Source: Anaerolineaceae bacterium (lineage in GTDB: Bacteria; Chloroflexota; Anaerolineae; Anaerolineales; Anaerolineaceae). From it: a DNA stretch of 64,000 nucleotides. Every line of letters begins with the position of its first letter. Position 1 is the first letter of the stretch. The notes beneath the pieces were generated by a model. It was given only the letters and a program-made list of their open reading frames with translations. It was not told the origin of the DNA and did no database searches. Location of the stretch: the NCBI GenBank assembly GCA_002702705.1, contig PABH01000014.1, positions 124,001-188,000 of the forward strand. The letters are read 5' to 3'. A program made the position numbers and the translations under genes. This document shows positions 1 through 64,000 of this stretch, piece after piece.

Positions 1-1
1 T

Positions 2-148
2 ATTTGGCCAGTTTATTTGTGCAAACCCGCAAACAGAGCGGGTAACGATTGGGCGAAGAAGTCCCGCTTTTATCAGCGGCGTATGACGGCTGGTGTGGAT
101 CTGTTGAAGGGGCAAAAGCTGGATTTTTATATCATCCAAAACAGATAA
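2..148 (+). other. Possible 3' end of a gene cut by the window edge
   Basis: Frame 2 is open from the first base to a TAA at 146-148, encoding about 48 residues. Frame 3 also reads a short stretch resembling the 'GQFIxxxP' end of beta-lactamase-like serine hydrolases before it stops. I cannot decide whether either is a true gene end or whether a frameshift is present. About 140 bases without a gene follow, containing a promoter for the next operon. Confidence 0.25.
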
Positions 149-195
149 AAATTGTAATATATAAATATATTTTTCCAACTTCCTTGTTATTTTTC

Positions 196-224
196 TTGAC
201 ATTCGTTTTCTTTTAAGCTATTTT
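196..224 (+). promoter_or_regulatory. Predicted sigma-70-type promoter
   Basis: A perfect TTGACA -35 box lies at 196-201, followed by a 17-base spacer and TATTTT at 219-224 as a weak -10. It sits about 65 bases before the ATG of the CydA-like gene at 289, which has an AAGGAGG-type ribosome site around 276. The match is by eye only. Confidence 0.45.
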
Positions 225-288
225 CCTTAAATATTGATCTGTTTTTGAATCCCCAAGGAATGGTAAAGCGAATGAAGGAGGCAGGGAT

Positions 289-1635
289 ATGAATTGGCCG
301 CCAATTGATGTTCCCATTTTAGGACGCAGTGGTTTGATAGCTTTAATTGCATTATTGCATATTCCGTTTTTTGTTAATTTTGTAATGGGTGCGCCGGTGA
401 TTGCCGTCATCAGTGAATGGCTGGGCAAACGGACCGGAAATCCTCGTTACGACCAATTTTCAAAACATCTGGCAACCATGGCATTTGTGACGGTAGGTGT
501 GGGTGCTTTTGGCGGGATTGGATTGGTTGCGACCAATATAGGATTGTTTCCACGATTCTTTGCAACCGGTGCCGGGATATTCTTTTGGCCGCTGGTGTTA
601 GAAATTGGGGCGTTTTTATTGGAAGCCATCGGGATAGCGGTTTACCGTTATACCTGGGAAAAAAACAAACATAAAACCGGTCACATGGTGATCGGATGGG
701 TGGCAGCGTTTGGCGCCTGGTTAAGTGGTTTTATTATTAACGGTTTGGCATCTTTTATGTTAACCCCAGGCAAATGGGTTCAAAGTAAACAAATCATTGA
801 CGCCTGGTTTAACCCCAGCTTTTTGCCTAGTTTTACCCACCGTGCAGTGGCAGCATTTTCGATTACCGGCTTTTTTATGATCATTTATTCCTTGTGGATG
901 GCAGGCCGAAGCAAAACGGATGAAGAGAAAACCTATGCGGAATGGTCACTGCGTTATGCCGGTAAATGGGCTTTGATTGCAACTGCACTGCAGTTTTTCC
1001 CCGGGGTATGGTATCTGACTTCTGTGGAACGTGGAACCAGTCTGGCTGCGCCGGAAGGCAGTGTTGTTCCTAAATTATTAAATGGACAATTAACCTTTTT
1101 CTGGTTTGGCGGCATTATTTTGGCCGCTACGGCCATTTTATTGGTTTATTTTTTGAGTGTTCAAAACCCAAAACAAGGCTTAAAACCTTTGGGGCACTTG
1201 GGTTTAATCCTTTCCGTTTTATTGATTATCACAACAACTGCATTTATGGGTTTTACCCGTGAACGCTCCCGCAAGCCCTATTTGGTATATGGTGTCATTT
1301 ATGGTAATCAAATGATGGTGGACATGATGAAAGGGAATGCACCAGCCGCGGCACCACCAACGGAAACGAATCAGCCACAAACAGCAAATGAAACCGAAGC
1401 CGGCACGGGTGACCCGGCCGCTGGACAAGTGGTTTTTGAAACCGGCATTTGTAAGGCATGTCACAGCCTGAATGGGGATGGCGGCAGTATTAAAGCGCTG
1501 GATGGCGTTGGCGACCGCAGATCGGCAGAAAACATCCGGGAATTGTTAGGGGCTCCCCCCGAAGGCATGCCGCCTTTTACTGGCAGTCCGGAAGAAGTAA
1601 ACAACCTGGTGGCCTTTTTGTCCGGTCTGAAATAG
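289..1635 (+). CDS. CydA-like bd-type oxidase subunit with C-terminal cytochrome c domain
   Basis: Multi-span membrane protein of 448 residues resembling cytochrome bd subunit I, followed by a proline/alanine linker and a monoheme cytochrome c domain (CKACH at 388-392). H24, in the first helix, and H184, in an FNPxxxxxxxHR context, match the heme b ligand positions of CydA. E105 and E112 lie in the helix that carries paired catalytic glutamates in CydA. The RKPY motif near residue 330 is also family-like. There is no long Q-loop, so the electron donor may be cytochrome c rather than quinol (inference). The start has a strong AAGGAGG site. The next gene, a paralogue, follows after 9 bases. Known relatives are the cytochrome-c-fused branches of the bd superfamily; oxygen reduction is likely but unproven. 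Confidence 0.75.
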   Translation: MNWPPIDVPILGRSGLIALIALLHIPFFVNFVMGAPVIAVISEWLGKRTGNPRYDQFSKHLATMAFVTVGVGAFGGIGLVATNIGLFPRFFATGAGIFFWPLVLEIGAFLLEAIGIAVYRYTWEKNKHKTGHMVIGWVAAFGAWLSGFIINGLASFMLTPGKWVQSKQIIDAWFNPSFLPSFTHRAVAAFSITGFFMIIYSLWMAGRSKTDEEKTYAEWSLRYAGKWALIATALQFFPGVWYLTSVERGTSLAAPEGSVVPKLLNGQLTFFWFGGIILAATAILLVYFLSVQNPKQGLKPLGHLGLILSVLLIITTTAFMGFTRERSRKPYLVYGVIYGNQMMVDMMKGNAPAAAPPTETNQPQTANETEAGTGDPAAGQVVFETGICKACHSLNGDGGSIKALDGVGDRRSAENIRELLGAPPEGMPPFTGSPEEVNNLVAFLSGLK

Positions 1636-1644
1636 GAGGAAAGA

Positions 1645-2901
1645 ATGGGACCTACAGCAAGCAGTTGGTTTATTGGCAGTTTTGCGATCCTTCATTTTTT
1701 GATCGTCAGTGTAGCGGGTTTAGCGCCACTCACCATTTATCTAATGGAAGGGGTCGCCCTAAAAAAGGAAAATCCACATTTAAGAAGATTAGCCAAACAA
1801 TTAATTACCATTGTGTTGGAGTTAGCCGCCGTGGGAGGTATTTTGGGCAGTGGGGTTGTGGTTTCCTTGATTGGGTTAAGACCCGCTGTCATTACCCTCA
1901 TCTTTAATATCTTTTTTTGGCTGATTGTTTTACAGTTGGTATCTTATATTGCCGGGTTTGCCTTTCAATTTGCCTATTATTTCACCTGGGATAAAAACAG
2001 CCCCAGGCATCGTTTGTGGGGTTTATTGGGGGCGATATTTCCTCTAATCCCGTTTATTGTTTTTTCCGCAGCGATTGCTTTCTTAAGCACACCCGGTTCA
2101 TGGCCGCAAACAGGTAATATCTGGAATGCCGTTTTTAATCCAGGTATGCTGGTTTCTCTCTTGCATAGGATGGGCGCGGGGATTAGTTTGTTGGGGGTAT
2201 TAATTATTGTCTTGCATGTTTTTAAGCAGAAAAAGAGTCAGGGAGAAGAAAAAATTTACCACACTGAGTCTGTTAAATTTGGCACCATGCTGGTCATTCG
2301 TTCTCTGGAAGCTCAGATAGTGATTGGGGTTGTACGCACATTGTTGGTGCCTCCTGACGAGTTAACCATGCTGATGGGCGGACCCCTGACCTTGATCTGG
2401 GTTTTGGGTATTGTGACAGGTGTTCTCGCATGGGCAGCCTTGTTTTACACCTCACGCCAACCGAAAATACCCTCAGGGCGTTTGTATCTGGTTGCTGTGA
2501 TTTTGCCGGTTATTTTGACTGTAGGTTTGATGAGCGTAACACGTTCCAAAGCACGTGGGGAATTTTCCATCCGCGAGGTGATGACTCGCACAGATACAAT
2601 TTTGGCCTTGCCTGCTCGTTATCAGGCTTCCGATGTGCCCGACGGGGCAAAGATTTATGCGGAAAGTTGTGGTGCATGCCATCCCGGTTTGGTGGGGGAT
2701 GCACCCACGCTGGCGCAAGCCCGCCATCCTGATCCGGCTGATTTGGCTGTGTTTTTAAGAGACCCCAGCGCGATCAAGATTCCGATGCCGCCTTATACCG
2801 GGGATCAGGAAGAATTAACGGCTTTGATCTCCTTTTTGTTGGATATTCCGCTGGAAGACGTGAATTTGGATCAACCGTCCGCTTTCCTTGGTCTACAGTA
2901 A
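1645..2901 (+). CDS. CydA'-like second subunit with C-terminal cytochrome c domain
   Basis: A 418-residue membrane paralogue of the preceding protein with the same layout: about eight or nine helices, then a monoheme cytochrome c domain (CGACH at 342-346). H17 and H174 (FNPxxxxxxxHR) are kept. The paired glutamates of the first subunit are replaced by Q97 and G104, and the RKPY motif is lost. It therefore looks like a structural or non-catalytic partner, as CydB or CydA' is in other bd-type enzymes. AGGAGG stands just upstream of the ATG and the gap to the first gene is 9 bases, so the two are surely cotranscribed. The likely product is a heterodimer with two heme c domains on the outer membrane face. 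Confidence 0.72.
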   Translation: MGPTASSWFIGSFAILHFLIVSVAGLAPLTIYLMEGVALKKENPHLRRLAKQLITIVLELAAVGGILGSGVVVSLIGLRPAVITLIFNIFFWLIVLQLVSYIAGFAFQFAYYFTWDKNSPRHRLWGLLGAIFPLIPFIVFSAAIAFLSTPGSWPQTGNIWNAVFNPGMLVSLLHRMGAGISLLGVLIIVLHVFKQKKSQGEEKIYHTESVKFGTMLVIRSLEAQIVIGVVRTLLVPPDELTMLMGGPLTLIWVLGIVTGVLAWAALFYTSRQPKIPSGRLYLVAVILPVILTVGLMSVTRSKARGEFSIREVMTRTDTILALPARYQASDVPDGAKIYAESCGACHPGLVGDAPTLAQARHPDPADLAVFLRDPSAIKIPMPPYTGDQEELTALISFLLDIPLEDVNLDQPSAFLGLQ

Positions 2902-2992
2902 TAAATCTTTGGAAAAGCTACGCAGCGCGTATCCATAAGGTGCCGTGCTGCATTAATAAGGTTGTGGTTATATTAAACGATCACATGGGTTG

Positions 2993-3015
2993 CACGATCC
3001 GCTGGTAGGATCGTG
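2993..3015 (+). repeat. Perfect 8-bp inverted repeat
   Basis: CACGATCC and GGATCGTG flank a 7-base loop. No T-run follows, so this is not a standard terminator. It lies 36 bases before the next gene and could be an operator or an mRNA hairpin. Confidence 0.4.
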
Positions 3016-3050
3016 TCAAAAACGAAATCAAAACACGAAAGGACAACCCA

Positions 3051-3728
3051 TTGAATAAAAAGACAATTGATGGCGACAATAATAAAAATCCGGATCATAA
3101 ATTTTCTGGGATTCCGCTGCCCAAACCCTTTTTGATTTGGCAGTCGAAGGCGCGTTTGGAAGCTTTCAAAAAAATGAAGAAAAACCATTCTGGTGCTGTC
3201 CGAACCATGCCAGCCCATTTACCCGTTCTGGCGACCTTTGGTGAGGGTGATTTCCCTGTCAATTTAACTACGCGCGGGATTGGCCTGCTTCCAAAATCAG
3301 AGGTTATAAAGGAAATTACCAATGACTTGGAAAGTACAATCCGAGAAACAAAAGGAAAACCCTGGCCAGAAACCCTGTCACAGCGATTAACTTCCATCCG
3401 CAAGTTTTATGAAAACCCCGATTTATTTGATGAAACCCGGTTGGGTGGTTTGGAAATTTTTGAAGGACAGACCTTAAAAAATTTAAAATCAAATTCGCGG
3501 GCAGCTTTGTTATATACGGGTGCTGCTCCTGCTTATGCCAGTTACCAATTTAATGGGGTCGTGCAGTTAATTAATCAAGATGATCCTTGTTACCGGTTTT
3601 TGTTAGCTGCCAGAGAATTGTTTGCACAGGATGCGTTTCACATTCATCAAATTTATTATCCCTATGGATATTTGTTTTATCCGGTAGAAATTAAAGACAA
3701 AACCCCATTTCCACGGAGGGCACACTGA
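3051..3728 (+). CDS. Conserved-context protein of unknown function
   Basis: This 225-residue protein starts at a TTG preceded by GAAAGGA at a good distance. I do not recognise the family. It is soluble, with no signal peptide or membrane segment, a basic N-terminus and an aromatic-rich C-terminal third (HIHQIYYPYGYLFYP). Its stop codon overlaps the ATG of the following universal-stress gene by one base, which suggests translational coupling and a shared role. It lies 149 bases after the CydA-like pair and may belong to the same transcription unit. Confidence 0.6.
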   Translation: MNKKTIDGDNNKNPDHKFSGIPLPKPFLIWQSKARLEAFKKMKKNHSGAVRTMPAHLPVLATFGEGDFPVNLTTRGIGLLPKSEVIKEITNDLESTIRETKGKPWPETLSQRLTSIRKFYENPDLFDETRLGGLEIFEGQTLKNLKSNSRAALLYTGAAPAYASYQFNGVVQLINQDDPCYRFLLAARELFAQDAFHIHQIYYPYGYLFYPVEIKDKTPFPRRAH

Positions 3729-4924
3729 TGTACCAGAAAATACTGGCAGGATTGGATGGATCAGCTTGGTCAAACTACGCGATTGAGACGGCGGTTTCGT
3801 TGGCACAAAAAAACGCATTAACACAGTTGATTGGATGCCATGTCTATGCAGCAGAATTACACCGCGAGCGGTTTGAGCAAATGGAACCAGGACTGCCTGA
3901 ACAATATCAGGCAGAAGAGAAATTAAACAGCCTGCGAGGTACCCATGAAAGCTTAATTACGGATGGAATGGTTTTGATTTCTGATTCGTATCTGGCTCCC
4001 TTGTTGAAAAAAGCGCAACAGCAGCAGATTAATGTGAGCGGTTTGATCCCGGAAGGGAAAAACTATGCAGTTTTATTAAAAGAAATCAGCACTCACCAAC
4101 CCGATCTAACAATACTGGGGGCAATGGGTCATGGCGCAGTACCGGAAGCCCGCTTGGGTTCCCTGACAGAGCGGGTGCTGCTGTTTCGGAAGACTTCGGA
4201 TTTATTGATTTTAAGGCAGCCCTGGAATTTTAAAAATCGTCCCATTGTGGTTGGAATTGACGGCAGCCAGAATAGTTATTTGGCTTTGACGCGTGCCATC
4301 CAGATTGCACAGGCTTACCAAACCTCGGTGGAAGCTGTGGCAGTTTATGATCCTTTTTTCCATGTGGGTGTCTTCCGTGTCATCGCGGATGCTTTACCGG
4401 AGGCTGACCAGAAACGGTTTGATTTTCCGGCCCAGGAACAACTTCACGATGAGATCATTGATAAAGGATTGGAAAAACTATATCGTGAGGGATTGGAGCG
4501 CGGGGTCTTGCTGGCAGAACAGATGGGGGTTAAAATAAGGATCGAAGTTTTGGCCGGTAAAGTTTATCCGCAGCTTCATCATTATGCACAGATGAGAAAT
4601 GCCGGGTTGACCGTGGTTGGACAGACCGGTTTGCATTGGGATCCGATTTCGTTAATCGGATCAAATACACTTCAACTGGCGCGGATAAGCAATTCAAATC
4701 TCCTGGTGGTTAATCCCTCGAAAAAACAACTTGAAATTCCAGAATTACCAAAACAAGAAGAAGTACCATTAAGTTGGACCCCACAGGCAGAAGAACGCCT
4801 GAAACGGATTCCGTTTTTTGCGCGCGGTATGGCAAAACGATCCATTGAAGACCAGGCACGCCAGCAGGGATTGGCAGAGGTAACCGAAGCATTTGTGAAA
4901 GAAATGAGATCGATGATGAAATAA
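3728..4924 (+). CDS. Double universal-stress protein with PCP_red C-terminal domain
   Basis: 398 residues with two UspA folds in tandem, roughly 1-160 and 172-325. Both carry the ATP-binding G-2x-G-9x-G(S/T) pattern (GAMGHGAVPEARLGS and GQTGLHWDPISLIGS). Residues about 349-398 match the PCP_red module (WTPQAEERLKRIPFFARGM), a small helical domain first named from light-independent protochlorophyllide reductase and often found fused to other proteins in non-phototrophs. The function is probably nucleotide-dependent stress signalling near respiratory chains (inference). It overlaps the preceding unknown gene by one base. A strong terminator follows. Confidence 0.8.
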   Translation: MYQKILAGLDGSAWSNYAIETAVSLAQKNALTQLIGCHVYAAELHRERFEQMEPGLPEQYQAEEKLNSLRGTHESLITDGMVLISDSYLAPLLKKAQQQQINVSGLIPEGKNYAVLLKEISTHQPDLTILGAMGHGAVPEARLGSLTERVLLFRKTSDLLILRQPWNFKNRPIVVGIDGSQNSYLALTRAIQIAQAYQTSVEAVAVYDPFFHVGVFRVIADALPEADQKRFDFPAQEQLHDEIIDKGLEKLYREGLERGVLLAEQMGVKIRIEVLAGKVYPQLHHYAQMRNAGLTVVGQTGLHWDPISLIGSNTLQLARISNSNLLVVNPSKKQLEIPELPKQEEVPLSWTPQAEERLKRIPFFARGMAKRSIEDQARQQGLAEVTEAFVKEMRSMMK

Positions 4925-5001
4925 TATTCACGGGTTTGAAGGTGGAGGAGAAACTGTTTTAGACCCGTACTTCCCCAGACTGCCGGGAGGGCAGTCACGA
5001 A

Positions 5002-5038
5002 AAAAAGCCTGACGATTGACCCAAACGTCAGGCTTTTT
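5002..5038 (+). terminator. Rho-independent terminator
   Basis: The arms AAAAAGCCTGACG (5002-5014) and CGTCAGGCTTTTT (5026-5038) form a 13-bp stem with an 11-base loop and a T-run inside the right arm. It is placed to end the operon that finishes with the universal-stress gene. The A/T tails make it usable from either strand. Confidence 0.85.
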
Positions 5039-5195
5039 GCATTTTACTTGAATCCTGATTGATTGAGAATTTCACACAAAGATACAGGAACACAGAGAAA
5101 AAAGGTTGTTTAGGATTTAAGGTCTTTTACTTTTGCTCTCTTCTCCGTATCTCTGAACTTCTGTGTGCGTAAAAAGAAAGATCATTGTTATGTTC

Positions 5196-5768
5196 TTAAC
5201 CACCGTATATTTTTTTATACCGTTCCAAATTAACCGAAGCGATATAAGGTAAGTTGCGGCCTTTTTCATCAATATCCAGCCCATAACCCACCACAAAATA
5301 ATCGGGGATGGAAAAACCGAGGTAATCAATGTCAAATTCCACTTTGTGCCGGTCTGGTTTATCCAGTAAAGCACAGATCTTAATACTGCGGGGATGACGG
5401 TCATTGAGTAATTTCCGGACCGTATTGATGGTGTGACCGGTGTCAACAATATCATCCACCAAAATCACATCCCAGCCGGCGATATTGGTTTTATGGTCGG
5501 AATCAATGCGCACAAATCCGCTGGAACTGGAACCGGCGTAGGATGAAACCGACATAAAATCAAGCGTCATAGGGCGTTTGATCTTACGCATCAGGTCGGT
5601 CATGAACATGACACTGCCGCGCAGCAGGCCAAGTAATAATAATTTCTCTGAATCCTTGTAGTCTTCGGTGATGATTTCCCCCAAATAATCAACGCGTTTT
5701 TTAATATCTTCTTCGGATACGATAATATGATCAATAAATTCATACGGTACTTTTGGGGCAGGGATCAT
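5196..5768 (-). CDS. hpt: Hypoxanthine phosphoribosyltransferase
   Basis: Purine-salvage enzyme joining hypoxanthine or guanine to PRPP to give IMP or GMP in the cytoplasm. The 190-residue length is normal. The PRPP-binding signature VILVDDIVDTGHT lies near residues 103-115, LLRGSVMF matches the PPi-loop region, and the DFMSVSSYAGS flexible loop is present. It is a single gene facing away from its neighbours, with a 534-base region upstream. The start ATG at 5768 gives the expected N-terminus. Confidence 0.93.
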   Translation of the reverse strand: MIPAPKVPYEFIDHIIVSEEDIKKRVDYLGEIITEDYKDSEKLLLLGLLRGSVMFMTDLMRKIKRPMTLDFMSVSSYAGSSSSGFVRIDSDHKTNIAGWDVILVDDIVDTGHTINTVRKLLNDRHPRSIKICALLDKPDRHKVEFDIDYLGFSIPDYFVVGYGLDIDEKGRNLPYIASVNLERYKKIYGG

Positions 5769-6302
5769 GGTTTGACCTCATTAATAATATAGATTTTTTT
5801 CATTGGTTTGTATATACAAGCAAGTATAACGCTGCAATTATAAATCATTTTTGAGTGAAGAGTACGGGTAAGATACGCGAGATGTTAGGTTAAGTAAGCG
5901 TCAGCAGAATGTGCAAGTTCGGAATTGGTATCAAGAATGTACGTATGGGTAAAGCCGTACTTCTGCTCTTCGAGTCCGCATGGCCAGACTGTTTAACGAA
6001 GCAGATACAAGTTTTACTAATGGAAGTCGACGATATGCATCGTCCTCCCGTTGGTGAGATGCAGGACTACGATCTCAAAAAATTTTTCCAACGGGAGGCA
6101 GTCTTGATCCGAACCTCTCGTTGGGCGGACTTTTGACAGCGTTAACGAAAATTTCACCAACGGGAGGAGAGCGTTGTGCTGAGCAGTTACAACTCATCTT
6201 AAAAATCTTTTTGCTGTTTCTCAGTGGCTTAACTCTTCTTCGAGAGTAAAATTATCGAGTGATACAAAGTTGGGATTTATGATTTTATATGGAATCCCGG
6301 GA
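5769..6302. other. Gene-free stretch containing a structured repeat
   Basis: No convincing gene lies here. A small open frame at 5909-6136 runs through the inverted-repeat element and has no family resemblance. The promoter of hpt should lie at the left end (minus strand). The rest is the 6044-6167 element and unremarkable sequence. Confidence 0.5.
6044..6167. repeat. Terminal inverted repeat element with internal copies
   Basis: The ends are a perfect 14-bp inverted repeat: CCTCCCGTTGGTGA at 6044-6057 and TCACCAACGGGAGG at 6154-6167. The core CCAACGGGAGG recurs at 6088-6098, and a degenerate reverse copy (CTCTCGTTGGGCGG) lies at 6115-6128. No coding function is evident. It could be a miniature inverted-repeat element or a folded RNA. 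Confidence 0.65.
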
Positions 6303-7211
6303 TTAGGCTCCTTTTTCCTCAGGGTCCAACAAAACGATTAAACCCATGGCGGCCATGTTAGCGTATAAGAGGGGCGCGATGAATGGCGCCCCCCTCAAAA
6401 ATCGCTCAAAAATAATTTTTCCGCCGGCGGTCAGGTCATATCGCACGTGAAAATAAAAACCGAGTACACCGACCACACCCATCAGGATCATGGCGGTGAT
6501 GTAAGTGACCAGATCGCTGTAATCCGGATGTTGTTTTAGCGCAATCAAAAACGAAACCACTGCTGCAAAGATGGGCACCACCAAAGGTAGCCATAACCAC
6601 GGGTTTTCAAAACCGGTGCGGGCATGATCTAAAGTGGCGCTGACCAGGGTTACCAGGATGCCAAAACATACCATCAGGAAGTAGGCCTGGGTTTTGCTGT
6701 AGGGCATCTTTAAAGTACGGTTGCCGGGTAATTTCAGGATGCCGCTGTTGGTGGGGTGTTCGATCCAGGCGGCGCTCATGCCGAGCACGCCAACCAACAC
6801 AAAAGCAAGGGGTGCCATGCCGGGCGGGGCCCAGATCAGAAAACTGATATTGAGCCGTTCTGCCAGTGCTCCATAAGGTTGTATTCCGCCGCGGGTCAGA
6901 TGAAAATACGATCCCATAAACCCAACGACAATACTGGCGATAAAAACACCCGTGGCAATGAGTGAAGCTAAATTTCGATTGCGGTAGGCCAACAGCCCGG
7001 CGAGCAGTAACAACACACCTGCTGCGCTACCAAAAATAATCGGAATCCATTCGTTCCAACGGATGGTGCCATTTAATCCATGGGCTAGATACGTATCCAG
7101 CCCCATGAAAAGTTCGTTAATGGCTGCGATCAACAGGATTAATTGATCTCTGGAAACAGGCAGCTTTTTAATTCTTCTTAAGAAGGGGAAAACGTCAGCT
7201 AAATAATACAT
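6303..7211 (-). CDS. Eight-helix membrane partner of the HAO-like cytochrome
   Basis: A 302-residue integral membrane protein with about eight helices and no named family that I recognise. It is internally duplicated: residues about 20-150 and 172-298 repeat the same four-helix plan. H44 (AHGLNG) matches H196 (DHARTG), and H104 (SYFHL) matches H255 (FYFHV), with the copies about 151 residues apart. Four regularly spaced membrane histidines suggest two b-type hemes (inference). It follows the octaheme cytochrome gene by 3 bases on the same strand. It is therefore a good candidate for the membrane anchor and quinone-reactive module that feeds or drains the cytochrome. This gene order differs from the NrfH-type partner usual for bacterial HAO-like proteins. 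Confidence 0.65.
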   Translation of the reverse strand: MYYLADVFPFLRRIKKLPVSRDQLILLIAAINELFMGLDTYLAHGLNGTIRWNEWIPIIFGSAAGVLLLLAGLLAYRNRNLASLIATGVFIASIVVGFMGSYFHLTRGGIQPYGALAERLNISFLIWAPPGMAPLAFVLVGVLGMSAAWIEHPTNSGILKLPGNRTLKMPYSKTQAYFLMVCFGILVTLVSATLDHARTGFENPWLWLPLVVPIFAAVVSFLIALKQHPDYSDLVTYITAMILMGVVGVLGFYFHVRYDLTAGGKIIFERFLRGAPFIAPLLYANMAAMGLIVLLDPEEKGA

Positions 7212-7214
7212 GGT

Positions 7215-8486
7215 TTATTTCGCATTGTTAAATTTTTCTTCTGCGATGGCTTTTAACTCAGACATGCTGTGTAAAATCTCATACGCCCCATGCCACTGCA
7301 CATAATCGGGACCTTGCATCCATGTCCCAAATTTCGCAGTACGGCCCCAATGGTGCCACAAGTTGAAATGGGTGAAATCAAACGGTTCGTCAAAGGGTGC
7401 GTCTGTTAATAAACCAGCGGTTTTTAATTCATCACGGATGACATCACTCTCCACGACAAAGTCGTTGACTGCTTCTGTGGCGGCATCGGCTTTGGTGTAA
7501 AACTCATCAATAAAATTCTCATTGTGACATTCTAAACATACACTCTGCATACGGACGATATTATCCTGGTAAGCAGGGCGGCGTTCGCTGATCGGTGCAA
7601 ATAAATACCAGGCTAAGCGGTCACCGACATCATGCGTGGTGGTGGCGCTGCCAAAACCACTCATGTGGCAGATAGCACAGGTAGCGGCGGGAAAATCAGC
7701 CGCGTCCATTGTGCCTGGGTCGGCATCCCAATTCCAATTATCACCACCAGTAGCATAGGCAATACCGTGGGGGGATTCCTGATAAATTTCCCACTGCGGG
7801 TGATCCGGGCCAATGTGACAGGCATTACAGGTTTCTGGTTTACGGACCTGTTCGAGGCTGAATTCGTGGCGCAGGTGGCATTTTTGACATTGTCCAACCG
7901 ATCCATCGGGGGCGGGTTTACCGATATCATGGCAGGTCTTACAGGCAAATTCGGTAATCGCTTCGCCTTCCAGTTCAAATAAGGCGTTGCGGCTTTTGCC
8001 CGGTGCATAACTGCCTTCGGGAATATTTTGATACATCGTCAGGTGTTCTTCGCTCATGCCGACTGTGCCATTATAGGCCACGTAAGCTGGCAGTCCATGG
8101 CGACTCTGATTAAATTGGGCAACTTCGGCCGTATGGCAAACCTGACACATCTCTGTGGTTGGTGAGTTTAATACGTACGTACCTTCATGTTCAACCGAAC
8201 CGGGATAACCCGCAGCGACCTCATGACAATCTTCACAGGTCACATCGGCACGGGCCATACTGCTGACGCCGTATTGTTCCACAATGCCGGGGGTGGTGTT
8301 TTTGTGGCAATTAACACATTGATTGTTGCTGTTGCTGAGTACGTTAATTTCTTCCGGTTTGGCATCCACAGTGGCTCGATTGACCGATAACATGGCAATG
8401 ATCACACTCAACACGAGTATAACCACGATGAGACTGATGACCAAAATTCGTCCAACGAGTTGTTTCTTTTGGGTACCTTGCTGCAT
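7215..8486 (-). CDS. Octaheme c-type cytochrome, hydroxylamine-oxidoreductase-like
   Basis: 423 residues with an N-terminal signal anchor (about 11-33) and eight CxxCH heme motifs (CVNCH, CEDCH, CQVCH, CKTCH, CQKCH, CNACH, CAICH, CLECH). The segments CAICHMSG followed by THDVG, and GPDYVQWHG near the C-terminus, are typical of the HAO family. Family members oxidise hydroxylamine or hydrazine, or reduce nitrite, on the outer face of the membrane. Direction depends on a tyrosine cross-linked to the active heme, which needs an alignment to judge here. It is transcribed ahead of the membrane partner, 3 bases apart. In a Chloroflexota setting nitrite or hydroxylamine reduction seems more likely than ammonia oxidation (inference). 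Confidence 0.82.
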   Translation of the reverse strand: MQQGTQKKQLVGRILVISLIVVILVLSVIIAMLSVNRATVDAKPEEINVLSNSNNQCVNCHKNTTPGIVEQYGVSSMARADVTCEDCHEVAAGYPGSVEHEGTYVLNSPTTEMCQVCHTAEVAQFNQSRHGLPAYVAYNGTVGMSEEHLTMYQNIPEGSYAPGKSRNALFELEGEAITEFACKTCHDIGKPAPDGSVGQCQKCHLRHEFSLEQVRKPETCNACHIGPDHPQWEIYQESPHGIAYATGGDNWNWDADPGTMDAADFPAATCAICHMSGFGSATTTHDVGDRLAWYLFAPISERRPAYQDNIVRMQSVCLECHNENFIDEFYTKADAATEAVNDFVVESDVIRDELKTAGLLTDAPFDEPFDFTHFNLWHHWGRTAKFGTWMQGPDYVQWHGAYEILHSMSELKAIAEEKFNNAK

Positions 8487-8645
8487 TAATAACTCCTCTC
8501 CCAGAACATTAAAATTAGATTAATCTATTGTAAATTAATTTTCCTTTAATGTAAATAAATAAGACTAAACTAGTCCAATTAAGATAAAAGACTCTGAATT
8601 CCGATTTGATTTATTCAGGTACAATTAAAAAAAGGAAGATACCTC

Positions 8646-9743
8646 ATGAAACAAAATATTTACGAATTTATTCTGAATGAATTGGAAAACAAAAAACCGG
8701 TTCTATTTGCCACTATTTTTAAACGCAGTGGATCTTCCCCGCGGGGTGCCGGTGCGTTTATGGTCTTATCCCAAGATGGCCGGATGATGGGAACGATTGG
8801 TGGTGGAAAAGTGGAAGCTACCATCCGTGACAATTTGGGAGAATATCTGACCAAAAGCCAATCTCAAATTATTCAATTTCATCTATCTGAATCAGATGCT
8901 GCAGACCTGGATATGATCTGTGGGGGGAATGTTTCGGTACTGGTAGAAAGCATTTTACCAAATCAAACAGCTTTGATTAAAATGCTGGCTGTGATGAAAG
9001 AAACCACCCAAACCCAAACTAACGGCTGGTTGGTGAGCCAGGTACCATCACCAGATGCGCAAGAAGGTTTGGGTGTGAAAAAAGCATATGTTTTACCGGA
9101 TGGAACTGTTTCCGGTAATTGGGATATTAAAGTTGAAGTTAAAAACCAGCAGTTGATTTCGATAACCCTGCCGGAAGGAAATCAAATAGATACCCAAGGT
9201 TATCAGATCAACCGCCAGGCACAATTAATAAAAAAGTGTTTTATTGAACCGATTGGACATTTTAGCAAAGTGTTTTTGATTGGGGCAGGGCATATAGCGC
9301 AAAAGTTGGCATTAATCACATCAACGGTTGGATTTAAAACCATCGTCTTGGATGATCGTGCTGAATATGTTTCTAAGGAGCGTTTTCCTTTCGCCGATTC
9401 CTTAATTGTTTTACCGGATTTTAAGAGTGTTTTCTCCGGATTAACGATTGACAGGGATAGTTACCTGGTTATTGTCACCAGGGGACATTCTTCAGACAAG
9501 GATGTCTTAAGCCAGGCGCTGCGAACCGAGGCGGGTTATATTGGAATGATTGGCAGCAAACGGAAGATTCTAACCACATTTGATTTATTAATGCAGGAAG
9601 GTGTATCACAAGAAGCATTAAATAAGGTGCATACACCAATTGGGTTATCCATTGGAGCAGAAACACCTGAGGAGATAACCATCAGTATTGTCGCTGAATT
9701 AATTCAAGAACGAGCAAAAATAAAAGATCTAAAAAATAAATAA
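8646..9743 (+). CDS. XdhC/CoxI-family molybdoenzyme maturation factor
   Basis: 365 residues with the N-terminal XdhC_CoxI domain (KRSGSSPRGAGAFM, then GTIGGGKVEA, residues about 20-60; CGG near 97) and a C-terminal Rossmann domain (FLIGAGHIAQKLA near 220; VTRGHSSDKDVL; GYIGMIGSKRK). Family members bind molybdenum cofactor, help sulfurate it and insert it into xanthine dehydrogenase-type enzymes. No such enzyme is encoded in this window, so its client lies elsewhere. It is divergent from the HAO-like gene. An AAGGAAG-like ribosome site precedes the ATG. Confidence 0.87.
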   Translation: MKQNIYEFILNELENKKPVLFATIFKRSGSSPRGAGAFMVLSQDGRMMGTIGGGKVEATIRDNLGEYLTKSQSQIIQFHLSESDAADLDMICGGNVSVLVESILPNQTALIKMLAVMKETTQTQTNGWLVSQVPSPDAQEGLGVKKAYVLPDGTVSGNWDIKVEVKNQQLISITLPEGNQIDTQGYQINRQAQLIKKCFIEPIGHFSKVFLIGAGHIAQKLALITSTVGFKTIVLDDRAEYVSKERFPFADSLIVLPDFKSVFSGLTIDRDSYLVIVTRGHSSDKDVLSQALRTEAGYIGMIGSKRKILTTFDLLMQEGVSQEALNKVHTPIGLSIGAETPEEITISIVAELIQERAKIKDLKNK

Positions 9744-9801
9744 AAAATTCTACAGTTAACACCAATTCTGCCTACAATAGGATCAGGAAAGGTGCATATT
9801 T

Positions 9802-10188
9802 ATGACTTCAGAGCGTTTACAGGAAGCCATTGATTTTATTCAATCGGAAAAGATTGATGAAGCAAAAGAAATTTTATTAGAAATGGTGAAACAACCGTTT
9901 CCTTTTGCGGATTCCTGGTATATGTTGATGCATTGTATGCCCACAAAACGCCAAAAAATTTGGTGTTTGGAAGAATGTTTGAGAATCAAACCGGATCATT
10001 CCGATGCTTTAACCATGTTAGGGCTTTTGGATCCGGAGCATCAGTTTTATTCCGGTGAGAAGTTTAAACACCAGAAAAATAAAAAGACTGAGTCTGACGA
10101 AGAAGAGGAAGTAAGTTGGGTTGTGGTGTTGGCAACGGTTGGCAGTGTTTTGGTTGTCACGGCAGCGGTTATTTTGATTTTTTCTTGA
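9802..10188 (+). CDS. Small TPR-like protein with C-terminal membrane anchor
   Basis: 128 residues. The first 75 look like two helical TPR-type hairpins (AIDFIQSEKIDEAKEILLEM; CLRIKPDHSDALTMLGLL). A charged linker rich in K and E follows, then one membrane helix (about 104-127) at the very C-terminus. This makes it a tail-anchored scaffold candidate. Its function is unknown. It follows the XdhC-like gene by 58 bases and has an AGGAAAGGTG ribosome site. Confidence 0.65.
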   Translation: MTSERLQEAIDFIQSEKIDEAKEILLEMVKQPFPFADSWYMLMHCMPTKRQKIWCLEECLRIKPDHSDALTMLGLLDPEHQFYSGEKFKHQKNKKTESDEEEEVSWVVVLATVGSVLVVTAAVILIFS

Positions 10189-10192
10189 TTTC

Positions 10193-10873
10193 TTATAGGC
10201 TATTTTCAGTGAATATTAAGCCATAGGTTCGATTTTCGACGGGGTGATCGACTAGCTTTTTCCAGTGATCAGCGGGGGAAGTTCCTAAAAGTCGAAACCC
10301 AAGCCGTTCATAAAGTTGGCAGGCTGTTTTATTTTCACTCGTCGTTTCGAGATATACCCCGGGAATATTTTCTTCAATTAGCTGGTCAAAATAAGTACGC
10401 ATGAGTTTGCGGCCAATCCCATAACTACGCCAGTTTTGATCAACATTGATATGTAAGTGAGCAGGATATTTTTGCGGGTCTATCACCACATCTTTCTTTT
10501 TTCGATTCGCTTTGAATAAATTCCACAAATAAATCCAAGATTTTTTTCCGGTTTTGTAATGACCCCGTAAAAATAGAGCCAAAAATTGCGGCAGCAGTTG
10601 TTGGGTAAACATTTCTTTTTGTTTGGCACTGTCCGTGCCGCCGGTCAGGAACCCAACCACTTGTTGGTTGGCCTCCGCAATCCAGGCATGTTCTGGCTCA
10701 AAGTCGGTGTAATAACGGTAAAAAAGGTCAAGAAAGATTTTCCGGTCTTCCAGATAAATCTCGATCGGGTCACCAAAAAAGGCCGTGTCGGCCGCGATTT
10801 TAAAAAGTGATTCTCGGTCGGCAGGTGTAAATGGCCTGATTGTAATAACGGTATTATTTGCAATCCATTTCAT
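10193..10873 (-). CDS. GNAT-family N-acetyltransferase
   Basis: Acetyl-CoA-dependent transferase of unknown substrate. The core starts at ITIRPFTPADRESLFKIA, and the acetyl-CoA loop is in NWRSYGIGRKLMRTYFD, followed by GVYLETTSENKTACQLYERLGFRLLG. I prefer the ATG at 10873, which gives 226 residues beginning MKWIANN and has a GGAAC site upstream. The longer reading back to 10951 adds a basic leader without a ribosome site. Its end is 4 bases from the convergent TPR-like gene. Confidence 0.83.
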   Translation of the reverse strand: MKWIANNTVITIRPFTPADRESLFKIAADTAFFGDPIEIYLEDRKIFLDLFYRYYTDFEPEHAWIAEANQQVVGFLTGGTDSAKQKEMFTQQLLPQFLALFLRGHYKTGKKSWIYLWNLFKANRKKKDVVIDPQKYPAHLHINVDQNWRSYGIGRKLMRTYFDQLIEENIPGVYLETTSENKTACQLYERLGFRLLGTSPADHWKKLVDHPVENRTYGLIFTENSL

Positions 10874-11304
10874 GGGGCAGTTCCGTTTTGGATAGAATTT
10901 TTGTTGTTTTTCTTTGCATTTTATTATAAAAGGATTGAGCATGTTGAGCAAATTCTATCGGTTGGGTGAGACGCCAATAAACAAAAGCCCACGGAATAGA
11001 AGAATTACAATAAATCAAGTGCCCGACCTCGAGATTTTTGTAATACGGATTGAAAATTTGCAGAATAAAATTTGAAAAGGCAAAACATTTTTTTGAAAGT
11101 ATATATCTCGGAGTCTGCTCTTTTTAGAACAAAAACCGAGATGATCCTTGCGTAAGCCGAAGACTTTTCAACCCAGTGTTCTTGTTTTTCGTGAAGTCTT
11201 TTCATCAAAATCTCGGTTTTGGGATGTCATCCTGCATAGGGATTTCGAGCAATGAATACGTTAGGAAGAACAATTTTGTTTCTTCTATGATAAATGGTGT
11301 GCTT
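10874..11304. other. Gene-free stretch with short inverted repeats
   Basis: No supported gene. ATCTCGG at 11105-11111 pairs with CCGAGAT at 11136-11142. AATCTCGGTTTT at 11209-11220 could pair with the same middle arm, giving two mutually exclusive hairpins. The open frame at 11005-11208 is low-complexity and has no ribosome site. Promoters for the flanking genes may lie here, but none is clear. Confidence 0.4.
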
Positions 11305-12846
11305 TTATTCCGCGATTTGATTAAATAAAGAAACCTGGTTACGGCCTTTTCGTTTCGCTTTGTAGAGTGCCTGGTCAGCGTATCCGATTAAGCCCATCAG
11401 GGATTGTTTGGGGCTGTGAATCAGGTCAGCGACACCAATGCTGATGGAAATCGGAAAGGATATATTGTCAATGGTGAATTCTTGAGAATCGACGTTGGCT
11501 CGGATCCGTTCCGCTACCTGAAAAGCCTGTTTGATTTCCGTTTGGGGCAGCAGTGCACAAAATTCTTCTCCACCAAAACGGCATAAGATGTCATTTTCAC
11601 GCAGGTTTTTTTGGATCATATTACTGATTGCTACCAAAACTTTATCACCAAAGGGATGGCCATTTTCATCATTGATATTTTTAAAGTGGTCAATATCCAT
11701 CATTAATGCGCATAGTTTTTTGTCCGACTTTTGTGATTGTTCACAGATATGTTCGGCTAATGTAAAGAAATAGCGGCGGTTATACAGGCTAGTGAGTGGA
11801 TCAGTCGTAGCCAGATATTCTAATTCGGCCTGATCTTTGGTACGCTGCTGAATTTCTTTTTTTAATTGATGATTTCTTTGACTGTATAGTTCAATTTTGT
11901 AGTTGATTTCAATGGCCCGCAATTGATTAAAGGTGGTGTGATTTTTATGTTGTTCACTTATTTGAAAGGCTTGTTCTAAATGGAAAAATGCTTTTTGAAA
12001 ATCATTTTGTTGTTGGTAAATCTCTTTAAACAAAAGATGACATTCTCTTTGTAATGGATTTGTTTTTAATTTTTGGGCTCGCCGTAATGCGTTTTCTGCG
12101 AAAGATAGAGCTGATGGTACTTCATTCTGGTGCCGAGCTAATAGAGCAAGGTAGAAGTTCGCGCGGATGATCTCGTATGGAGATTGGATTTCCTTTGCAA
12201 GGGTAAGCGCTTGTTGAATTTTCCGGGCAGCATTACCGTATTGTCCGGTTTGAAGGAAAACAAAACCCAATGTGTTGAGAGCGTTACTTTGTTGGTTTTT
12301 TAGACAATCCAGGTTGCTGTATGTAAGGCTTTTTTGAATATAAAACCGAACCTGTTCATAATCCTGATTAGGCAGGTTGATCTCCGCTATTAATGCATAA
12401 CAATCAGCCAAACCTGGTTTGTAATTTAAATAATGGTAGATTTCCAGCCCTTTTGAAAGATAAATAAACGCCTGTTGGTAATCTGCTAAAAGTGAAAAGA
12501 TATTCCCGATGAGATGATAGGCATGGGCGATTTCAAGGCGTGCATCTCCTTTTTCAATCATCTCAAATGCTTTTTGTACGAATTGAATACTATGGGGTAT
12601 ACAACCAAGCTGGCGGTAAATTTTTGATACAATCAAACCGACTTGGATGAGTATTTGTTTATTTTGGGTAAAGTCCTCATGATTTAACAATTCAAAAGCG
12701 GCTGGCAGCGCTAGTTCGTATAAACCATTTTGATAATTGGTCTGAATTTGAAGAAAAACCGATTGAATATCAATGGTGGGGGGAGGTGAGGGCGTACGTT
12801 GTTTTGACGAATTTTTAAATACCGGCTGCGTTTGACTGATTGACAT
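11305..12846 (-). CDS. TPR-repeat diguanylate cyclase
   Basis: Makes the second messenger cyclic di-GMP from two GTP. The N-terminal two thirds are tandem TPR-type repeats (for example GLADCYALIAEINLPNQDYE) that probably sense a protein partner. A coiled-coil linker follows, then a complete GGDEF domain with DPLTSLYNRRYF, MDIDHFKNIND and the active site GGEEF. The inhibitory I-site REND lies exactly five residues before GGEEF, so product feedback is expected. I prefer the ATG at 12846 because the upstream extension to 12975 has an ill-spaced ribosome site. No signal peptide or membrane helix is seen, so it is cytoplasmic. Confidence 0.87.
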   Translation of the reverse strand: MSISQTQPVFKNSSKQRTPSPPPTIDIQSVFLQIQTNYQNGLYELALPAAFELLNHEDFTQNKQILIQVGLIVSKIYRQLGCIPHSIQFVQKAFEMIEKGDARLEIAHAYHLIGNIFSLLADYQQAFIYLSKGLEIYHYLNYKPGLADCYALIAEINLPNQDYEQVRFYIQKSLTYSNLDCLKNQQSNALNTLGFVFLQTGQYGNAARKIQQALTLAKEIQSPYEIIRANFYLALLARHQNEVPSALSFAENALRRAQKLKTNPLQRECHLLFKEIYQQQNDFQKAFFHLEQAFQISEQHKNHTTFNQLRAIEINYKIELYSQRNHQLKKEIQQRTKDQAELEYLATTDPLTSLYNRRYFFTLAEHICEQSQKSDKKLCALMMDIDHFKNINDENGHPFGDKVLVAISNMIQKNLRENDILCRFGGEEFCALLPQTEIKQAFQVAERIRANVDSQEFTIDNISFPISISIGVADLIHSPKQSLMGLIGYADQALYKAKRKGRNQVSLFNQIAE

Positions 12847-13053
12847 TGTTTTGGATACCCCTATCCTTGTTGTTAATGATTCCCTCTTAAATTTTTTACC
12901 GGTAAATATTAGCGTAATTATACTTTGAATTATGTCAGAAAAGGAAGCAGAATTTATCCCAAATTTTATTTCCATCCTTTTTTTGTGTGGGGTTTTAAGG
13001 CGTTTATCAGCAGTCTATAAAATAAAAATCTTCCCTAAATTTGAGAATTTATG

Positions 13054-13080
13054 AAAAAACACCTCGGAAAAACCGAGGTG
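13054..13080 (-). terminator. Terminator of the AOR gene
   Basis: On the minus strand CACCTCGG, a TTTTT loop and CCGAGGTG form a perfect 8-bp stem followed by TTTTTT. It begins 7 bases after the AOR-family stop codon. Confidence 0.88.
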
Positions 13081-13087
13081 TGAGGGG

Positions 13088-15061
13088 TTATTGTTTTTTC
13101 TGTTGTCCGGGGGTAAACATTTCCGGGATCGAATCCGCTCCATCTGCAAATGCATCGGCCTGTCCGCGATAAATTTCCTCCCAAAACTCTTTTGACGCCT
13201 GGCGTTTGTTTTCTCGAAACCTTTTTAACCAGTCTGCCAGAGCGGGATCGGCCAGTTCTTGCTGTTCCCAATATTCCAGGAAGGTGATAATGAGATCCGT
13301 TAACCTGTCACTTTTCCAGGTTCTGCTTTTGAACCCTTCCCGTTCGTAAATGGCTTTCGCCAGGTCAAACTGGCGTTTTTTATAATCCATGTCAAGATTG
13401 TAATGGGCTGCTAGAATTTCATCGGTGATGGTTTCGGCCCATTTGCGATGAAAACGGCAGATGCCGGTATTATCATTAAAAAACTCATATACCATCCGTT
13501 CAACATTTGTCCGGCCAAGTTCGTAGGGCGGTAAAAACTGGTTGCCATAAAATACGTAATATTTGCCCATTAATGGCATGGGACTAAACATACCAGGCAC
13601 CCAATATTGGTTGGGCACCATATAACCACTTTCTCCGTGACGTAAAAACACGCTGTGATTTAAGGTATCAACGCCATATTTTTTATCCAGGTCACGGGAG
13701 GCAACCCGGATGCCTTGCCGAAAGACATCACAGCGCGGATCAAATAACAAATTGTCCATCACGGCTACGGCGTAATCCGCGTTTCTTTTACTGTCCGCCA
13801 CGATATCAAAGTTTTCACTGCTAGAGGCAAATTCAAAAGCCATTTGGTCTATTGGTGGAAATCCAAAATCCTCCGCAGGGATTAACCCTTTATGCAAAAT
13901 TTCCATAATCCAAGAAACCGTACCGCCAATTTGGATCGCATCAAAACCCATCGCGTCCGCATGATCATTCACGATTTCCGCCGCCCGCTGGTCGAATACA
14001 CCAATCTGAGGCCCTAAGGCGTGATAAGGCTCGTAATCTTTTTTGTAATGTTCGTGCATTTTTTTGCAGACTACAGGGCAAGGTTCTCCACAGTGTTGGA
14101 AGTTTTTAGTTTTAATCGTTTCTTCGTTAAATTGTTTCAGATAATGGTTCAGAATGAAATTTTCATGCTGTGCCAAACGTTCTTCCGAAGACTTGTAAAT
14201 GCTTTGATAGTTAAAACTCATGATGCGATCATCCATGGTACGCATATTTACGCCAAAGGTGCCGCCAGTTTCAAACTCCGGAAAGTAGCGATATTTTTGT
14301 GTGACCGCCAGATCGGTGCGGATGGTTTTATCGCCAAAATGCTCCATAAAATAAGCATCAATTTCTGAGGAATCGCGCAGATCGGGATCCTCCCATTCAC
14401 CACCAAACACACAGCCCACAATATTATGTTCTTGTAAAAGGCGGGAACCTAAACCACCCCGTCCAGCAAAATCAACAACTGCGCTTAATTCGCCACGTCG
14501 AATGGGGCTTGAGCCGATTGCACCTTCTTGGGTATATTTTGCTGCTGGGCCAACCGCAAAAACACGCATTTTGTTGGGCGGGTATTCATCTTTGTAACGG
14601 TCAAACAAAGCTTGCTGTAAAGCAAAAAAACCGTACAATGCCCGTCCATCTGGTGAGGCATATCGTGACCAAACGGATTCCGGAATGATTGGTTCCAGCC
14701 GTACGTGAACTTCCCCATTTTTATGATTTAAGATTAACACACTAGGGCTTTCACTACGTCCTCGGAGCGCAACATAGTTTACGCCAACACCATGAAAGGT
14801 ATAAGCGGCTCCCCCCATGCTGGAAACGTAAAAACCATCCCATTGTGGGCTCCAGGACGAAAAGACCAACCGTCTGGAACCTGGAATGGAGCTTCCGGCC
14901 AGGAGGCCTTCCCCGAAGGTAAAACTATCCGGATAAGCATTATATCGATACCAACCATAATCGACTGGTCCTAATACTTTTTCTTCATTAATTGGGCGAA
15001 TATACCAGTGTCCATTATTAAGATGTACCGTTAATTCTCTTTGTAAAACTGGATAGGTCAT
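13088..15061 (-). CDS. Aldehyde:ferredoxin oxidoreductase family enzyme
   Basis: 657 residues, of typical length for the tungsten- or molybdenum-bispyranopterin AOR family, which moves electrons between aldehydes or acids and ferredoxin. The N-terminal beta domain is present (FSSWSPQWDGFYVSSMGGAAYTF, about 67-89). The iron-sulfur cluster ligands fit C324, C328, C332 and the distant C535 (NTGICRFHR). The ATG at 15061 has a clear AAGGAG site. A ferredoxin-like gene lies upstream on the same strand with a 159-base gap and is a probable electron partner. The substrate cannot be named from sequence. A terminator follows. Confidence 0.87.
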   Translation of the reverse strand: MTYPVLQRELTVHLNNGHWYIRPINEEKVLGPVDYGWYRYNAYPDSFTFGEGLLAGSSIPGSRRLVFSSWSPQWDGFYVSSMGGAAYTFHGVGVNYVALRGRSESPSVLILNHKNGEVHVRLEPIIPESVWSRYASPDGRALYGFFALQQALFDRYKDEYPPNKMRVFAVGPAAKYTQEGAIGSSPIRRGELSAVVDFAGRGGLGSRLLQEHNIVGCVFGGEWEDPDLRDSSEIDAYFMEHFGDKTIRTDLAVTQKYRYFPEFETGGTFGVNMRTMDDRIMSFNYQSIYKSSEERLAQHENFILNHYLKQFNEETIKTKNFQHCGEPCPVVCKKMHEHYKKDYEPYHALGPQIGVFDQRAAEIVNDHADAMGFDAIQIGGTVSWIMEILHKGLIPAEDFGFPPIDQMAFEFASSSENFDIVADSKRNADYAVAVMDNLLFDPRCDVFRQGIRVASRDLDKKYGVDTLNHSVFLRHGESGYMVPNQYWVPGMFSPMPLMGKYYVFYGNQFLPPYELGRTNVERMVYEFFNDNTGICRFHRKWAETITDEILAAHYNLDMDYKKRQFDLAKAIYEREGFKSRTWKSDRLTDLIITFLEYWEQQELADPALADWLKRFRENKRQASKEFWEEIYRGQADAFADGADSIPEMFTPGQQKKQ

Positions 15062-15220
15062 GTTGAATCTCCTTGCGGAATGTATTACGGGTCCATACTA
15101 TTTTAACCGCAAAAGAGAAGTTTCTATGTTAAATTTCGTTGAACTTTCAGTAAAACTTTTGTTTTGTAGGTTCAATTTATGCTAACCAAGATACCGTTAG
15201 GTGGTAAAAGATAGGGTTGT

Positions 15221-16039
15221 TTAACTTACATCTACCTTACGATTGATTTTATCGATTGATGTCAGCATAAAGGATGCATCCGTTATTTTAATTTTGATGG
15301 CATCCTTTTTACAAATTTCCACACACCGGCCGCATCCCCGGCAGCCATCCCCAATGACGGATTGGTTGTTTTCCATCGTTATAGCTTCCACAAAACAAAC
15401 TTCTTCACGGGCACAAAGGCCGCAGCCAATACACAGCTCTGGGTCCACCCAAACTTCAACCCCAGGCATACGCCGAACGCTGTCGCTGATTTCCGGATGA
15501 AGATCAGGTAAGATTTTAAATAAACAACAACAGGGACAGCAGTTACATACGGTCAATAGTTTTGTACCTGGACCGACCCCCATCCAGATCGAATCCAATT
15601 TGTTCCTCCCAATCAGGTGTACCAAACCTTCATCTTGAGCACGCTGGATGTGCTGATGAGCTTGTTCTTTATCTACCAGCTTTCCCAACTTGGGATTAAT
15701 TTGTAAAACAGCTTCTCCCATGAACAAACAGCCCAAGTCTTGTGGATAATCCTGACAGTCATCTCCCTGACGGCAGATGCAGTTGTTCATAATCCATAAG
15801 TAGTTGGCTTGGTCTACAAAATGGTGCACAATTTCAGAAGGCAAAACCATATTCTCTTGCGGCGTGATTGCTTCTTCGATCACAATTTTATCTTTGGGTA
15901 AATAAAACATCGAATCGCCATTAAATAAAAACAAATCCATCAGTTTTTTACCGATAATATTTTGTGATAAGGCAGCGATCTTTTTGCGATAGGGAAAATA
16001 ATGTTTTAGTAAATTTACAAACCATAAAGGACGTGACAT
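15221..16039 (-). CDS. Cysteine-rich 4Fe-4S ferredoxin-like protein
   Basis: 272 residues with several cysteine clusters. NNCICRQGDDC (about 85-95) and GCLFMGE come first. CNCCPCCC lies at 165-172. The C-terminal ferredoxin half has one irregular motif (C203, C206, C209, C215) and one regular motif (CRGCGRCVEIC from 233). The C-terminal part should bind [4Fe-4S] clusters; the earlier cysteines are unexplained. It is the first gene of a probable two-gene unit with the AOR-family enzyme, so it probably shuttles electrons to or from that enzyme. No signal peptide is seen. Confidence 0.75.
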   Translation of the reverse strand: MSRPLWFVNLLKHYFPYRKKIAALSQNIIGKKLMDLFLFNGDSMFYLPKDKIVIEEAITPQENMVLPSEIVHHFVDQANYLWIMNNCICRQGDDCQDYPQDLGCLFMGEAVLQINPKLGKLVDKEQAHQHIQRAQDEGLVHLIGRNKLDSIWMGVGPGTKLLTVCNCCPCCCLFKILPDLHPEISDSVRRMPGVEVWVDPELCIGCGLCAREEVCFVEAITMENNQSVIGDGCRGCGRCVEICKKDAIKIKITDASFMLTSIDKINRKVDVS

Positions 16040-16148
16040 GTTAACCTTTAATACAATAAATTGGGATGTGTTTTGGAGATAGGTCTATTATACGTGAAAA
16101 AAACTGCTTATTTGATGGAATTTATCTACATTTAATAACAAATTTAAT

Positions 16149-17009
16149 TTAATCTTCTGTAAAACCAACCAATGCCATTGCTTTAGGTCCCGTGTTGATC
16201 CCTAAAACTGGCCCGGTTATATTAATAATCAATTCAACCGGTGTAAATACTTCAAGAATTTTATTTTTTAATATTTCAGCTTCTTGCGGGGTGTTGCCGT
16301 GTAAGATAGCCAGATGTAATTTTTTAGCAGAATCAATTTGATCAAAAAAACGTTTATATAAAGTATTGATCAGACTATTATATGTGCGGGTAACGGTAAC
16401 CGGCTCTACCTTTCCGCTGACATGGTTAATTTTGACCAGTGGTTTGATTTGGAGCATATTCCCAACCAATTTGGCGGCATCTCCAATCCGGCCGCCAGTT
16501 TGTAAATATTTCACCGTATCCATCGCAACGAGATTCACCAGGTTTTTTCGAACAGATTGGACAGCGTTTAAAATTTCCTGCGTATTCGTTGTATGTTCTC
16601 GCAAGCGAGCGGCAGTAAGGACTTGCCAACCCAGGCTCATAGTTGGTCCACGGGAATCAATGGGGGTGACAGGTATATCCATGGTTTCAGCGGCTTTCTG
16701 TGCGGCTTGAAAAGAACCACTCATTGCACCGCTGACGGTAAAAACAAGGATTTGTTCCGCACCAGATTGTTTAGCTTCCTGATATGCCTGGGCAAAATCC
16801 ATCATTGTGGCATGGGCGGAGGTGGGTAAACGTGGATCTTCTTCAAGACGTTTGTAAAACGCGGCAGGTTCAAGTTCAAACCGATCTTTGAACTGCTCCT
16901 CTCCCCAGATAACGTATTGTGGGACAATGCGGATTTTATGTTTTTCAATCAAAACTTGTGGAATATCGCATGTGCTATCGGTTATGATCGCAATATTATT
17001 TGGTATCAT
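16149..17009 (-). CDS. DegV family fatty-acid-binding protein
   Basis: 286 residues. DegV/FakB proteins bind one fatty acid and can present it to a fatty acid kinase. The N-terminus IAIITDSTCDIP, the loop RLPTSAHATMMDF, the VFTVSGAMSGSFQAAQKA segment and the KYLQTGGRIG motif are all family hallmarks. A second family member is encoded at 53665-54510. No kinase gene (FakA) is seen in the window. It is divergent from the methyltransferase gene to its right. Confidence 0.9.
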   Translation of the reverse strand: MIPNNIAIITDSTCDIPQVLIEKHKIRIVPQYVIWGEEQFKDRFELEPAAFYKRLEEDPRLPTSAHATMMDFAQAYQEAKQSGAEQILVFTVSGAMSGSFQAAQKAAETMDIPVTPIDSRGPTMSLGWQVLTAARLREHTTNTQEILNAVQSVRKNLVNLVAMDTVKYLQTGGRIGDAAKLVGNMLQIKPLVKINHVSGKVEPVTVTRTYNSLINTLYKRFFDQIDSAKKLHLAILHGNTPQEAEILKNKILEVFTPVELIINITGPVLGINTGPKAMALVGFTED

Positions 17010-17082
17010 TGACTTCTTCCTGTAAGTATTTTTCCAAAAATATTATAATCTTTTCATCAGGATTTAAGGTTCAAAAAACAGC

Positions 17083-18078
17083 ATGAATATTCAAACCTTA
17101 CAAAAAACCTTTGACTCACGAACCGAATTATTTTCATTGGATCAATATTCGGCGTATCGTTTATTTAATGGTTTTATTGAAGGTCAAGGTAATCTGGTTG
17201 TAGATTATTACGGAACGACCTTATTAATTTACGATTACCAAAAGAAAGATTTTTTGGATAACCAAACGCTCAACTTCATTCAATCTTTTTACTTAACGAA
17301 ATTGCCATTTCTTCAAACGGTGATCCTAAAAAGACGTTTTTCCAAAGAGGTTGAAGAAAAGCGTGGCGTATTTTTATTGGATGGAAATCCAACTCGTGAG
17401 ATTACAGAGTTTGGGGTTAGATATGCGATTGATGTTTTATTAAACCAGGATGCGGGATTTTATCTGGATACGAGGAATTTGCGGAAATGGTTGTTGGAAT
17501 CAATGGCTGGCAAGACGGTGTTAAATACCTTCGCTTATACCGGTAGTTTAGGGGTGGCTGCGGCGGCGGGCGGGGCAAACCGTGTGATCCAAACCGATCT
17601 TAACAAACGTTTTCTCAATTTGGCAAAGACATCCTACAGTCTGAATGGATTTCCAATCAACAAAGCCGATTTTCAGGCAGGTGATTTTTTTAAAAATATT
17701 ACCCGTTTAAAAAAAGAAAATAGTGGTTTCGACTGTGTGATTCTCGACCCACCGTTTTTTTCAACCACGGCTGCAGGCAAAGTGGATTTGGTTCATGAAA
17801 GTGTGCGGTTAATTAACAAAGTTCGTCCACTTGTAAACCATCAGGGATATTTGGTTGTGATCAATAATGCTTTGTTCTTAAGCGGCAAGGAGTACCTGGC
17901 AAAACTAAATGAACTTTTTGTGGATGGTTATTTGGAAATGGTGCAGCACATTCCCGTCCCGTTAGATATAAGTGGATTTCCGGAAACAAAGGTTCGACCT
18001 TTACCAGCAGATCCAAGTCCGTTTAACCATGCTACTAAGATCGTCGTGTTAAAGGTTTTCCGAAAAAACACACATTAA
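17083..18078 (+). CDS. RlmI-like class I SAM-dependent rRNA methyltransferase
   Basis: 331 residues. It matches the RlmI/YccW group of 23S rRNA cytosine-5 methyltransferases. The N-terminal region carries YRLFNGFIEGQGNLVVDYYG, followed by GFYLDTRNLRKWL, the SAM-binding motif I VLNTFAYTGSLGVAAAAGGA (about 146-165) and CVILDPPFF. Without PUA-type sequence detail the exact nucleotide cannot be named. It ends convergently, with the stop codons of this gene and the next overlapping by four bases. Confidence 0.85.
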   Translation: MNIQTLQKTFDSRTELFSLDQYSAYRLFNGFIEGQGNLVVDYYGTTLLIYDYQKKDFLDNQTLNFIQSFYLTKLPFLQTVILKRRFSKEVEEKRGVFLLDGNPTREITEFGVRYAIDVLLNQDAGFYLDTRNLRKWLLESMAGKTVLNTFAYTGSLGVAAAAGGANRVIQTDLNKRFLNLAKTSYSLNGFPINKADFQAGDFFKNITRLKKENSGFDCVILDPPFFSTTAAGKVDLVHESVRLINKVRPLVNHQGYLVVINNALFLSGKEYLAKLNELFVDGYLEMVQHIPVPLDISGFPETKVRPLPADPSPFNHATKIVVLKVFRKNTH

Positions 18079-18518
18079 CAGCAACGGCGATGGGCATTAT
18101 TTATCTCATTTTGTGAAATAATTTCCCCATTTTTGACATGATAATGGATTTCTCGTTCGTAAATGGATTCGTACCCCATATGAATATACTGCATCATTTT
18201 TCCCTGTGGAACGATTAACCGGCCGGTAAACCATTTTGCAAAAATGGGGGGTGATTCATCCGGAAAAACGATTTGGCTATCTACTTCTTCCAATTTCCCA
18301 GGCGTATCAGGGTTTACTTTCCATCCCGAAAGACTGACCAAATATAATTTTTGGTTAATGATTTCCCAGCTTGCGACATATCCACGCCAATTGGCAGTAT
18401 GTGGAGACATAAAACTGGGATTAAAATTGGTCAGTGTAAAATAATCTTCTAACGGATTGGAAAATAAAGGCTGTTCTTGACCATCAATAAATATTTTGTC
18501 AGGTTGTTGTGCTGTCAT
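18075..18518 (-). CDS. Conserved protein of unknown function
   Basis: About 147 residues from the ATG at 18518. It matches a widespread uncharacterised family recalled from PDKIFIDGQEQPLFSNPLEDY, then NWRGYVASWEI, LYLVSLSG and the C-terminal HMGYESIYEREIHY. No signal peptide or membrane helix is seen. There is an oddity upstream: the best ribosome site (GGAGGAAATAATG, ATG at 18618) starts a frame that is out of register with this gene and stops after 30 codons. A TTG start at 18569 is also in frame. Either the gene begins at 18518 with a weak site, or an indel separates it from its natural start. Confidence 0.65.
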   Translation of the reverse strand: MTAQQPDKIFIDGQEQPLFSNPLEDYFTLTNFNPSFMSPHTANWRGYVASWEIINQKLYLVSLSGWKVNPDTPGKLEEVDSQIVFPDESPPIFAKWFTGRLIVPQGKMMQYIHMGYESIYEREIHYHVKNGEIISQNEINNAHRRCC

Positions 18519-18716
18519 AGTGAGTTCACTTTGAAGTAGAAGGGATAATTCGGGGCTTGGAAAATCCAAAATAACAACAATAAAACGCCAATTTATCCAT
18601 AGGTTGGGTAAACTGCATTATTTCCTCCAATTGATACCAGTATTAGAGCAGTGCACTTATTATAGGGAAATTAAGCGTTTTGCTAAATGGTTTGCACAAG
18701 CTAGAGAAGAGCTCGT

Positions 18717-19445
18717 TTAATATTTTTTATTTCCAACATTTGAATTAGGTTTGCCGTTTTGACGTTCTTTTTGTTTTTTTAATTCTTCCCAGAACTGGCT
18801 GTCATTTGTCTTTTTGAGGTTTCGAATTTCAGATAATTTTTCCTGTCTTTTATGGATCAATTTCCGGATGAAATAACTGATAGGAAAAGCCAAAATAACC
18901 AATTGAATAACTACAAAAACAAATACGGTGCTTTCATTCCCAACAATATTATCCGGTAAAACATAAATAGTTGCATAACGGCGAGGGAACGAAAACTGGT
19001 AATTGCCTGGGTGGGTTATATCAAAAATATATACCGGGCGGCCTTTAACTAAAGAAGAATCAAAGGGAATTAGACCACGTTTAACAAACTTCACATCCAG
19101 TTTTTCACCTGTGGATTGGTCAATGAGGTTAAACCATGGGTTGCCTTGTGCTTCTAAAATCTGATCAGTGATGATAAGGAGGTCAATGTCTTTTGTGTAA
19201 ACGGCGTATTCTCCGGTTCTTTCGAGCTGTACCTCAACAGGTGATTGGCGCATTTCAAATTCCATCACATCGGCACGTGTAACTTTTGGAATAATATTTA
19301 ATTGTTGGGGAATTAACAAAAAAGGAGAACCAACGGTTTTTAATACTTCAGATAAACCGCAAAAAATGCTCAATAAAATGATAAAAGCAATGATTCCGAG
19401 AATAATGGCACGGCCACTGGTGGGGCGATAAGATGTTTCTGACAT
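18717..19445 (-). CDS. Two-helix membrane protein of unknown function
   Basis: About 242 residues from the ATG at 19445, chosen for its AAGGAAC site. One membrane helix lies near the N-terminus (AIILGIIAFIILLSIF). A domain of about 120 residues follows that should face outside, and a second helix (FVFVVIQLVILAFPISYF) comes before a basic, coiled-coil-like cytoplasmic tail rich in K, E, R and Q. The family is not recognised. It lies 66 bases after the next upstream membrane gene on the same strand, so the two probably form a unit. Confidence 0.6.
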   Translation of the reverse strand: MSETSYRPTSGRAIILGIIAFIILLSIFCGLSEVLKTVGSPFLLIPQQLNIIPKVTRADVMEFEMRQSPVEVQLERTGEYAVYTKDIDLLIITDQILEAQGNPWFNLIDQSTGEKLDVKFVKRGLIPFDSSLVKGRPVYIFDITHPGNYQFSFPRRYATIYVLPDNIVGNESTVFVFVVIQLVILAFPISYFIRKLIHKRQEKLSEIRNLKKTNDSQFWEELKKQKERQNGKPNSNVGNKKY

Positions 19446-19511
19446 GGTTTTGTTCCTTGTGAGGAAATAGTTTTTCCAATTCAATTTTAATCGATTTTTT
19501 GTTTCATAAGT

Positions 19512-20432
19512 TTAAAGTTTTTTCAGACAAAAATAACTTAATATACCCAGGCGTATGGGGATCAAAAAGAAGTTTACCGCTAAAATCAAATAAGCGGCTT
19601 TTTCGTTGTTTACAGTAAACATAAATGGACTTAATAAATCGGGACCGCGTGTTTTAAAAACGGTGGTGACCAGACCATTTAATGGCCGGTTGATTATAAA
19701 ATAATCGCCCGGTTGAGAAAACCTTGGACTGCCAAACCCGGACATATTTGCAAATTGTTGTACATAATCAGCCATTTCGGGTGTAACTGTGTAGATGAAG
19801 GCTGAATCATAGGTGATCGAAGCATTAAACAACAAAAAAAATAATAAAAATCCTTCGATTATTAAAAATGGCAAACTTATCAGAGCAAATCTTCCAAAAT
19901 TTTGCCGGAATATCCAACCTGCTTGTGATATCGCTTCTCCAATACTGAGTTCTTTAGAAAAAATGAGAATAAAAGCGATTACAGTAACGATATTAAGAGA
20001 AAATAAAAACGGTAAGGCGAAAACTGAAAAAAGGACAATGCTTAAAATTGAACCCTCAAACAATGGACTTAGTATTAAAAAAAGAAGAATTAACAAAGCT
20101 GAGGGAATTAAGAGCAGCATTTTTGTTAAAAACAATTTTGGTAATAAGGTCAATGGGGACATAATTGCGTCAATCAGGTTGTTTTTACTTCCCGCGAAAT
20201 ATTGTGTAAGCGTGAATAACAGGGTGCTTTCTGCAAATAGTGTCAACAAAAGGAATAACAGAATCCGACCTGTTAACAAGGGCGGAAACATACTACGAAA
20301 TTGAAACAAAGCCGTGGTATCTCCAAGAATCGCAAGTGCTGCTAAGATCCAGGTTAATGGATGAAGAAAGAAAAATCGAAGGATCGACGGAAAATTCGTC
20401 TGTTTTTTTTGCGGAAAGGTAGACGCGCTCAT
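19512..20432 (-). CDS. Polytopic membrane protein of unknown function
   Basis: 306 residues with about six hydrophobic helices and very few charges between them, plus a hydrophilic segment at about 205-265. The layout resembles the DUF975/YesL-like integral membrane proteins of bacteria, but the match is not firm. It probably forms an operon with the two-helix protein downstream. No catalytic motif was seen. Confidence 0.6.
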   Translation of the reverse strand: MSASTFPQKKQTNFPSILRFFFLHPLTWILAALAILGDTTALFQFRSMFPPLLTGRILLFLLLTLFAESTLLFTLTQYFAGSKNNLIDAIMSPLTLLPKLFLTKMLLLIPSALLILLFLILSPLFEGSILSIVLFSVFALPFLFSLNIVTVIAFILIFSKELSIGEAISQAGWIFRQNFGRFALISLPFLIIEGFLLFFLLFNASITYDSAFIYTVTPEMADYVQQFANMSGFGSPRFSQPGDYFIINRPLNGLVTTVFKTRGPDLLSPFMFTVNNEKAAYLILAVNFFLIPIRLGILSYFCLKKL

Positions 20433-20563
20433 TAAGTTCCGTAATTTCTACTGGTTACAAAAGGTATGAACTACAGTCTACTTTATTTATATTTTCTCCG
20501 CATCAGACAAAAAGCTAATATTTCCCTACTCCTTGGTTTAGATTTAATACCAAATAGGAAGAC

Positions 20564-21043
20564 TTATTTCTCTCTTAAAGGAAAAACAAAATTTGCCATA
20601 ATATCTCGTTCCTGCCAGCCTTGTTTTTGATAAAAATGCTTCTGATAAGAAACTCGATGTTTGGCATTTAATAATGAAAGGCGAACACACCCCCGGCTGC
20701 GCGCCTCTTCTTTGATCGAATCCAATAGAGCGGGACCAATTCCTTTCCCTTGGAAATCCGGGTGAACAAATAACTCTGAAACATATCCTTCCAAACCTGT
20801 CAGGATCATCATTGGTATCCAATGGGCGCTGATATAACCGATTATTTCACCTTCCATATCTTCATAAACGTAAATGGAGTGGTTTTCCGGGTGGTTCAAA
20901 CAAAATTTAAGTTCCTGATAAATCTTTTTAAGCGCTTCTTCCACGGATATTTGATTAATGGCGTTAAACCAACCTATTGCGCGAAGCAAATTTGTTATTC
21001 CTTCAGCATCTTCAAGCGTCGCATAACGTAAGGGATTCTTCAT
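20564..21043 (-). CDS. GNAT-family N-acetyltransferase
   Basis: 159 residues, one complete GNAT domain. It begins LRYATLEDAEGITNLL, has the acetyl-CoA-binding VSELFVHPDFQGKGIGPALL (about 89-108) and ends with HRVSYQKHFYQKQGWQER, typical of motif B. The substrate is unknown. It is a single gene, divergent from the secreted propeller protein. Confidence 0.87.
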   Translation of the reverse strand: MKNPLRYATLEDAEGITNLLRAIGWFNAINQISVEEALKKIYQELKFCLNHPENHSIYVYEDMEGEIIGYISAHWIPMMILTGLEGYVSELFVHPDFQGKGIGPALLDSIKEEARSRGCVRLSLLNAKHRVSYQKHFYQKQGWQERDIMANFVFPLREK

Positions 21044-21144
21044 ATTGACCTCTTGAGGTTTATAATTTGGAGAATTGATATTGATAAGGGCATGTTTATT
21101 GCAATTTTAATTAATAAACTTTACCTATGGAATGATTTAAATCT

Positions 21145-23238
21145 ATGAACACAAAATTTAAGATCATCATATCGCTAATGATATGTGTAATCAGCCTGTA
21201 TGTTGTTCCGGTAAAAGCATATACAGGTGAAAACCCATATCAAGTTTATATGCCTGTGGTTTATCATGATACGTATGTTGACCCCTGGATTGGTCCTTAT
21301 GGCGGCAAGGTTGTATGTATGGCAGCCAATCCCAATAACCCGGATGAAATTTATGCAGGTACTTGGGGAAATGGGGTTTATAAAAGTTATGATGGCGGTC
21401 TGCATTGGGCCAGCAGCAATCGTGGTTTGGGTGATGGCAATATCAATTCGATTGCAATTGATCCCCAGAATCCTAAAATTGTTTATGCCGGCACCTATAA
21501 TGACGAACTTTACAAAACTACAAATGGTGGTGAGTCGTGGTACAAATCAAGCCAGGGTATAAGGAATGGCGATATTATTTATACAATTGGGATTGACCCC
21601 CATAATCCGGATATTATTTTCATTGGTACCCGGAATGGTCTGCTTGAAACACCGCCGCCTTGGGAGGGAACATTATACCGCAGCATCAATGAAGGGATTA
21701 CCTGGACTCCTGTTTTAACCAATGTGGGGGGATCGGATGTGCAGGACTGGCCTTATGACGTGATTGTAAACCCTAAAGACCATAAAATGGTGTTTGCTGC
21801 CTATCATGAACACGGAGTGTACCGCAGTTTGGACAGCGGTGATCACTGGCAGGCAGTTAATGGTAGTGATTTGTTTGAACTTTCCGGACGAGCCTTGGTG
21901 ATCAATCCCCTCAATTCTTCGGGTAATCTTTTGGTATTAGGTACCTGGCATCGCAAGGGCACTTTTAAATCAACTGACAATGGCAATACCTGGGTCAATT
22001 CCCCGTTAAATGTTAAGGTCTACACCATGGATCTTGATCCTCAGCAGCCAGCCAATATGTATCTAGTTGATTTTTATGGTGGGGTTTATAAATCGACAAA
22101 TGCGGGCACTTCCTGGAATTACAGCGGTCTTGGAGAATACGATATGTATACCGTCATGGTAAATCCGGCGCGCCATAATCAAATTTTCGCGGGAACAACT
22201 GAAAAAGGCGTTTTTCGCAGCGAAGATTATGGTGCCCATTGGGTTGCCAGCAGCACTGGATTGATTAATACGGATGTGGTGGGATTTGCTGCCATCCCGG
22301 GGGAAGCAGACCATTATTTGGCTGCTACCGCCTTGGGCGGAATTTATTCAACAATAAATGGCGGGGAAACATGGGATGAAGTTTCAAATACGTTAAATGG
22401 TATTGATTTAACAGGCTTGTATCTTAACCCGGCAAACCCAGACGAGGTGTTTGTTCTTTCCAAGAACCAGGGCTTGTGGACTTGCTTGCTGCCGGAGTGT
22501 GATTTGCGCCAGATGAATACAGGATTACCGGTGATAAAGAACGATTCACGCCAATTGATCCCTCGTGATGAATTAGAAGCTGAATTGATGCTGCTTGACG
22601 AAACATATTTTGAGTCACACCAGGTGTCCGGCAATCTGTTGTCCTTTAATAAATTAACTTTTTCAGACCAGAATCAGCAATTTTTTTACCTGGCTAGCAA
22701 AGGAAATGGTGTTTACCGAAGTGTCGATGGCATCGGAAACTGGCAGCCTGCCGGGTTAGCAGAAAAGAGTATCGTTGATCTTGTTGTTAATCCAGCAAAT
22801 GAAGCCGTTCTGTATGCCGCTGACGCGGATGTTCCTGTGATCTATACATCGACCGATTATGGTGAAAATTGGACGTTAAACAAAATCCCTACTGGTAAGG
22901 TGTACGCTTTGGCAACCACAGCCGAAGAACCTGATACGCTGTATGCCGGTACAGACAATGGGGTTTACAAACGAGCAGCTGATGGAGAATGGGAATCGAT
23001 TGGGTTGGACGGTATTGTGGTTACTAACCTGGAAGTTCATCCAATGCAAACTGGTCTATTGGTGGCAGCCGCGCAAAATGCTGTTTATTATAGTAAAAAT
23101 GGTGGTTTCAGCTGGACAGAAGGCCCCGAAGCGCTTTTATCTACCAACATCAAAGCCATCCATTTTGATGAAAATGACCCGACAGTTGTATTTTTAACAA
23201 CCAATACCAAAGGTGTTTACCGGTTAAAAATTAATTAA
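21145..23238 (+). CDS. Secreted BNR/sortilin-type beta-propeller protein
   Basis: 697 residues with a signal peptide (1 to about 25) and then the motif YQVYMPVVYHD. The remainder is repeats of the form VYKSYDGGLHWA and LYKTTNGGESWY, with 'NPxNPxxxYAGT' strands between them. This is the Asp-box/sortilin-like propeller pattern also found in plant HCF136-like proteins and in many secreted glycan-binding proteins. It is non-enzymatic as far as can be seen. The VYMPVV motif close after the signal peptide resembles the terminal motif of other secreted proteins in this window. It is transcribed alone. Confidence 0.82.
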   Translation: MNTKFKIIISLMICVISLYVVPVKAYTGENPYQVYMPVVYHDTYVDPWIGPYGGKVVCMAANPNNPDEIYAGTWGNGVYKSYDGGLHWASSNRGLGDGNINSIAIDPQNPKIVYAGTYNDELYKTTNGGESWYKSSQGIRNGDIIYTIGIDPHNPDIIFIGTRNGLLETPPPWEGTLYRSINEGITWTPVLTNVGGSDVQDWPYDVIVNPKDHKMVFAAYHEHGVYRSLDSGDHWQAVNGSDLFELSGRALVINPLNSSGNLLVLGTWHRKGTFKSTDNGNTWVNSPLNVKVYTMDLDPQQPANMYLVDFYGGVYKSTNAGTSWNYSGLGEYDMYTVMVNPARHNQIFAGTTEKGVFRSEDYGAHWVASSTGLINTDVVGFAAIPGEADHYLAATALGGIYSTINGGETWDEVSNTLNGIDLTGLYLNPANPDEVFVLSKNQGLWTCLLPECDLRQMNTGLPVIKNDSRQLIPRDELEAELMLLDETYFESHQVSGNLLSFNKLTFSDQNQQFFYLASKGNGVYRSVDGIGNWQPAGLAEKSIVDLVVNPANEAVLYAADADVPVIYTSTDYGENWTLNKIPTGKVYALATTAEEPDTLYAGTDNGVYKRAADGEWESIGLDGIVVTNLEVHPMQTGLLVAAAQNAVYYSKNGGFSWTEGPEALLSTNIKAIHFDENDPTVVFLTTNTKGVYRLKIN

Positions 23239-23239
23239 T

Positions 23240-23860
23240 TCATAAATTGATCGGGTCTGGTAATCGCACATTGTATCTTACAGCCAGCAAACGCATTAAA
23301 ACACAAAGCAGGATGCCGGTAAAAGAAGCAAACCCCTGATCAAATCCGAGTTGAATCAATAGAATATAAACCACGCTGCCTACAAGGGAACAGGTGGCGT
23401 ATAACTGGGTTTTTTTTCCAAAAACGAGCGGAATTTTATTGCAAATTACATCACGTAATACGCCGCCAAATACCCCCGTTACGATACCCATCAGTGTTGC
23501 AACAAAAAAAGAGGTATTTAATTGTAGTGCATATTCCGCTCCTAAGATGGAAAACATACCTAACCCCAGGGCATCCGGAATCAACATAGACTTTGAAGTT
23601 AAACCCAAAAAACGGGTGGAATAAAAGGCAAGCAAAGCAACGACCAAAGAAATAATGCCGTAGCCTGTCTCTTCAACCCAAAAGACCGGAAACCGCCCCA
23701 GGCAAAAATCTCTTAATGTGCCACCGCCAAGTGCAGTGATAAAAGCTACTGCACAGGCACCAACCAGGTCCATGTCAGCGCGTCTTGCTTCAATCACACC
23801 TGAAATTGCTCCGGATATTACACCGAGATATGCAATCATAGAAACCAAAAAATCCGACAC
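23240..23860 (-). CDS. UPF0126 / TRIC-type membrane protein
   Basis: 206 residues with seven predicted helices in two related halves. The signature GALGGGTLRD-type motif appears as ITALGGGTLRDFCLGRFPVFWV (first 20 residues shared with the family), and the second half repeats it as GVFGGVLRDVICNKIPLVF. Bacterial members are trimeric ion channels or possible glycine transporters. The gene starts 93 bases from the rarD 3' end. Confidence 0.9.
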   Translation of the reverse strand: MSDFLVSMIAYLGVISGAISGVIEARRADMDLVGACAVAFITALGGGTLRDFCLGRFPVFWVEETGYGIISLVVALLAFYSTRFLGLTSKSMLIPDALGLGMFSILGAEYALQLNTSFFVATLMGIVTGVFGGVLRDVICNKIPLVFGKKTQLYATCSLVGSVVYILLIQLGFDQGFASFTGILLCVLMRLLAVRYNVRLPDPINL

Positions 23861-23953
23861 AATTTACCTTCCTAAATGAAAATCTGCCGGATTATAATGG
23901 TTTCGTTGGGGATTGGATAGGTGATAGAGATCCTATGTTACAAATGATATCGT

Positions 23954-24844
23954 TTATGCATTGGCAGAAGCATGGTGTAATTTATGACGATGCGCGTTAA
24001 AACCCTCAAAAGTGAAGATAACCAATGCTAACCAAATGATGCTAAACCCAATCAAACGGTCATGTGTGAAGGGTTCATTATACAAAAATACTCCAATCAA
24101 AAATTGAAGGGTAGGGGCTATGTACTGAATAATGCCGATTGTAACCAAAGGAACCTTTGGGGCACCGTGGGCAAACAAAATCAGTGGAATTGCCGTCACA
24201 ACACCGGATAAAATCAGTAAAAAGGTAACCAAAGGACTGATGTGACCAAATGCGCCGCTGCCATTAAATTCTGAAAACAACAAAAATCCGATGGCGGGGA
24301 TAAACAAAGCTGCTGTTTCGATCATCAAACCTTGAATAGAACCAAGGGGAGCAATTTTTTTGATCAGGCCATAAAAACCAAAGGAAAAGGCTAATGTTAA
24401 GGCAATCCAGGGTAATCTTCCATAGGAAATGGTTAAATAAATAACCCCAATCACTGCAAGACTGATGGGCACCCATTGTAAGGGGCGTAATTTTTCTCGT
24501 AAAATGAGGACACCCAGCATAAAACTAACCAGTGGATTAATAAAATATCCTAAGCTGGTCTCAATCACATATCCGGCATTTACACCCCAAACGTAGGTGA
24601 ACCAATTGCCAGCCAGTAAGATTCCAGCCACTGTATAAATTAAAATGGTGCGTTTATTTAATAACTTAAACAATGATTTCAGTTGTTTTCGTAAAACAAT
24701 CAAAATCAAAAAAAAGAAAAACGACCAGGTTACCCGGTGCGTCATAATTTGTAAAGCAGGTGCCTCATGCAATAATTTAAAATAAATGGGAAAAAATCCC
24801 CATAAGGCATAAGCAAAAAATACAGATAATAAACCTTTTTTCAT
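23954..24844 (-). CDS. rarD: RarD-type EamA permease
   Basis: About 296 residues with ten helices, drug/metabolite transporter superfamily. ALWGFFPIYFKLL near the N-terminus, HRVTWSFFFFL and NWFTYVWGVNAGYVIETSLG (20 residues) are RarD hallmarks. The substrate is not established for the family. I chose the ATG at 24844, which gives MKKGLLSVFF with a GGAAAGTGGA-like site; the upstream extension to 24883 is hydrophilic and atypical. Confidence 0.88.
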   Translation of the reverse strand: MKKGLLSVFFAYALWGFFPIYFKLLHEAPALQIMTHRVTWSFFFFLILIVLRKQLKSLFKLLNKRTILIYTVAGILLAGNWFTYVWGVNAGYVIETSLGYFINPLVSFMLGVLILREKLRPLQWVPISLAVIGVIYLTISYGRLPWIALTLAFSFGFYGLIKKIAPLGSIQGLMIETAALFIPAIGFLLFSEFNGSGAFGHISPLVTFLLILSGVVTAIPLILFAHGAPKVPLVTIGIIQYIAPTLQFLIGVFLYNEPFTHDRLIGFSIIWLALVIFTFEGFNAHRHKLHHASANA

Positions 24845-24914
24845 AATAATAATTCCACTTTCCAACCATCCGGTCGTAATCATACCAGTGTGATTACGAA
24901 ATGAATAGAGAAAC

Positions 24915-25870
24915 TTATATTTTTTTTAATATACGCGTGACAAAAAAATCCGGATGGTTACGCATTGGTGTGTATGAAATTTCAAATTTTGTTGACTCTA
25001 AGAATTGTTCTATGAAGGGCAGTTGGGGTGTGTAATAAAAACTACCGCCAATTTTTAAGGAATCAAGATATTTTTTGTACTTAAGGGCAAATTGATTCGG
25101 ATTCCCACAGGGATTAAGATGGTTAAATTGAAAATGATGGCTGAAAGCCATGTGGGAAATGATTGTGCCCACGTATTGGGTTGTGTAGAAAAGGTAAACC
25201 AATCAATTTTTTGTGTGTTGACCGTGTTTTTACATAATTGATCAATCCCTAAACATGAAATTCCCAATTCGGTTAAGTAATGTATTAGATTAGCCGCAGC
25301 TCCACAACCGATATCCAAAACGGGTTGTTTGATTTTTTTGAGATTGATATTCATTATTTCAAGCTGAAGTTTGGGATCATATTCTGCACAAACGACATTT
25401 ACATTTAGCAGTGCTGGCCGGATTGGTTCCGGTGTTATGTTTTTTAATTGGTGGTGAAGATCATTAAAATGCTGCAACAGTAAAAATTGATAGTGGGTCT
25501 TAAAGACAAAATACGAAGTCTCTTGATGAAGAAAATCGCGAATACTGGCGACATATTTTTGATAAAGGGTTTTTAAATCATCGATATTTTGTGTTGTTAA
25601 TGAAATAAATTGATTGTGTTCTACCGTAAACCGAAGGGTGCTTTCAAGAAATAACTGCACAAATTGATCGAAATATTCGGGTAGATCTAATATCTCGGAT
25701 ATCTCTTTGCGGTATTTGTAGCTGAAATCAATTTCCCATTGTTGTGGGAACGTAAAGGTGGTATCCAAATCATAAACTTGCTGTAATGTGGCGTTTTGAT
25801 TTTCAAGATACCTTTTTTGGATGGTGGAGACTGTTTTTTCAAATATTGTAGGATTCATAATTCGTATCAA
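24915..25870 (-). pseudogene. SAM-dependent methyltransferase broken by a frameshift
   Basis: Two overlapping frames make one protein of about 318 residues. The first (25055-25870) holds a helical N-terminal region and the SAM-binding motif PVLDIGCGAAANLIHYL (about 187-203) with GIDQL after it. It then reads into a non-native tail. The second (24915-25202) continues the fold with HMAFSHHFQFNHL, LKIGGSFYYTP and the end. The switch lies between about 25155 and 25202; a short TTTCCC run (minus strand) is one possible slip site. It may be a real frameshift or a sequencing error. The natural start is probably the ATG at 25858. Confidence 0.7.
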
Positions 25871-25963
25871 TGGAAATTCTACGGTAATTATGAATTAAGT
25901 CAAACCAATATAAGATCAAATCATCCCAGTGAAGTGTGGGTTTGGATAACTGATTCAAAAATT

Positions 25964-26899
25964 TTACGGCGTTGGGTTACCATTCCAGCCAGCCATTCGT
26001 GCCATCAGATGCCAGAAAGCTTGTGCTTTGAGTGTGCATTGTAACCCATGCGTATGGGCACAAGAAGGCAGTGATTGACACTCGAAAGCACCCGGGTGGT
26101 TGCTGCACCAATCTCCGCACCAACTGCAGCCATCAGTTGCGTTTGGATAAAAATTTCCGTCGGGGTCATAGGACTCAATATCCGCGAAATCGAATAGTAA
26201 TTTATTGTTTTCGACAGCGTATGTTCTGACCATGTTGTTATTTCGCCATAAAGCGCTGCCGCTGGTTGGGGTACTTCCATCAGTGTGCCCGGTATATAAA
26301 ATAAACCTTGTTGAGGGGTAATCATTTTCAAACTGGTTCATTATGTTTAAATAAGTCTGCACTTGTGTAGTGGAATAATATGACATTTGGCCGCACCAGG
26401 TCCATAAGGAGAAATCAAATGAACCTGGGCTTACGACACTGCGGGTGTGGGTAATGCCATCCTGGGTTTCCCAGTACATTTCGGGGGTGATATATGTTGT
26501 TCCACTGTAGTTATTCCCATCATAAAAACCCATAGCGGTCGTATCGGTGGGTAAAGCTAATAGATTGCTGACTTTAATATCCACGTTATATTTAGGATCT
26601 TGTTGTTCAAGCCAGCGCAAACCGGATAATATCTGACTGCCGTGAGAAGTGTGTGCGTAATGGACAATATACTGCTTGGCGGCTTCAATCCATTCATCCG
26701 GGATTTGTGAAATGTCCGTATGGCGGTGGTCAACGACAATGCTGGTATTAGTACTGAAGCTGTTTAATATCAGCGGAAGATAAACTGTCGTGGTATCCGG
26801 TTCACAAAACGCCTTTGCGGTGACAGGTTGTAACTGGAATAGAGCAGATACAACAATAACGAAACCAATAAATAAGGACAGGAAAAGATTTTTTCTCAT
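25964..26899 (-). CDS. Secreted protein of unknown function, paralogue of the divergent lipoprotein
   Basis: 311 residues with a signal peptide (1 to about 29), followed by TTTVYLPLILN, the surface-protein motif of this genome. The mature part starts with VVDHRHTDISQIPDEWI and YAHTSHGSQI, has LFDFADIESYDPDGNFY and ends in a cysteine-rich patch (CSWCGDWCSNHPGAFEC) and AFWHLMARMAGWNG. The same landmarks recur in the divergent gene at 27110. The HTSHGSQ segment and the conserved aspartates could be catalytic (inference), but I cannot name a family. Confidence 0.65.
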   Translation of the reverse strand: MRKNLFLSLFIGFVIVVSALFQLQPVTAKAFCEPDTTTVYLPLILNSFSTNTSIVVDHRHTDISQIPDEWIEAAKQYIVHYAHTSHGSQILSGLRWLEQQDPKYNVDIKVSNLLALPTDTTAMGFYDGNNYSGTTYITPEMYWETQDGITHTRSVVSPGSFDFSLWTWCGQMSYYSTTQVQTYLNIMNQFENDYPSTRFILYTGHTDGSTPTSGSALWRNNNMVRTYAVENNKLLFDFADIESYDPDGNFYPNATDGCSWCGDWCSNHPGAFECQSLPSCAHTHGLQCTLKAQAFWHLMARMAGWNGNPTP

Positions 26900-27109
26900 T
26901 CATTCTCCCTTATTAAACCTTCCCTGGTTTGTTTTTTGGCATCCCTGTCTATACAAATGTATTGTACAAGGAAAGGCTTTTATCCCAAAGAATTTGTTAA
27001 GCGGGTGAAAGGTGGGTAGATAAAGGGTTTTAAATTAATTCGGATTTTTATTTATGACCGGTATGATTAAAGTATTATTTTGACAATATGAGTAGACAAA
27101 GGGATAGTT

Positions 27110-28345
27110 ATGCAAATTATGAAAAAATCGGGATTCGTTTGGCTTGGATTAGTTTTGGTGTTGTCCGCCTGCCAGGCGGTTACTCCAACTAGCACCCCTA
27201 CGAATGAGGGCACACCCACGATGGATGTTATCTCCACTCGGTCCGAACCAACGGTTGAACCTACGCTGCCTGTTTCAGCGACAAAAGAAGCGGAACCCAT
27301 TCCGACAGAAGAACCAACCTCCCTCCCCACGCTGACGATCGAAATGAATACAGCCACGGTTGAGGTGGAAAAAACACCTGAAGAACCAGTATCCAATGAA
27401 TTTATTCTGATTGATCACCGTGCGGTGACTTTATTTGAATCCATTCCGCCGGAATACCTGGAAAAAGCGAGAAACACCAGACTGATATTTTCAGATCGTT
27501 CCGTTGGAGCCAATATCAGTCAGGGCCTGGATTGTTTGGCATTGGGGTCTTCGTGGGGCAGCGTTCCTGCGAACTGTAGGCGCGGTTATGTGGATAAAAG
27601 TGGAACGACCTGGACATGGAAAACATTTACCAGTGCCGATTTAGCCAATCAACAGGTACCAGCAGATATTCTTTATGATCCCGATCCGGTTATTTATGAT
27701 CGTTCCAACTGGACATTTGACATTCGGATGGGAGAATGGGACCAATTAATAGCCGATTTTGTAAACCAGATTGTGCCGCAAAACCTGGAGGAAAATGAAA
27801 TCTTCTCTTTTCAATTTAACTATTTTTCCGTTGCGACGGGTTCCGATATTACCGATCCGGAAACAGGTTTTTTTACGGATCAACCGCATGATGGTTATTA
27901 CCCAAACCGAGAACGTTGGGATATTTCCGACCTGGAAGAATTGGAAACTCAGTATCCCGATAAACGGTTTTTTTATTGGACGACCAGCCTGGCTCGATCA
28001 GTAGGTTCCGAGGAATCCCAAATCTTTAACGATCAGATGCGGGCATACGCGGCAGCGAATGGAAAGGTCTTATATGACTTTGCCGATATCATTTCTCATG
28101 ATCCGGAAAACAATGAGCCCTGTTTTGATAACCGGGACGGTGTTGAATACTGCTCACAAAACGGGGATTGTGAGAATCATCCCGATGATGGGATAGAAAT
28201 CCCGGCCATCTGTCAGGATTACACCACGGAAATTGATGGAGGACATTTAGGCAGCGTTGCTTCCGGTAAAATCCGGGCGGCAAAGGCTTTTTGGGTAATG
28301 GTAGCGGTGATGAATGGTTGGGATGGATTGGATCAGTTAAATTAA
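27110..28345 (+). CDS. Lipoprotein of unknown function, paralogue of the divergent secreted protein
   Basis: 411 residues with a lipoprotein signal ending in LVLVLSAC (Cys about 20), so it is lipid-anchored outside the cytoplasmic membrane. A Thr/Pro/Glu-rich linker (about 22-105) follows. The globular part (about 106-408) shares landmarks with its divergent neighbour: LIDHRAVTLFESIPPEYLEKA, DRSVGANISQGL, LYDFADIISHDPEN (here not more than 20 residues each), a cysteine patch, and AFWVMVAVMNGWDG. The ribosome site AAAGGGA fits the ATG at 27110. It has no YLPL-type motif. Confidence 0.65.
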   Translation: MQIMKKSGFVWLGLVLVLSACQAVTPTSTPTNEGTPTMDVISTRSEPTVEPTLPVSATKEAEPIPTEEPTSLPTLTIEMNTATVEVEKTPEEPVSNEFILIDHRAVTLFESIPPEYLEKARNTRLIFSDRSVGANISQGLDCLALGSSWGSVPANCRRGYVDKSGTTWTWKTFTSADLANQQVPADILYDPDPVIYDRSNWTFDIRMGEWDQLIADFVNQIVPQNLEENEIFSFQFNYFSVATGSDITDPETGFFTDQPHDGYYPNRERWDISDLEELETQYPDKRFFYWTTSLARSVGSEESQIFNDQMRAYAAANGKVLYDFADIISHDPENNEPCFDNRDGVEYCSQNGDCENHPDDGIEIPAICQDYTTEIDGGHLGSVASGKIRAAKAFWVMVAVMNGWDGLDQLN

Positions 28346-28484
28346 TTTTCCTGTAAAATTCATAAAGTGGGAGTATAATCTTGTGAAACACGGCGTAAAA
28401 ATCGGGCAAGGATTTTTAGGTTAATGGTATCTTAGGAATTCCTGAATGGGTCCATGGATGCATATTATTAGGTAGGATTAAATA

Positions 28485-30239
28485 ATGAAATCTCTTGCTT
28501 TTGTGTTTCGGGCTGCTAAAAAATATAAAGCCCCATTAATTGTTACTGTGATCAGCATGTTATTGTTGATCGGTGCACAGTTGTTAATTCCGTGGATCAT
28601 ACGATCCTTGATTAACATCGTCACGGATGAAGGCTTAACGGCAGCTGCTTTTAAACAAATTACTACGCTCACCCTGATTGCTGCAGGGGTGTATGTTGTT
28701 AAAGCAGGATTACAGTTTTTACGTTCCTATATGGCGCATATTGCCGGTTGGGGGGTGGTAGCAGATGTGCGCAAAAAAGTATATAACCACTTACAGCGTC
28801 TGACCTTAAGATTTTATGAAGATAAACAAACCGGACAAATGATGTCTCGGGTGGTAAATGATACTGAATTATTTGAAGCATTAATTGCCCACGCCATCCC
28901 AGATGTGGTTGTGAACATTTTAACTTTTTTGGGCGTTGGCTCTGTTTTGTTTGTTTTAAATTGGAAACTGACCCTGTTATCCCTTCTGCCGGTGCCCTTT
29001 GTTATCCTGTCATTAAGAATTTATGCAAAACGTGTCCGGCCAGCATTTGTCTTTCGTCAAAAAGAATTGGGTGAATTAAATGCGATATTAAATGACAATA
29101 TCTCCGGTATTCGGGAAATTAAAGCTTTTACCAGAGAGCAATACGCTTTTCAATCTGTTGGCCAACGGATTGAGCATTACCGGACATCTTTATTAAATGC
29201 GTTAAAGTTGATGGCAACCTTCCATCCATTTGTGGAATTTACCTCATCTTTGGGGGTGTTGGTTGTAATTTATTTTGGCGGCCGTTTGGTTGTCCAGGGT
29301 GGACTGCCAATTGCTGATCTGGTTGCTTTTTTCCTCTATCTTGATTTGTTTTACCAGCCTGTACGGAACTTAAGTAACGCCTGGGAAGCGGTTCAAACTT
29401 CGTTGGCTGCGGCAGAGCGCGTAGCAGAATTATTGGATGAAGAACCGGAACCACATAATCCATCAGATGCAAAAATGTTAAAACAAAGAGCCGATGGGCA
29501 TGTGGTGTTTGAAAATGTTGGTTTTGCCTATCAATCTGGTGAACCGGTTTTACAGAACATTAACCTTGAAATTCCCGCTCACAATGTGGTAGCGCTGGTA
29601 GGCCCGACCGGTGTTGGAAAATCGACAATGGTTAGTTTACTACCGAGATTTTATGATGTCTCCTCCGGTTCTATTCGGCTGGATGGAGAAGATATCCGTG
29701 AAATCAGCCTGGAAAGTTTGCGTACGCAAATCAGCATCGTGCTGCAAGATGTGTTTTTATTTCATGGTACGGTCCGGGAGAATATTCTGTTTGGTAACCC
29801 GGAAGCCAGTGAAGAGGAGATGATCGAAGCCGCGAAAGCTGCCAATGCCGACCAGTTTATCAGCCAATTACCCCAGGGTTATGACACGATGGTGGGCGAG
29901 CGAGGTATCAAACTATCCGGTGGACAGAAACAGCGTATTTCCATTGCAAGAGCCGTCTTGAAAGATGCCCCGATTTTGATTTTAGATGAAGCCACTTCCG
30001 CCGTGGATACGGAAACGGAACTTTTGATCCAGCAGGCTTTAGAACGGCTGATGGTTGGACGGACAACGATCTTAATCGCACACCGTTTATCCACCATCCG
30101 CAATGCGGATCAGATTGTGGTGCTGGAAGGGAATCAAATTGCGGAAAAGGGTACCCACCAGGAATTAATTCAACACGGTGGATTGTATCAACGCCTGGTG
30201 AACGTCCAGCAGCAGCTGCAGCCTATTGTAGGGGTGTAA
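28485..30239 (+). CDS. ABC-type exporter half-transporter (MsbA/LmrA type)
   Basis: 584 residues: six membrane helices (about 15-300) followed by one ATPase domain. Walker A GPTGVGKST (about 373-381), the signature LSGGQKQR, Walker B ILILDEATSAVD and the H-loop IAHRLSTI are complete, so it should be active as a homodimer. The substrate may be lipid, peptide or drug. The coupling segment EIKAFTREQYAF is typical. It appears monocistronic. Palindromic repeats follow its stop codon directly. Confidence 0.88.
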   Translation: MKSLAFVFRAAKKYKAPLIVTVISMLLLIGAQLLIPWIIRSLINIVTDEGLTAAAFKQITTLTLIAAGVYVVKAGLQFLRSYMAHIAGWGVVADVRKKVYNHLQRLTLRFYEDKQTGQMMSRVVNDTELFEALIAHAIPDVVVNILTFLGVGSVLFVLNWKLTLLSLLPVPFVILSLRIYAKRVRPAFVFRQKELGELNAILNDNISGIREIKAFTREQYAFQSVGQRIEHYRTSLLNALKLMATFHPFVEFTSSLGVLVVIYFGGRLVVQGGLPIADLVAFFLYLDLFYQPVRNLSNAWEAVQTSLAAAERVAELLDEEPEPHNPSDAKMLKQRADGHVVFENVGFAYQSGEPVLQNINLEIPAHNVVALVGPTGVGKSTMVSLLPRFYDVSSGSIRLDGEDIREISLESLRTQISIVLQDVFLFHGTVRENILFGNPEASEEEMIEAAKAANADQFISQLPQGYDTMVGERGIKLSGGQKQRISIARAVLKDAPILILDEATSAVDTETELLIQQALERLMVGRTTILIAHRLSTIRNADQIVVLEGNQIAEKGTHQELIQHGGLYQRLVNVQQQLQPIVGV

Positions 30240-30251
30240 CCTCACCCCTAG

Positions 30252-30275
30252 CCCCTCTCCAATTTTGGAGAGGGG
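30252..30275. repeat. Palindrome CCCCTCTCC-AATTTT-GGAGAGGGG
   Basis: A perfect 9-bp inverted repeat 12 bases after the ABC exporter stop. It may serve as a terminator, although no T-run follows. It is the first part of the repeat block that precedes the DUF559 gene. Confidence 0.7.
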
Positions 30276-30319
30276 AATATGTCCGTTTTAATAATGGGGT
30301 TACGCAATTCAGGAACAAA

Positions 30320-30365
30320 CCAGACTCCTTCTCCATGACAGGGAGAAGGTTGGGATGAGGGTGGT
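30320..30365. repeat. Left copy of a palindromic repeat flanking the DUF559 gene
   Basis: Begins CCAGACTCCTTCTCC and continues GGGAGAAGGTTGGGATGAGG. It contains the inverted arms CCTTCTCC (30327-30334) and GGGAGAAGG (30341-30349). A nearly identical copy in the same orientation lies at 30792-30837. Confidence 0.8.
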
Positions 30366-30428
30366 CATCCATAGTTGTCAAAAAATTGTAAATTGGTGAT
30401 AATTAATTTCGGTACAAAAAGGAGAAAG

Positions 30429-30779
30429 ATGATCACCAACGCACGTAAACTTCGCAAAAGGAGTACTCCTGCTGAAAAACACTTATGGGGAAAACTGCGG
30501 GGAAAGCAACTAAGTGGTCTAAAATTCAGGCGACAACATCCAATAACACCATATATTGTCGATTTTTATTGTGCTGAAGTTCGTTTAGTAATTGAAATTG
30601 ATGGAGAGATCCATCAATTTCAACAGGATCAAGATCAATTCCGTGAAGATTGGTTAAAAGCACAAGGATTGACTGTGATCCGTTTTACAAATTCTCAGGT
30701 ATTAAATAATATTAATTGGGTGCTAATTGAAATTCAAAAAATTTGTTCATCAATCACTGCTATTAACGAAACAGATTGA
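30429..30779 (+). CDS. DUF559 Vsr-like endonuclease-fold protein
   Basis: About 116 residues from the ATG at 30429, which has GGAG at the right distance; the upstream TTG at 30375 is less likely. It matches DUF559 throughout: ARKLRKRSTPAEKHLWGKLR, then GLKFRRQHPITPYIVDFYC, then LVIEIDGEIHQFQQDQ and GLTVIRFTNSQV. The D of VDFYC and the E-x-D of VIEIDG are the predicted metal-binding positions of the Vsr/PD-(D/E)XK fold. It is related to very-short-patch repair nucleases; the biological role of the family is unsettled. It is bracketed by palindromic repeats, which suggests that gene and repeats may form one genetic element. Confidence 0.85.
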   Translation: MITNARKLRKRSTPAEKHLWGKLRGKQLSGLKFRRQHPITPYIVDFYCAEVRLVIEIDGEIHQFQQDQDQFREDWLKAQGLTVIRFTNSQVLNNINWVLIEIQKICSSITAINETD

Positions 30780-30791
30780 TTTTAAAATTCA

Positions 30792-30837
30792 CCAGACTCC
30801 TTATCCCTGTCAGGGAGAAGGTTGGGATGATGGTGGT
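30792..30837. repeat. Right copy of the repeat flanking the DUF559 gene
   Basis: Begins CCAGACTCCTTATCC and continues AGGGAGAAGGTTGGGATGAT. It differs from the left copy (30320-30365) by only a few bases. It starts 13 bases after the DUF559 stop codon. Confidence 0.8.
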
Positions 30838-30909
30838 ACCGCTTAAGAAAACCGTTAAGAACAATCGCTGGATAATTCTTTACAATTAGGATGAATAATT
30901 GGAGGCCTG

Positions 30910-33372
30910 ATGGTAAAGAAGATTCTGTTTGTTTTTATTCTTATTATTTTGGTGTTTTCACCCAATTTGACCAGCCGCGAGGTGACTGCAACCGGAAATA
31001 CCTATTATGTCTCCATAAAAACTGGGAATGATGCCAATAACGGATTATCCCCACAGCAGGCTTTTGCCACCATTTCCAAGGTGAATCAGTTAGCCCTTAA
31101 CCCGGACGATCGTGTTTTGTTTTTCTGCGGCGAAACCTGGCGGGCTGATCCTTTAACTATTGCTGTTTCGGGGGTGGATGGCAACCCGATCACCTTTGGA
31201 TCGTATCCCGAGGGGTGTTCCAACCAGCCAGTTCTTTCCGGTGCGATACCAGTCAGTGGGTGGCAAAGTTATGCCACCAATATTTATATGGCAAATCTCA
31301 ACACAGGGGAAAATGTGGGTAAATTTGGTTTGGGGGTGAATCAATTATTTCGTGGTGAGCAGCGTTTGGTATTGGGGCGCTGGCCGAATATTGACACAGC
31401 AGATGGGGGCTACAGCACGATTGATGGCCAATCCAACAACCAGATCACGGATGCTCAATTACCTTCCGGGGATTGGACGGGGGCTTCGGCACATATTCGC
31501 GGGATGCGCTGGTATATCCTCAACAGGATTGTTACAGCGGATAGCGGTTCGTCATTAACATTAAATGCGGCACCCGGGTGTTGGGGTGGTTCTTGTGCAG
31601 GTTGGGGTTATTTTTTAAACAATCACTACAACACCCTTGACCAGGAGGGTGAGTGGTTTTATCAGGAATCAAGCGGCAGGTTGTTTTTATATACCACCAC
31701 CGGAAAGCCAGCGGACGGAAGTATTGAAGCCAGTGTGATATTAAAGGAGGACGACCGTGCCTGGGGTGGAATCAATTTGGGGAAGGATTTAACGTTTGAA
31801 GGTATTCATCATGTTGTGGTTGAAAATTTAGCCGTTGAACGCTGGTACAAACACGGTATTAGCCAACCCACCAATTATGCTCATCAGGAAAGTCATCACA
31901 TTACCTTGCGGAATAATACCATTCGGGATGTGGATGGCATTGGTATCAGTCTTTCAACCTGGGTTTGGGGTGCGGAGGATGGCCGTCCGGACGGTTGGCG
32001 CGGCGGATATGGGCTGCTGGTTGAAAACAATCTAATTGAACGTTGTAATTGGAAAGGGCTTGATACCTTCAGCCGTGAATCCAGTTATATCAACAATACC
32101 ATTCGTGATATTGGGGTGATGGAGAACCTGGGTGCCAGCGGTTTGGGTTGTTCAATAACCTCTCAGGAGGGGGCATGTACCGAAGATGGGGATGGTTTTC
32201 GGATAAAAACGGATCAACCAGCCGATACGGGCCATCATAACTTACTGCAGGGTAATGTGATTGATACGACCGCCTATAACGGTTTGGATATTTTTGGGCA
32301 TAACAATACCATCAAACAAAATGTGTTTCTGGATACTTGCAATGTTAAAGGAGACTGCGGCGCGGTCCGTACATTTGGCCGGGATAGTTTAATCGGAACC
32401 ATGGTTTATGATCTGATATTTGATCAGAATATCATTCTGAATGTAACCGGCAACACGGATGGCTGCCGGGATGATTTTGATGCCTTGTTTGGTTTTGGGT
32501 TTTATATTGACCATTATTCTCGTAATATTACCATCCAAGACAATACAGTCAGCGGTGCCACGGTACATGGCATCCTGTACCAAAATTCCACCGGGCAAAT
32601 CAGCAATAATACCTTGTATAACAACAGCCGCACCTATCCTTATATCGGTGCACAAATTTATCTGACCGGATCGCCTACGTTTATTTCATCCATGGGGGAT
32701 AATATTTTGTTTGGATTGCGCTCACAGGCTTTTACGTTAGGTGCTGCTGATACGAATAGAATTAATTCCGCTGATTATAATTTTTACTTTAATCCGTACC
32801 GCTCCGATTCCATTTATGTTTCCGGCAGTAAAACATTAACCGCATGGCAAAATTTGAGTGGCCAGGACAGCCATTCAAAAGAAGCCTGGTATTCCTTAAG
32901 TCCGGGTGATCCGCCGCGATCAACCCTATTTGTAAATTCTAAAAATGAAGGGGAGATGATTAATCTGGGTGACCGTGCTTACCGTGATGTGGATCAGCAG
33001 CGTTATTATGGCCAGGTTTATTTGCATCCCTACACATCGATTATCTTAATTGATGATGGCCTGGCTCCGCTCTCACTCAGTACAATATCACCGAATATGG
33101 TGGAGGCGGGCAGCGCGGATTTTGAAATGACAGTGAATGGGACAGGATATACCGCGCAGAGTATCATTCGGTTGAATGGGATTGACCAGCTTACCCAGTT
33201 TGTTTCAAACCAACGTTTGTCTGTCACCATTTCAAGCGCTGATATAACAAATATTAGTGTTTTACCAATCACCGTGTTTGACCCAATGGACGGTGGGTTG
33301 GAAACCCCAGCTATCAATTTATGGGTTGTAGAATCGATTTCAAAGATTTATTTGCCTATGGTTATTCGTTAA
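30910..33372 (+). CDS. Secreted right-handed beta-helix protein with C-terminal YLPM motif
   Basis: 820 residues. A signal peptide (1 to about 27) is followed by TYYVSIKTGNDANNGLSPQQ, the usual start of secreted parallel beta-helix (pectate-lyase-like) proteins. The helix covers about 290-590, with many short strands of the type 'HHITLRNNTIRDVDGIGIS' and 'NNTIKQNVFLDTC'. An IPT/Ig-like domain (about 715-800: LSTISPNMVEAGSADFEMTV) comes next, and the protein ends IYLPMVIR. It is probably a surface polysaccharide-binding or polysaccharide-cleaving protein; catalytic residues cannot be assigned. GGAGG precedes the ATG. Confidence 0.8.
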   Translation: MVKKILFVFILIILVFSPNLTSREVTATGNTYYVSIKTGNDANNGLSPQQAFATISKVNQLALNPDDRVLFFCGETWRADPLTIAVSGVDGNPITFGSYPEGCSNQPVLSGAIPVSGWQSYATNIYMANLNTGENVGKFGLGVNQLFRGEQRLVLGRWPNIDTADGGYSTIDGQSNNQITDAQLPSGDWTGASAHIRGMRWYILNRIVTADSGSSLTLNAAPGCWGGSCAGWGYFLNNHYNTLDQEGEWFYQESSGRLFLYTTTGKPADGSIEASVILKEDDRAWGGINLGKDLTFEGIHHVVVENLAVERWYKHGISQPTNYAHQESHHITLRNNTIRDVDGIGISLSTWVWGAEDGRPDGWRGGYGLLVENNLIERCNWKGLDTFSRESSYINNTIRDIGVMENLGASGLGCSITSQEGACTEDGDGFRIKTDQPADTGHHNLLQGNVIDTTAYNGLDIFGHNNTIKQNVFLDTCNVKGDCGAVRTFGRDSLIGTMVYDLIFDQNIILNVTGNTDGCRDDFDALFGFGFYIDHYSRNITIQDNTVSGATVHGILYQNSTGQISNNTLYNNSRTYPYIGAQIYLTGSPTFISSMGDNILFGLRSQAFTLGAADTNRINSADYNFYFNPYRSDSIYVSGSKTLTAWQNLSGQDSHSKEAWYSLSPGDPPRSTLFVNSKNEGEMINLGDRAYRDVDQQRYYGQVYLHPYTSIILIDDGLAPLSLSTISPNMVEAGSADFEMTVNGTGYTAQSIIRLNGIDQLTQFVSNQRLSVTISSADITNISVLPITVFDPMDGGLETPAINLWVVESISKIYLPMVIR

Positions 33373-33741
33373 ATTAGGCGATAGGGTCGGGTCTTCATAT
33401 TTGAGGAATAATACGTCAGATGAATCTGGTTGTGTAAATTTCTAATAGGTATTTAGAACAAATTGATCGTTGATATTTATTTGTGTCAGAAAAATGAAAG
33501 TGTATAATATTTTTAATAGGGTTGAAATCCATCATTTCATATAATCATGGGAAACATGGATAAAATCTACTTCTAATGGTTGTCTAAACGAGATAATCTC
33601 AGCATATCAAACGTCAGTTTAATTACAGTTGATTTACCTTCAATTCAATTCTTATATTAAAAATAGAACGATCTTCTTATTCACAAAAAAACTTTTTCTT
33701 GTCAAAAAATCATACCTGAATAAAATAGGTGGAGTTGGTTC
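33373..33741. other. Gene-free stretch upstream of the HD-GYP gene
   Basis: AT-rich sequence with no supported open frame on either strand. It should hold the promoter of the GAF-HD-GYP gene. A TTGTCA/TAAAAT pair at 33699-33726 is too close to the ribosome site to be convincing. No attC-like repeat is visible at the left side of this gene. Confidence 0.45.
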
Positions 33742-34887
33742 ATGGAGAAAACCACACAAGATTTTGATGATCAATTGACACAATTGATATCAGCAAATCA
33801 ACTATCAACGTTGCTGAAAGTTAGCAACGCGCTGGCTTCATCCCTTGAACTTACAGAAGTATTACAAATAGCGATTGTAAGTATTACAGAAATGCTTGGT
33901 ATAGAAACTGGTGCTATTTACATGCTTGATGGTAACGAACTTTTCTTAGGTGCTACATTTCCACCGCTGCCATCAGACTTTCCAAATATACTTCGCGTAG
34001 CAATTCTTCAAGATCATCCGCACTTAAATACAGCGATACAAACGAAGAATCCTGTTTATCTTAATGATGCTAGAACTGTTCCACTTACTTTTGCGGAAAA
34101 GATAGTTGTTGATTCTCGTCACCTTGTTTCAATTCTTTACTTCCCCTTATTATTAAAAGATGAAGTAATCGGTGCGTTTATTATTGGAACAACAAGTGAA
34201 GTACGTTCTTTTGTAGACTGTGAGATTGATCTGTGTAAAATATTTTCCAGTCAGGCTTCTTTAGCGATAACAAATGCAAAATTATACAAGGAAACGCAAC
34301 AAGCGATGCAGGCTGTTATTAATGCATATGATGAAACGCTTGAAGGTTGGTCTCAAATGTTGGATTTTAAAGACCATGTAACAGATGAGCATACTCGTCG
34401 CGTTGCTGACCTTACCGTTGAATTAGCAGCAAGAATGGGTTTTCCTAAATCTCAGCTTGAACATATTCAAAGAGGGGCATTGCTGCATGATATTGGAAAA
34501 ATGGGCATACCCGATACCATCTTACAGAAGCCTGATGTGCTTACGAAGGATGAATTCGTAATTATGCAAACTCACCCTGAACTGGCTCGCCAGCTTCTTT
34601 CACAAATTGAATACCTTCAACCGGCATTAGATATTCCTTATTGCCATCATGAAAAATGGGATGGGACAGGATATCCACGCAAGTTGAAAGGTGAAGAAAT
34701 CCCTCTACCGGCCCGAATATTTGCTGTGATTGATGTTTTTGATGCCCTTACATCAGATCGTCCCTATCGAAAAGCATGGAAGAAGGAAGATGCTTTAAAA
34801 TATATTCAAGAACAGTCCGGAAAACATTTTTTTCCGGATGCTGTAAACGCATTTTTTGATTTGTTTTCGGATATTCGAAAGAAATAA
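33742..34887 (+). CDS. GAF-HD-GYP cyclic-di-GMP phosphodiesterase
   Basis: 381 residues. A GAF sensor domain (about 22-180) is joined by a helix to an HD-GYP domain (about 190-375). HD-GYP enzymes hydrolyse cyclic di-GMP. The HD pair is H249-D250 in LLHDIGKMGIP; the HH pair 302-303 and the GYP triad 310-312 lie in HHEKWDGTGYP, followed by RIFAVIDVFDALTSDRPYRK. All metal-binding positions look intact. GGTGGAG precedes the ATG. It opposes in function the GGDEF protein at 11.3 kb. One of the attC-like repeats follows directly. Confidence 0.9.
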   Translation: MEKTTQDFDDQLTQLISANQLSTLLKVSNALASSLELTEVLQIAIVSITEMLGIETGAIYMLDGNELFLGATFPPLPSDFPNILRVAILQDHPHLNTAIQTKNPVYLNDARTVPLTFAEKIVVDSRHLVSILYFPLLLKDEVIGAFIIGTTSEVRSFVDCEIDLCKIFSSQASLAITNAKLYKETQQAMQAVINAYDETLEGWSQMLDFKDHVTDEHTRRVADLTVELAARMGFPKSQLEHIQRGALLHDIGKMGIPDTILQKPDVLTKDEFVIMQTHPELARQLLSQIEYLQPALDIPYCHHEKWDGTGYPRKLKGEEIPLPARIFAVIDVFDALTSDRPYRKAWKKEDALKYIQEQSGKHFFPDAVNAFFDLFSDIRKK

Positions 34888-35033
34888 CAACTAAATAAAG
34901 TGTGGACAGGTTGCTGGAGGTTATGCAGCATTTACAAGCATTTTTCAGCTTTCGAGTTTTTCTTGCTCCCAAACACGCCGCTTCACGGTAGTCCACATTC
35001 TCCCACATCCAGATAACACCAACCGTTATTGGC
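34882..35033 (+). repeat. attC-like repeat, copy 1
   Basis: Lies between the HD-GYP stop and the next gene. It contains a 72-base core (34929-35000) that differs at about 8 positions from copy 2 at 35995-36066. GTGTGGAC (left) faces GTCCACAT (right), and AAATAAC at the left end faces GTTATTG at the right end. This resembles the imperfect paired arms of integron attC sites, but the spacing is irregular. No integrase gene is in the window. Confidence 0.5.
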
Positions 35034-35047
35034 TAGCATGAGTAACA

Positions 35048-35962
35048 ATGTTTGATAAATTATACTTAATCAATGACCACTCAAAAATCGAGACGACTCA
35101 CTCCGAGTCACTGAAGTATTTATCAGGAAATTCTGAATTACTAAAGCGAGTTGCGAATTATTTTTGGGCGTATCATCATATAGGTAGTTTAATTCCCCAA
35201 ACAGTTGAGAACTTTGGTTCAGGTCATTATTTTCCTTACTCCGAGTCTTACTACGAACTTGAAGCGTCTTATGAATTTGCGTTACAAGGTTTTTACCGAC
35301 ATTCGTTAATTGCTTTACGGCTCGTTCTTGAGTTAGGGTTACTTGGAGTTTATTTTTCAGTAGATGATATTGAACACATAGAAGTTCGTCCCTGGATTAC
35401 ATCAAGAGAACCCACTCCTCGTCGCAAGGAAATATTTAAAAAACTCTTGCAACTTCCAAACTTTCAATTCTTCGATAAAAAATTCCATTTACAAGACCGA
35501 GTCTTAAGTACTTTCGATAAATTGGATGGACACACGCATACTCGTGGCTACAAGTTCAGTTCAACAAAACTATTAAATCATGCAAACTTCAATAGATTTG
35601 AGCCTAAATCACTTCAACGGTATTGCGACCTAATGTTTTCGGTTGTAAATGACATAATTGTTGTCTCATTGCTAAAATATCCACTTGGTATGCAAGACTT
35701 ACCATTGGATGAGAAGTATGGAATGAATGGACCTGTTGGCGGTTTTCTACAAGATTACGAAGTTGGTTTCATTAAATCACTTCTCGAACCAAATGAAAGA
35801 GATGTGCTTCAAGAACTTAGTGATAACGATATTAAAGTGCAGCAAACTATTGATTTTATGAACAACCTTCCTGATTTGACTGAAGAGCAATGGAAAGCAC
35901 AATTCGAAGAATGGAATAAGTTTATGAAAGACCATGATGGTTCTAATACAAATGTAGGCTAA
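35048..35962 (+). CDS. Unknown protein between attC-like repeats
   Basis: 304 residues, soluble, with no signal peptide or membrane helix and no family that I recognise. A long helical middle (YYELEASYEFALQGFYRHSL) and DGHTHTRGYKF near residue 158 are the most distinctive parts. It ends in an acidic helix. The start ATG at 35048 has a poor ribosome site. It is flanked on both sides by near-identical repeats, an arrangement typical of integron gene cassettes, whose products are mostly uncharacterised. Its base composition does not stand out from that of its neighbours. Confidence 0.6.
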   Translation: MFDKLYLINDHSKIETTHSESLKYLSGNSELLKRVANYFWAYHHIGSLIPQTVENFGSGHYFPYSESYYELEASYEFALQGFYRHSLIALRLVLELGLLGVYFSVDDIEHIEVRPWITSREPTPRRKEIFKKLLQLPNFQFFDKKFHLQDRVLSTFDKLDGHTHTRGYKFSSTKLLNHANFNRFEPKSLQRYCDLMFSVVNDIIVVSLLKYPLGMQDLPLDEKYGMNGPVGGFLQDYEVGFIKSLLEPNERDVLQELSDNDIKVQQTIDFMNNLPDLTEEQWKAQFEEWNKFMKDHDGSNTNVG

Positions 35963-36080
35963 CAAAGCGTGCACTGGATGTTGGTATTCCATGTCATTTT
36001 TAAGCATTTTTCCGCTTTCGAGTTTTTCTTGTTCCCAAACACGCCGCTTCACAGCAGTCCACACCCGCTTAGCACTGGTA
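35957..36080 (+). repeat. attC-like repeat, copy 2
   Basis: Starts with GGCTAACAAAGCGTGCACTGG overlapping the end of the preceding gene (only the first 20 bases are distinctive). It contains the conserved 72-base core at 35995-36066 and ends with CGCTTAGCACTGG. The left arm AAGCGTGCACTGGA and the reverse of the right arm (AAGCGGGTGTGGAC) are imperfectly complementary partners. 'TAACAAAGCGTGCA' is a form common at the R''/L'' side of attC sites. Confidence 0.5.
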
Positions 36081-36648
36081 ACGCAAGCCCTGTGGAACTT
36101 TGGTCATCATTACGCTTCTCCCACCAGATACAATTTCAAAAGCTTATTCCTGGAAATGGGGATCACAAAACATCAATCGAAGGTTTCCCAGGCGGCGTTT
36201 TGTTCACCTATCTGAGTTCCGACTTCATTTGCTGTGATTTCTAGTCTGCCCATTTTGGGTTCTAAACACTGTTTGGTCAGAACAGTTAATTAAACTTCGG
36301 ACATGTTCAACTAACTGATTTGCCTGGGTGTGAAGTGAAACTCCAGCTTCTTGGCTAGGTGCCGGGTTTGTTTGGATGGAAAAGCTACTTTAAACGTATC
36401 TTGGTTTCGCTCACTACCAACCAAGGCAGATTAACGACCAGATTTTTTTGATGAAGTGATTTTATAAAACAAATTACAGATATTTTAACCTTAAAAATTT
36501 ATCAAACACTATCTTTATATTTGATAAATACAATCCATAATATGTACAATATCAAAAAGTTTACCGGGTTTGGGTATTTATTTTTTGAAATTATTTTTAT
36601 CCTATAAAATATCTGGTCCCAACCGGAATGATGATCATGGAGGGAAGT
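36081..36648. other. Gene-free stretch with decayed coding traces
   Basis: No intact gene. On the minus strand, pieces such as LEITANEVGTQIGEQNAAW (about 36170-36250) and a second piece around 36290-36420 read like protein but are split by stops and frame changes. They may be remains of a transposase or of a lost cassette. I cannot identify the family. The right end is AT-rich and should hold the promoter of the adhesin-like gene. Confidence 0.35.
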
Positions 36649-39600
36649 ATGTTTCTAATTAAAAAATTGAAACAAAATCAGGTTTTAAAATTTGTACGGT
36701 TGTTGGTATTGGTGTTGGTTTTTATCGCCGTACCTGTCACATCCGTATTTGCAGATGGAGAAGCAGGAAACGCCCTGTCTTTTGATGGTATTGATGATTA
36801 TGTGATTTTGGATGAAACCAATACGGTTATGGGCGGAACCAGCTGGAAGGATACCAAAACGGTCAGTATGTGGATCAAGCCGGAGGGTATTGCGACAGCT
36901 TGTACGGTTGATGTTGTGAGTTGTGATGCTGTGTTTGGGGATAAACCACGCTGGTGGGGGATGTCCCGCGGTATATTAAATGGGCTAGATCGCATTTGGG
37001 TATTTAACTATGACGCAAATATTGATTATATTGGTGTTCAATATACCGCAGGTGAATGGATTCATTTGAGTATGGTACATTCCGGTGGAGTGATGACCGT
37101 TTATAAAAACGGACAATTGGTAGGGTCTGTAAACAGCGGTACTACCGCCTCTCCGGATACAGGGGCTATTCCAACTTTACATATTGGCGGAATGATTGTG
37201 GGCTCTCGAAACTGGCTTTTTGAAGGGGATATTGACGAAGTACGTTTGTATAATACGGCTTTAACCCAATCCGAAATTCAGAATTCTATGTTTACGGAAT
37301 TGGTTGGAAATGAACCAGGCTTGGCCGCTTATTACACCATGAATGTACTCAATGGGAATAGTTTGCCCGATGACCGTGTGGATGCATTGGGAGATCCGGT
37401 AACTGATCCCCATAATGGAACCTTATTTGGCAGCGGAACTGCGGCTCCGCCCTATATTACGGCTTCCACAGCGTTTGATAAACCCGTCACGATGGATCAA
37501 TCCGTGACGACCAATGAAGATACAGCCGTGGTGATTAATTTATTTGGCAGTGATCCGCAGGATGATATATTGACATATTCAATCGTCACCCCGCCTGCGA
37601 ATGGTGTTTTATCCGGTACAGGTCCATCCCGTACCTATACACCCAATCTAAATTATTTTGGAACCGATTTTTTCACTTATACCGTAAGTGATGTTACCCA
37701 TACCAGCGCAATTGGTGTCATTTCACTAACGGTCAATTCAGTGAATGACATCCCTGTTGCCGATGAAATAACAGCAATCACGCAGGTTAATACACCGGTG
37801 GAGATCACTTTAACCGCTACGGATGTTGAAGACACAAGTTTTAGTTTTAGCGTTATTTCCCAACCGGCACATGGCATGCTTGATGTTAATTTTCCTGTGG
37901 TAACCTACACACCTGCGATCAATTATGATGGTCCGGACAGTTTTAACTATCGAGTTCGTGATTCACAAAACGCTAGTGATGACGGAACAGTATTAATAAC
38001 CGTTGAAATACCCAATGATCCACCGGTAGCTGATGACATACCGATCACAACGGATGAAGATATCCCCGTGTCTTTTATGTTAACAGCGACGGACACGGAA
38101 GGGGATCCTATAACCTATGCTTATGACACCCTTCCCACCAAAGGAACCTTATCGGGCACATTGCCGAATGTTACCTATACCCCAGACCCGGATGAGAATG
38201 GCAGTGATACGTTTACTTATTACGCCAGTGATACTTTCCATGATGGGCCAATTGCTACAGTTTCGATTACGATTAATGCGGTGAATGATGCCCCATTGGC
38301 TAATAGCCAAAATGTGGAAACAGATGAAGATACACCATTATTGGTCACTTTGAGTGGTTCTGATGTGGATGGTGATAGTTTTGATTTTGTGAATGTAGGT
38401 ACCCCGGCTCACGGAGACCTGACAGGCACAGCTCCCAATCTAACTTATACACCAGATGCGGATTATTATGGTGAGGATAGTTTTACTTTCCAAACCAATG
38501 ATGGGGTATTAAACAGCGCAGACGGTACGATTTCCATTACGGTGAACCCGATCAATGACAGACCGTTAGCGGATGATCAGACTGTTGTGATTAATGAAGA
38601 TACACCCAGTTTGATTACCTTAACTGGTTCAGACGTTGATAATCCTAGTTTAACTTTTGCAGTGCTATCCACACCAACCCACGGCAGTTTTTCAGGAACC
38701 GCACCCAATCTCACTTATACGCCGGATGCAAATTATCACGGTACCGACCAGTTTACTTTCCGAACAAGTGATGGCACACTGAATAGTATAACGGCCACGG
38801 TGGATATTACCATTAACCCGGTAAATGACAGGCCTACGGTAGATGACCAGACCCTTCCTCTTGATGAGGATACATCCGTCAATTTCACCCTGACCGGTGC
38901 GGATATTGATGGTGATCCGTTTACGTTCAACGTGATCCAATTCACTGGACAGGGAACAATTAACGGTTCAATACCGAACTTTACGTATACCCCGCCTGCA
39001 AACTTCAATGGAACAGAAACGTTTTCTTTTTATACTTCGGATGATACGTTAGATAGTATAATCGCAACCATAACCTTTGAAGTTGCCCCCGTTAATGATG
39101 CACCTGTTGCGAATAACCAGAATGTTATAACAACAGAAGATACATCGGTTTTGATTACTCTGAGTGCAACCGACGTTGACCTGGATCCACTAACCTATAC
39201 AGTTTTAACCCAACCTGCTCACGCTGTCTTAACGGGTTCTGGAAATAGTTGGACCTATACCCCTGCTTTGAATTACCAGGGTGCGGATCAATTTACATTC
39301 CGTGCAGCCGATGCTGAATTCAACAGTAACACGGCCACTGTATCAATCAATGTCACAGCGGTAAATGATCCACCTACCGCAGATGATCAAAATCTGACAA
39401 CGGATGAAGACACCTCGTTACCAATCACATTGACCGGGTCAGACCCAGAAGGATCTACCCTGGCGTTTAATTACACACAGCCAGCTAATGGTACAGTTAT
39501 TGGCACTGCTCCCAATGTGATCTATACCCCGGATGTGAACTTTTTTGGTTCCGATTCATTTACATTTACTGTCAGTGATGGGGTTAATTCCTCGGTTGAA

Positions 39601-40506
39601 GCAACCATATCGATTACGGTAGATCCAATCAATGATGCGCCAGTGGCGGATGATCAGACGTTGGATACCGATGAAGATACGCCCTTGACCATTAATTTGA
39701 CCGGTTCTGATGTGGATAATGCTGTGATCAATTTTGTCCAGCTCAGTGATCCGCTGCATGGTGAATTAACCGGAACAGTACCAAACCTGACTTATACTCC
39801 CAATGAAAATTATTTCGGATCGGATAGTTTTACATTCCGAACAAATGATGGGGTTGAAAACAGCGCCGTAGCAACTATTTTTATCACAGTAAACGCGGTT
39901 AATGACCAACCTGTGGCCGATGGTCAGAATTTGGATACGGATGAAGATACACCATTGGTTATTGTATTAACCGGTACTGATGTGGAAGGGACACCATTGA
40001 ATTTTGTTTATACTCAGCCGGCTCACGGTACGGTCAGCGGTACGGGATCAAATGTAACCTATACCCCGGATGACAACTATTTCGGCTCGGATAGTTTTAC
40101 ATTTACCGTGAATGATGGTTTCTTAAGTAGCGATGCAGCCACAGTAACGATCATGGTTAATTCGCTGCCGGATGTGCCTGTGGCAGCACCAGATAATTAT
40201 CAGGTTTACGAAGGGGAGGAGTTGGCTGTCGCAGCACCAGGTGTCTTATTCAATGATGTTGATGGGGATGGTGATCCGTTAACCGCAGAATTGGTTACCG
40301 GTGTTTCCGATGGCACGCTGGTTTTTAACGTGGATGGTTCCTTCACCTATACCCCTAATGATGGATTTACCGGAGAGGATCACTTCACCTATTTTGCGAG
40401 TGATGGTGTTTTGAACAGTGATACGGTTATGGTAACAATCACAGTTTTGCCGGGTATTCCGGTAACGAGTAATTTCCAAGTGTTTATACCGTTCATTATC
40501 CGTTAA
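36649..40506 (+). CDS. Large secreted LamG / cadherin-like repeat protein, putative adhesin
   Basis: About 1285 residues from the ATG at 36649, chosen because GGAGGGA stands just before it. A signal peptide ends near VTSVFA. A LamG/concanavalin-type domain (about 40-240, ALSFDGIDDYVILDETNTVM) follows. About ten tandem 80-90 residue cadherin/Ig-like repeats come next, each with 'TDEDTPLxxxLTGSDVDG', 'P.HG.L.GT.PNLTYTP' and 'G.DSFTF...DG', and a final VCBS-like repeat (NDVDGDGDPLT) precedes the C-terminal VFIPFIIR. These repeats usually bind calcium and form long surface fibres; a role in adhesion or filament/floc formation is inferred. A shorter paralogue follows and a strong terminator separates the two. 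Confidence 0.83.
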   Translation: MFLIKKLKQNQVLKFVRLLVLVLVFIAVPVTSVFADGEAGNALSFDGIDDYVILDETNTVMGGTSWKDTKTVSMWIKPEGIATACTVDVVSCDAVFGDKPRWWGMSRGILNGLDRIWVFNYDANIDYIGVQYTAGEWIHLSMVHSGGVMTVYKNGQLVGSVNSGTTASPDTGAIPTLHIGGMIVGSRNWLFEGDIDEVRLYNTALTQSEIQNSMFTELVGNEPGLAAYYTMNVLNGNSLPDDRVDALGDPVTDPHNGTLFGSGTAAPPYITASTAFDKPVTMDQSVTTNEDTAVVINLFGSDPQDDILTYSIVTPPANGVLSGTGPSRTYTPNLNYFGTDFFTYTVSDVTHTSAIGVISLTVNSVNDIPVADEITAITQVNTPVEITLTATDVEDTSFSFSVISQPAHGMLDVNFPVVTYTPAINYDGPDSFNYRVRDSQNASDDGTVLITVEIPNDPPVADDIPITTDEDIPVSFMLTATDTEGDPITYAYDTLPTKGTLSGTLPNVTYTPDPDENGSDTFTYYASDTFHDGPIATVSITINAVNDAPLANSQNVETDEDTPLLVTLSGSDVDGDSFDFVNVGTPAHGDLTGTAPNLTYTPDADYYGEDSFTFQTNDGVLNSADGTISITVNPINDRPLADDQTVVINEDTPSLITLTGSDVDNPSLTFAVLSTPTHGSFSGTAPNLTYTPDANYHGTDQFTFRTSDGTLNSITATVDITINPVNDRPTVDDQTLPLDEDTSVNFTLTGADIDGDPFTFNVIQFTGQGTINGSIPNFTYTPPANFNGTETFSFYTSDDTLDSIIATITFEVAPVNDAPVANNQNVITTEDTSVLITLSATDVDLDPLTYTVLTQPAHAVLTGSGNSWTYTPALNYQGADQFTFRAADAEFNSNTATVSINVTAVNDPPTADDQNLTTDEDTSLPITLTGSDPEGSTLAFNYTQPANGTVIGTAPNVIYTPDVNFFGSDSFTFTVSDGVNSSVEATISITVDPINDAPVADDQTLDTDEDTPLTINLTGSDVDNAVINFVQLSDPLHGELTGTVPNLTYTPNENYFGSDSFTFRTNDGVENSAVATIFITVNAVNDQPVADGQNLDTDEDTPLVIVLTGTDVEGTPLNFVYTQPAHGTVSGTGSNVTYTPDDNYFGSDSFTFTVNDGFLSSDAATVTIMVNSLPDVPVAAPDNYQVYEGEELAVAAPGVLFNDVDGDGDPLTAELVTGVSDGTLVFNVDGSFTYTPNDGFTGEDHFTYFASDGVLNSDTVMVTITVLPGIPVTSNFQVFIPFIIR

Positions 40507-40520
40507 AAGTAAAATAAAAC

Positions 40521-40551
40521 AAAAACGCCGTTCGTTTTGAGCGGCGTTTTT
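40521..40551 (+). terminator. Rho-independent terminator
   Basis: AAAAACGCCG (40521-40530) pairs with CGGCGTTTTT (40542-40551), followed by further T's. It lies 15 bases after the large adhesin-like gene. Confidence 0.85.
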
Positions 40552-40658
40552 TTTGTTTAACAAAAGGGTTCACAAACATTCAAAATGTGTACAAAAAACA
40601 CTTATAATGTCTCAATAAATACAAATCCGTTTTAATCCTTTGAATTTCCGGAGGGGCA

Positions 40659-42050
40659 ATGGCTTCCAAAAAACGTTCTTTATTTCATCGTAAATCCACA
40701 CTATTCCGTATTGGTATTTTTCTATTGATCTTAGTTATGGTACCCGTGGGTATTGTTTTGGCAGATGGGGAGGCTGGCTTTGCTTTGTCCTTTGACGGGA
40801 TTGATGATTATGTAGTTTTGGATGAAACCAACACGGTTATGGGTGGTACCAGCTGGAAGGATACAAAAACGGTCAGTATGTGGATAAAACCCGAAGGAAG
40901 TTCCTCTGCTTGTGATATTGATGCTGTCCGGTGCGATGCTGTTTTTGGCGATCGTGCTCGATGGTGGGGTTTTTCAAGAGGCATCCTTAATAGTCAAGAC
41001 CGAATCTGGCTGTTTAATTATGACGGAAATATAGATCAGATTGGTGTCCAATATACAATCGGAGAATGGATGCATATTGCTTTTGTGCATAGTGGGGGAG
41101 TATTGTATGCATATAAAAATGGCGTATTGGTAGGTTCGGTCAATAGTGGAACGACGCAATCACCGGATACCGGGGCTATTCCAGTTTTATATATTGGGGG
41201 CATGATTGTTGGTCCAAACAATTGGTTGTATGAAGGTGATATTGATGAGCTGCGACTGTATACGACCGCTTTAACTCAAACTGAAATTCAAAATACGATG
41301 TTTGATGAACTGGTAGGCAATGAAACCGGTTTAGCAGCTTATTACACCATGAATGCCTTGAATGGAAATACTTTGCCGGATGATCAAGTAGATAGTTTAC
41401 ATGATGGTACCTTAAATGGCGATTCTGTGCCGTTAGCCCCGTATTTGGTAACCTCAGCTGCTTTTGACAAACCTGTTGTCAGTGACCTTAGTGTGGTGAC
41501 GAATGAAGATACCCCTGTTTGGCTTACTCTACCTGGCTTAGATAAACAAAACGAACCACTTACCTATAATTATTCTCCCACGCTGTCGCTTGGTGTTTTA
41601 AGTGGAACAGCACCAAATTTGACTTATACGCCAAACTTAAATGCAAATGGTGCTGAAACTATTTTTACGTATACGGTTAGTGATGCAGCACATACCAGTG
41701 ATGTAGGGCGAATTCAAATTACCGTTAACGCCGTTAATGATGCGCCTGTCGCGAACAGTTATTCGGTTACAACTCCAGTTAATACCGAAGTTGCTGTTCC
41801 CATGACTGGGTCTGATGTTGATGGACCAACCTTAAGTTTTCGGCTTATAACACAACCAACACATGGTTATCTGAGCGGCAGCAGGCCCAATTATGTCTAT
41901 ACTCCTTTCGCGGGTTATGAAGGACCCGATCAATATACTTACGATGCCTGGGATGGAAGCCTTGCCAGTGGTATTGCAACAATAACAATAAATGTCGGCG
42001 GTGCACCTGTATTGAATAATGCGGTGTATTTACCTCTGTTGATTCGGTAG
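40659..42050 (+). CDS. Short LamG / cadherin-like secreted paralogue
   Basis: 463 residues. Signal peptide to about residue 35 (IVLADGEAG after it). The LamG domain (about 35-240) is very similar to that of the preceding protein, including an identical stretch in ETNTVMGGTSWKDTKTVSMW. Only two cadherin-like repeats follow (TNEDTPVWLTLPG; TGSDVDGPTLSF), and the protein ends NAVYLPLLIR. It is evidently a duplicate of the upstream gene that differs in repeat number. GGAGGGG lies before the ATG. Both are probably surface proteins binding the same glycan or protein through LamG. Confidence 0.83.
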   Translation: MASKKRSLFHRKSTLFRIGIFLLILVMVPVGIVLADGEAGFALSFDGIDDYVVLDETNTVMGGTSWKDTKTVSMWIKPEGSSSACDIDAVRCDAVFGDRARWWGFSRGILNSQDRIWLFNYDGNIDQIGVQYTIGEWMHIAFVHSGGVLYAYKNGVLVGSVNSGTTQSPDTGAIPVLYIGGMIVGPNNWLYEGDIDELRLYTTALTQTEIQNTMFDELVGNETGLAAYYTMNALNGNTLPDDQVDSLHDGTLNGDSVPLAPYLVTSAAFDKPVVSDLSVVTNEDTPVWLTLPGLDKQNEPLTYNYSPTLSLGVLSGTAPNLTYTPNLNANGAETIFTYTVSDAAHTSDVGRIQITVNAVNDAPVANSYSVTTPVNTEVAVPMTGSDVDGPTLSFRLITQPTHGYLSGSRPNYVYTPFAGYEGPDQYTYDAWDGSLASGIATITINVGGAPVLNNAVYLPLLIR

Positions 42051-42144
42051 GTAATAGACCCTTTTTTGTTGCTGATTTCCTGTCCAGCCATGCCATTAAT
42101 TGCCAGATCATCAGAATCTCGTAATGAGAAACGTTAAAAATTCT

Positions 42145-42174
42145 TTCACGAAATTAAACAAATCATGATATACT
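42145..42174 (+). promoter_or_regulatory. Predicted promoter of the DEAD-box helicase
   Basis: TTCACG at 42145-42150 and TATACT at 42169-42174 with an 18-base spacer. Transcription from about 42181 would give a leader of about 100 bases carrying the hairpin at 42227-42257. Confidence 0.4.
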
Positions 42175-42226
42175 TTACAGGTTGAACAGTAAGCAGATCA
42201 AGACCATTCATGAAAGTAGATCATCA

Positions 42227-42257
42227 AGGATTTGCCAGAGTTGGTAAATCCTTTTTT
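42227..42257 (+). promoter_or_regulatory. Attenuator-like hairpin in the helicase leader
   Basis: AGGATTTGCCA (42227-42237) pairs with TGGTAAATCCT (42242-42252, one G-T pair) over a 4-base loop, followed by a T-run. It has the shape of an intrinsic terminator but stands between the predicted promoter and the helicase ATG at 42285, which suggests premature termination control. Confidence 0.55.
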
Positions 42258-42284
42258 CTTGGCTTTCGAAAAATAAGGAACAAA

Positions 42285-43940
42285 ATGAGCCATTTTGAAC
42301 AAATACAGGTGAAAGACGAATTACTTCAAGCCATCCGGGCGATGGGTTTTGAAGAACCAACTCCCATTCAAAAACAAGCCATCCCCCCCCTGTTGGATGG
42401 AAGGGATATTGTTGGACAGGCACAAACCGGCACCGGAAAAACCGCCGCTTACGCCCTGCCCATGTTAGAACGAATCGATACCACCCAACCGTATGTGCAG
42501 GGATTTATCTTAACACCTACCCGGGAATTGGCGTTACAGGTTTCGCGTGCGATGGAAGAATTTGCCAAATTTTTACCGGTACGTGTTCTGTGTGTGTATG
42601 GCGGCCAGCCCTATGGAAAACAACTACGAATGCTGCGGGAAGGCGTTCAGGTTGTTGTAGGTACACCCGGGCGTGTGCTTGATTTAATTCACAAAAAAGA
42701 TGCGCTTGATCTTTCTCAGCTGCGTTTTGCCGTTTTGGATGAAGCAGATGAAATGTTAAAGATGGGTTTTATTGAGGATGTGGAAAATATTCTTTCTGAA
42801 ACTCCGGAAACATGCCAAAAAGCTTTGTTCTCAGCGACCATGCCGAAAGAAATTCGCCAACTTGCCAATCGTTTCTTAAAAAATGCGGAACAGATTACTG
42901 TCTCTTCCGATACTTTGACATTAAAAACCACAGAACAGCGCATTTATTTGGTTCATGACCGCGATAAATTTGCTTCTCTGATGCGCTTATTGGAAGTCGA
43001 ACCCATCCAGAATGCTTTGATCTTTGCCCGCACTAAGATTCGGACGGCTGAATTAGCAGAGCAGCTGCTGAAGTTCAACTTCCCGGCAGAAGCCTTACAC
43101 GGCGACCTGACCCAGGTTGCTCGCGAATCAGCCTTAAATCGTTTTCGCAAGGGTGTTGTTAAAGTTTTGGTTGCAACTGATGTTGCCGCCCGTGGTCTGG
43201 ATATCCAAGATGTTTCTCATGTCTTTAATTACGACCTGCCATTTGATGCGGAAGACTATGTTCACCGCATTGGACGAACCGGACGAGCTGGCGCAACGGG
43301 TACAGCTATTTCATTCGTCACCAGCCAGGAAATCCACCGGGTTCGCCGCATTGAAAAAACAACTTCACAACCGATGATCCTTGCTAAACTGCCGAATGAA
43401 GCCGACATCAAACAACAACGAATCACTGATTTTGAAGCGCAGTTAATCGAACGAATGGCTGTTGAAGATTACAAAGCGGAAATTGACCTGACTCGGAAAT
43501 TAATGGGTATGGGATATGAAGCCTTTGAAATCGCAGCCGCTGCCATGCAAATTGCCAAAGAGGGCAAAAAATATCCACCCATTTATCAGGTCGGCCCAGT
43601 AAAAGCCGAAGAGATAAAACCCTCCCGTAAGCGGGAAGAGCGTTCTCGTCGGGGAGAATCCGGTGACCGTAAAAAACGCCGTCAGTCCACCAATAGCCAC
43701 GAACAGGGTATGGTGCGCCTTTCTTTGAGTTTGGGCAAGGCAGATGAGATTAAACCGAGAATGGTTGTGGGTGCAATTGCTAACCAAGCAAAAATTCCCG
43801 GGAAAGCAGTGGGAGCCATCACTATCAAGCAGCATCAAACTTTTGTGGATGTTTCTGAACAGTATGCAGAGATGGTTATCAAAAAACTGGATCGGGTTGA
43901 ATTTAACGGCAAAAAAGGAAATTTTAAACGCTTAGGTTAA
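42285..43940 (+). CDS. deaD: DEAD-box RNA helicase, DeaD/CsdA type
   Basis: ATP-dependent RNA helicase for ribosome assembly and RNA decay, often cold-induced. All core motifs are present: Q motif (FEEPTPIQ), AQTGTGKT, PTRELA, GTPGRVLD, DEADEML, SATMP, ARGLD and HRIGRTGRAG. After a basic linker (KREERSRRGESGDRKKRR) the last 75 residues match the DbpA-type RNA-binding domain (LSLGKADEIKPRMVVGAI, then FVDVSEQYAEMV). The ATG at 42285 has AAGGAA upstream and gives the family start MSHFEQIQV; the longer frame from 42210 runs through the attenuator hairpin and is not natural. Confidence 0.92.
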   Translation: MSHFEQIQVKDELLQAIRAMGFEEPTPIQKQAIPPLLDGRDIVGQAQTGTGKTAAYALPMLERIDTTQPYVQGFILTPTRELALQVSRAMEEFAKFLPVRVLCVYGGQPYGKQLRMLREGVQVVVGTPGRVLDLIHKKDALDLSQLRFAVLDEADEMLKMGFIEDVENILSETPETCQKALFSATMPKEIRQLANRFLKNAEQITVSSDTLTLKTTEQRIYLVHDRDKFASLMRLLEVEPIQNALIFARTKIRTAELAEQLLKFNFPAEALHGDLTQVARESALNRFRKGVVKVLVATDVAARGLDIQDVSHVFNYDLPFDAEDYVHRIGRTGRAGATGTAISFVTSQEIHRVRRIEKTTSQPMILAKLPNEADIKQQRITDFEAQLIERMAVEDYKAEIDLTRKLMGMGYEAFEIAAAAMQIAKEGKKYPPIYQVGPVKAEEIKPSRKREERSRRGESGDRKKRRQSTNSHEQGMVRLSLSLGKADEIKPRMVVGAIANQAKIPGKAVGAITIKQHQTFVDVSEQYAEMVIKKLDRVEFNGKKGNFKRLG

Positions 43941-43962
43941 GACCTTATCAAATTTATTCCGC

Positions 43963-44001
43963 AACACGCTCACTTTATGGCATAATGAGCGTGTTATTTT
44001 T
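43963..44001 (+). terminator. Terminator of the helicase gene
   Basis: AACACGCTCA (43963-43972) pairs with TGAGCGTGTT (43986-43995), then ATTTTTT. The next gene's ribosome site (AACAGGAG) follows at once, so some read-through into the HAD gene is possible. Confidence 0.8.
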
Positions 44002-44016
44002 TAACAGGAGTTTCTT

Positions 44017-44715
44017 ATGATTGAATGGATTGCATTTGATGCGGATGATACGCTTTGGGAAAACGAACGATATTATCGTGATACCCAGGAAAAACTGGGT
44101 CAGATTGTTGCACCATATCTGAATGGTGAAAATATTGAAAAGATTTTATACCAAACCGAAATGGAAAACATTCCTCACTATGGTTATGGCCTGAAATCTT
44201 TTGGGTTATCCATGATTGAAACTGCGATTCAACTTTCAAATCAAACCATCAGTAGTCGGGAGATTAACCAAATTTTGCATTTGATTCGTGATATGGTCAA
44301 TCACCCGGTGGAAGTTTTTTCTGGTGTGATTGAAACGCTCGAGCAACTCAAATCTGGATATAAATTGGTTGTAATAACAAAAGGAGACCTGTTGGATCAG
44401 GAACGGAAATTAGCTAACTCCAGGCTGTCTAATTATTTTGAATGGATGGAAGTTGTTAGTGAAAAAGACGAGGCGACCTACAAATCGTTACTGAACCGGC
44501 ATGGCATCCAACCAGAGAGCTTTTTAATGATTGGAAATTCTCTGCGTTCCGATGTGTTACCCCTCGTTAATTTAGGGGCTGTGGGAGTGCATTTATTGCA
44601 GGCATATACCTGGGAACATGAAAAAGTAAAAAATCCCGAAGACCATTCTCAAAACTATTACAGTGTAAACCACATCAGCGAACTACCTGGGTTAGTGAAT
44701 ACGCTTAATTCATAA
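44017..44715 (+). CDS. HAD-superfamily hydrolase
   Basis: 232 residues. HAD phosphatase with motif I FDADDTLW (7-14, nucleophile and acid aspartates), motif II VVITKGD, a lysine in motif III, and motif IV MIGNSLRSDVLPLVNLGAVG. The helical cap (about 20-90) is of the type C1 seen in phosphoglycolate phosphatase-like and YjjG-like enzymes. The substrate is unknown. AGGAG precedes the ATG. Confidence 0.88.
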   Translation: MIEWIAFDADDTLWENERYYRDTQEKLGQIVAPYLNGENIEKILYQTEMENIPHYGYGLKSFGLSMIETAIQLSNQTISSREINQILHLIRDMVNHPVEVFSGVIETLEQLKSGYKLVVITKGDLLDQERKLANSRLSNYFEWMEVVSEKDEATYKSLLNRHGIQPESFLMIGNSLRSDVLPLVNLGAVGVHLLQAYTWEHEKVKNPEDHSQNYYSVNHISELPGLVNTLNS

Positions 44716-44745
44716 AGTGATTTTGGTTTGTTTTTCTAGTTCCAT

Positions 44746-45183
44746 TTATTCCAATTGAGAAGTACACATTGGGCAGCGCGTTGCTTCAATAGCGATTTCG
44801 CTTTTGCAATAGATGCATTTTTTGGTGGTTGGGTCTGCGGCAGGTTTTTCTTCTTTGCGGCGTAGTTCATTAAAAAATTTCACAATGAAAAAAACGACCA
44901 GCGCAACCAGAACAAAGTCAATGATGGTGTTAATAAATAAACCATAATTGATGGTCGCTGCGCCTGCGGCCTGAGCCTCTTCCAAACTTGCATAGTTTCC
45001 ACCGCTCAGATTCCAATACAAGTCTGAGAAATTAACATTTCCTAACAACACACCAATTGGCGGCATGATAATATCATTCACAAGTGACGTAACGATCTTT
45101 CCAAACGCACCGCCAATGATGACACCAATTGCCAAATCCAGAACATTTCCTCGTAGTGCGAATTCCTTAAATTCCTTTAACAT
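44746..45183 (-). CDS. mscL: Large-conductance mechanosensitive channel with zinc-ribbon tail
   Basis: 145 residues. MscL opens under membrane tension to release solutes on osmotic downshock. [20 protein letters not shown] and the pore helix [18 protein letters not shown] are classic; the second helix is [19 protein letters not shown]. The C-terminal end is unusual in that it carries a small zinc-ribbon (CIYCKSE, then CPMC, about residues 123-141) in place of a plain helical bundle. It is a single gene that ends 30 bases from the convergent HAD gene. Confidence 0.93.
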
Positions 45184-45298
45184 AGGTGCAGACCCCTTTC
45201 TAAGTAGTATTTCTGTAATTGAATTATATCGATTTTATCAAGATTTACCACTGATCATAATATCTGTTTTTTCTATTGACATGTGTAAATGAGATCCT

Positions 45299-46117
45299 TT
45301 AAAGAAAAAACCAGACTGGTTGTTTTTGATTGTCCTGATGTTTCTTAAAGAAAATCTTTACAATTGGTTTTCGTTTTAATTTTATCGATCTTGCATGTTT
45401 GGGACAATCACGCACGCACGCAAAACAGCGGCTGCATTGTTTTTCATCACTGAGAAAAGATACAGGGTCGATAACAGAAAGCGGACATTTTTTTACACAT
45501 AGACCGCATTGAGTACAGAGTGTTTTATTAAATTGAGGAATATCTGCAAAAAAACCAGAACTATTTTGCGGAAGAATCCTGGCCATGATGGGCAAAGCAC
45601 CGGGTAACTTTTTCTGAGATGGAACCCCAGTATCTTGGTAGTTTTCTAGTTTGTTTTTAAGTTCCAGTCCAAATTGTTCCGCTCTTAATAAATCAGAAAT
45701 ATTCGGACGTCCAACCGCAATCGGTAATTCCTCGTGACTAAAGGAATGCTCCGCAACAAACGCACCACCAGCGACTGTTTTAAATCCTTTTTGGTTTAAT
45801 AAATCCTGCATTTCCTGCAAAATGATTCCATACCCTACATTCCCATATACACCAACCACAACAGCCGGCTGCCCGTTCCCTTTTATGGTAGATAAATATT
45901 CTTTTAAAAAGATAGGGATGCGTTCTTCATAAACTGGTAATGCAAGGAGTAATAGGTCTTCTGTAATTTCACCTAACGGTATTTTTCGCTTTTTGGGGTT
46001 TGTGATGTCCAAATAATGATGTTGAACACCGGAGAAGCTAGAGCTTATCACTCGTGCTATCTTTTTTGTTGTTCCAGTGGCTGAAAAGTAAATTGTTTTT
46101 ACAGAATTTAGTTTCAA
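45299..46117 (-). CDS. EFR1-type flavodoxin/ferredoxin fusion
   Basis: About 272 residues from a TTG at 46117, which has AAGGATC 5 bases upstream and gives the flavodoxin start VKTIYFSATGTTKKIARVIS. The earlier frame start overlaps the preceding gene and is less likely. The flavodoxin-like half (about 1-160, FMN-binding SATGTTKK) is followed by two [4Fe-4S] motifs, CTQCGLCVKKCPLSVIDP and CSRCFACVRDCP. It is a low-potential electron carrier or reductase and the last gene of the seven-gene minus-strand cluster, where it may supply electrons to the flavoprotein. Confidence 0.82.
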   Translation of the reverse strand: MKLNSVKTIYFSATGTTKKIARVISSSFSGVQHHYLDITNPKKRKIPLGEITEDLLLLALPVYEERIPIFLKEYLSTIKGNGQPAVVVGVYGNVGYGIILQEMQDLLNQKGFKTVAGGAFVAEHSFSHEELPIAVGRPNISDLLRAEQFGLELKNKLENYQDTGVPSQKKLPGALPIMARILPQNSSGFFADIPQFNKTLCTQCGLCVKKCPLSVIDPVSFLSDEKQCSRCFACVRDCPKHARSIKLKRKPIVKIFFKKHQDNQKQPVWFFL

Positions 46118-46157
46118 TTTGTGATCCTTATTTACCAACTGCAAAATTTTAAACCGA

Positions 46158-47489
46158 CTATTCTTTACCCTCTTTGATTGATCGGACCAGAAACAAACCA
46201 AATAGATTGGCTATTAACGTAATTAAGAGCAAAACCGCGAAACCCCACACATCCACTACAATCCCAGCAAAACCGGTCAGGATTAATACCACCCCCAGTA
46301 AGGTTTGCGTAAATCCTAACATCACCGCCCGGGAAACCGGTGGTGTGATACTGAGTAAAAGACTGTTTGCGGAAACGCCAATTCCGCTTTGACGTAAACT
46401 ATTGAGGATAAAAGCGGGGATGAGAGAGAAGGAAATAATCATCGGGGAAAGACCCAATGGATGCCCTAAAAGAACAATCAATAATACCCAGATTGTCATC
46501 AATAAACCGCACAAGGTGGCTATCTTTAATACCATCTGGTTCGACATCTTTTTGGAAACCTGACCATACAAAATATTAACGACCAAATTTGATATCATTG
46601 TTGTAATTAGATAAACACCAACGAAACTTGTGTTTCCCGCAAATTCGCGCTGTATGAACACGGCAAAAAATGGCACCGCAACACTGGAGACAATCATGGA
46701 AATTTGGTAAAACACAAAAAGACGGAAATTTTTTTCCTCATTAAAAATTCTTAAACCTGCGCGTACCTGGGCACCAATTTTTCGTTGTGGTAAAACCTCC
46801 GGATCAGGTTTCTCTTCCACCCGGTTATAAACCAATAACGCTACGGATGCAAAAACAAAAAACAAAATACTTAAAACCCCGTAATTTTTTGGAAATTTGA
46901 GCGGATTGTTTGGGTTTAAAATCCAACGCACAAAAAAACTACCAGCAACACTTAACAGTCCTCCCAAAGCAAACCGCCAGGCGAACATCTCTCCGCGCCT
47001 TCTGGGTGGAACAGTTTTGCTGACCACTTCCATGAAAGGCAGCCCTCCCAATCCGGAAGCAAGGCTTGAAATAATAAAAGTAGCAAAAAAGACAACCAAT
47101 AATGCTTGCGAATCACGAATTAGATTCACAGCAGCAGCCAAAATTCCCCACGATATAATCCGAATCCAGGTTGCCTGCCGGTAAATTTTTATCTTCATCG
47201 GTTGGTGTTGGACATATCCCGATATCCATAATTGGGGTAGGGACCAACCAGCTTGAATGATGGGAACCACCAAACCAAGCAGCATCGCAGAATCGGTTAG
47301 ATGGGATAAAAATGCTACCAATACAAGTGTCGGATCAAATAAGGATGCAGCAAATAAATATAAGACCCCATTCATTACCCCTAATTGAAAATTACGCTTC
47401 ATCTGAAGCGGTGTGTAATGATCTTCTACCTGATAATGAGAGGGATGAGCTGTGGTGGTGGACATACCAATGTATGATACCACCAACAC
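46158..47489 (-). CDS. Major facilitator superfamily transporter
   Basis: 443 residues with about twelve helices. MFS architecture with a central charged loop (about 210-235) and weak classical motif A (SGYVQHQPMKIKIYRQ). The substrate is unknown; the sequence is closest in feel to the uncharacterised MFS proteins next to carotenoid-type genes. The start may be the GTG at 47489 or the ATG at 47465. It follows the desaturase-like gene by 17 bases and overlaps the frame, but not the preferred start, of the flavodoxin gene. Confidence 0.78.
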   Translation of the reverse strand: MLVVSYIGMSTTTAHPSHYQVEDHYTPLQMKRNFQLGVMNGVLYLFAASLFDPTLVLVAFLSHLTDSAMLLGLVVPIIQAGWSLPQLWISGYVQHQPMKIKIYRQATWIRIISWGILAAAVNLIRDSQALLVVFFATFIISSLASGLGGLPFMEVVSKTVPPRRRGEMFAWRFALGGLLSVAGSFFVRWILNPNNPLKFPKNYGVLSILFFVFASVALLVYNRVEEKPDPEVLPQRKIGAQVRAGLRIFNEEKNFRLFVFYQISMIVSSVAVPFFAVFIQREFAGNTSFVGVYLITTMISNLVVNILYGQVSKKMSNQMVLKIATLCGLLMTIWVLLIVLLGHPLGLSPMIISFSLIPAFILNSLRQSGIGVSANSLLLSITPPVSRAVMLGFTQTLLGVVLILTGFAGIVVDVWGFAVLLLITLIANLFGLFLVRSIKEGKE

Positions 47490-47506
47490 CGGTCAAATAC
47501 TTTTGA

Positions 47507-48979
47507 TTAAGATGGAAAACGGGTCTGTTTTACCAATCGTGCTACCCGCTGTGCACCAATGGTAACAGCCGCTGTGGATTGACCAGGAAATACCGAATCG
47601 CCCACTAACCAGAGGTTATTAAATCCCGTTCCAGGCCCTCTTACAGAAAATAAGGATTCCTGCGGGCTGCCGCCCACCAGGCCATTGGGGCGACGGGTAT
47701 AAAACTGAAAAGTGACTGGCGTACCGGGTAAAATAAGGCTGGATTTTGTCCGTATATCCGGTAATACTACTTCCATTGCACTTAAGACACGCTCTGTATA
47801 TTCCTTTTTTCTTGCTTCATAAGCGTCCGGGTCCTGATTGGCTAACGTCCACCAGGGATGGATGTTGGTGTGGGTTGAAACGGAAATCGCCGTTTTTCCA
47901 GCAGGTGCACGATTGCTATCCTCCGCTGGAGAGATGGATATAAAAATTGAATTCCCTTCCCCAAGCGGCTTCTCTGGATCTACGATCACTTGTAAATGAG
48001 AAGCTATGTTATTGTGAATAACCGTTTGGTCTGCACCCACATACAGTGTAAATGCACCCCACCCGGATGCTCTATTATTTTGTTTTGAATCAAATTGGGT
48101 TTTTGGATCTGTGATGAGTTTTTTTAATCCCGCTGGGGTTAGATTGGCAATAAAATAATCACCCTGGAGGGATAACCCTTTATTTGTCATAACGCCTGTT
48201 ATTTTTCCATTTTTGGAAATTAATTGGGTTACCTGCTGGCGATAGCGAACTTCACCACCTTGTTGTTGGATCCACTCAGCCAGTAATTTAGAAATTGAAC
48301 CTATTCCACCTTCGATATATTTTACATCGCGGCGTGGTAAATCCAATGCAGCAGAACCATATAAAACATTGGTGTGTTCGCTGGTGGTTTGGGCTGAAAT
48401 TAATAACTGGGAATCCAAAAAAGGTTTTAATAGGTGGGATCGTTTCTTGGGTAGGAGATCAGCAATTTTAGAAAATAAATAGGGTGCAGTTCCTAATAAA
48501 GCCGGACGAAAAGCCCGAACCAACGTCAGGCTTTCTTGGAGCGTTTGGGGAGGGTAGGGAAAATTTCGAGATGATAACTGCCAGGCTAATGCTGCCAATT
48601 TTTCTTGTTTTTTCCAAAACTTTAACGATTCGGGAAAATGGTGAATAATCTCTTCAAACCACTGCTGGCGGCTATGCCATTGGTGAATAGCTTCACCGCC
48701 AATATAGGTAATCCAGGCAGGGTCGACATTCATTGTCGGAAACTTTAATCCTAAAGCTTCTTCAATCTGAAAATGCGGTCCGCCCGGGGTAAAGCCTCCC
48801 GCCAAAGTGGCACCTGCGTCAAATCGGTAGCCCTGGTGATAAAATGTTCCTGCGCTGCCTCCAGGATAGGTGTGTGCTTCCAAGACCGTAACCTGAAAGC
48901 CGGATTTTAACAATAACGCAGCTGTTGTTAATCCTCCCACACCAGCCCCAATCACAATGACATGAGGTGTTTTTTTCAT
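47507..48979 (-). CDS. Carotenoid-desaturase-like FAD-dependent oxidoreductase
   Basis: 490 residues. FAD-binding motif VIVIGAGVGGLTTAALLLKSG at the N-terminus (key residues GxGxxG), then EAHTYPGGSAGTF and YRFDAGATLAGGF, as in phytoene desaturases, CrtD-type enzymes and carotenoid isomerases. The C-terminus has FNNLWLVGDSVFPGQSTAAV, the second FAD contact of this family. A role in making a polyene or carotenoid-like pigment is plausible in this CarH-headed operon, but no phytoene synthase is present in the window, so the substrate is open. The gap to the SRPBCC gene is 1 base. Confidence 0.8.
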   Translation of the reverse strand: MKKTPHVIVIGAGVGGLTTAALLLKSGFQVTVLEAHTYPGGSAGTFYHQGYRFDAGATLAGGFTPGGPHFQIEEALGLKFPTMNVDPAWITYIGGEAIHQWHSRQQWFEEIIHHFPESLKFWKKQEKLAALAWQLSSRNFPYPPQTLQESLTLVRAFRPALLGTAPYLFSKIADLLPKKRSHLLKPFLDSQLLISAQTTSEHTNVLYGSAALDLPRRDVKYIEGGIGSISKLLAEWIQQQGGEVRYRQQVTQLISKNGKITGVMTNKGLSLQGDYFIANLTPAGLKKLITDPKTQFDSKQNNRASGWGAFTLYVGADQTVIHNNIASHLQVIVDPEKPLGEGNSIFISISPAEDSNRAPAGKTAISVSTHTNIHPWWTLANQDPDAYEARKKEYTERVLSAMEVVLPDIRTKSSLILPGTPVTFQFYTRRPNGLVGGSPQESLFSVRGPGTGFNNLWLVGDSVFPGQSTAAVTIGAQRVARLVKQTRFPS

Positions 48980-48980
48980 T

Positions 48981-49424
48981 TCAGGTTCTCAATGAAAAAC
49001 GGGTAATCCATTTCCGATAAAAAAACAAAAACCTTAATCCCAATTGATTAAAAAACAACCTGGAAATTATTCCCTTTAAACCGGAAAAATGCTCATATTC
49101 AATCCGGTCAATCACCATGGTTTGATGATCAGATACCCTTCTAAATTGATGTGTATGCTTCCACGATTTTAATGGGCCTGATGCTTGTTGGTCAATAAAC
49201 CCAGTTGGATTGACCTCAGAATGGACTGCTTTCCAGCGAAAAGGAATAAAAACAAACCACATTGTAAACTCCGCGACAGCACCCTCAGATAATGGGTCCA
49301 AATGATGAAATTGAACCCAAATAGGTGGTGGTGTCAATTTTCTCAAAGCATTGGTACTGGCATGGAAGGCAGATATTTGCGAGAGATTTGTATTTACAAG
49401 AAATTTTGATTCAAAAATTTTCAT
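48981..49424 (-). CDS. SRPBCC-family ligand-binding protein
   Basis: 147 residues. START/Bet v1-like (SRPBCC) fold: initial strand FESKFLVNTNLSQISAFHAS, central strands FTMWFVFIPFRWKAVHSEV and the end helix GLKGIISRLFFNQLGLRFLF. Members bind small hydrophobic ligands. Its ATG overlaps the stop of the upstream transporter gene by one base, so it is translationally coupled. In this operon it could carry a polyene or its precursor (inference). Confidence 0.8.
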   Translation of the reverse strand: MKIFESKFLVNTNLSQISAFHASTNALRKLTPPPIWVQFHHLDPLSEGAVAEFTMWFVFIPFRWKAVHSEVNPTGFIDQQASGPLKSWKHTHQFRRVSDHQTMVIDRIEYEHFSGLKGIISRLFFNQLGLRFLFFYRKWITRFSLRT

Positions 49425-50644
49425 TATGCGGATTTTGGGGCCATTGTCTTATCAGAAAATTTTTCTGGTTTTTGATATATATATCGAAAGATATAAGTTG
49501 ATAACCAGATTAAAACGACACCAGCAAACATACCGGGAGCGGAAGTGCCAAGTTGGCCGAGTAAGACACCACCAATGGTTGGGGCTACTACGCGAGTTGC
49601 GCTTTCAAGAGAAGCGGACAAACCCAAAATACCACCAAATTCTGAGCGGGGGACGGCTTTTGTTAAAGCGGAATTGATAACCGTGTTTAGAACGCCACCT
49701 GCTAAAGCGATTGGTGCAAGGATGATTAATAAAACAACAATCGAAGGTGCAAACGCCCAACCCAACAGCGATAGAGCCATCAAAACGGTGGCGCTTAAAA
49801 TTAACACCCGATCCGGTAGACGATCCGTTAATCTACCGACAACGACGCCTTGGGTTATGACAGATAACAATCCAACATAAGCTAAGATGTAACCTGTGTT
49901 TTGTGCATTCAGGTTGAATCGATATTGTCCATAGAGTGCGAAAATGGATTGGAATAGAGAAAAGGCAAAACCATAAAACAGCCTCGTGTGTAATAAACGA
50001 CCTACTACGGGTCGAGATAAAGCCTGGCTTAAAGATTTTAATGAAATTGCAGGCCGTTTCTGTTCTCGGATTTCTTGTTTTCGTTCTTCTGTTAAGGATT
50101 CGGGCAGCCAGAACCAGACCATTCCTAAATTAATAAAGGCAATCCCAGCGGCAACAAAGGCAGGCACTGCATAACCCCATTGGCTTAACACACCGCCGAG
50201 CGCAGGGCCAATAATAAAGCCTAAACCAAAGGCAGCTCCGATTAACCCCAATCCGCGAGAACGATTCTTTTCATCCGTTACATCGGTAATATAGGCTTGG
50301 GCAACACTGATATTACCGCCAGTAATACCATCAAAAAAGCGGGCAAAGAATAATACAAACAAACTATTAGCAATTCCTAAGAAGATGAAACCCAGTGCAC
50401 TGCCAAAAATGCTAACCAATAGGATCGGACGTCGTCCAAATTTATCGGATAAGCGCCCTAAGATAGGTGATCCAACCATTTGTGCAGCAGCATAAATGGC
50501 AACCAATAAACCAACCACGGTTGGGCTAGCACCAAATGTCTCTGCGTAAAAAGGTAAAAGAGGCAAAATAATACTAAAACCAAGCAGATCAATAAACACA
50601 ATTAAAAACACAGAAAACAAACGTTTCTTATCATCCATAACCAC
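49424..50644 (-). CDS. MFS transporter of the TetA/DHA1 type
   Basis: 406 residues with twelve helices. Motif A GRLSDKFGRRPILL lies between helices 2 and 3, and motif C-like GAAFGLGFIIGPALGG in helix 5 marks a proton-driven antiporter of the drug:H+ DHA1 family. The native substrate is unknown; resistance should not be assumed. It is the third gene of the cluster, 10 bases after the second B12 regulator. Confidence 0.85.
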   Translation of the reverse strand: MVMDDKKRLFSVFLIVFIDLLGFSIILPLLPFYAETFGASPTVVGLLVAIYAAAQMVGSPILGRLSDKFGRRPILLVSIFGSALGFIFLGIANSLFVLFFARFFDGITGGNISVAQAYITDVTDEKNRSRGLGLIGAAFGLGFIIGPALGGVLSQWGYAVPAFVAAGIAFINLGMVWFWLPESLTEERKQEIREQKRPAISLKSLSQALSRPVVGRLLHTRLFYGFAFSLFQSIFALYGQYRFNLNAQNTGYILAYVGLLSVITQGVVVGRLTDRLPDRVLILSATVLMALSLLGWAFAPSIVVLLIILAPIALAGGVLNTVINSALTKAVPRSEFGGILGLSASLESATRVVAPTIGGVLLGQLGTSAPGMFAGVVLIWLSTYIFRYIYQKPEKFSDKTMAPKSA

Positions 50645-50654
50645 CTCTTTTAAC

Positions 50655-51641
50655 TTATCTGGAACGGGCTACTTTTGAATAAATTATCTTTTCAATTTTT
50701 TCAACCGATTTTGATGGGGCATCCATTATTACCAAGCCGGGCGCACTGGCTCTCACTTTTTCATTGTGATAGGCCAAACCGCCAACGACAATTTCCGGTT
50801 GGTCAAAGGGATAATTTTCCATTATTTTGGGCAATTGTTCCAAACGTACGGCATTTTCGACTCTGGTTGCAGAAAACATAATCAAATCCGGTTTGATAAT
50901 GTTTAATGTATCCAAAAGACGTTCCAGGCTGAGGTCCTGACCAAAGTACTTAACATCCCATCCTCGCCAGCGTAACATGACCACCAAATTCAACAAACCA
51001 ATTTGGTGAAATTCGCCTGGGGCACAAGCAGCAAAAATAATGCCTTCGCGGGTAGGATGTGCGGATGCTGAGAGCATACTCATTAAATGTTGAATACAAA
51101 ACTGCGTTGCAAAATGCTCAACAGCGATGGTTATCTCCCCTTTATGCCATGATTCACCAATTTGTACCATGGCTGGTTCAACGACCTGGTTTAGAACCTG
51201 GTCCACACTATATAAGGAGAAAGCTCGGCGTAAAATGTCCGAAGCTGTATCATCCCGAAATGAGATCAGGCTTTTATAAAACTGCTCAGAAAGTGTCTCC
51301 AATGAAATCGTTGTTGTGACAGTTTCAACGGCCATAGATTCTTGAAGTTCAATTTCAGCCGGATCTTTTCCATCTTCCCGCAGTTCATTTAGGAATTTCA
51401 CAGCCTGACCAATACTCATTCCGGCATCATTCTGCCGTTTTAACCACCGGAGAATGCGTAAATCATATTCTGAATATAACCGGTATCCTTGGTCACCACG
51501 GTGAGGGCTTGGAAGACCGTAACGCCGTTCCCATGCCCTTAAGGTGACGGGTAAAAGGTCCACCATGCTTGAAACGGCTTTTATATTGTAGATCGGTAAA
51601 TGATCCTTTTCTGAATCGGTAGAAGGATTAAATTTTTCCAT
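50655..51641 (-). CDS. CarH-type MerR regulator with B12-binding photoreceptor domain (copy 2)
   Basis: About 328 residues from the ATG at 51641 (AAAGGG site upstream; the frame extends to 51755 but through the hairpin region). The N-terminal MerR DNA-binding domain is YNIKAVSSMVDLLPVTLRAW, then RRYGLPSPHRG. A helical bundle follows with W165-x9-E175-H176, and a cobalamin-binding domain with GEFHQIG (H212) and a GG motif (VVGGLAYHN). W-x9-EH plus E/DxHxxG is the signature of CarH, which represses in the dark as an adenosylcobalamin tetramer and releases DNA in light. It is second in a cluster after a paralogue. Confidence 0.85.
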   Translation of the reverse strand: MEKFNPSTDSEKDHLPIYNIKAVSSMVDLLPVTLRAWERRYGLPSPHRGDQGYRLYSEYDLRILRWLKRQNDAGMSIGQAVKFLNELREDGKDPAEIELQESMAVETVTTTISLETLSEQFYKSLISFRDDTASDILRRAFSLYSVDQVLNQVVEPAMVQIGESWHKGEITIAVEHFATQFCIQHLMSMLSASAHPTREGIIFAACAPGEFHQIGLLNLVVMLRWRGWDVKYFGQDLSLERLLDTLNIIKPDLIMFSATRVENAVRLEQLPKIMENYPFDQPEIVVGGLAYHNEKVRASAPGLVIMDAPSKSVEKIEKIIYSKVARSR

Positions 51642-51710
51642 ATACGTACCCTTTAATATAAAGTTTTCAATAAAGATAACACCCTTTACGTATACATTAC
51701 AATAAACGTA

Positions 51711-51746
51711 CAGGGTTTGTCCAATGTTGATATTGGACAAACCCTG
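51711..51746. promoter_or_regulatory. 15-bp perfect inverted repeat between the two CarH-like genes
   Basis: CAGGGTTTGTCCAAT (51711-51725), loop GTTGAT, ATTGGACAAACCCTG (51732-51746). It lies 32 bases after the stop of the upstream regulator gene and 70 bases before the ATG of the second. No T-run follows on the minus strand, so it could be an operator, an RNA processing site or a stabilising hairpin rather than a plain terminator. Confidence 0.7.
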
Positions 51747-51778
51747 TGACGACAAACGAAAAGATTTTATGGGGTTTA

Positions 51779-52741
51779 TTAAGAAAGTGGTTCTTTTACT
51801 TTTAATACTTCGCGAACGAGTTCGATTCCTTGTTCGAAATTATCTCCTAAATAAAGACCGGGAACCATTTTTCGTACTTTCATATCTTGATCAAAAACAC
51901 TACCTGCATAAGCCAATTGGGGAGCTGGATCAAGTTGATCTAATTTTTCTTTTAAGCGGCGCATTTCAAAGGCAGCTAATTCAGTCGAAGCGGTCATGAT
52001 GATCATATCTGGGAATTCGTAACTGGCGTAATCGACCAGGTCATCGATTGGCAAGTCTGGTCCTAAATATTCAACTCGGAAACCCTGACTGCGTAATAAA
52101 ACAGCCATCATCAAACTGCCAAGTTCATGTTGTTCGGTTGGTGCACATCCTAATTGGACGTAAGGTGCATTTCTGCGGGTTGGATACGCTTGAAGTAAAG
52201 ACATTAGTTTAGCTCGCAAAAAATTGGAAGCATAATGTTCGGTTGTAATGCGGATTTCACCGCGATACCAAGCTTCACCAATTGCGATTAAAGTTGGACT
52301 TAATATACGGACAAAGATGGTGATCAAGTCAAAACTGGCATGCAGTTCTTTCATGATATCCGATGCTTTGTCTTCATCATGATTGATGAGCGCATCGTAT
52401 AACCAATGGGTATATTTTTCCGGAGTGGCTTTGGGTTTGGAAAGGGTGCGGGTAGGAGCAGCGGGAACTGCATCTGGCCAAATTCCATTTCGTGTCATTT
52501 GGCGAAGTTCTGTTACTGCATTGCTGATCGAAATACCACCATCAACACGAGATTTTATCCATCGCAAGACCGCGACATCCCGTTCAGAATATAGTCGGTA
52601 TCGGTTGTCAGAGCGATGAGGAGAAAGCAAATCGTGACGGCGTTCCCATGCCCGTAATGTTACGGGACGAATACCAGTTTGTACGCTCACGGCTTTTATT
52701 GTGTATCGGGGTTCATCTGAAAAATCAATTATAGAGGTCAT
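51779..52741 (-). CDS. CarH-type MerR regulator with B12-binding photoreceptor domain (copy 1)
   Basis: 320 residues. MerR domain YTIKAVSVQTGIRPVTLRAW (about 13-32) with RRHDLLSPHRSD; helical bundle with W158-x9-E168-H169; cobalamin domain with APTEQHELG, where H205 is the predicted lower cobalt ligand, closely matching the 'PERHELG' form of known CarH. The final GG motif is altered to AGS. AAGGAG lies before the ATG. It is the first gene of the seven-gene minus-strand cluster, and it is divergent from yjjX. It probably represses its own operon in the dark. Confidence 0.86.
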   Translation of the reverse strand: MTSIIDFSDEPRYTIKAVSVQTGIRPVTLRAWERRHDLLSPHRSDNRYRLYSERDVAVLRWIKSRVDGGISISNAVTELRQMTRNGIWPDAVPAAPTRTLSKPKATPEKYTHWLYDALINHDEDKASDIMKELHASFDLITIFVRILSPTLIAIGEAWYRGEIRITTEHYASNFLRAKLMSLLQAYPTRRNAPYVQLGCAPTEQHELGSLMMAVLLRSQGFRVEYLGPDLPIDDLVDYASYEFPDMIIMTASTELAAFEMRRLKEKLDQLDPAPQLAYAGSVFDQDMKVRKMVPGLYLGDNFEQGIELVREVLKVKEPLS

Positions 52742-52811
52742 ATATCTGCTCCTTTTTTATAAATCTAATAATTCCTGTCAAACAACTCGTATACCCATAT
52801 TACACATTATC

Positions 52812-52843
52812 TATAAGAATCGTATTAATATTTGTATAAGATT
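52812..52843 (-). promoter_or_regulatory. Candidate CarH operator with three direct repeats
   Basis: Read on the plus strand, TATAAGAAT (52812), TATTAATAT (52823) and TATAAGATT (52835) are spaced 11 and 12 bases apart, about one helical turn each. Known CarH operators are built from three roughly 11-bp direct repeats. The site lies about 70-100 bases before the first regulator gene. The AT-rich context means that chance cannot be excluded. Confidence 0.35.
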
Positions 52844-52961
52844 TTTATAACCCTTAAGCGAAAGATTGTCAAGCAAATTGATATTTATTATAGTTTTTAT
52901 CTTATTACCTTTACATTAGTTTCAGGTTAAAATAGACCTATCTCTTTTTAAAAGGAATAAT

Positions 52962-53495
52962 ATGAAAACCGTTAGTATTGCTTCTTTGAATCCCGTTAAA
53001 AAACAAGCTATCCAGAATGGGTTTTTATCCGTGTTTCCGGATGAGGTTTTCCAATGGCAAACCATCAATGTCCCTTCCGGTGTATCAGACCAGCCCAAAA
53101 CAAACCAAGAGACTCTTACTGGTGCTATGAACCGCTTGGCTTCCATCCGGCGTTTACAACCTGATTCGGATTTTTGGGTCGCTGTCGAAGGCGGGGTTGA
53201 ATTCCACGGAACCCAAGAAATGTCCGCTTTTGCCTGGATTGTTATTCAAAACCCTTTTCAAACCGGAAAAGCGCGTTCGGCCAGTTTTCATTTGCCACCT
53301 AAAATTACCCAGCTGGTTTTAGAAGGCAAGGAGCTTGGAGAAGCAGATGATATTGTTTTTCAACAATCAAATTCAAAACAAAAAAACGGTGCTGTTGGTT
53401 TATTAACTCGTGATCAAATTACACGAACCAGTTTATATGAGCAGGCTGTTATTTTAGCCTTGATTCCGTTTATTAATTCCGGATTGTATAGATAA
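52962..53495 (+). CDS. yjjX: YjjX-type inosine/xanthosine triphosphatase
   Basis: 177 residues. House-cleaning NTPase that removes ITP and XTP (or related damaged nucleotides). SIASLNPVKKQAIQNGF at the N-terminus, GAMNRLAS, VAVEGGVE and the C-terminal KNGAVGLLTRDQITRTSLYE (20 residues) are family landmarks. AAAAGGAA precedes the ATG. It is monocistronic and divergent from the CarH-type operon, with which it shares a 220-base promoter region. Confidence 0.9.
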   Translation: MKTVSIASLNPVKKQAIQNGFLSVFPDEVFQWQTINVPSGVSDQPKTNQETLTGAMNRLASIRRLQPDSDFWVAVEGGVEFHGTQEMSAFAWIVIQNPFQTGKARSASFHLPPKITQLVLEGKELGEADDIVFQQSNSKQKNGAVGLLTRDQITRTSLYEQAVILALIPFINSGLYR

Positions 53496-53664
53496 AGATT
53501 TTTACTTATAAGGTAAGGAACCTTGATGATCGTTTTTGCGGTTCAGATAAATTTTGACATCACAAGAAAGTTTAAATCGAAAGTGAAATTAATAGATTGA
53601 TCGCTGGTTAGATTATTACAATATCAGGTATACTAAGGTAACTTCAGATTTGGAGAAAAAGTAT

Positions 53665-54510
53665 ATGGCAAAAGTAAAAATTGTATCGGATAGCAGCGCG
53701 TATATTCCCCATGATATCGTAAAAGAACTCGAAATTGAGATTCTTCCACTTACCTTAATTTGGGAAGGCAAAGAATATCGAGATGGGGTTGATATTACCC
53801 CCGATGAATTTTATACCCGCCTAGCAACCAGCAGCAGTATGCCAAAAACAAGCCAGGTTACTGTTCATGAATATCAACAAATTTTTCAACGGCTGCTTGA
53901 CGAGGGTTATGAAGTCCTCAACTTAGGCATTTCTAGTGAAATCTCAAGTTCGTACCAATCTGCTGAATCGGCTCTGACGAACTTTAAAGGAAAACCAGTG
54001 GAAATAATTGATACGAAATTGGTATCCATGGCGCTGGCTTTCCAAGTTATAACCGCAGCAAGGGCGGCTCAAGCCGGAGCGACCCTGGCAGAATGTAAAC
54101 AAATCGCTTTGGATGCCTATGATAAAATTGGCGTTTATTTCACCGTAGATTCCCTTAAATATCTTGCTGCTGGTGGCAGAATCAACAGTGCCAAACGTTT
54201 GTTGGGAACAGCCCTGAATATCAAACCACTTTTGGCTATTCGTGATGGAAAAATTGAATTGGTTGAAAGTGTCCGTTCAAAAAAGAAAGCCATTAATCGA
54301 ATGGTCGAATTGGTTGAACGAGATATCAACGGCCGCAAGCCAGTTCGTATTTCTGTATTTCATGCTTTGGAACAAGAAGCTGCTGAAATTTTACAGGCAG
54401 AATTAAATGAAAAATTCCAGGTTGAAGAAGGTATCATTTCTTATGTAAGCCCGGTTGTTGGGGCTCATGTTGGGCCTGGGACAATCTCCATTGCTTATAT
54501 GGCAGGATAA
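53665..54510 (+). CDS. DegV family fatty-acid-binding protein
   Basis: 281 residues from the ATG at 53665, where GGAGAA is well spaced; the TTG at 53650 lies on the ribosome site itself. KIVSDSSAYIPHDIVKEL, then SMPKTSQVTVHEYQQIF, then LGISSEISSSYQSAESA and KYLAAGGRINSAKRLLG are DegV/FakB hallmarks. It binds a fatty acid, probably for a kinase encoded elsewhere. Second family member in the window after 16149-17009. A terminator follows. Confidence 0.92.
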   Translation: MAKVKIVSDSSAYIPHDIVKELEIEILPLTLIWEGKEYRDGVDITPDEFYTRLATSSSMPKTSQVTVHEYQQIFQRLLDEGYEVLNLGISSEISSSYQSAESALTNFKGKPVEIIDTKLVSMALAFQVITAARAAQAGATLAECKQIALDAYDKIGVYFTVDSLKYLAAGGRINSAKRLLGTALNIKPLLAIRDGKIELVESVRSKKKAINRMVELVERDINGRKPVRISVFHALEQEAAEILQAELNEKFQVEEGIISYVSPVVGAHVGPGTISIAYMAG

Positions 54511-54540
54511 AAATTCACCTTAATCCGCCAAAAAAATAAA

Positions 54541-54570
54541 ACGCGGTCAAATTATTGATCGCGTTTTTTT
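54541..54570 (+). terminator. Rho-independent terminator
   Basis: ACGCGGTCAA (54541-54550) pairs with TTGATCGCGT (54555-54564, one G-T pair), followed by TTTTTTT. It ends the second DegV gene. Confidence 0.85.
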
Positions 54571-54666
54571 TGTAACCAAATCGTAACAATTCTATAACTG
54601 AATAATAACTTAATTTTTTTTATAATAAGTTTATTATTTATCAGGGACTAGGATTATTACTTAAGT

Positions 54667-55224
54667 ATGTCTTTATATTCAGCTATTGAAACATTTCCCG
54701 ATGAGTGGAGTCGGAAAGCCCGTTGTCCAATCTGTAAAGGCATTTTTTTGCAAATTTTTCATTTTCCAAATTCTCCAGATCAAATGCACTGTCCACAATG
54801 TGAAGTTGTTTTTACCATCGAACAAAAAGGGGAACATTTATTTTTTGTAAAATGCCCCAATCATTTTCCGGATAGCCTAAAAGATCGGTGGGTTACACGA
54901 TATGAGATCTCTGAAAAAATTGCGAAATCAGTCAACAATGGACCTTCTGCCGCAGTGAATATCCCTACAGCCAACCCATTAAGGGCTGAAGCAGTTCGCC
55001 GGGCAAGAAACCTGGTTCAATTGGGTAACTCAAAGGAAAATGTTCGTAAAGCACTTGCGGCCTCCATGCAGCTTACCGAATTTGCAATTGAGGAAATCCT
55101 AACCGATGCTTTTAACGTTTATCAAATTAAACAAAAGAAACAGTTTAAAACCACAGCTATTTTTACCGGAATTATCACTGGTGGAATAATCTTATTGGTC
55201 ATCTTATTGTCTTTTTGGTTTTGA
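54667..55224 (+). CDS. Zinc-ribbon protein with C-terminal membrane anchor
   Basis: 185 residues. Near the N-terminus CPIC (about 21-24) and CPQC (about 45-48) form a likely zinc ribbon. A helical middle (PLRAEAVRRARNLVQLG, then NVRKALAASMQLTEF) follows, and one membrane helix (IFTGIITGGIILLVILLSF) closes the protein. The family is not recognised and the role is unknown. It ends 9 bases before the convergent amylase gene. Confidence 0.65.
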   Translation: MSLYSAIETFPDEWSRKARCPICKGIFLQIFHFPNSPDQMHCPQCEVVFTIEQKGEHLFFVKCPNHFPDSLKDRWVTRYEISEKIAKSVNNGPSAAVNIPTANPLRAEAVRRARNLVQLGNSKENVRKALAASMQLTEFAIEEILTDAFNVYQIKQKKQFKTTAIFTGIITGGIILLVILLSFWF

Positions 55225-55233
55225 TTACTGAGA

Positions 55234-56604
55234 TTATTCCGGGCTTATTTCGTTTGAAACAAGTATTCGTATCGAATAAGACGGGATCATAAGACTTTCC
55301 ATTTGGTTTGAATTGATCTGCTCATCGTTTAAGACATCTTTCCAAGCTGAATTTGTTGAAAGGCCAATATTACCCAAAACATATTCCTGATCACTGGCAT
55401 TCAGCATCACATAGATTGTTTTTCCTGCAAGGGTGCGTCTGAACACAAATATTTTATGTTGAACCAATACCTCTTCATATCCTCCCTCTGACAAAGCAGG
55501 ATAGATTTTTCGTAAACTTATCAATTTTTTTATAAAACCTGGCAGCGCAGGAAATGGACCATTATTCATTACCGTATTTAAGTCTACTGGAGGGCGAAGC
55601 GCTTCATCCGTGTACTGGGTACGTTTTCCGGGAATTCCCCATTCACTGCCGTAATAAACACTCGGAACACCCGGCATTGTGAATAACAAGCCATACAGGG
55701 GAAATAAATGATCACTGTTTGTTAACTGGCTGCCAATCCGATTTACATCGTGGTTGTCCACAAAATTATATAAAAACAAATCACGATAGATGCCGCTTGG
55801 TCCAAATTGGCGGTTAAGGGCATAAGCAATCTCAAAATAGTTCTCATCATTTAAACTGGAATAAAGTCCTTTGTAACATTCGTAGTTGGTGACTGAATCA
55901 AGATGGCCTGTTTTTGCCCAATTTGAATAATTTCCATGAACCACTTCACCCATTAACCAAAAATCCGGATTGATTCCTTTGGTAAGTTTGTTTAAATCCT
56001 CAATAAATTCAAAATCCAAACAATCTGCCGCATCAAGGCGTAAGCCGTCTATCTGCCAGGTATCCATCCAATACCGTACCGCAGACAAAAGATATTCCCT
56101 CACCGTTGGTTTTTTTAGATTTAATTTTGGAAGACTGAAATGTCCATCCCAAGTGGCATAGGTAAACGGGTCTCCTAATGGACTTTGCCGGTTAAATTCC
56201 AGACCTGCAAACCAAGAAGCATAATCTGAATTTTGGCCTTTCATTTGCACATCACGAAAAGCAAAATGGGAGCGCCCAACATGATTAAAGACACCATCTA
56301 AAATGATCCGCATATCTCGCCGGTGAATTTCGTCTGCCAGTTTTTTAAATGACGTTTCATCACCTAACCGGCGGTCGATTTTAAAATAATCCATGGTGTC
56401 ATACCCATGCTTTTCCGATTCAAAAATCGGTCCGAGATAGATGGTGTTCACTCCCAACCATTCTAAATGGTCCAGCCAACTGTATAAAATATCGAGTCGA
56501 TATTCTACTGGAGATGAAAAATCATTTTTTTTTGGTGCGCCAAACATGCCCAAAGGGTAGATATGATAAAAATTTGATTGTGGTATCCAAGAAGGTGTTT
56601 TCAT
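55234..56604 (-). CDS. GH13 alpha-amylase-family glycoside hydrolase
   Basis: 456 residues, cytoplasmic (no signal peptide). Alpha-amylase (beta/alpha)8 barrel with DGVFNHVGR (region I), GLRLDAAD with nucleophile D191 (II), GEVV with acid/base E220 (III) and FVDNHD with D286 (IV). The early NHVGRSHFAFRD context and the short length fit neopullulanase or cyclomaltodextrinase-like enzymes that act on imported malto-oligosaccharides. A TetR regulator is encoded 48 bases upstream, and the same palindrome stands before both genes, so the enzyme is probably repressed by it. Confidence 0.88.
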   Translation of the reverse strand: MKTPSWIPQSNFYHIYPLGMFGAPKKNDFSSPVEYRLDILYSWLDHLEWLGVNTIYLGPIFESEKHGYDTMDYFKIDRRLGDETSFKKLADEIHRRDMRIILDGVFNHVGRSHFAFRDVQMKGQNSDYASWFAGLEFNRQSPLGDPFTYATWDGHFSLPKLNLKKPTVREYLLSAVRYWMDTWQIDGLRLDAADCLDFEFIEDLNKLTKGINPDFWLMGEVVHGNYSNWAKTGHLDSVTNYECYKGLYSSLNDENYFEIAYALNRQFGPSGIYRDLFLYNFVDNHDVNRIGSQLTNSDHLFPLYGLLFTMPGVPSVYYGSEWGIPGKRTQYTDEALRPPVDLNTVMNNGPFPALPGFIKKLISLRKIYPALSEGGYEEVLVQHKIFVFRRTLAGKTIYVMLNASDQEYVLGNIGLSTNSAWKDVLNDEQINSNQMESLMIPSYSIRILVSNEISPE

Positions 56605-56613
56605 TTTCTGCTT

Positions 56614-56629
56614 TATACCGAACGGTATA
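56614..56629. promoter_or_regulatory. TetR-type operator before the amylase gene
   Basis: TATACCG-AA-CGGTATA, perfect 7-bp arms, 10 bases upstream of the amylase ATG. The same 16 bases form the centre of the palindrome at 57227-57250 before the TetR gene. Confidence 0.8.
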
Positions 56630-56652
56630 GAATCCTTTCAAAAAAAATTGAA

Positions 56653-57222
56653 TTATGAAAATATGCCGTACATAAATTGATGAACAGCGCGGTAAACCAG
56701 GGAATCATCCATTGTAGACGAATCCTGTAAGGCTAAAGAAGCATAGGTAAAAATCATGCCTAAAAATGTAATCGTATAAGAATCTTGTCGGTTTCGCATA
56801 TTGCCGTGTTGTTCCGCTGCTTTGATAAATAGGTTGCGAATTAAAGTCTGCTGTTGGTTGAGGTAAGGGGAAAAACATTGGTAAGCAATACTTTCCACTG
56901 GAGCAAATCGCATTGTCATCCATAATCGAAAAAATACAGGTTCAGTACTGGCAAAAATTAGATAATCATTGGTAATTATTTCTAAAGAAAAAACAAGGTC
57001 ACCCTGGTAAACACTGTGCGATAACAAGATTTTATAAAAAGGTTCAAAATAGTCTGCCAGAACAGCTTCCAATATACCTTGTTTAGAGCCGAAATAATGG
57101 TACAAGGTTGGTTTTGTCACGCCTGCCTGAGTTACCAATTCCTGTACACCAACAGCATCATACCCCCGATCTGCAAATAGACGGCAGGCAATTTGGATTA
57201 AATGGCGGCGGTTATCAAACAT
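56653..57222 (-). CDS. TetR/AcrR family transcriptional repressor
   Basis: 189 residues. N-terminal helix-turn-helix ADRGYDAVGVQELVTQAGVT with KPTLYHYFGSKQGILEAVL (residues about 18-56), typical of TetR. The C-terminal ligand domain is unassigned. A perfect palindrome overlaps its start region (57227-57250), and a shorter copy lies before the downstream amylase gene. It probably represses itself and the amylase gene until a sugar or other ligand binds (inference). Confidence 0.9.
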   Translation of the reverse strand: MFDNRRHLIQIACRLFADRGYDAVGVQELVTQAGVTKPTLYHYFGSKQGILEAVLADYFEPFYKILLSHSVYQGDLVFSLEIITNDYLIFASTEPVFFRLWMTMRFAPVESIAYQCFSPYLNQQQTLIRNLFIKAAEQHGNMRNRQDSYTITFLGMIFTYASLALQDSSTMDDSLVYRAVHQFMYGIFS

Positions 57223-57226
57223 AAAA

Positions 57227-57250
57227 CCAGTATACCGAACGGTATACTGG
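57227..57250. promoter_or_regulatory. Palindromic operator before the TetR gene
   Basis: CCAGTATACCG-AA-CGGTATACTGG, perfect 11-bp arms around AA, 4 bases upstream of the TetR ATG. It shares the core TATACCGAACGGTATA with the site before the amylase gene. Confidence 0.85.
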
Positions 57251-57277
57251 TTGTCAAGTCGTAATAATAAATTGAAT

Positions 57278-58360
57278 TTAGAGCACTTGTTGTATCACTT
57301 CCAACGCCTGCTGCACCAGTTCCATTCTCGCCTGGTTACCCATATGACCCAAGCGAAAAACTTTATCTGCCAGCGGACCGTAACTGCCGCCAACAACCAG
57401 GCCTTTTTCCCTGAATCGGTTGTTTAAATCAGCCCAGCGGAACTTTTCCGGCACTTTGACAGCTGTAACGGTTGGCGACTTAATGGCTTCTTCTACTGCG
57501 AATAACTCCAGACCCATTGCTTGAATACGTTCCTGGGTAAAAGCGGCAGTTCTTACATGCCGGTCGAATACAGTGTCCAGCCCTTCTGACAGCAGAAGAT
57601 CAGCTGCTGCATTTAATGCAGCCACACCATGCCAACTGGGAGTATAGGGAAAGTAATGTTCTTTTTGTGCAGACTTAAATGGCAGTAGGGCATCATAACC
57701 AATATAGGCAATGGATTCAATGATCTCCCATGCTTTGGGGCTAACCGATAAAAATGACATTTCGGGTGGGGCTGATAAAACTTTTTGAGACCCGCCTAAG
57801 GCCAGGTCAATCTGCCATTCATCACTTAATACGGGGGTTCCGCCCACACTGGCAACCACATCCACATACAGCAAGGGTACTTCCTGCCGCTTTTTAATCT
57901 CACCTAATTTTTCCAAGGGGTTTAATGTACCCGATGGTGTCTCGCAGTGAACTGCCGTGATCATCTTTGGTTGAAACTCACTAATGGTTTCTTCGATCAT
58001 TTTCCAATCATGATAGGTTTCGTTGTATGCAAACCCTACTGTTTTCACCTGAGCGCCCAGTTTTTTTGCCATCTCTCCGATGCCATACCCAAACACACCA
58101 CTTGCTACAGCCAACACGCGGTCACCGGGCTGCAAACAGCTTTTTAATGCCCCCCACAAGGCTACCATGCCTTCACCAGTTTTGATGACTACCTGGTTTT
58201 GGGTACCTAATAACTGTTTTAATTTGGATTCGGTTTGATTATATAGGGATAAAAACTCTGATTCTAAATCTGCAGAACCATAATTTTGAGCATAAGCATT
58301 TAATACCGTTTCCGGCACACTAACCGGACCTGGCACCATTGGAATAGGATAACGAATCAT
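57278..58360 (-). CDS. Class V aminotransferase (alanine-glyoxylate / serine-pyruvate type)
   Basis: 360 residues. PLP enzyme of the AGXT-like group: start PIPMVPGPVSVPETVL, GTQNQVVIKTGEGMVALWGA, HCETPSGTLNPLE, the aspartate in VDVVASVGG and the PLP lysine K193 in GGSQKVLSAPPE. Such enzymes transaminate glyoxylate or pyruvate with serine or alanine. The true donor cannot be read from sequence. It stands alone; its 3' end is 55 bases from the TetR gene start. Confidence 0.88.
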   Translation of the reverse strand: MIRYPIPMVPGPVSVPETVLNAYAQNYGSADLESEFLSLYNQTESKLKQLLGTQNQVVIKTGEGMVALWGALKSCLQPGDRVLAVASGVFGYGIGEMAKKLGAQVKTVGFAYNETYHDWKMIEETISEFQPKMITAVHCETPSGTLNPLEKLGEIKKRQEVPLLYVDVVASVGGTPVLSDEWQIDLALGGSQKVLSAPPEMSFLSVSPKAWEIIESIAYIGYDALLPFKSAQKEHYFPYTPSWHGVAALNAAADLLLSEGLDTVFDRHVRTAAFTQERIQAMGLELFAVEEAIKSPTVTAVKVPEKFRWADLNNRFREKGLVVGGSYGPLADKVFRLGHMGNQARMELVQQALEVIQQVL

Positions 58361-58643
58361 ACAACCTGCCTGAATTTTGATTTACTTTCTCTTATTATCT
58401 CATGTTTTTTTCAGCCTGGGCAAGTATAGGCTAAATTATCAGCAGGGTTATTCACAATTATCTCTTTGAGCCATGAATAGCGATTTTTGTCTTCTACTTT
58501 GTAAATTGCCGTGGATTACCTGATTCCTATTGAACACCCAAAACCGATAAACAAATAAAGGTTCTTCAATTCTTATGTGATTACTTTAATTTTTGAAATA
58601 ATCTAATTAGTAAAACGATAGTTTTTTGGATTAGAGGTATTGA

Positions 58644-59144
58644 TTGAGAAATTTATTTGAAATTCCCGGATTAAATGTTTACTTGCAGATCATTGTCACC
58701 TTAATTTCTATACTTGTTCATTTTTTAGCTACCCGGAATAAACCACGAAAAGAATCCACATTGGAAATCATTCTAATTTACACGATTGGTTTGGCGGGTT
58801 GGTTTACGATTATCAGTGGTTTTATGGGGCATATGTTATACGCAGATCAGGTTGCTGCATCAATCGGCTGGCCGCTCGACAGCGGTTTTCAAATGGAACT
58901 TGGTTTTGCTGCGATTGGGATTGGGCTGATTGGTTTTTTGGGGTTTTGGATCAGGTCATTTTGGCTGCCGTTTATCATAACCAAATCCACGTTTATGATT
59001 GGAGCCGGAATCACCCATTTGATCCATATTTTTCAACACAACAATTTATCCCCTAATAATGCTGGCGTCATTTTATATTGGGATTTTTTGCTGCCCATAT
59101 TTTTAATTGTCTTTTATGTTTTGTTTCAGCGCGAAAAAAAATGA
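58644..59144 (+). CDS. DUF6790-like four-helix membrane protein
   Basis: 166 residues with about five hydrophobic segments. The family-like core SIGWPLDSGFQMELGFAAIG, the FMGHM stretch and HLIHIFQHNN resemble DUF6790 membrane proteins, whose function is unknown. The start is a TTG at 58644 with AGAGG six bases upstream; no ATG is suitable nearby. It lies 26 bases before the next small gene on the same strand. Confidence 0.7.
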   Translation: MRNLFEIPGLNVYLQIIVTLISILVHFLATRNKPRKESTLEIILIYTIGLAGWFTIISGFMGHMLYADQVAASIGWPLDSGFQMELGFAAIGIGLIGFLGFWIRSFWLPFIITKSTFMIGAGITHLIHIFQHNNLSPNNAGVILYWDFLLPIFLIVFYVLFQREKK

Positions 59145-59170
59145 TCGAACTATAAAAAATGAGGTATTTT

Positions 59171-59368
59171 ATGAATAACCATTCACCCTTTTTAAAATTG
59201 GCGAAACCAGCGCAAAGAGCATTACAAAATGCGGGCATTGACGACTTGGAACAGTTATCAAAATATACCGAGACAGAAATTGCCAAACTTCATGGAATCG
59301 GAAAAAACGCTATCCTGCTACTCCGTCAGGAATTAAATAAAAAGGGATTAAGTTTCCAACAAGAATAA
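59171..59368 (+). CDS. Small helix-hairpin-helix DNA-binding-like protein
   Basis: 65 residues from the ATG at 59171, which has GAGG at the right distance; the ATG at 59159 overlaps that site. The whole protein is one helix-hairpin-helix unit, LAKPAQRALQNAGIDDLEQL then KLHGIGKNAILLLRQEL, like the RNA polymerase alpha C-terminal domain or short DNA-binding HhH proteins. A DNA contact role is likely; the partner is unknown. Confidence 0.75.
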   Translation: MNNHSPFLKLAKPAQRALQNAGIDDLEQLSKYTETEIAKLHGIGKNAILLLRQELNKKGLSFQQE

Positions 59369-59511
59369 AATAACTTCGTTTAACTTTTCAAAAGAATAAA
59401 ACGTCAACTAATGTATAATCCATATAAAGACTGTTTGGAGTGATTTCATGATCATTAAATTAAAAAATATTTACAAAACTTTAAATTTTAGAATCCAAGC
59501 TGAGACAATCA

Positions 59512-60123
59512 ATGAGTGAAATTATCCGGCATTCTGTTGATGGGGACCGAGATGATCGATTGACCATTCCGGAAATCATCCAAAAACGGCGCAGCATCCG
59601 AAAATATTTACCGCAGGAAGTAGAAAAAGAAAAACTTGAACTGTTAGTGGCTGCAGCAATGACCGCTCCGACAGCCTGTAACAGCCAACCTTGGGAGTTT
59701 GTGATCATTAAGGAGCAAGAAGTCTTACAGAAATTACAGTCAAAACTTCTTTTTGCTCGTTATAATGCCCCAGCTGGCATTGTTGTATGTGGAAACCTTA
59801 AAATCGCAAACAATTCAGCGGCCAAACATTATTGGGTTCAAGACTGCAGTGCAGCCACAGAAAATATTTTATTAACCGCGGTAAGTTTGGGACTAGGTTC
59901 TGTATGGATTGGGGTTTATCCCTTGCCGAGTGTTATAAAGCCTGTTTCCGAGATTTTGAATCTCCCTGAATACGTTATTCCGCTCAATTTGATTTATGTC
60001 GGATATCCTGCGGAAGAAAAACAAAACCGACCACAACTCAGCCAACAAAACCGCATTCATTGGGAGATTTACGAACCTCGAAAGAGGAGAGCAAAAGTAA
60101 AAAACGCGAAACTGAATGTTTAG
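59512..60123 (+). CDS. Nitroreductase-family flavoprotein
   Basis: 203 residues. FMN-dependent NAD(P)H oxidoreductase of the nitroreductase superfamily: KRRSIRKYLPQEVEKE, then MTAPTACNSQPWEFVIIK (FMN contacts), then QDCSAATENILLTAVSLGLG and WIGVYPL. The natural substrate is unknown. The ribosome site before the ATG at 59512 is weak. The C-terminal tail is basic. Confidence 0.87.
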   Translation: MSEIIRHSVDGDRDDRLTIPEIIQKRRSIRKYLPQEVEKEKLELLVAAAMTAPTACNSQPWEFVIIKEQEVLQKLQSKLLFARYNAPAGIVVCGNLKIANNSAAKHYWVQDCSAATENILLTAVSLGLGSVWIGVYPLPSVIKPVSEILNLPEYVIPLNLIYVGYPAEEKQNRPQLSQQNRIHWEIYEPRKRRAKVKNAKLNV

Positions 60124-60268
60124 ATTTTTTCTGGTAAAAAACAGTATTTACTGAAGAAAGATAAAACCTTAATAAAGTATCGAATTTAGTTCTAAAAGTT
60201 TTTTGAAATACATTTGAGTCTTGCGTTATCTTATACTTATCTTTTCAAGCAAATCAAGGAGTTTAATT

Positions 60269-61252
60269 ATGAAATATCGAACTTTAGGTAGAACCGGTTG
60301 GAACGTTTCTGAAGTAAGTTTTGGATCTTGGGCAATTGGCGGCACGTGGGGGCCGACCGTAGAATCTGAGTCTCTGGCAGCCTTACATAAAGCCGTTGAA
60401 ATGGGTGTTAATTTTTTTGATACCGCTGATGTTTACGGGGATGGCATTAGTGAACGTTTGTTAGCAAAATTACGCAGAGAAACGAATGAAACCATCTATA
60501 TTGCCACAAAGGCGGGGCGACGGCTCGACCCACATATTGCAGAAGGTTATAACCGCCCTAATTTAACGGCATATGTTGAACGCAGCCTAAAGAATTTGGA
60601 AACAGAAGCCTTAGATCTGCTTCAGTTACATTGTCCTCCTACCGAAGTATATTATATGCCGGAGGTATTTGGTATTTTAGATGACCTGGTACAGGCTGGA
60701 AAAATTCGTTATTATGGCGTGAGTGTGGAAAAAGTTGAAGAAGCGCTTAAAGCCATTGAATTCCCTAATGTACAAAGTGTACAAATCATATTTAATATGT
60801 TCCGTCTTCGACCTGCAGATTTGTTATTTGATCAGGTCAAAAAAAGGCAGGTTGGTATTTTGGCAAGAGTACCGCTCGCTTCCGGTATGCTGACGGGGAA
60901 ATTCAAACCAAATACCAGTTTTGATGAGGACGATCACCGTTCTTTCAACCGAGAGGGAGAAGCATTTGATCGCGGCGAAACATTTTCCGGTGTTCCATAT
61001 GACCTTGGCTTAAAAGCTGTTGAGGAATTAAAAGCTGTTTGTCCGGAAGGGATGACCTTGGTGCAGTTTGCCATACGGTGGATATTGATGTTTGATGCTG
61101 TCACCTGTGCTATCCCGGGAGCAAAACGGCCTTCACAAGCGGAAGAAAATTTTGCCGCTGCTGACCTGCCTGCCCTTTCAGATGAAACCATGTCACAGGT
61201 ACGAAAAATTTATGATCATCTCATTCGGGAACACGTTCACCCTTATTGGTAA
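60269..61252 (+). CDS. Aldo/keto reductase
   Basis: About 327 residues from the ATG at 60269 (AAGGAG upstream), giving the family start MKYRTLGRTGWNVSEVSFGS. AKR barrel with catalytic D-Y pair in FFDTADVYGDGISERLLA, lysine in IATKAG and histidine in LLQLHCPP; the NADP-binding end IPGAKRPSQAEENFAAAD is intact. It is a general NADPH-dependent aldehyde/ketone reductase. The cupin gene follows after 19 bases, so the two may be cotranscribed. Confidence 0.9.
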   Translation: MKYRTLGRTGWNVSEVSFGSWAIGGTWGPTVESESLAALHKAVEMGVNFFDTADVYGDGISERLLAKLRRETNETIYIATKAGRRLDPHIAEGYNRPNLTAYVERSLKNLETEALDLLQLHCPPTEVYYMPEVFGILDDLVQAGKIRYYGVSVEKVEEALKAIEFPNVQSVQIIFNMFRLRPADLLFDQVKKRQVGILARVPLASGMLTGKFKPNTSFDEDDHRSFNREGEAFDRGETFSGVPYDLGLKAVEELKAVCPEGMTLVQFAIRWILMFDAVTCAIPGAKRPSQAEENFAAADLPALSDETMSQVRKIYDHLIREHVHPYW

Positions 61253-61271
61253 ATCATAAACAGGAGTTTTT

Positions 61272-61841
61272 TTGAAAAAGTGGAATAATCCGGTAACCAA
61301 AACCGAAGAACAGAAAATGCATCCGGATGCTTTGGCATTGCTTCATTTTTATCAATTTGAACGGCTTCCGGTTGAAGGCACTTTTTATAAGAGCACTTAT
61401 CGATCAGTACTGGAGATCAACGATGGAAATCCGATTGGAACGGCTATGATTGGTATGTATACCAATCAACCTGTAAGTCTGTCGTGTTTTCATCGTTTAC
61501 TCCATGATGAAATCTGGCATTTTTATGGGGGAGACCCATTTAAATTAATACTTTTACACCCAAATGGATCAAGTGAAGATATTTTAATGGGTCCAAACCC
61601 TATCAATGGTGAACAACTTCAATTTGTTATTCCTGCGATGACCTGGCAGGCAGGATTTCTTTTACCAGGCGGTCGTTACGCTTTATTCGGATGCACAATG
61701 GCGCCAGGATTCACTGGCTCGTGTTTTGAAGCAGCCACAGCTGAAGAATTAATAAAACAATACCCCGATCGATCAGAAGATATTCAACGATTGAGTATTA
61801 ATGACCATACCACACGAATGCCAAAAGATTTTGCGAAGTAA
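61272..61841 (+). CDS. Cupin-fold protein, DUF985 family
   Basis: 189 residues beginning with TTG at 61272 after CAGGAG. DUF985/Cupin_5: LLHFYQFERLPVEGTFYKST, then SCFHRLLHDEIWHFYGGDPF (20 residues, family core), then GSCFEAATAEEL at the end. Members have a single beta-barrel cupin, and some are thought to be epimerase-like or sugar-binding. The function is uncertain. Confidence 0.85.
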   Translation: MKKWNNPVTKTEEQKMHPDALALLHFYQFERLPVEGTFYKSTYRSVLEINDGNPIGTAMIGMYTNQPVSLSCFHRLLHDEIWHFYGGDPFKLILLHPNGSSEDILMGPNPINGEQLQFVIPAMTWQAGFLLPGGRYALFGCTMAPGFTGSCFEAATAEELIKQYPDRSEDIQRLSINDHTTRMPKDFAK

Positions 61842-61926
61842 TTGAGAGCCAGCACAATCGGGCTTGCCTGCTTCTTATAAACATAATTGAATTTAAAACA
61901 TGGTCTTACCTATTAAGGAAAAAAGA

Positions 61927-62775
61927 ATGCGCTCTGAAAAAGAAATGATGGATTTGATTTTATCCATTGCCCGTGAAGATGACCGTATCCGGGCAGTTAT
62001 TTTAAATGGATCTCGGGCGAACCCTAATGTAAAACCTGATTGTTTTCAGGATTACGACATTGTTTATTTTGTTACCGACATTTCCCCTTTTTGTAATAAT
62101 CCTGAATGGATTAAACCATTTGGGGAGCTAATGATACTTCAAATGCCTGATATGTTTCCAGAACCTTTTCCTGAGAACTTTGAACATTTCACTTATTTAA
62201 TGCAATTTATGGATGGAAATCGGATTGACCTGACTTTCTATCCAACATCAAAAATAGAAACCATGCACCGTGACAGTTTGAGTGTCTCATTACTGGACAA
62301 AGATGACATCTTTAAGCCATTTCCGCCCGCCAATGAAAATGATTACCTGCCACTACCTCCAACTGAGCAACAGTTCCAACATTGTTGTAATGAGTTTTGG
62401 TGGGTCAGCACCTATGTGGTGAAAGGGTTATGGCGAAAACAAATACTTTATGCGAAATCAATGCTGGATCTGATTGTGCGCCCGGAATTGATAAAAATGT
62501 TAACCTGGTATATTGGCGTTCAGACCAATTTTAAGGTTAATCCAGGTAGTTGTGGAAAATATTTTCAAAAGTACCTGGAACCGTCTCTTTGGGATATGCT
62601 TTTATCCACCTACGCGGATGCTGATTATAAAAACACATGGGTAGCCCACCAGCAAATGTGTCTTCTTTTTAGAAAAACAGCATTGCGCATAGCCGAGTAT
62701 TATCAATTTGAATATCCCCATCAGGATGATGCCCGAGTGAGCGATTATTTGAACAGGTACCCAATACCGGATTAA
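61927..62775 (+). CDS. AadE-like aminoglycoside 6-adenylyltransferase family protein
   Basis: 282 residues from the ATG at 61927, which has AAGGAAAAAAGA before it. Nucleotidyltransferase with the GSR motif ILNGSRANPN and the metal-binding pair in FQDYDIVYFV; IDLTFYPTSK carries the third aspartate. The C-terminal helical domain is AadE-like (NEFWWVSTYVVKGLWRKQIL, 20 residues). Related proteins adenylylate streptomycin, but many chromosomal homologues have no proven resistance role, so resistance should not be claimed. Confidence 0.85.
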   Translation: MRSEKEMMDLILSIAREDDRIRAVILNGSRANPNVKPDCFQDYDIVYFVTDISPFCNNPEWIKPFGELMILQMPDMFPEPFPENFEHFTYLMQFMDGNRIDLTFYPTSKIETMHRDSLSVSLLDKDDIFKPFPPANENDYLPLPPTEQQFQHCCNEFWWVSTYVVKGLWRKQILYAKSMLDLIVRPELIKMLTWYIGVQTNFKVNPGSCGKYFQKYLEPSLWDMLLSTYADADYKNTWVAHQQMCLLFRKTALRIAEYYQFEYPHQDDARVSDYLNRYPIPD

Positions 62776-63031
62776 TTTTAAAATAACACACCCAGATAAA
62801 ATGAAAAGAAATACTTAACTTTTTGAAGATAACGGGTTGATGGGTGCATTAATTTACCAAAAATCTGATTTACTCTTAAAAGTTGCAAATAATTGATTGG
62901 TAAAATTATTTTTTAATTACCTATACTGAATCTAAACCAAAGGTTGATCTTTGTTTCGTAAAATCTCAAGAAGTATAAATTATTAATTTTTTTATTAAAA
63001 ACAAAGGTTCTTTACCTTAAGGAGATTCCAG

Positions 63032-64000
63032 GTGAAAAAATATTTCTTAATCACAATTTTGATTTTTGTTTTAATGACAACTACGGCTTGTTCAGAAAAT
63101 GTTATCCAGTTAAATCCCGATAATGCCGTTTCCAATATTATGGAAGATGATGAAACCAATCCGGTAAATTATCCGGAAATAAACAATAATGCAACCACTA
63201 ATGAGAATGCTGTTGCATTAAGCAAAACCCACGAAGAATCACAGGATTATGAATGGGAAAATTCCAATGTGGTTTTAATCGAATTTGATAAAACTTCGGT
63301 ATCCATGGTAGGGGATGGTGTTACGTTGGAAGGCAGCAATGTGGTTATCAATCAGGCTGGAACCTATCAACTTAGTGGTGTTTATGAAAACGGACAAATC
63401 GTCGTTAATACCAACGATAAAGGGATTGTTCGATTAATTTTAAGCGGCTTGGATATTCGTAGTTCATCTACAGCACCCATCAACATCATCAATGCAGAAA
63501 AGACAATAATTGTGCTGGTTGAGAATACAGAAAACACCATCACCGATGCGGCAACTTACTTGTATGATTCACAAGATGTTAATGAACCGAATGCAGCTAT
63601 TTTTAGCAAATCCGATCTGACAATTTATGGAACTGGCAGTCTGACAGTTAATGCGAATTACAACGATGGCATTGTTAGCAAAGATGGTTTGATTCTGCAC
63701 AGTGGAAATATAACCATCACTGCTGTGGATGATGGTATTCGTGGAAAAGACTATGTTGTTGTGAAAAGTGCCAATTTAACACTGAATTCACAGGGAGATG
63801 GAATTAAATCAGATAATGAAGAAGATGCCTCACTAGGTTTTATCAGTTTAGAAGCTGGTGCTTATTATATAAACGTAGCTGGGGATGCAATCACAGCCCA
63901 AACAAATGTCTTGATTATGGGTGGTGATTTTGACCTAACGACTGGTGGCGGAACAGGGAATTGGATTTCCGAAACGGAATCAGCGAAGGGAATAAAAGCC
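63032..64000 (+). CDS. Lipoprotein with Cthe_2159-like carbohydrate-binding domain, cut by window end
   Basis: Starts at a GTG with AAGGAG upstream and is still open at base 64000 (about 323 residues visible). Lipoprotein signal LMTTTAC (Cys about 20), an Asn/Glu-rich linker (about 22-80), then a parallel beta-helix of short repeats: VTLEGSNVVINQAGTYQLSG, LSGLDIRSSSTAPI, AIFSKSDLTIYGTG and DGIVSKDGLILHSGNITI. This fits the DUF4353 / Cthe_2159 family of polygalacturonate- and cellulose-binding proteins. Surface-located; the 3' end is missing. Confidence 0.8.
   Translation, partial: MKKYFLITILIFVLMTTTACSENVIQLNPDNAVSNIMEDDETNPVNYPEINNNATTNENAVALSKTHEESQDYEWENSNVVLIEFDKTSVSMVGDGVTLEGSNVVINQAGTYQLSGVYENGQIVVNTNDKGIVRLILSGLDIRSSSTAPINIINAEKTIIVLVENTENTITDAATYLYDSQDVNEPNAAIFSKSDLTIYGTGSLTVNANYNDGIVSKDGLILHSGNITITAVDDGIRGKDYVVVKSANLTLNSQGDGIKSDNEEDASLGFISLEAGAYYINVAGDAITAQTNVLIMGGDFDLTTGGGTGNWISETESAKGIKA

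Follow-up and report, generated by a model that had tools for sequence, protein, structure and literature searches.

Two adjoining genes lie on the reverse strand of the window, by which we mean the whole 64,000-nucleotide stretch of Anaerolineaceae DNA analysed here. The first (7215–8486, reverse strand) encodes a 423-residue octaheme cytochrome c that belongs to the HAO family and has a hydrophobic N-terminal anchor. Three bases downstream, the second (6303–7211, reverse strand) encodes a duplicated four-histidine membrane protein of 302 residues with eight long predicted helices, a putative quinone-linked di-haem-b subunit. The original prediction had read the locus as just such a pair, and the open reading frames, their strands, the three-base gap and the Pfam and PDB-profile matches all agree with it.

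The eight CxxCH haem sites of the cytochrome, all on the reverse strand, occupy residues 57–61 (8304–8318), 84–88 (8223–8237), 114–118 (8133–8147), 182–186 (7929–7943), 200–204 (7875–7889), 220–224 (7815–7829), 270–274 (7665–7679) and 317–321 (7524–7538); counted in order, the fourth corresponds to the catalytic haem 4 of HAO. Asp228-His229 (7800–7805, reverse strand) aligns with Asp267-His268 of Nitrosomonas europaea HAO, which we take to have an active-site role. The protein matches the Pfam family Multi-haem_cyto at 1.1e-27, and a nine-member octaheme profile retrieves from the PDB, at E ≤ 0.001, only HAO-type chains (8 distinct sequences, the best being 4qo5 at 1.8e-41; 6m0p matches at 4.5e-30). 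The eight motifs and the similarity to solved chains place the protein in the HAO-type octaheme cytochrome fold family; this assignment rests on sequence, as the structure prediction for the octaheme protein reached a pLDDT of 41 and was set aside.

The gene pair is fixed in its clade

The survey of the window's class covered 396 genomes, of which 76 have a Multi-haem_cyto match and 50 a match to the membrane-protein profile. The membrane match is full-length or nearly so in 44 of these 50, the window's own genome included (it is in two pieces in G547 and G670 and cut at a contig end in G618); the remaining six genomes hold short or weak matches, among them G472, whose match is a split form linked to a GMC dehydrogenase. 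Without exception in the 44 genomes, the octaheme gene precedes the membrane homologue on the same strand, and in 42 the two same-strand matches lie no more than 800 bases apart. At contig breaks, an octaheme C-terminal fragment touches the start of the membrane gene in G670 (locus L148), and an octaheme C-terminus lies directly upstream of the membrane gene in G484 (loci L005 and L151 are identical in sequence). Wide DNA was examined for 40 of the 44 paired genomes, and G636, G672, G700 and G714 were judged from match places alone. The gap between the two genes is at most 450 bases in the 43 loci measured and falls between −10 and 5 in 24 of them. A scan of genome contigs returned seven loci, six with a full octaheme ORF upstream and the seventh being L005. 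The distances of the two proteins correlate across 43 pairs (Mantel r 0.85, with 0 of 2000 permutations as high). The octaheme cytochrome and the four-histidine protein are a pair fixed in their clade, and they co-diverge.

In a tree that combines 44 octaheme proteins of the pair with 34 further HAO-like sequences from the class, and from which short or cut ORFs (<380 residues or <8 CxxCH) were left out, all the paired proteins fall on one side of a branch supported at 100/100; four of the 34 others (L219, L222, L223, L224) come from genomes that also have the pair. An ORF with four CxxCH motifs, an NrfH-like tetraheme, adjoins 18 of the 34 other HAO-like genes (the one of the 18 scanned with Pfam matches Cytochrom_NNT at 2.4e-30), which accords with the premise of the original prediction that HAO-like proteins pair with NrfH-type cytochromes. 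Because such an ORF stands beside over half of the other HAO-like genes, we describe the four-histidine protein as occupying the NrfH slot. An N-terminal membrane domain is fused to the octaheme protein in four more of the 34 (L176, L177, L178, L209), recognised by Pfam as CopD plus cytochrome b5 in L176 and L177 and judged by eye in L178 and L209; L207 is counted as unfused, its long frame being an upstream artefact. These CopD-like/cytochrome-b5-like fusions to octaheme HAO-like proteins are another possible quinone link. Neither a tetraheme nor a fused partner appears in the stretch examined for the remaining 12 of 34 (one of the 12, L210, is truncated by the end of its contig), so that a dedicated partner is not universal.

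No third conserved gene is universal in the 46 paired loci, many of which are short. A Crp-like regulator recurs in 9 and ccm relatives in 8 (one member of each was scanned with Pfam). The latter, relatives of ccmE, ccmF and a thioredoxin-like gene lying downstream of the pair in loci of which several are short, would suit a membrane protein that handles haem for, or assembles, the octaheme cytochrome, and CcmC and CcmF do carry histidine ligands in the membrane. An assembly factor is nonetheless very unlikely: the protein is missing beside the other HAO-like genes of the class, and its GMC-linked relatives, described below, have no multihaem c-type cytochrome to assemble.

Several other haem protein genes were seen around these loci. 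Distant octaheme ORFs in L222 and L224 are followed by multihaem ORFs with 9, 7 and 8 CxxCH motifs (L222) and 9 (L224), in frames that may overlap. On the forward strand of the window, 289–1635 and 1645–2901 encode two neighbouring proteins that resemble cytochrome bd subunit I and that both carry, by Pfam, a cytochrome c domain at the C-terminus; in L002 a similar pair of bd-subunit-I-like proteins (7759–10329) is found close to the octaheme pair. The forward strand also encodes, at 3728–4924, one protein in which universal stress domains are followed by a PCP_red domain.

A duplicated membrane protein with four invariant histidines

No model of Pfam or NCBIfam recognises the 302-residue protein above a curated cut-off. 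Its best NCBIfam match, SLATT_1 at 0.011, falls under that model's cut-off, and a Pfam scan of 24 family members gives scattered weak matches, the best being DUF6320 in 2 of the 24 at 7.6e-5. The two halves of the single sequence align with each other (BLASTP E 5.8e-7), as do half-profiles in hhalign, at E 1.4e-38 with 24 sequences and 1.3e-10 with 10 octaheme-linked sequences only. The internal duplication is not due to chance. It brings two histidine pairs into register between the halves, at the matching positions given in the original prediction: His44 (7080–7082), at the end of helix 1 in the first half, with His196 (6624–6626), at the end of helix 5 in the second, and His104 (6900–6902), at the end of helix 3, with His255 (6447–6449), at the end of helix 7, all on the reverse strand.

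The window's protein has six histidines, and the two beyond these four are not conserved. Nine positions, H44, P57, G97, G100, H104, P130, P134, H196 and H255, are invariant across 60 distinct full-length proteins (46 octaheme-linked and 14 GMC-linked, 18 to 74% identical to the window's, ORFs shorter than 270 residues having been dropped), and among the invariant residues there is no Cys, Met, Asp or Glu. The original prediction had hung on the conservation of the four histidines, and on this point it stands. All four are also kept in five more full-length, plasmid-borne relatives, and split or single-half relatives (L045, L051, L158; L055, L057 and two on plasmids) carry one histidine pair per half. 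A single-half, GMC-linked example is WP_151845439 of Deinococcus.

An AlphaFold2 model built from 8 sequences (pLDDT 75, pTM 0.76, with low confidence near residues 266–273) consists of eight long helices, with the four histidines at or near the ends of helices 1, 3, 5 and 7; in the model they would share one membrane face. Positive-inside charge counts are ambiguous as to topology. Searches of the PDB with the modelled fold gave results at the noise level of helical bundles (best Foldseek E 0.03; best VIA Z 9.2 at 5.1 Å, to rhodopsins), and the fact that no cytochrome b, NrfD or CtaA is among the best 50 of either search is uninformative either way. Two known identities were rejected. The protein is not of the NrfH/NapC type, having no CxxCH, no Cytochrom_NNT match and eight long predicted helices. 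Nor, on profile evidence, does it belong with CtaA/Cox15: hhalign against 16 CtaA rows gives E 0.13 over 32 columns, in a comparison that used script-picked frames and recovered 3 of 4 expected histidine columns, and PF02628 is found in none of 24 members.

Two invariant histidines per predicted four-helix bundle are a usual pattern of bis-histidine haem b. We propose that the 302-residue protein comprises two such bundles, each of which would hold one b haem between its two invariant histidines, on the same membrane face. The histidines might instead bind a metal ion or quinone directly, in which case there would be no haem b and the protein would still be the quinone link. NrfD-type subunits link to quinone without haem, and no known haem protein was matched here by sequence or fold; but the histidine arrangement is a usual one for haem b, and invariant Cys, Met, Asp or Glu residues are lacking, so we regard binding without haem as unlikely. 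Less probable by far is a passive anchor, or a channel for a substrate such as nitrite, ammonium or NO. That the protein always adjoins the enzyme in this clade would suit either role, but all 44 long paired octaheme sequences have a hydrophobic stretch of their own ahead of the first haem site, and four invariant histidines common to the GMC-linked family would be left unexplained; we give this possibility the least weight of all.

Relatives of the membrane protein beside GMC dehydrogenases

In a search of the phylum, the membrane protein was found in 34 of 400 genomes, 3 with close and 31 with distant homologues. Gluconate_2-dh3-like and GMC-like ORFs are present in all 19 distant Chloroflexota loci examined wide, which represent 18 of the 31 distant phylum genomes plus G472 of the class survey (the GMC ORF of L041 is cut at a contig end). 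ORFs with at least two CxxCH motifs occur in none of 27 short distant loci and nowhere near in the 19 wide ones. The family also matches 26 plasmid records. A GMC gene is present in each of the seven inspected, and an annotated subunit 3 in six of the seven, by a gene table that is incomplete; these plasmids span Acidobacteriota, Deinococcota, Pseudomonadota and Actinomycetota, and their membrane gene is annotated 'hypothetical protein'. By its sequence similarity and its two histidine pairs, the window's protein belongs to this GMC-linked family. The four-histidine partner of the octaheme cytochrome comes from a broader family, other members of which go with GMC dehydrogenases. The original prediction had allowed that its case would fall if the membrane family occurred mostly without the cytochrome; within the clade, where 44 of 44 are paired, it holds, and for the superfamily, with its GMC-linked members, it does not.

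The order TPP enzyme, enolase-superfamily protein, four-histidine protein, gluconate-2-dehydrogenase subunit 3, GMC oxidoreductase recurs in three phyla, for instance in the plasmid loci L227, L229, L231 and L232 and, among Chloroflexota loci, in L048; in some cases an additional gene is interposed. The third subunit of canonical gluconate 2-dehydrogenase is a quinone-linked cytochrome c, and in plasmid locus L230 a c-type cytochrome gene lies two genes upstream of the four-histidine relative. In a tree of the halves, those of L054 and L056 join at 100/96 and the octaheme-linked halves at 91/88, at a point where long branches meet, which is suggestive of separate duplications of the half.

The GMC and subunit-3 partners carry no signal peptide, as judged by eye where the start is readable, and so look cytoplasmic. 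This creates a puzzle of topology, since the octaheme partner, as a c-type cytochrome, is necessarily outside. It would be explained if family members occurred in both orientations, if electrons passed across the membrane or if the histidines played another role.

Probable direction of the octaheme enzyme

The cross-link tyrosine of HAO, Tyr467, sits in the motif HVNPGGWTY, and its aligned counterpart in the window's protein is Trp398 (7293–7295, reverse strand), in a sequence alignment anchored by eye on a common proline. Tyr395 lies three residues away, and an alignment shift that would place it at the cross-link position is unlikely. Tryptophan occupies this place in 43 of the 44 long paired octaheme sequences, and the 44th (L150) ends before it. 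In the window's protein, Met390 precedes the tryptophan by eight residues. According to passages of two papers (PMC8940962, PMC12758564), the cross-linked tyrosine marks oxidative HAOs, and the former describes tryptophan in its place, with methionine eight residues earlier, as the pattern of epsilon-Hao; Met390-Trp398 conforms to that pattern of reductive HAO. For the reductive ancestor from which the anammox enzymes derive, PMC12758564 infers that the cross-link site held histidine, not tryptophan. With Trp398 at the place of Tyr467, the protein does not qualify by its sequence as hydroxylamine dehydrogenase (oxidative HAO, EC 1.7.2.6).

Reduction is favoured by the tryptophan that replaces the cross-link tyrosine, and the octaheme enzyme is probably reductive rather than oxidative. 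The original prediction had singled out this tyrosine as worth aligning and had offered a nitrogen-oxide reductase as one reading of the pair; the residues found there make its reductive direction probable. Electrons could also flow the opposite way: the octaheme enzyme would take them from a substrate such as hydroxylamine, and the membrane protein would hand them on to quinone. To judge from their partners, the GMC-linked relatives probably do pass electrons from an oxidation to the membrane, and all 44 long sequences retain Asp228-His229 of the HAO pocket. The loss of the tyrosine to tryptophan in 43 of 44, the other being cut, nevertheless argues against oxidation under the rule just cited (PMC8940962, PMC12758564), and we consider the opposite flow distinctly unlikely.

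Matches above model cut-offs to NrfA, hybrid-cluster protein, NarG, NapA and Cu nitrite reductase are absent from the window's genome; below the cut-offs there are weaker matches for NrfA, NarG, NapA and Cu nitrite reductase, and none for hybrid-cluster protein. There is therefore no obvious nitrite source or follow-up step, and nitrite respiration by the window's enzyme is not evident, given that none of these five scored above its cut-off; detoxification of NO or hydroxylamine is possible. Two NrfH/NapC-type matches elsewhere in the genome could be alternative partners of the octaheme enzyme. The genome also holds three clustered multihaem cytochrome ORFs with 10, 7 and 9 CxxCH motifs on contig C15 (L225, 4414–10223) and, on contig C21 (L226, 5969–9080), a five-CxxCH NrfH-like ORF that adjoins a 755-residue ORF with a twin-arginine-like start.

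A candidate quinol-linked complex

We infer that the two gene products may form a membrane-bound complex, respiratory or detoxifying. The four-histidine protein would oxidise quinol and pass the electrons to the octaheme cytochrome, anchored outside the membrane, whose fourth haem would be the site where a nitrogen oxide is reduced, be it nitrite, NO or hydroxylamine. The membrane protein would thereby fill the part assigned to an NrfH-like protein in sister HAO-like systems. This arrangement, a quinol-oxidising di-haem-b subunit feeding an outward, reductive octaheme enzyme, is the reading that we favour, though with moderate confidence. The window's membrane protein is a clade-fixed partner of an HAO-like octaheme cytochrome and goes unnamed in Pfam and NCBIfam; occupying the NrfH slot, it is most likely a di-haem-b subunit linked to quinone.

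More tentatively, and as an idea that we hold to be plausible rather than probable, the four-helix, two-histidine half may be a hitherto undescribed quinone module with haem b, occurring in single, split and duplicated form across at least five phyla. It would serve cytosolic GMC dehydrogenases, with electrons coming in, and, in one Chloroflexota clade, an outward reductive octaheme cytochrome, with electrons going out, which would imply opposite membrane sides or orientations and more than one duplication. The work provides a first functional handle on the GMC-adjacent 'hypothetical protein' of five phyla, with four residues to mutate. The window's class of Chloroflexota is common in wastewater and sediment, and guesses at its role in nitrogen cycling are often based on 'hao' annotations.

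Comparison with known systems

In searches of open-licence PMC papers, none of the titles and abstract openings listed describes an octaheme cytochrome paired with a four-histidine membrane protein. Several characterised systems resemble parts of the pair. CtaA/Cox15, the haem A synthase, likewise has eight helices in two halves, each with a histidine pair at a spacing similar to that in the four-histidine protein, but the two have no profile similarity. The octaheme cytochrome IhOCC of Ignicoccus hospitalis (4qo5), the best PDB match, has Phe, not Trp, at the aligned cross-link position. Gluconate 2-dehydrogenase consists of a GMC subunit, subunit 3 and a cytochrome c, and the first two of these adjoin the distant four-histidine relatives; such loci have no multihaem cytochrome c and no signal peptide, and the window's pair has no GMC partner.

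In the anammox Rieske/cytochrome b complex (Kuste4569–4574), by the account in part of PMC12954380, an HAO-like octaheme cytochrome is tied to a membrane part with b haems, as is proposed for the window's pair. That complex has a b6-like cytochrome b, a Rieske protein and an NAD(P) oxidoreductase, none of which is recognised among the Pfam-scanned neighbours of the window's pair.

The reverse hydroxylamine:quinone redox module of Nautilia profundicola, as set out in a portion of PMC3701875, consists of HaoA and the NapC/NrfH-type CycB. As in the window's pair, an HAO-like octaheme cytochrome there does without the critical tyrosine, and electrons from quinol are proposed to reach it through a membrane cytochrome (PMC3701875). 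The window's genome differs in having no hybrid-cluster protein and no NapA above the cut-off, and the N. profundicola partner is a c-type tetraheme rather than an eight-helix, four-histidine protein. If our reading is right, the pair adds a new route by which HAO-like enzymes are coupled to the quinone pool, besides NrfH-type cytochromes and Rieske/cytochrome b complexes.
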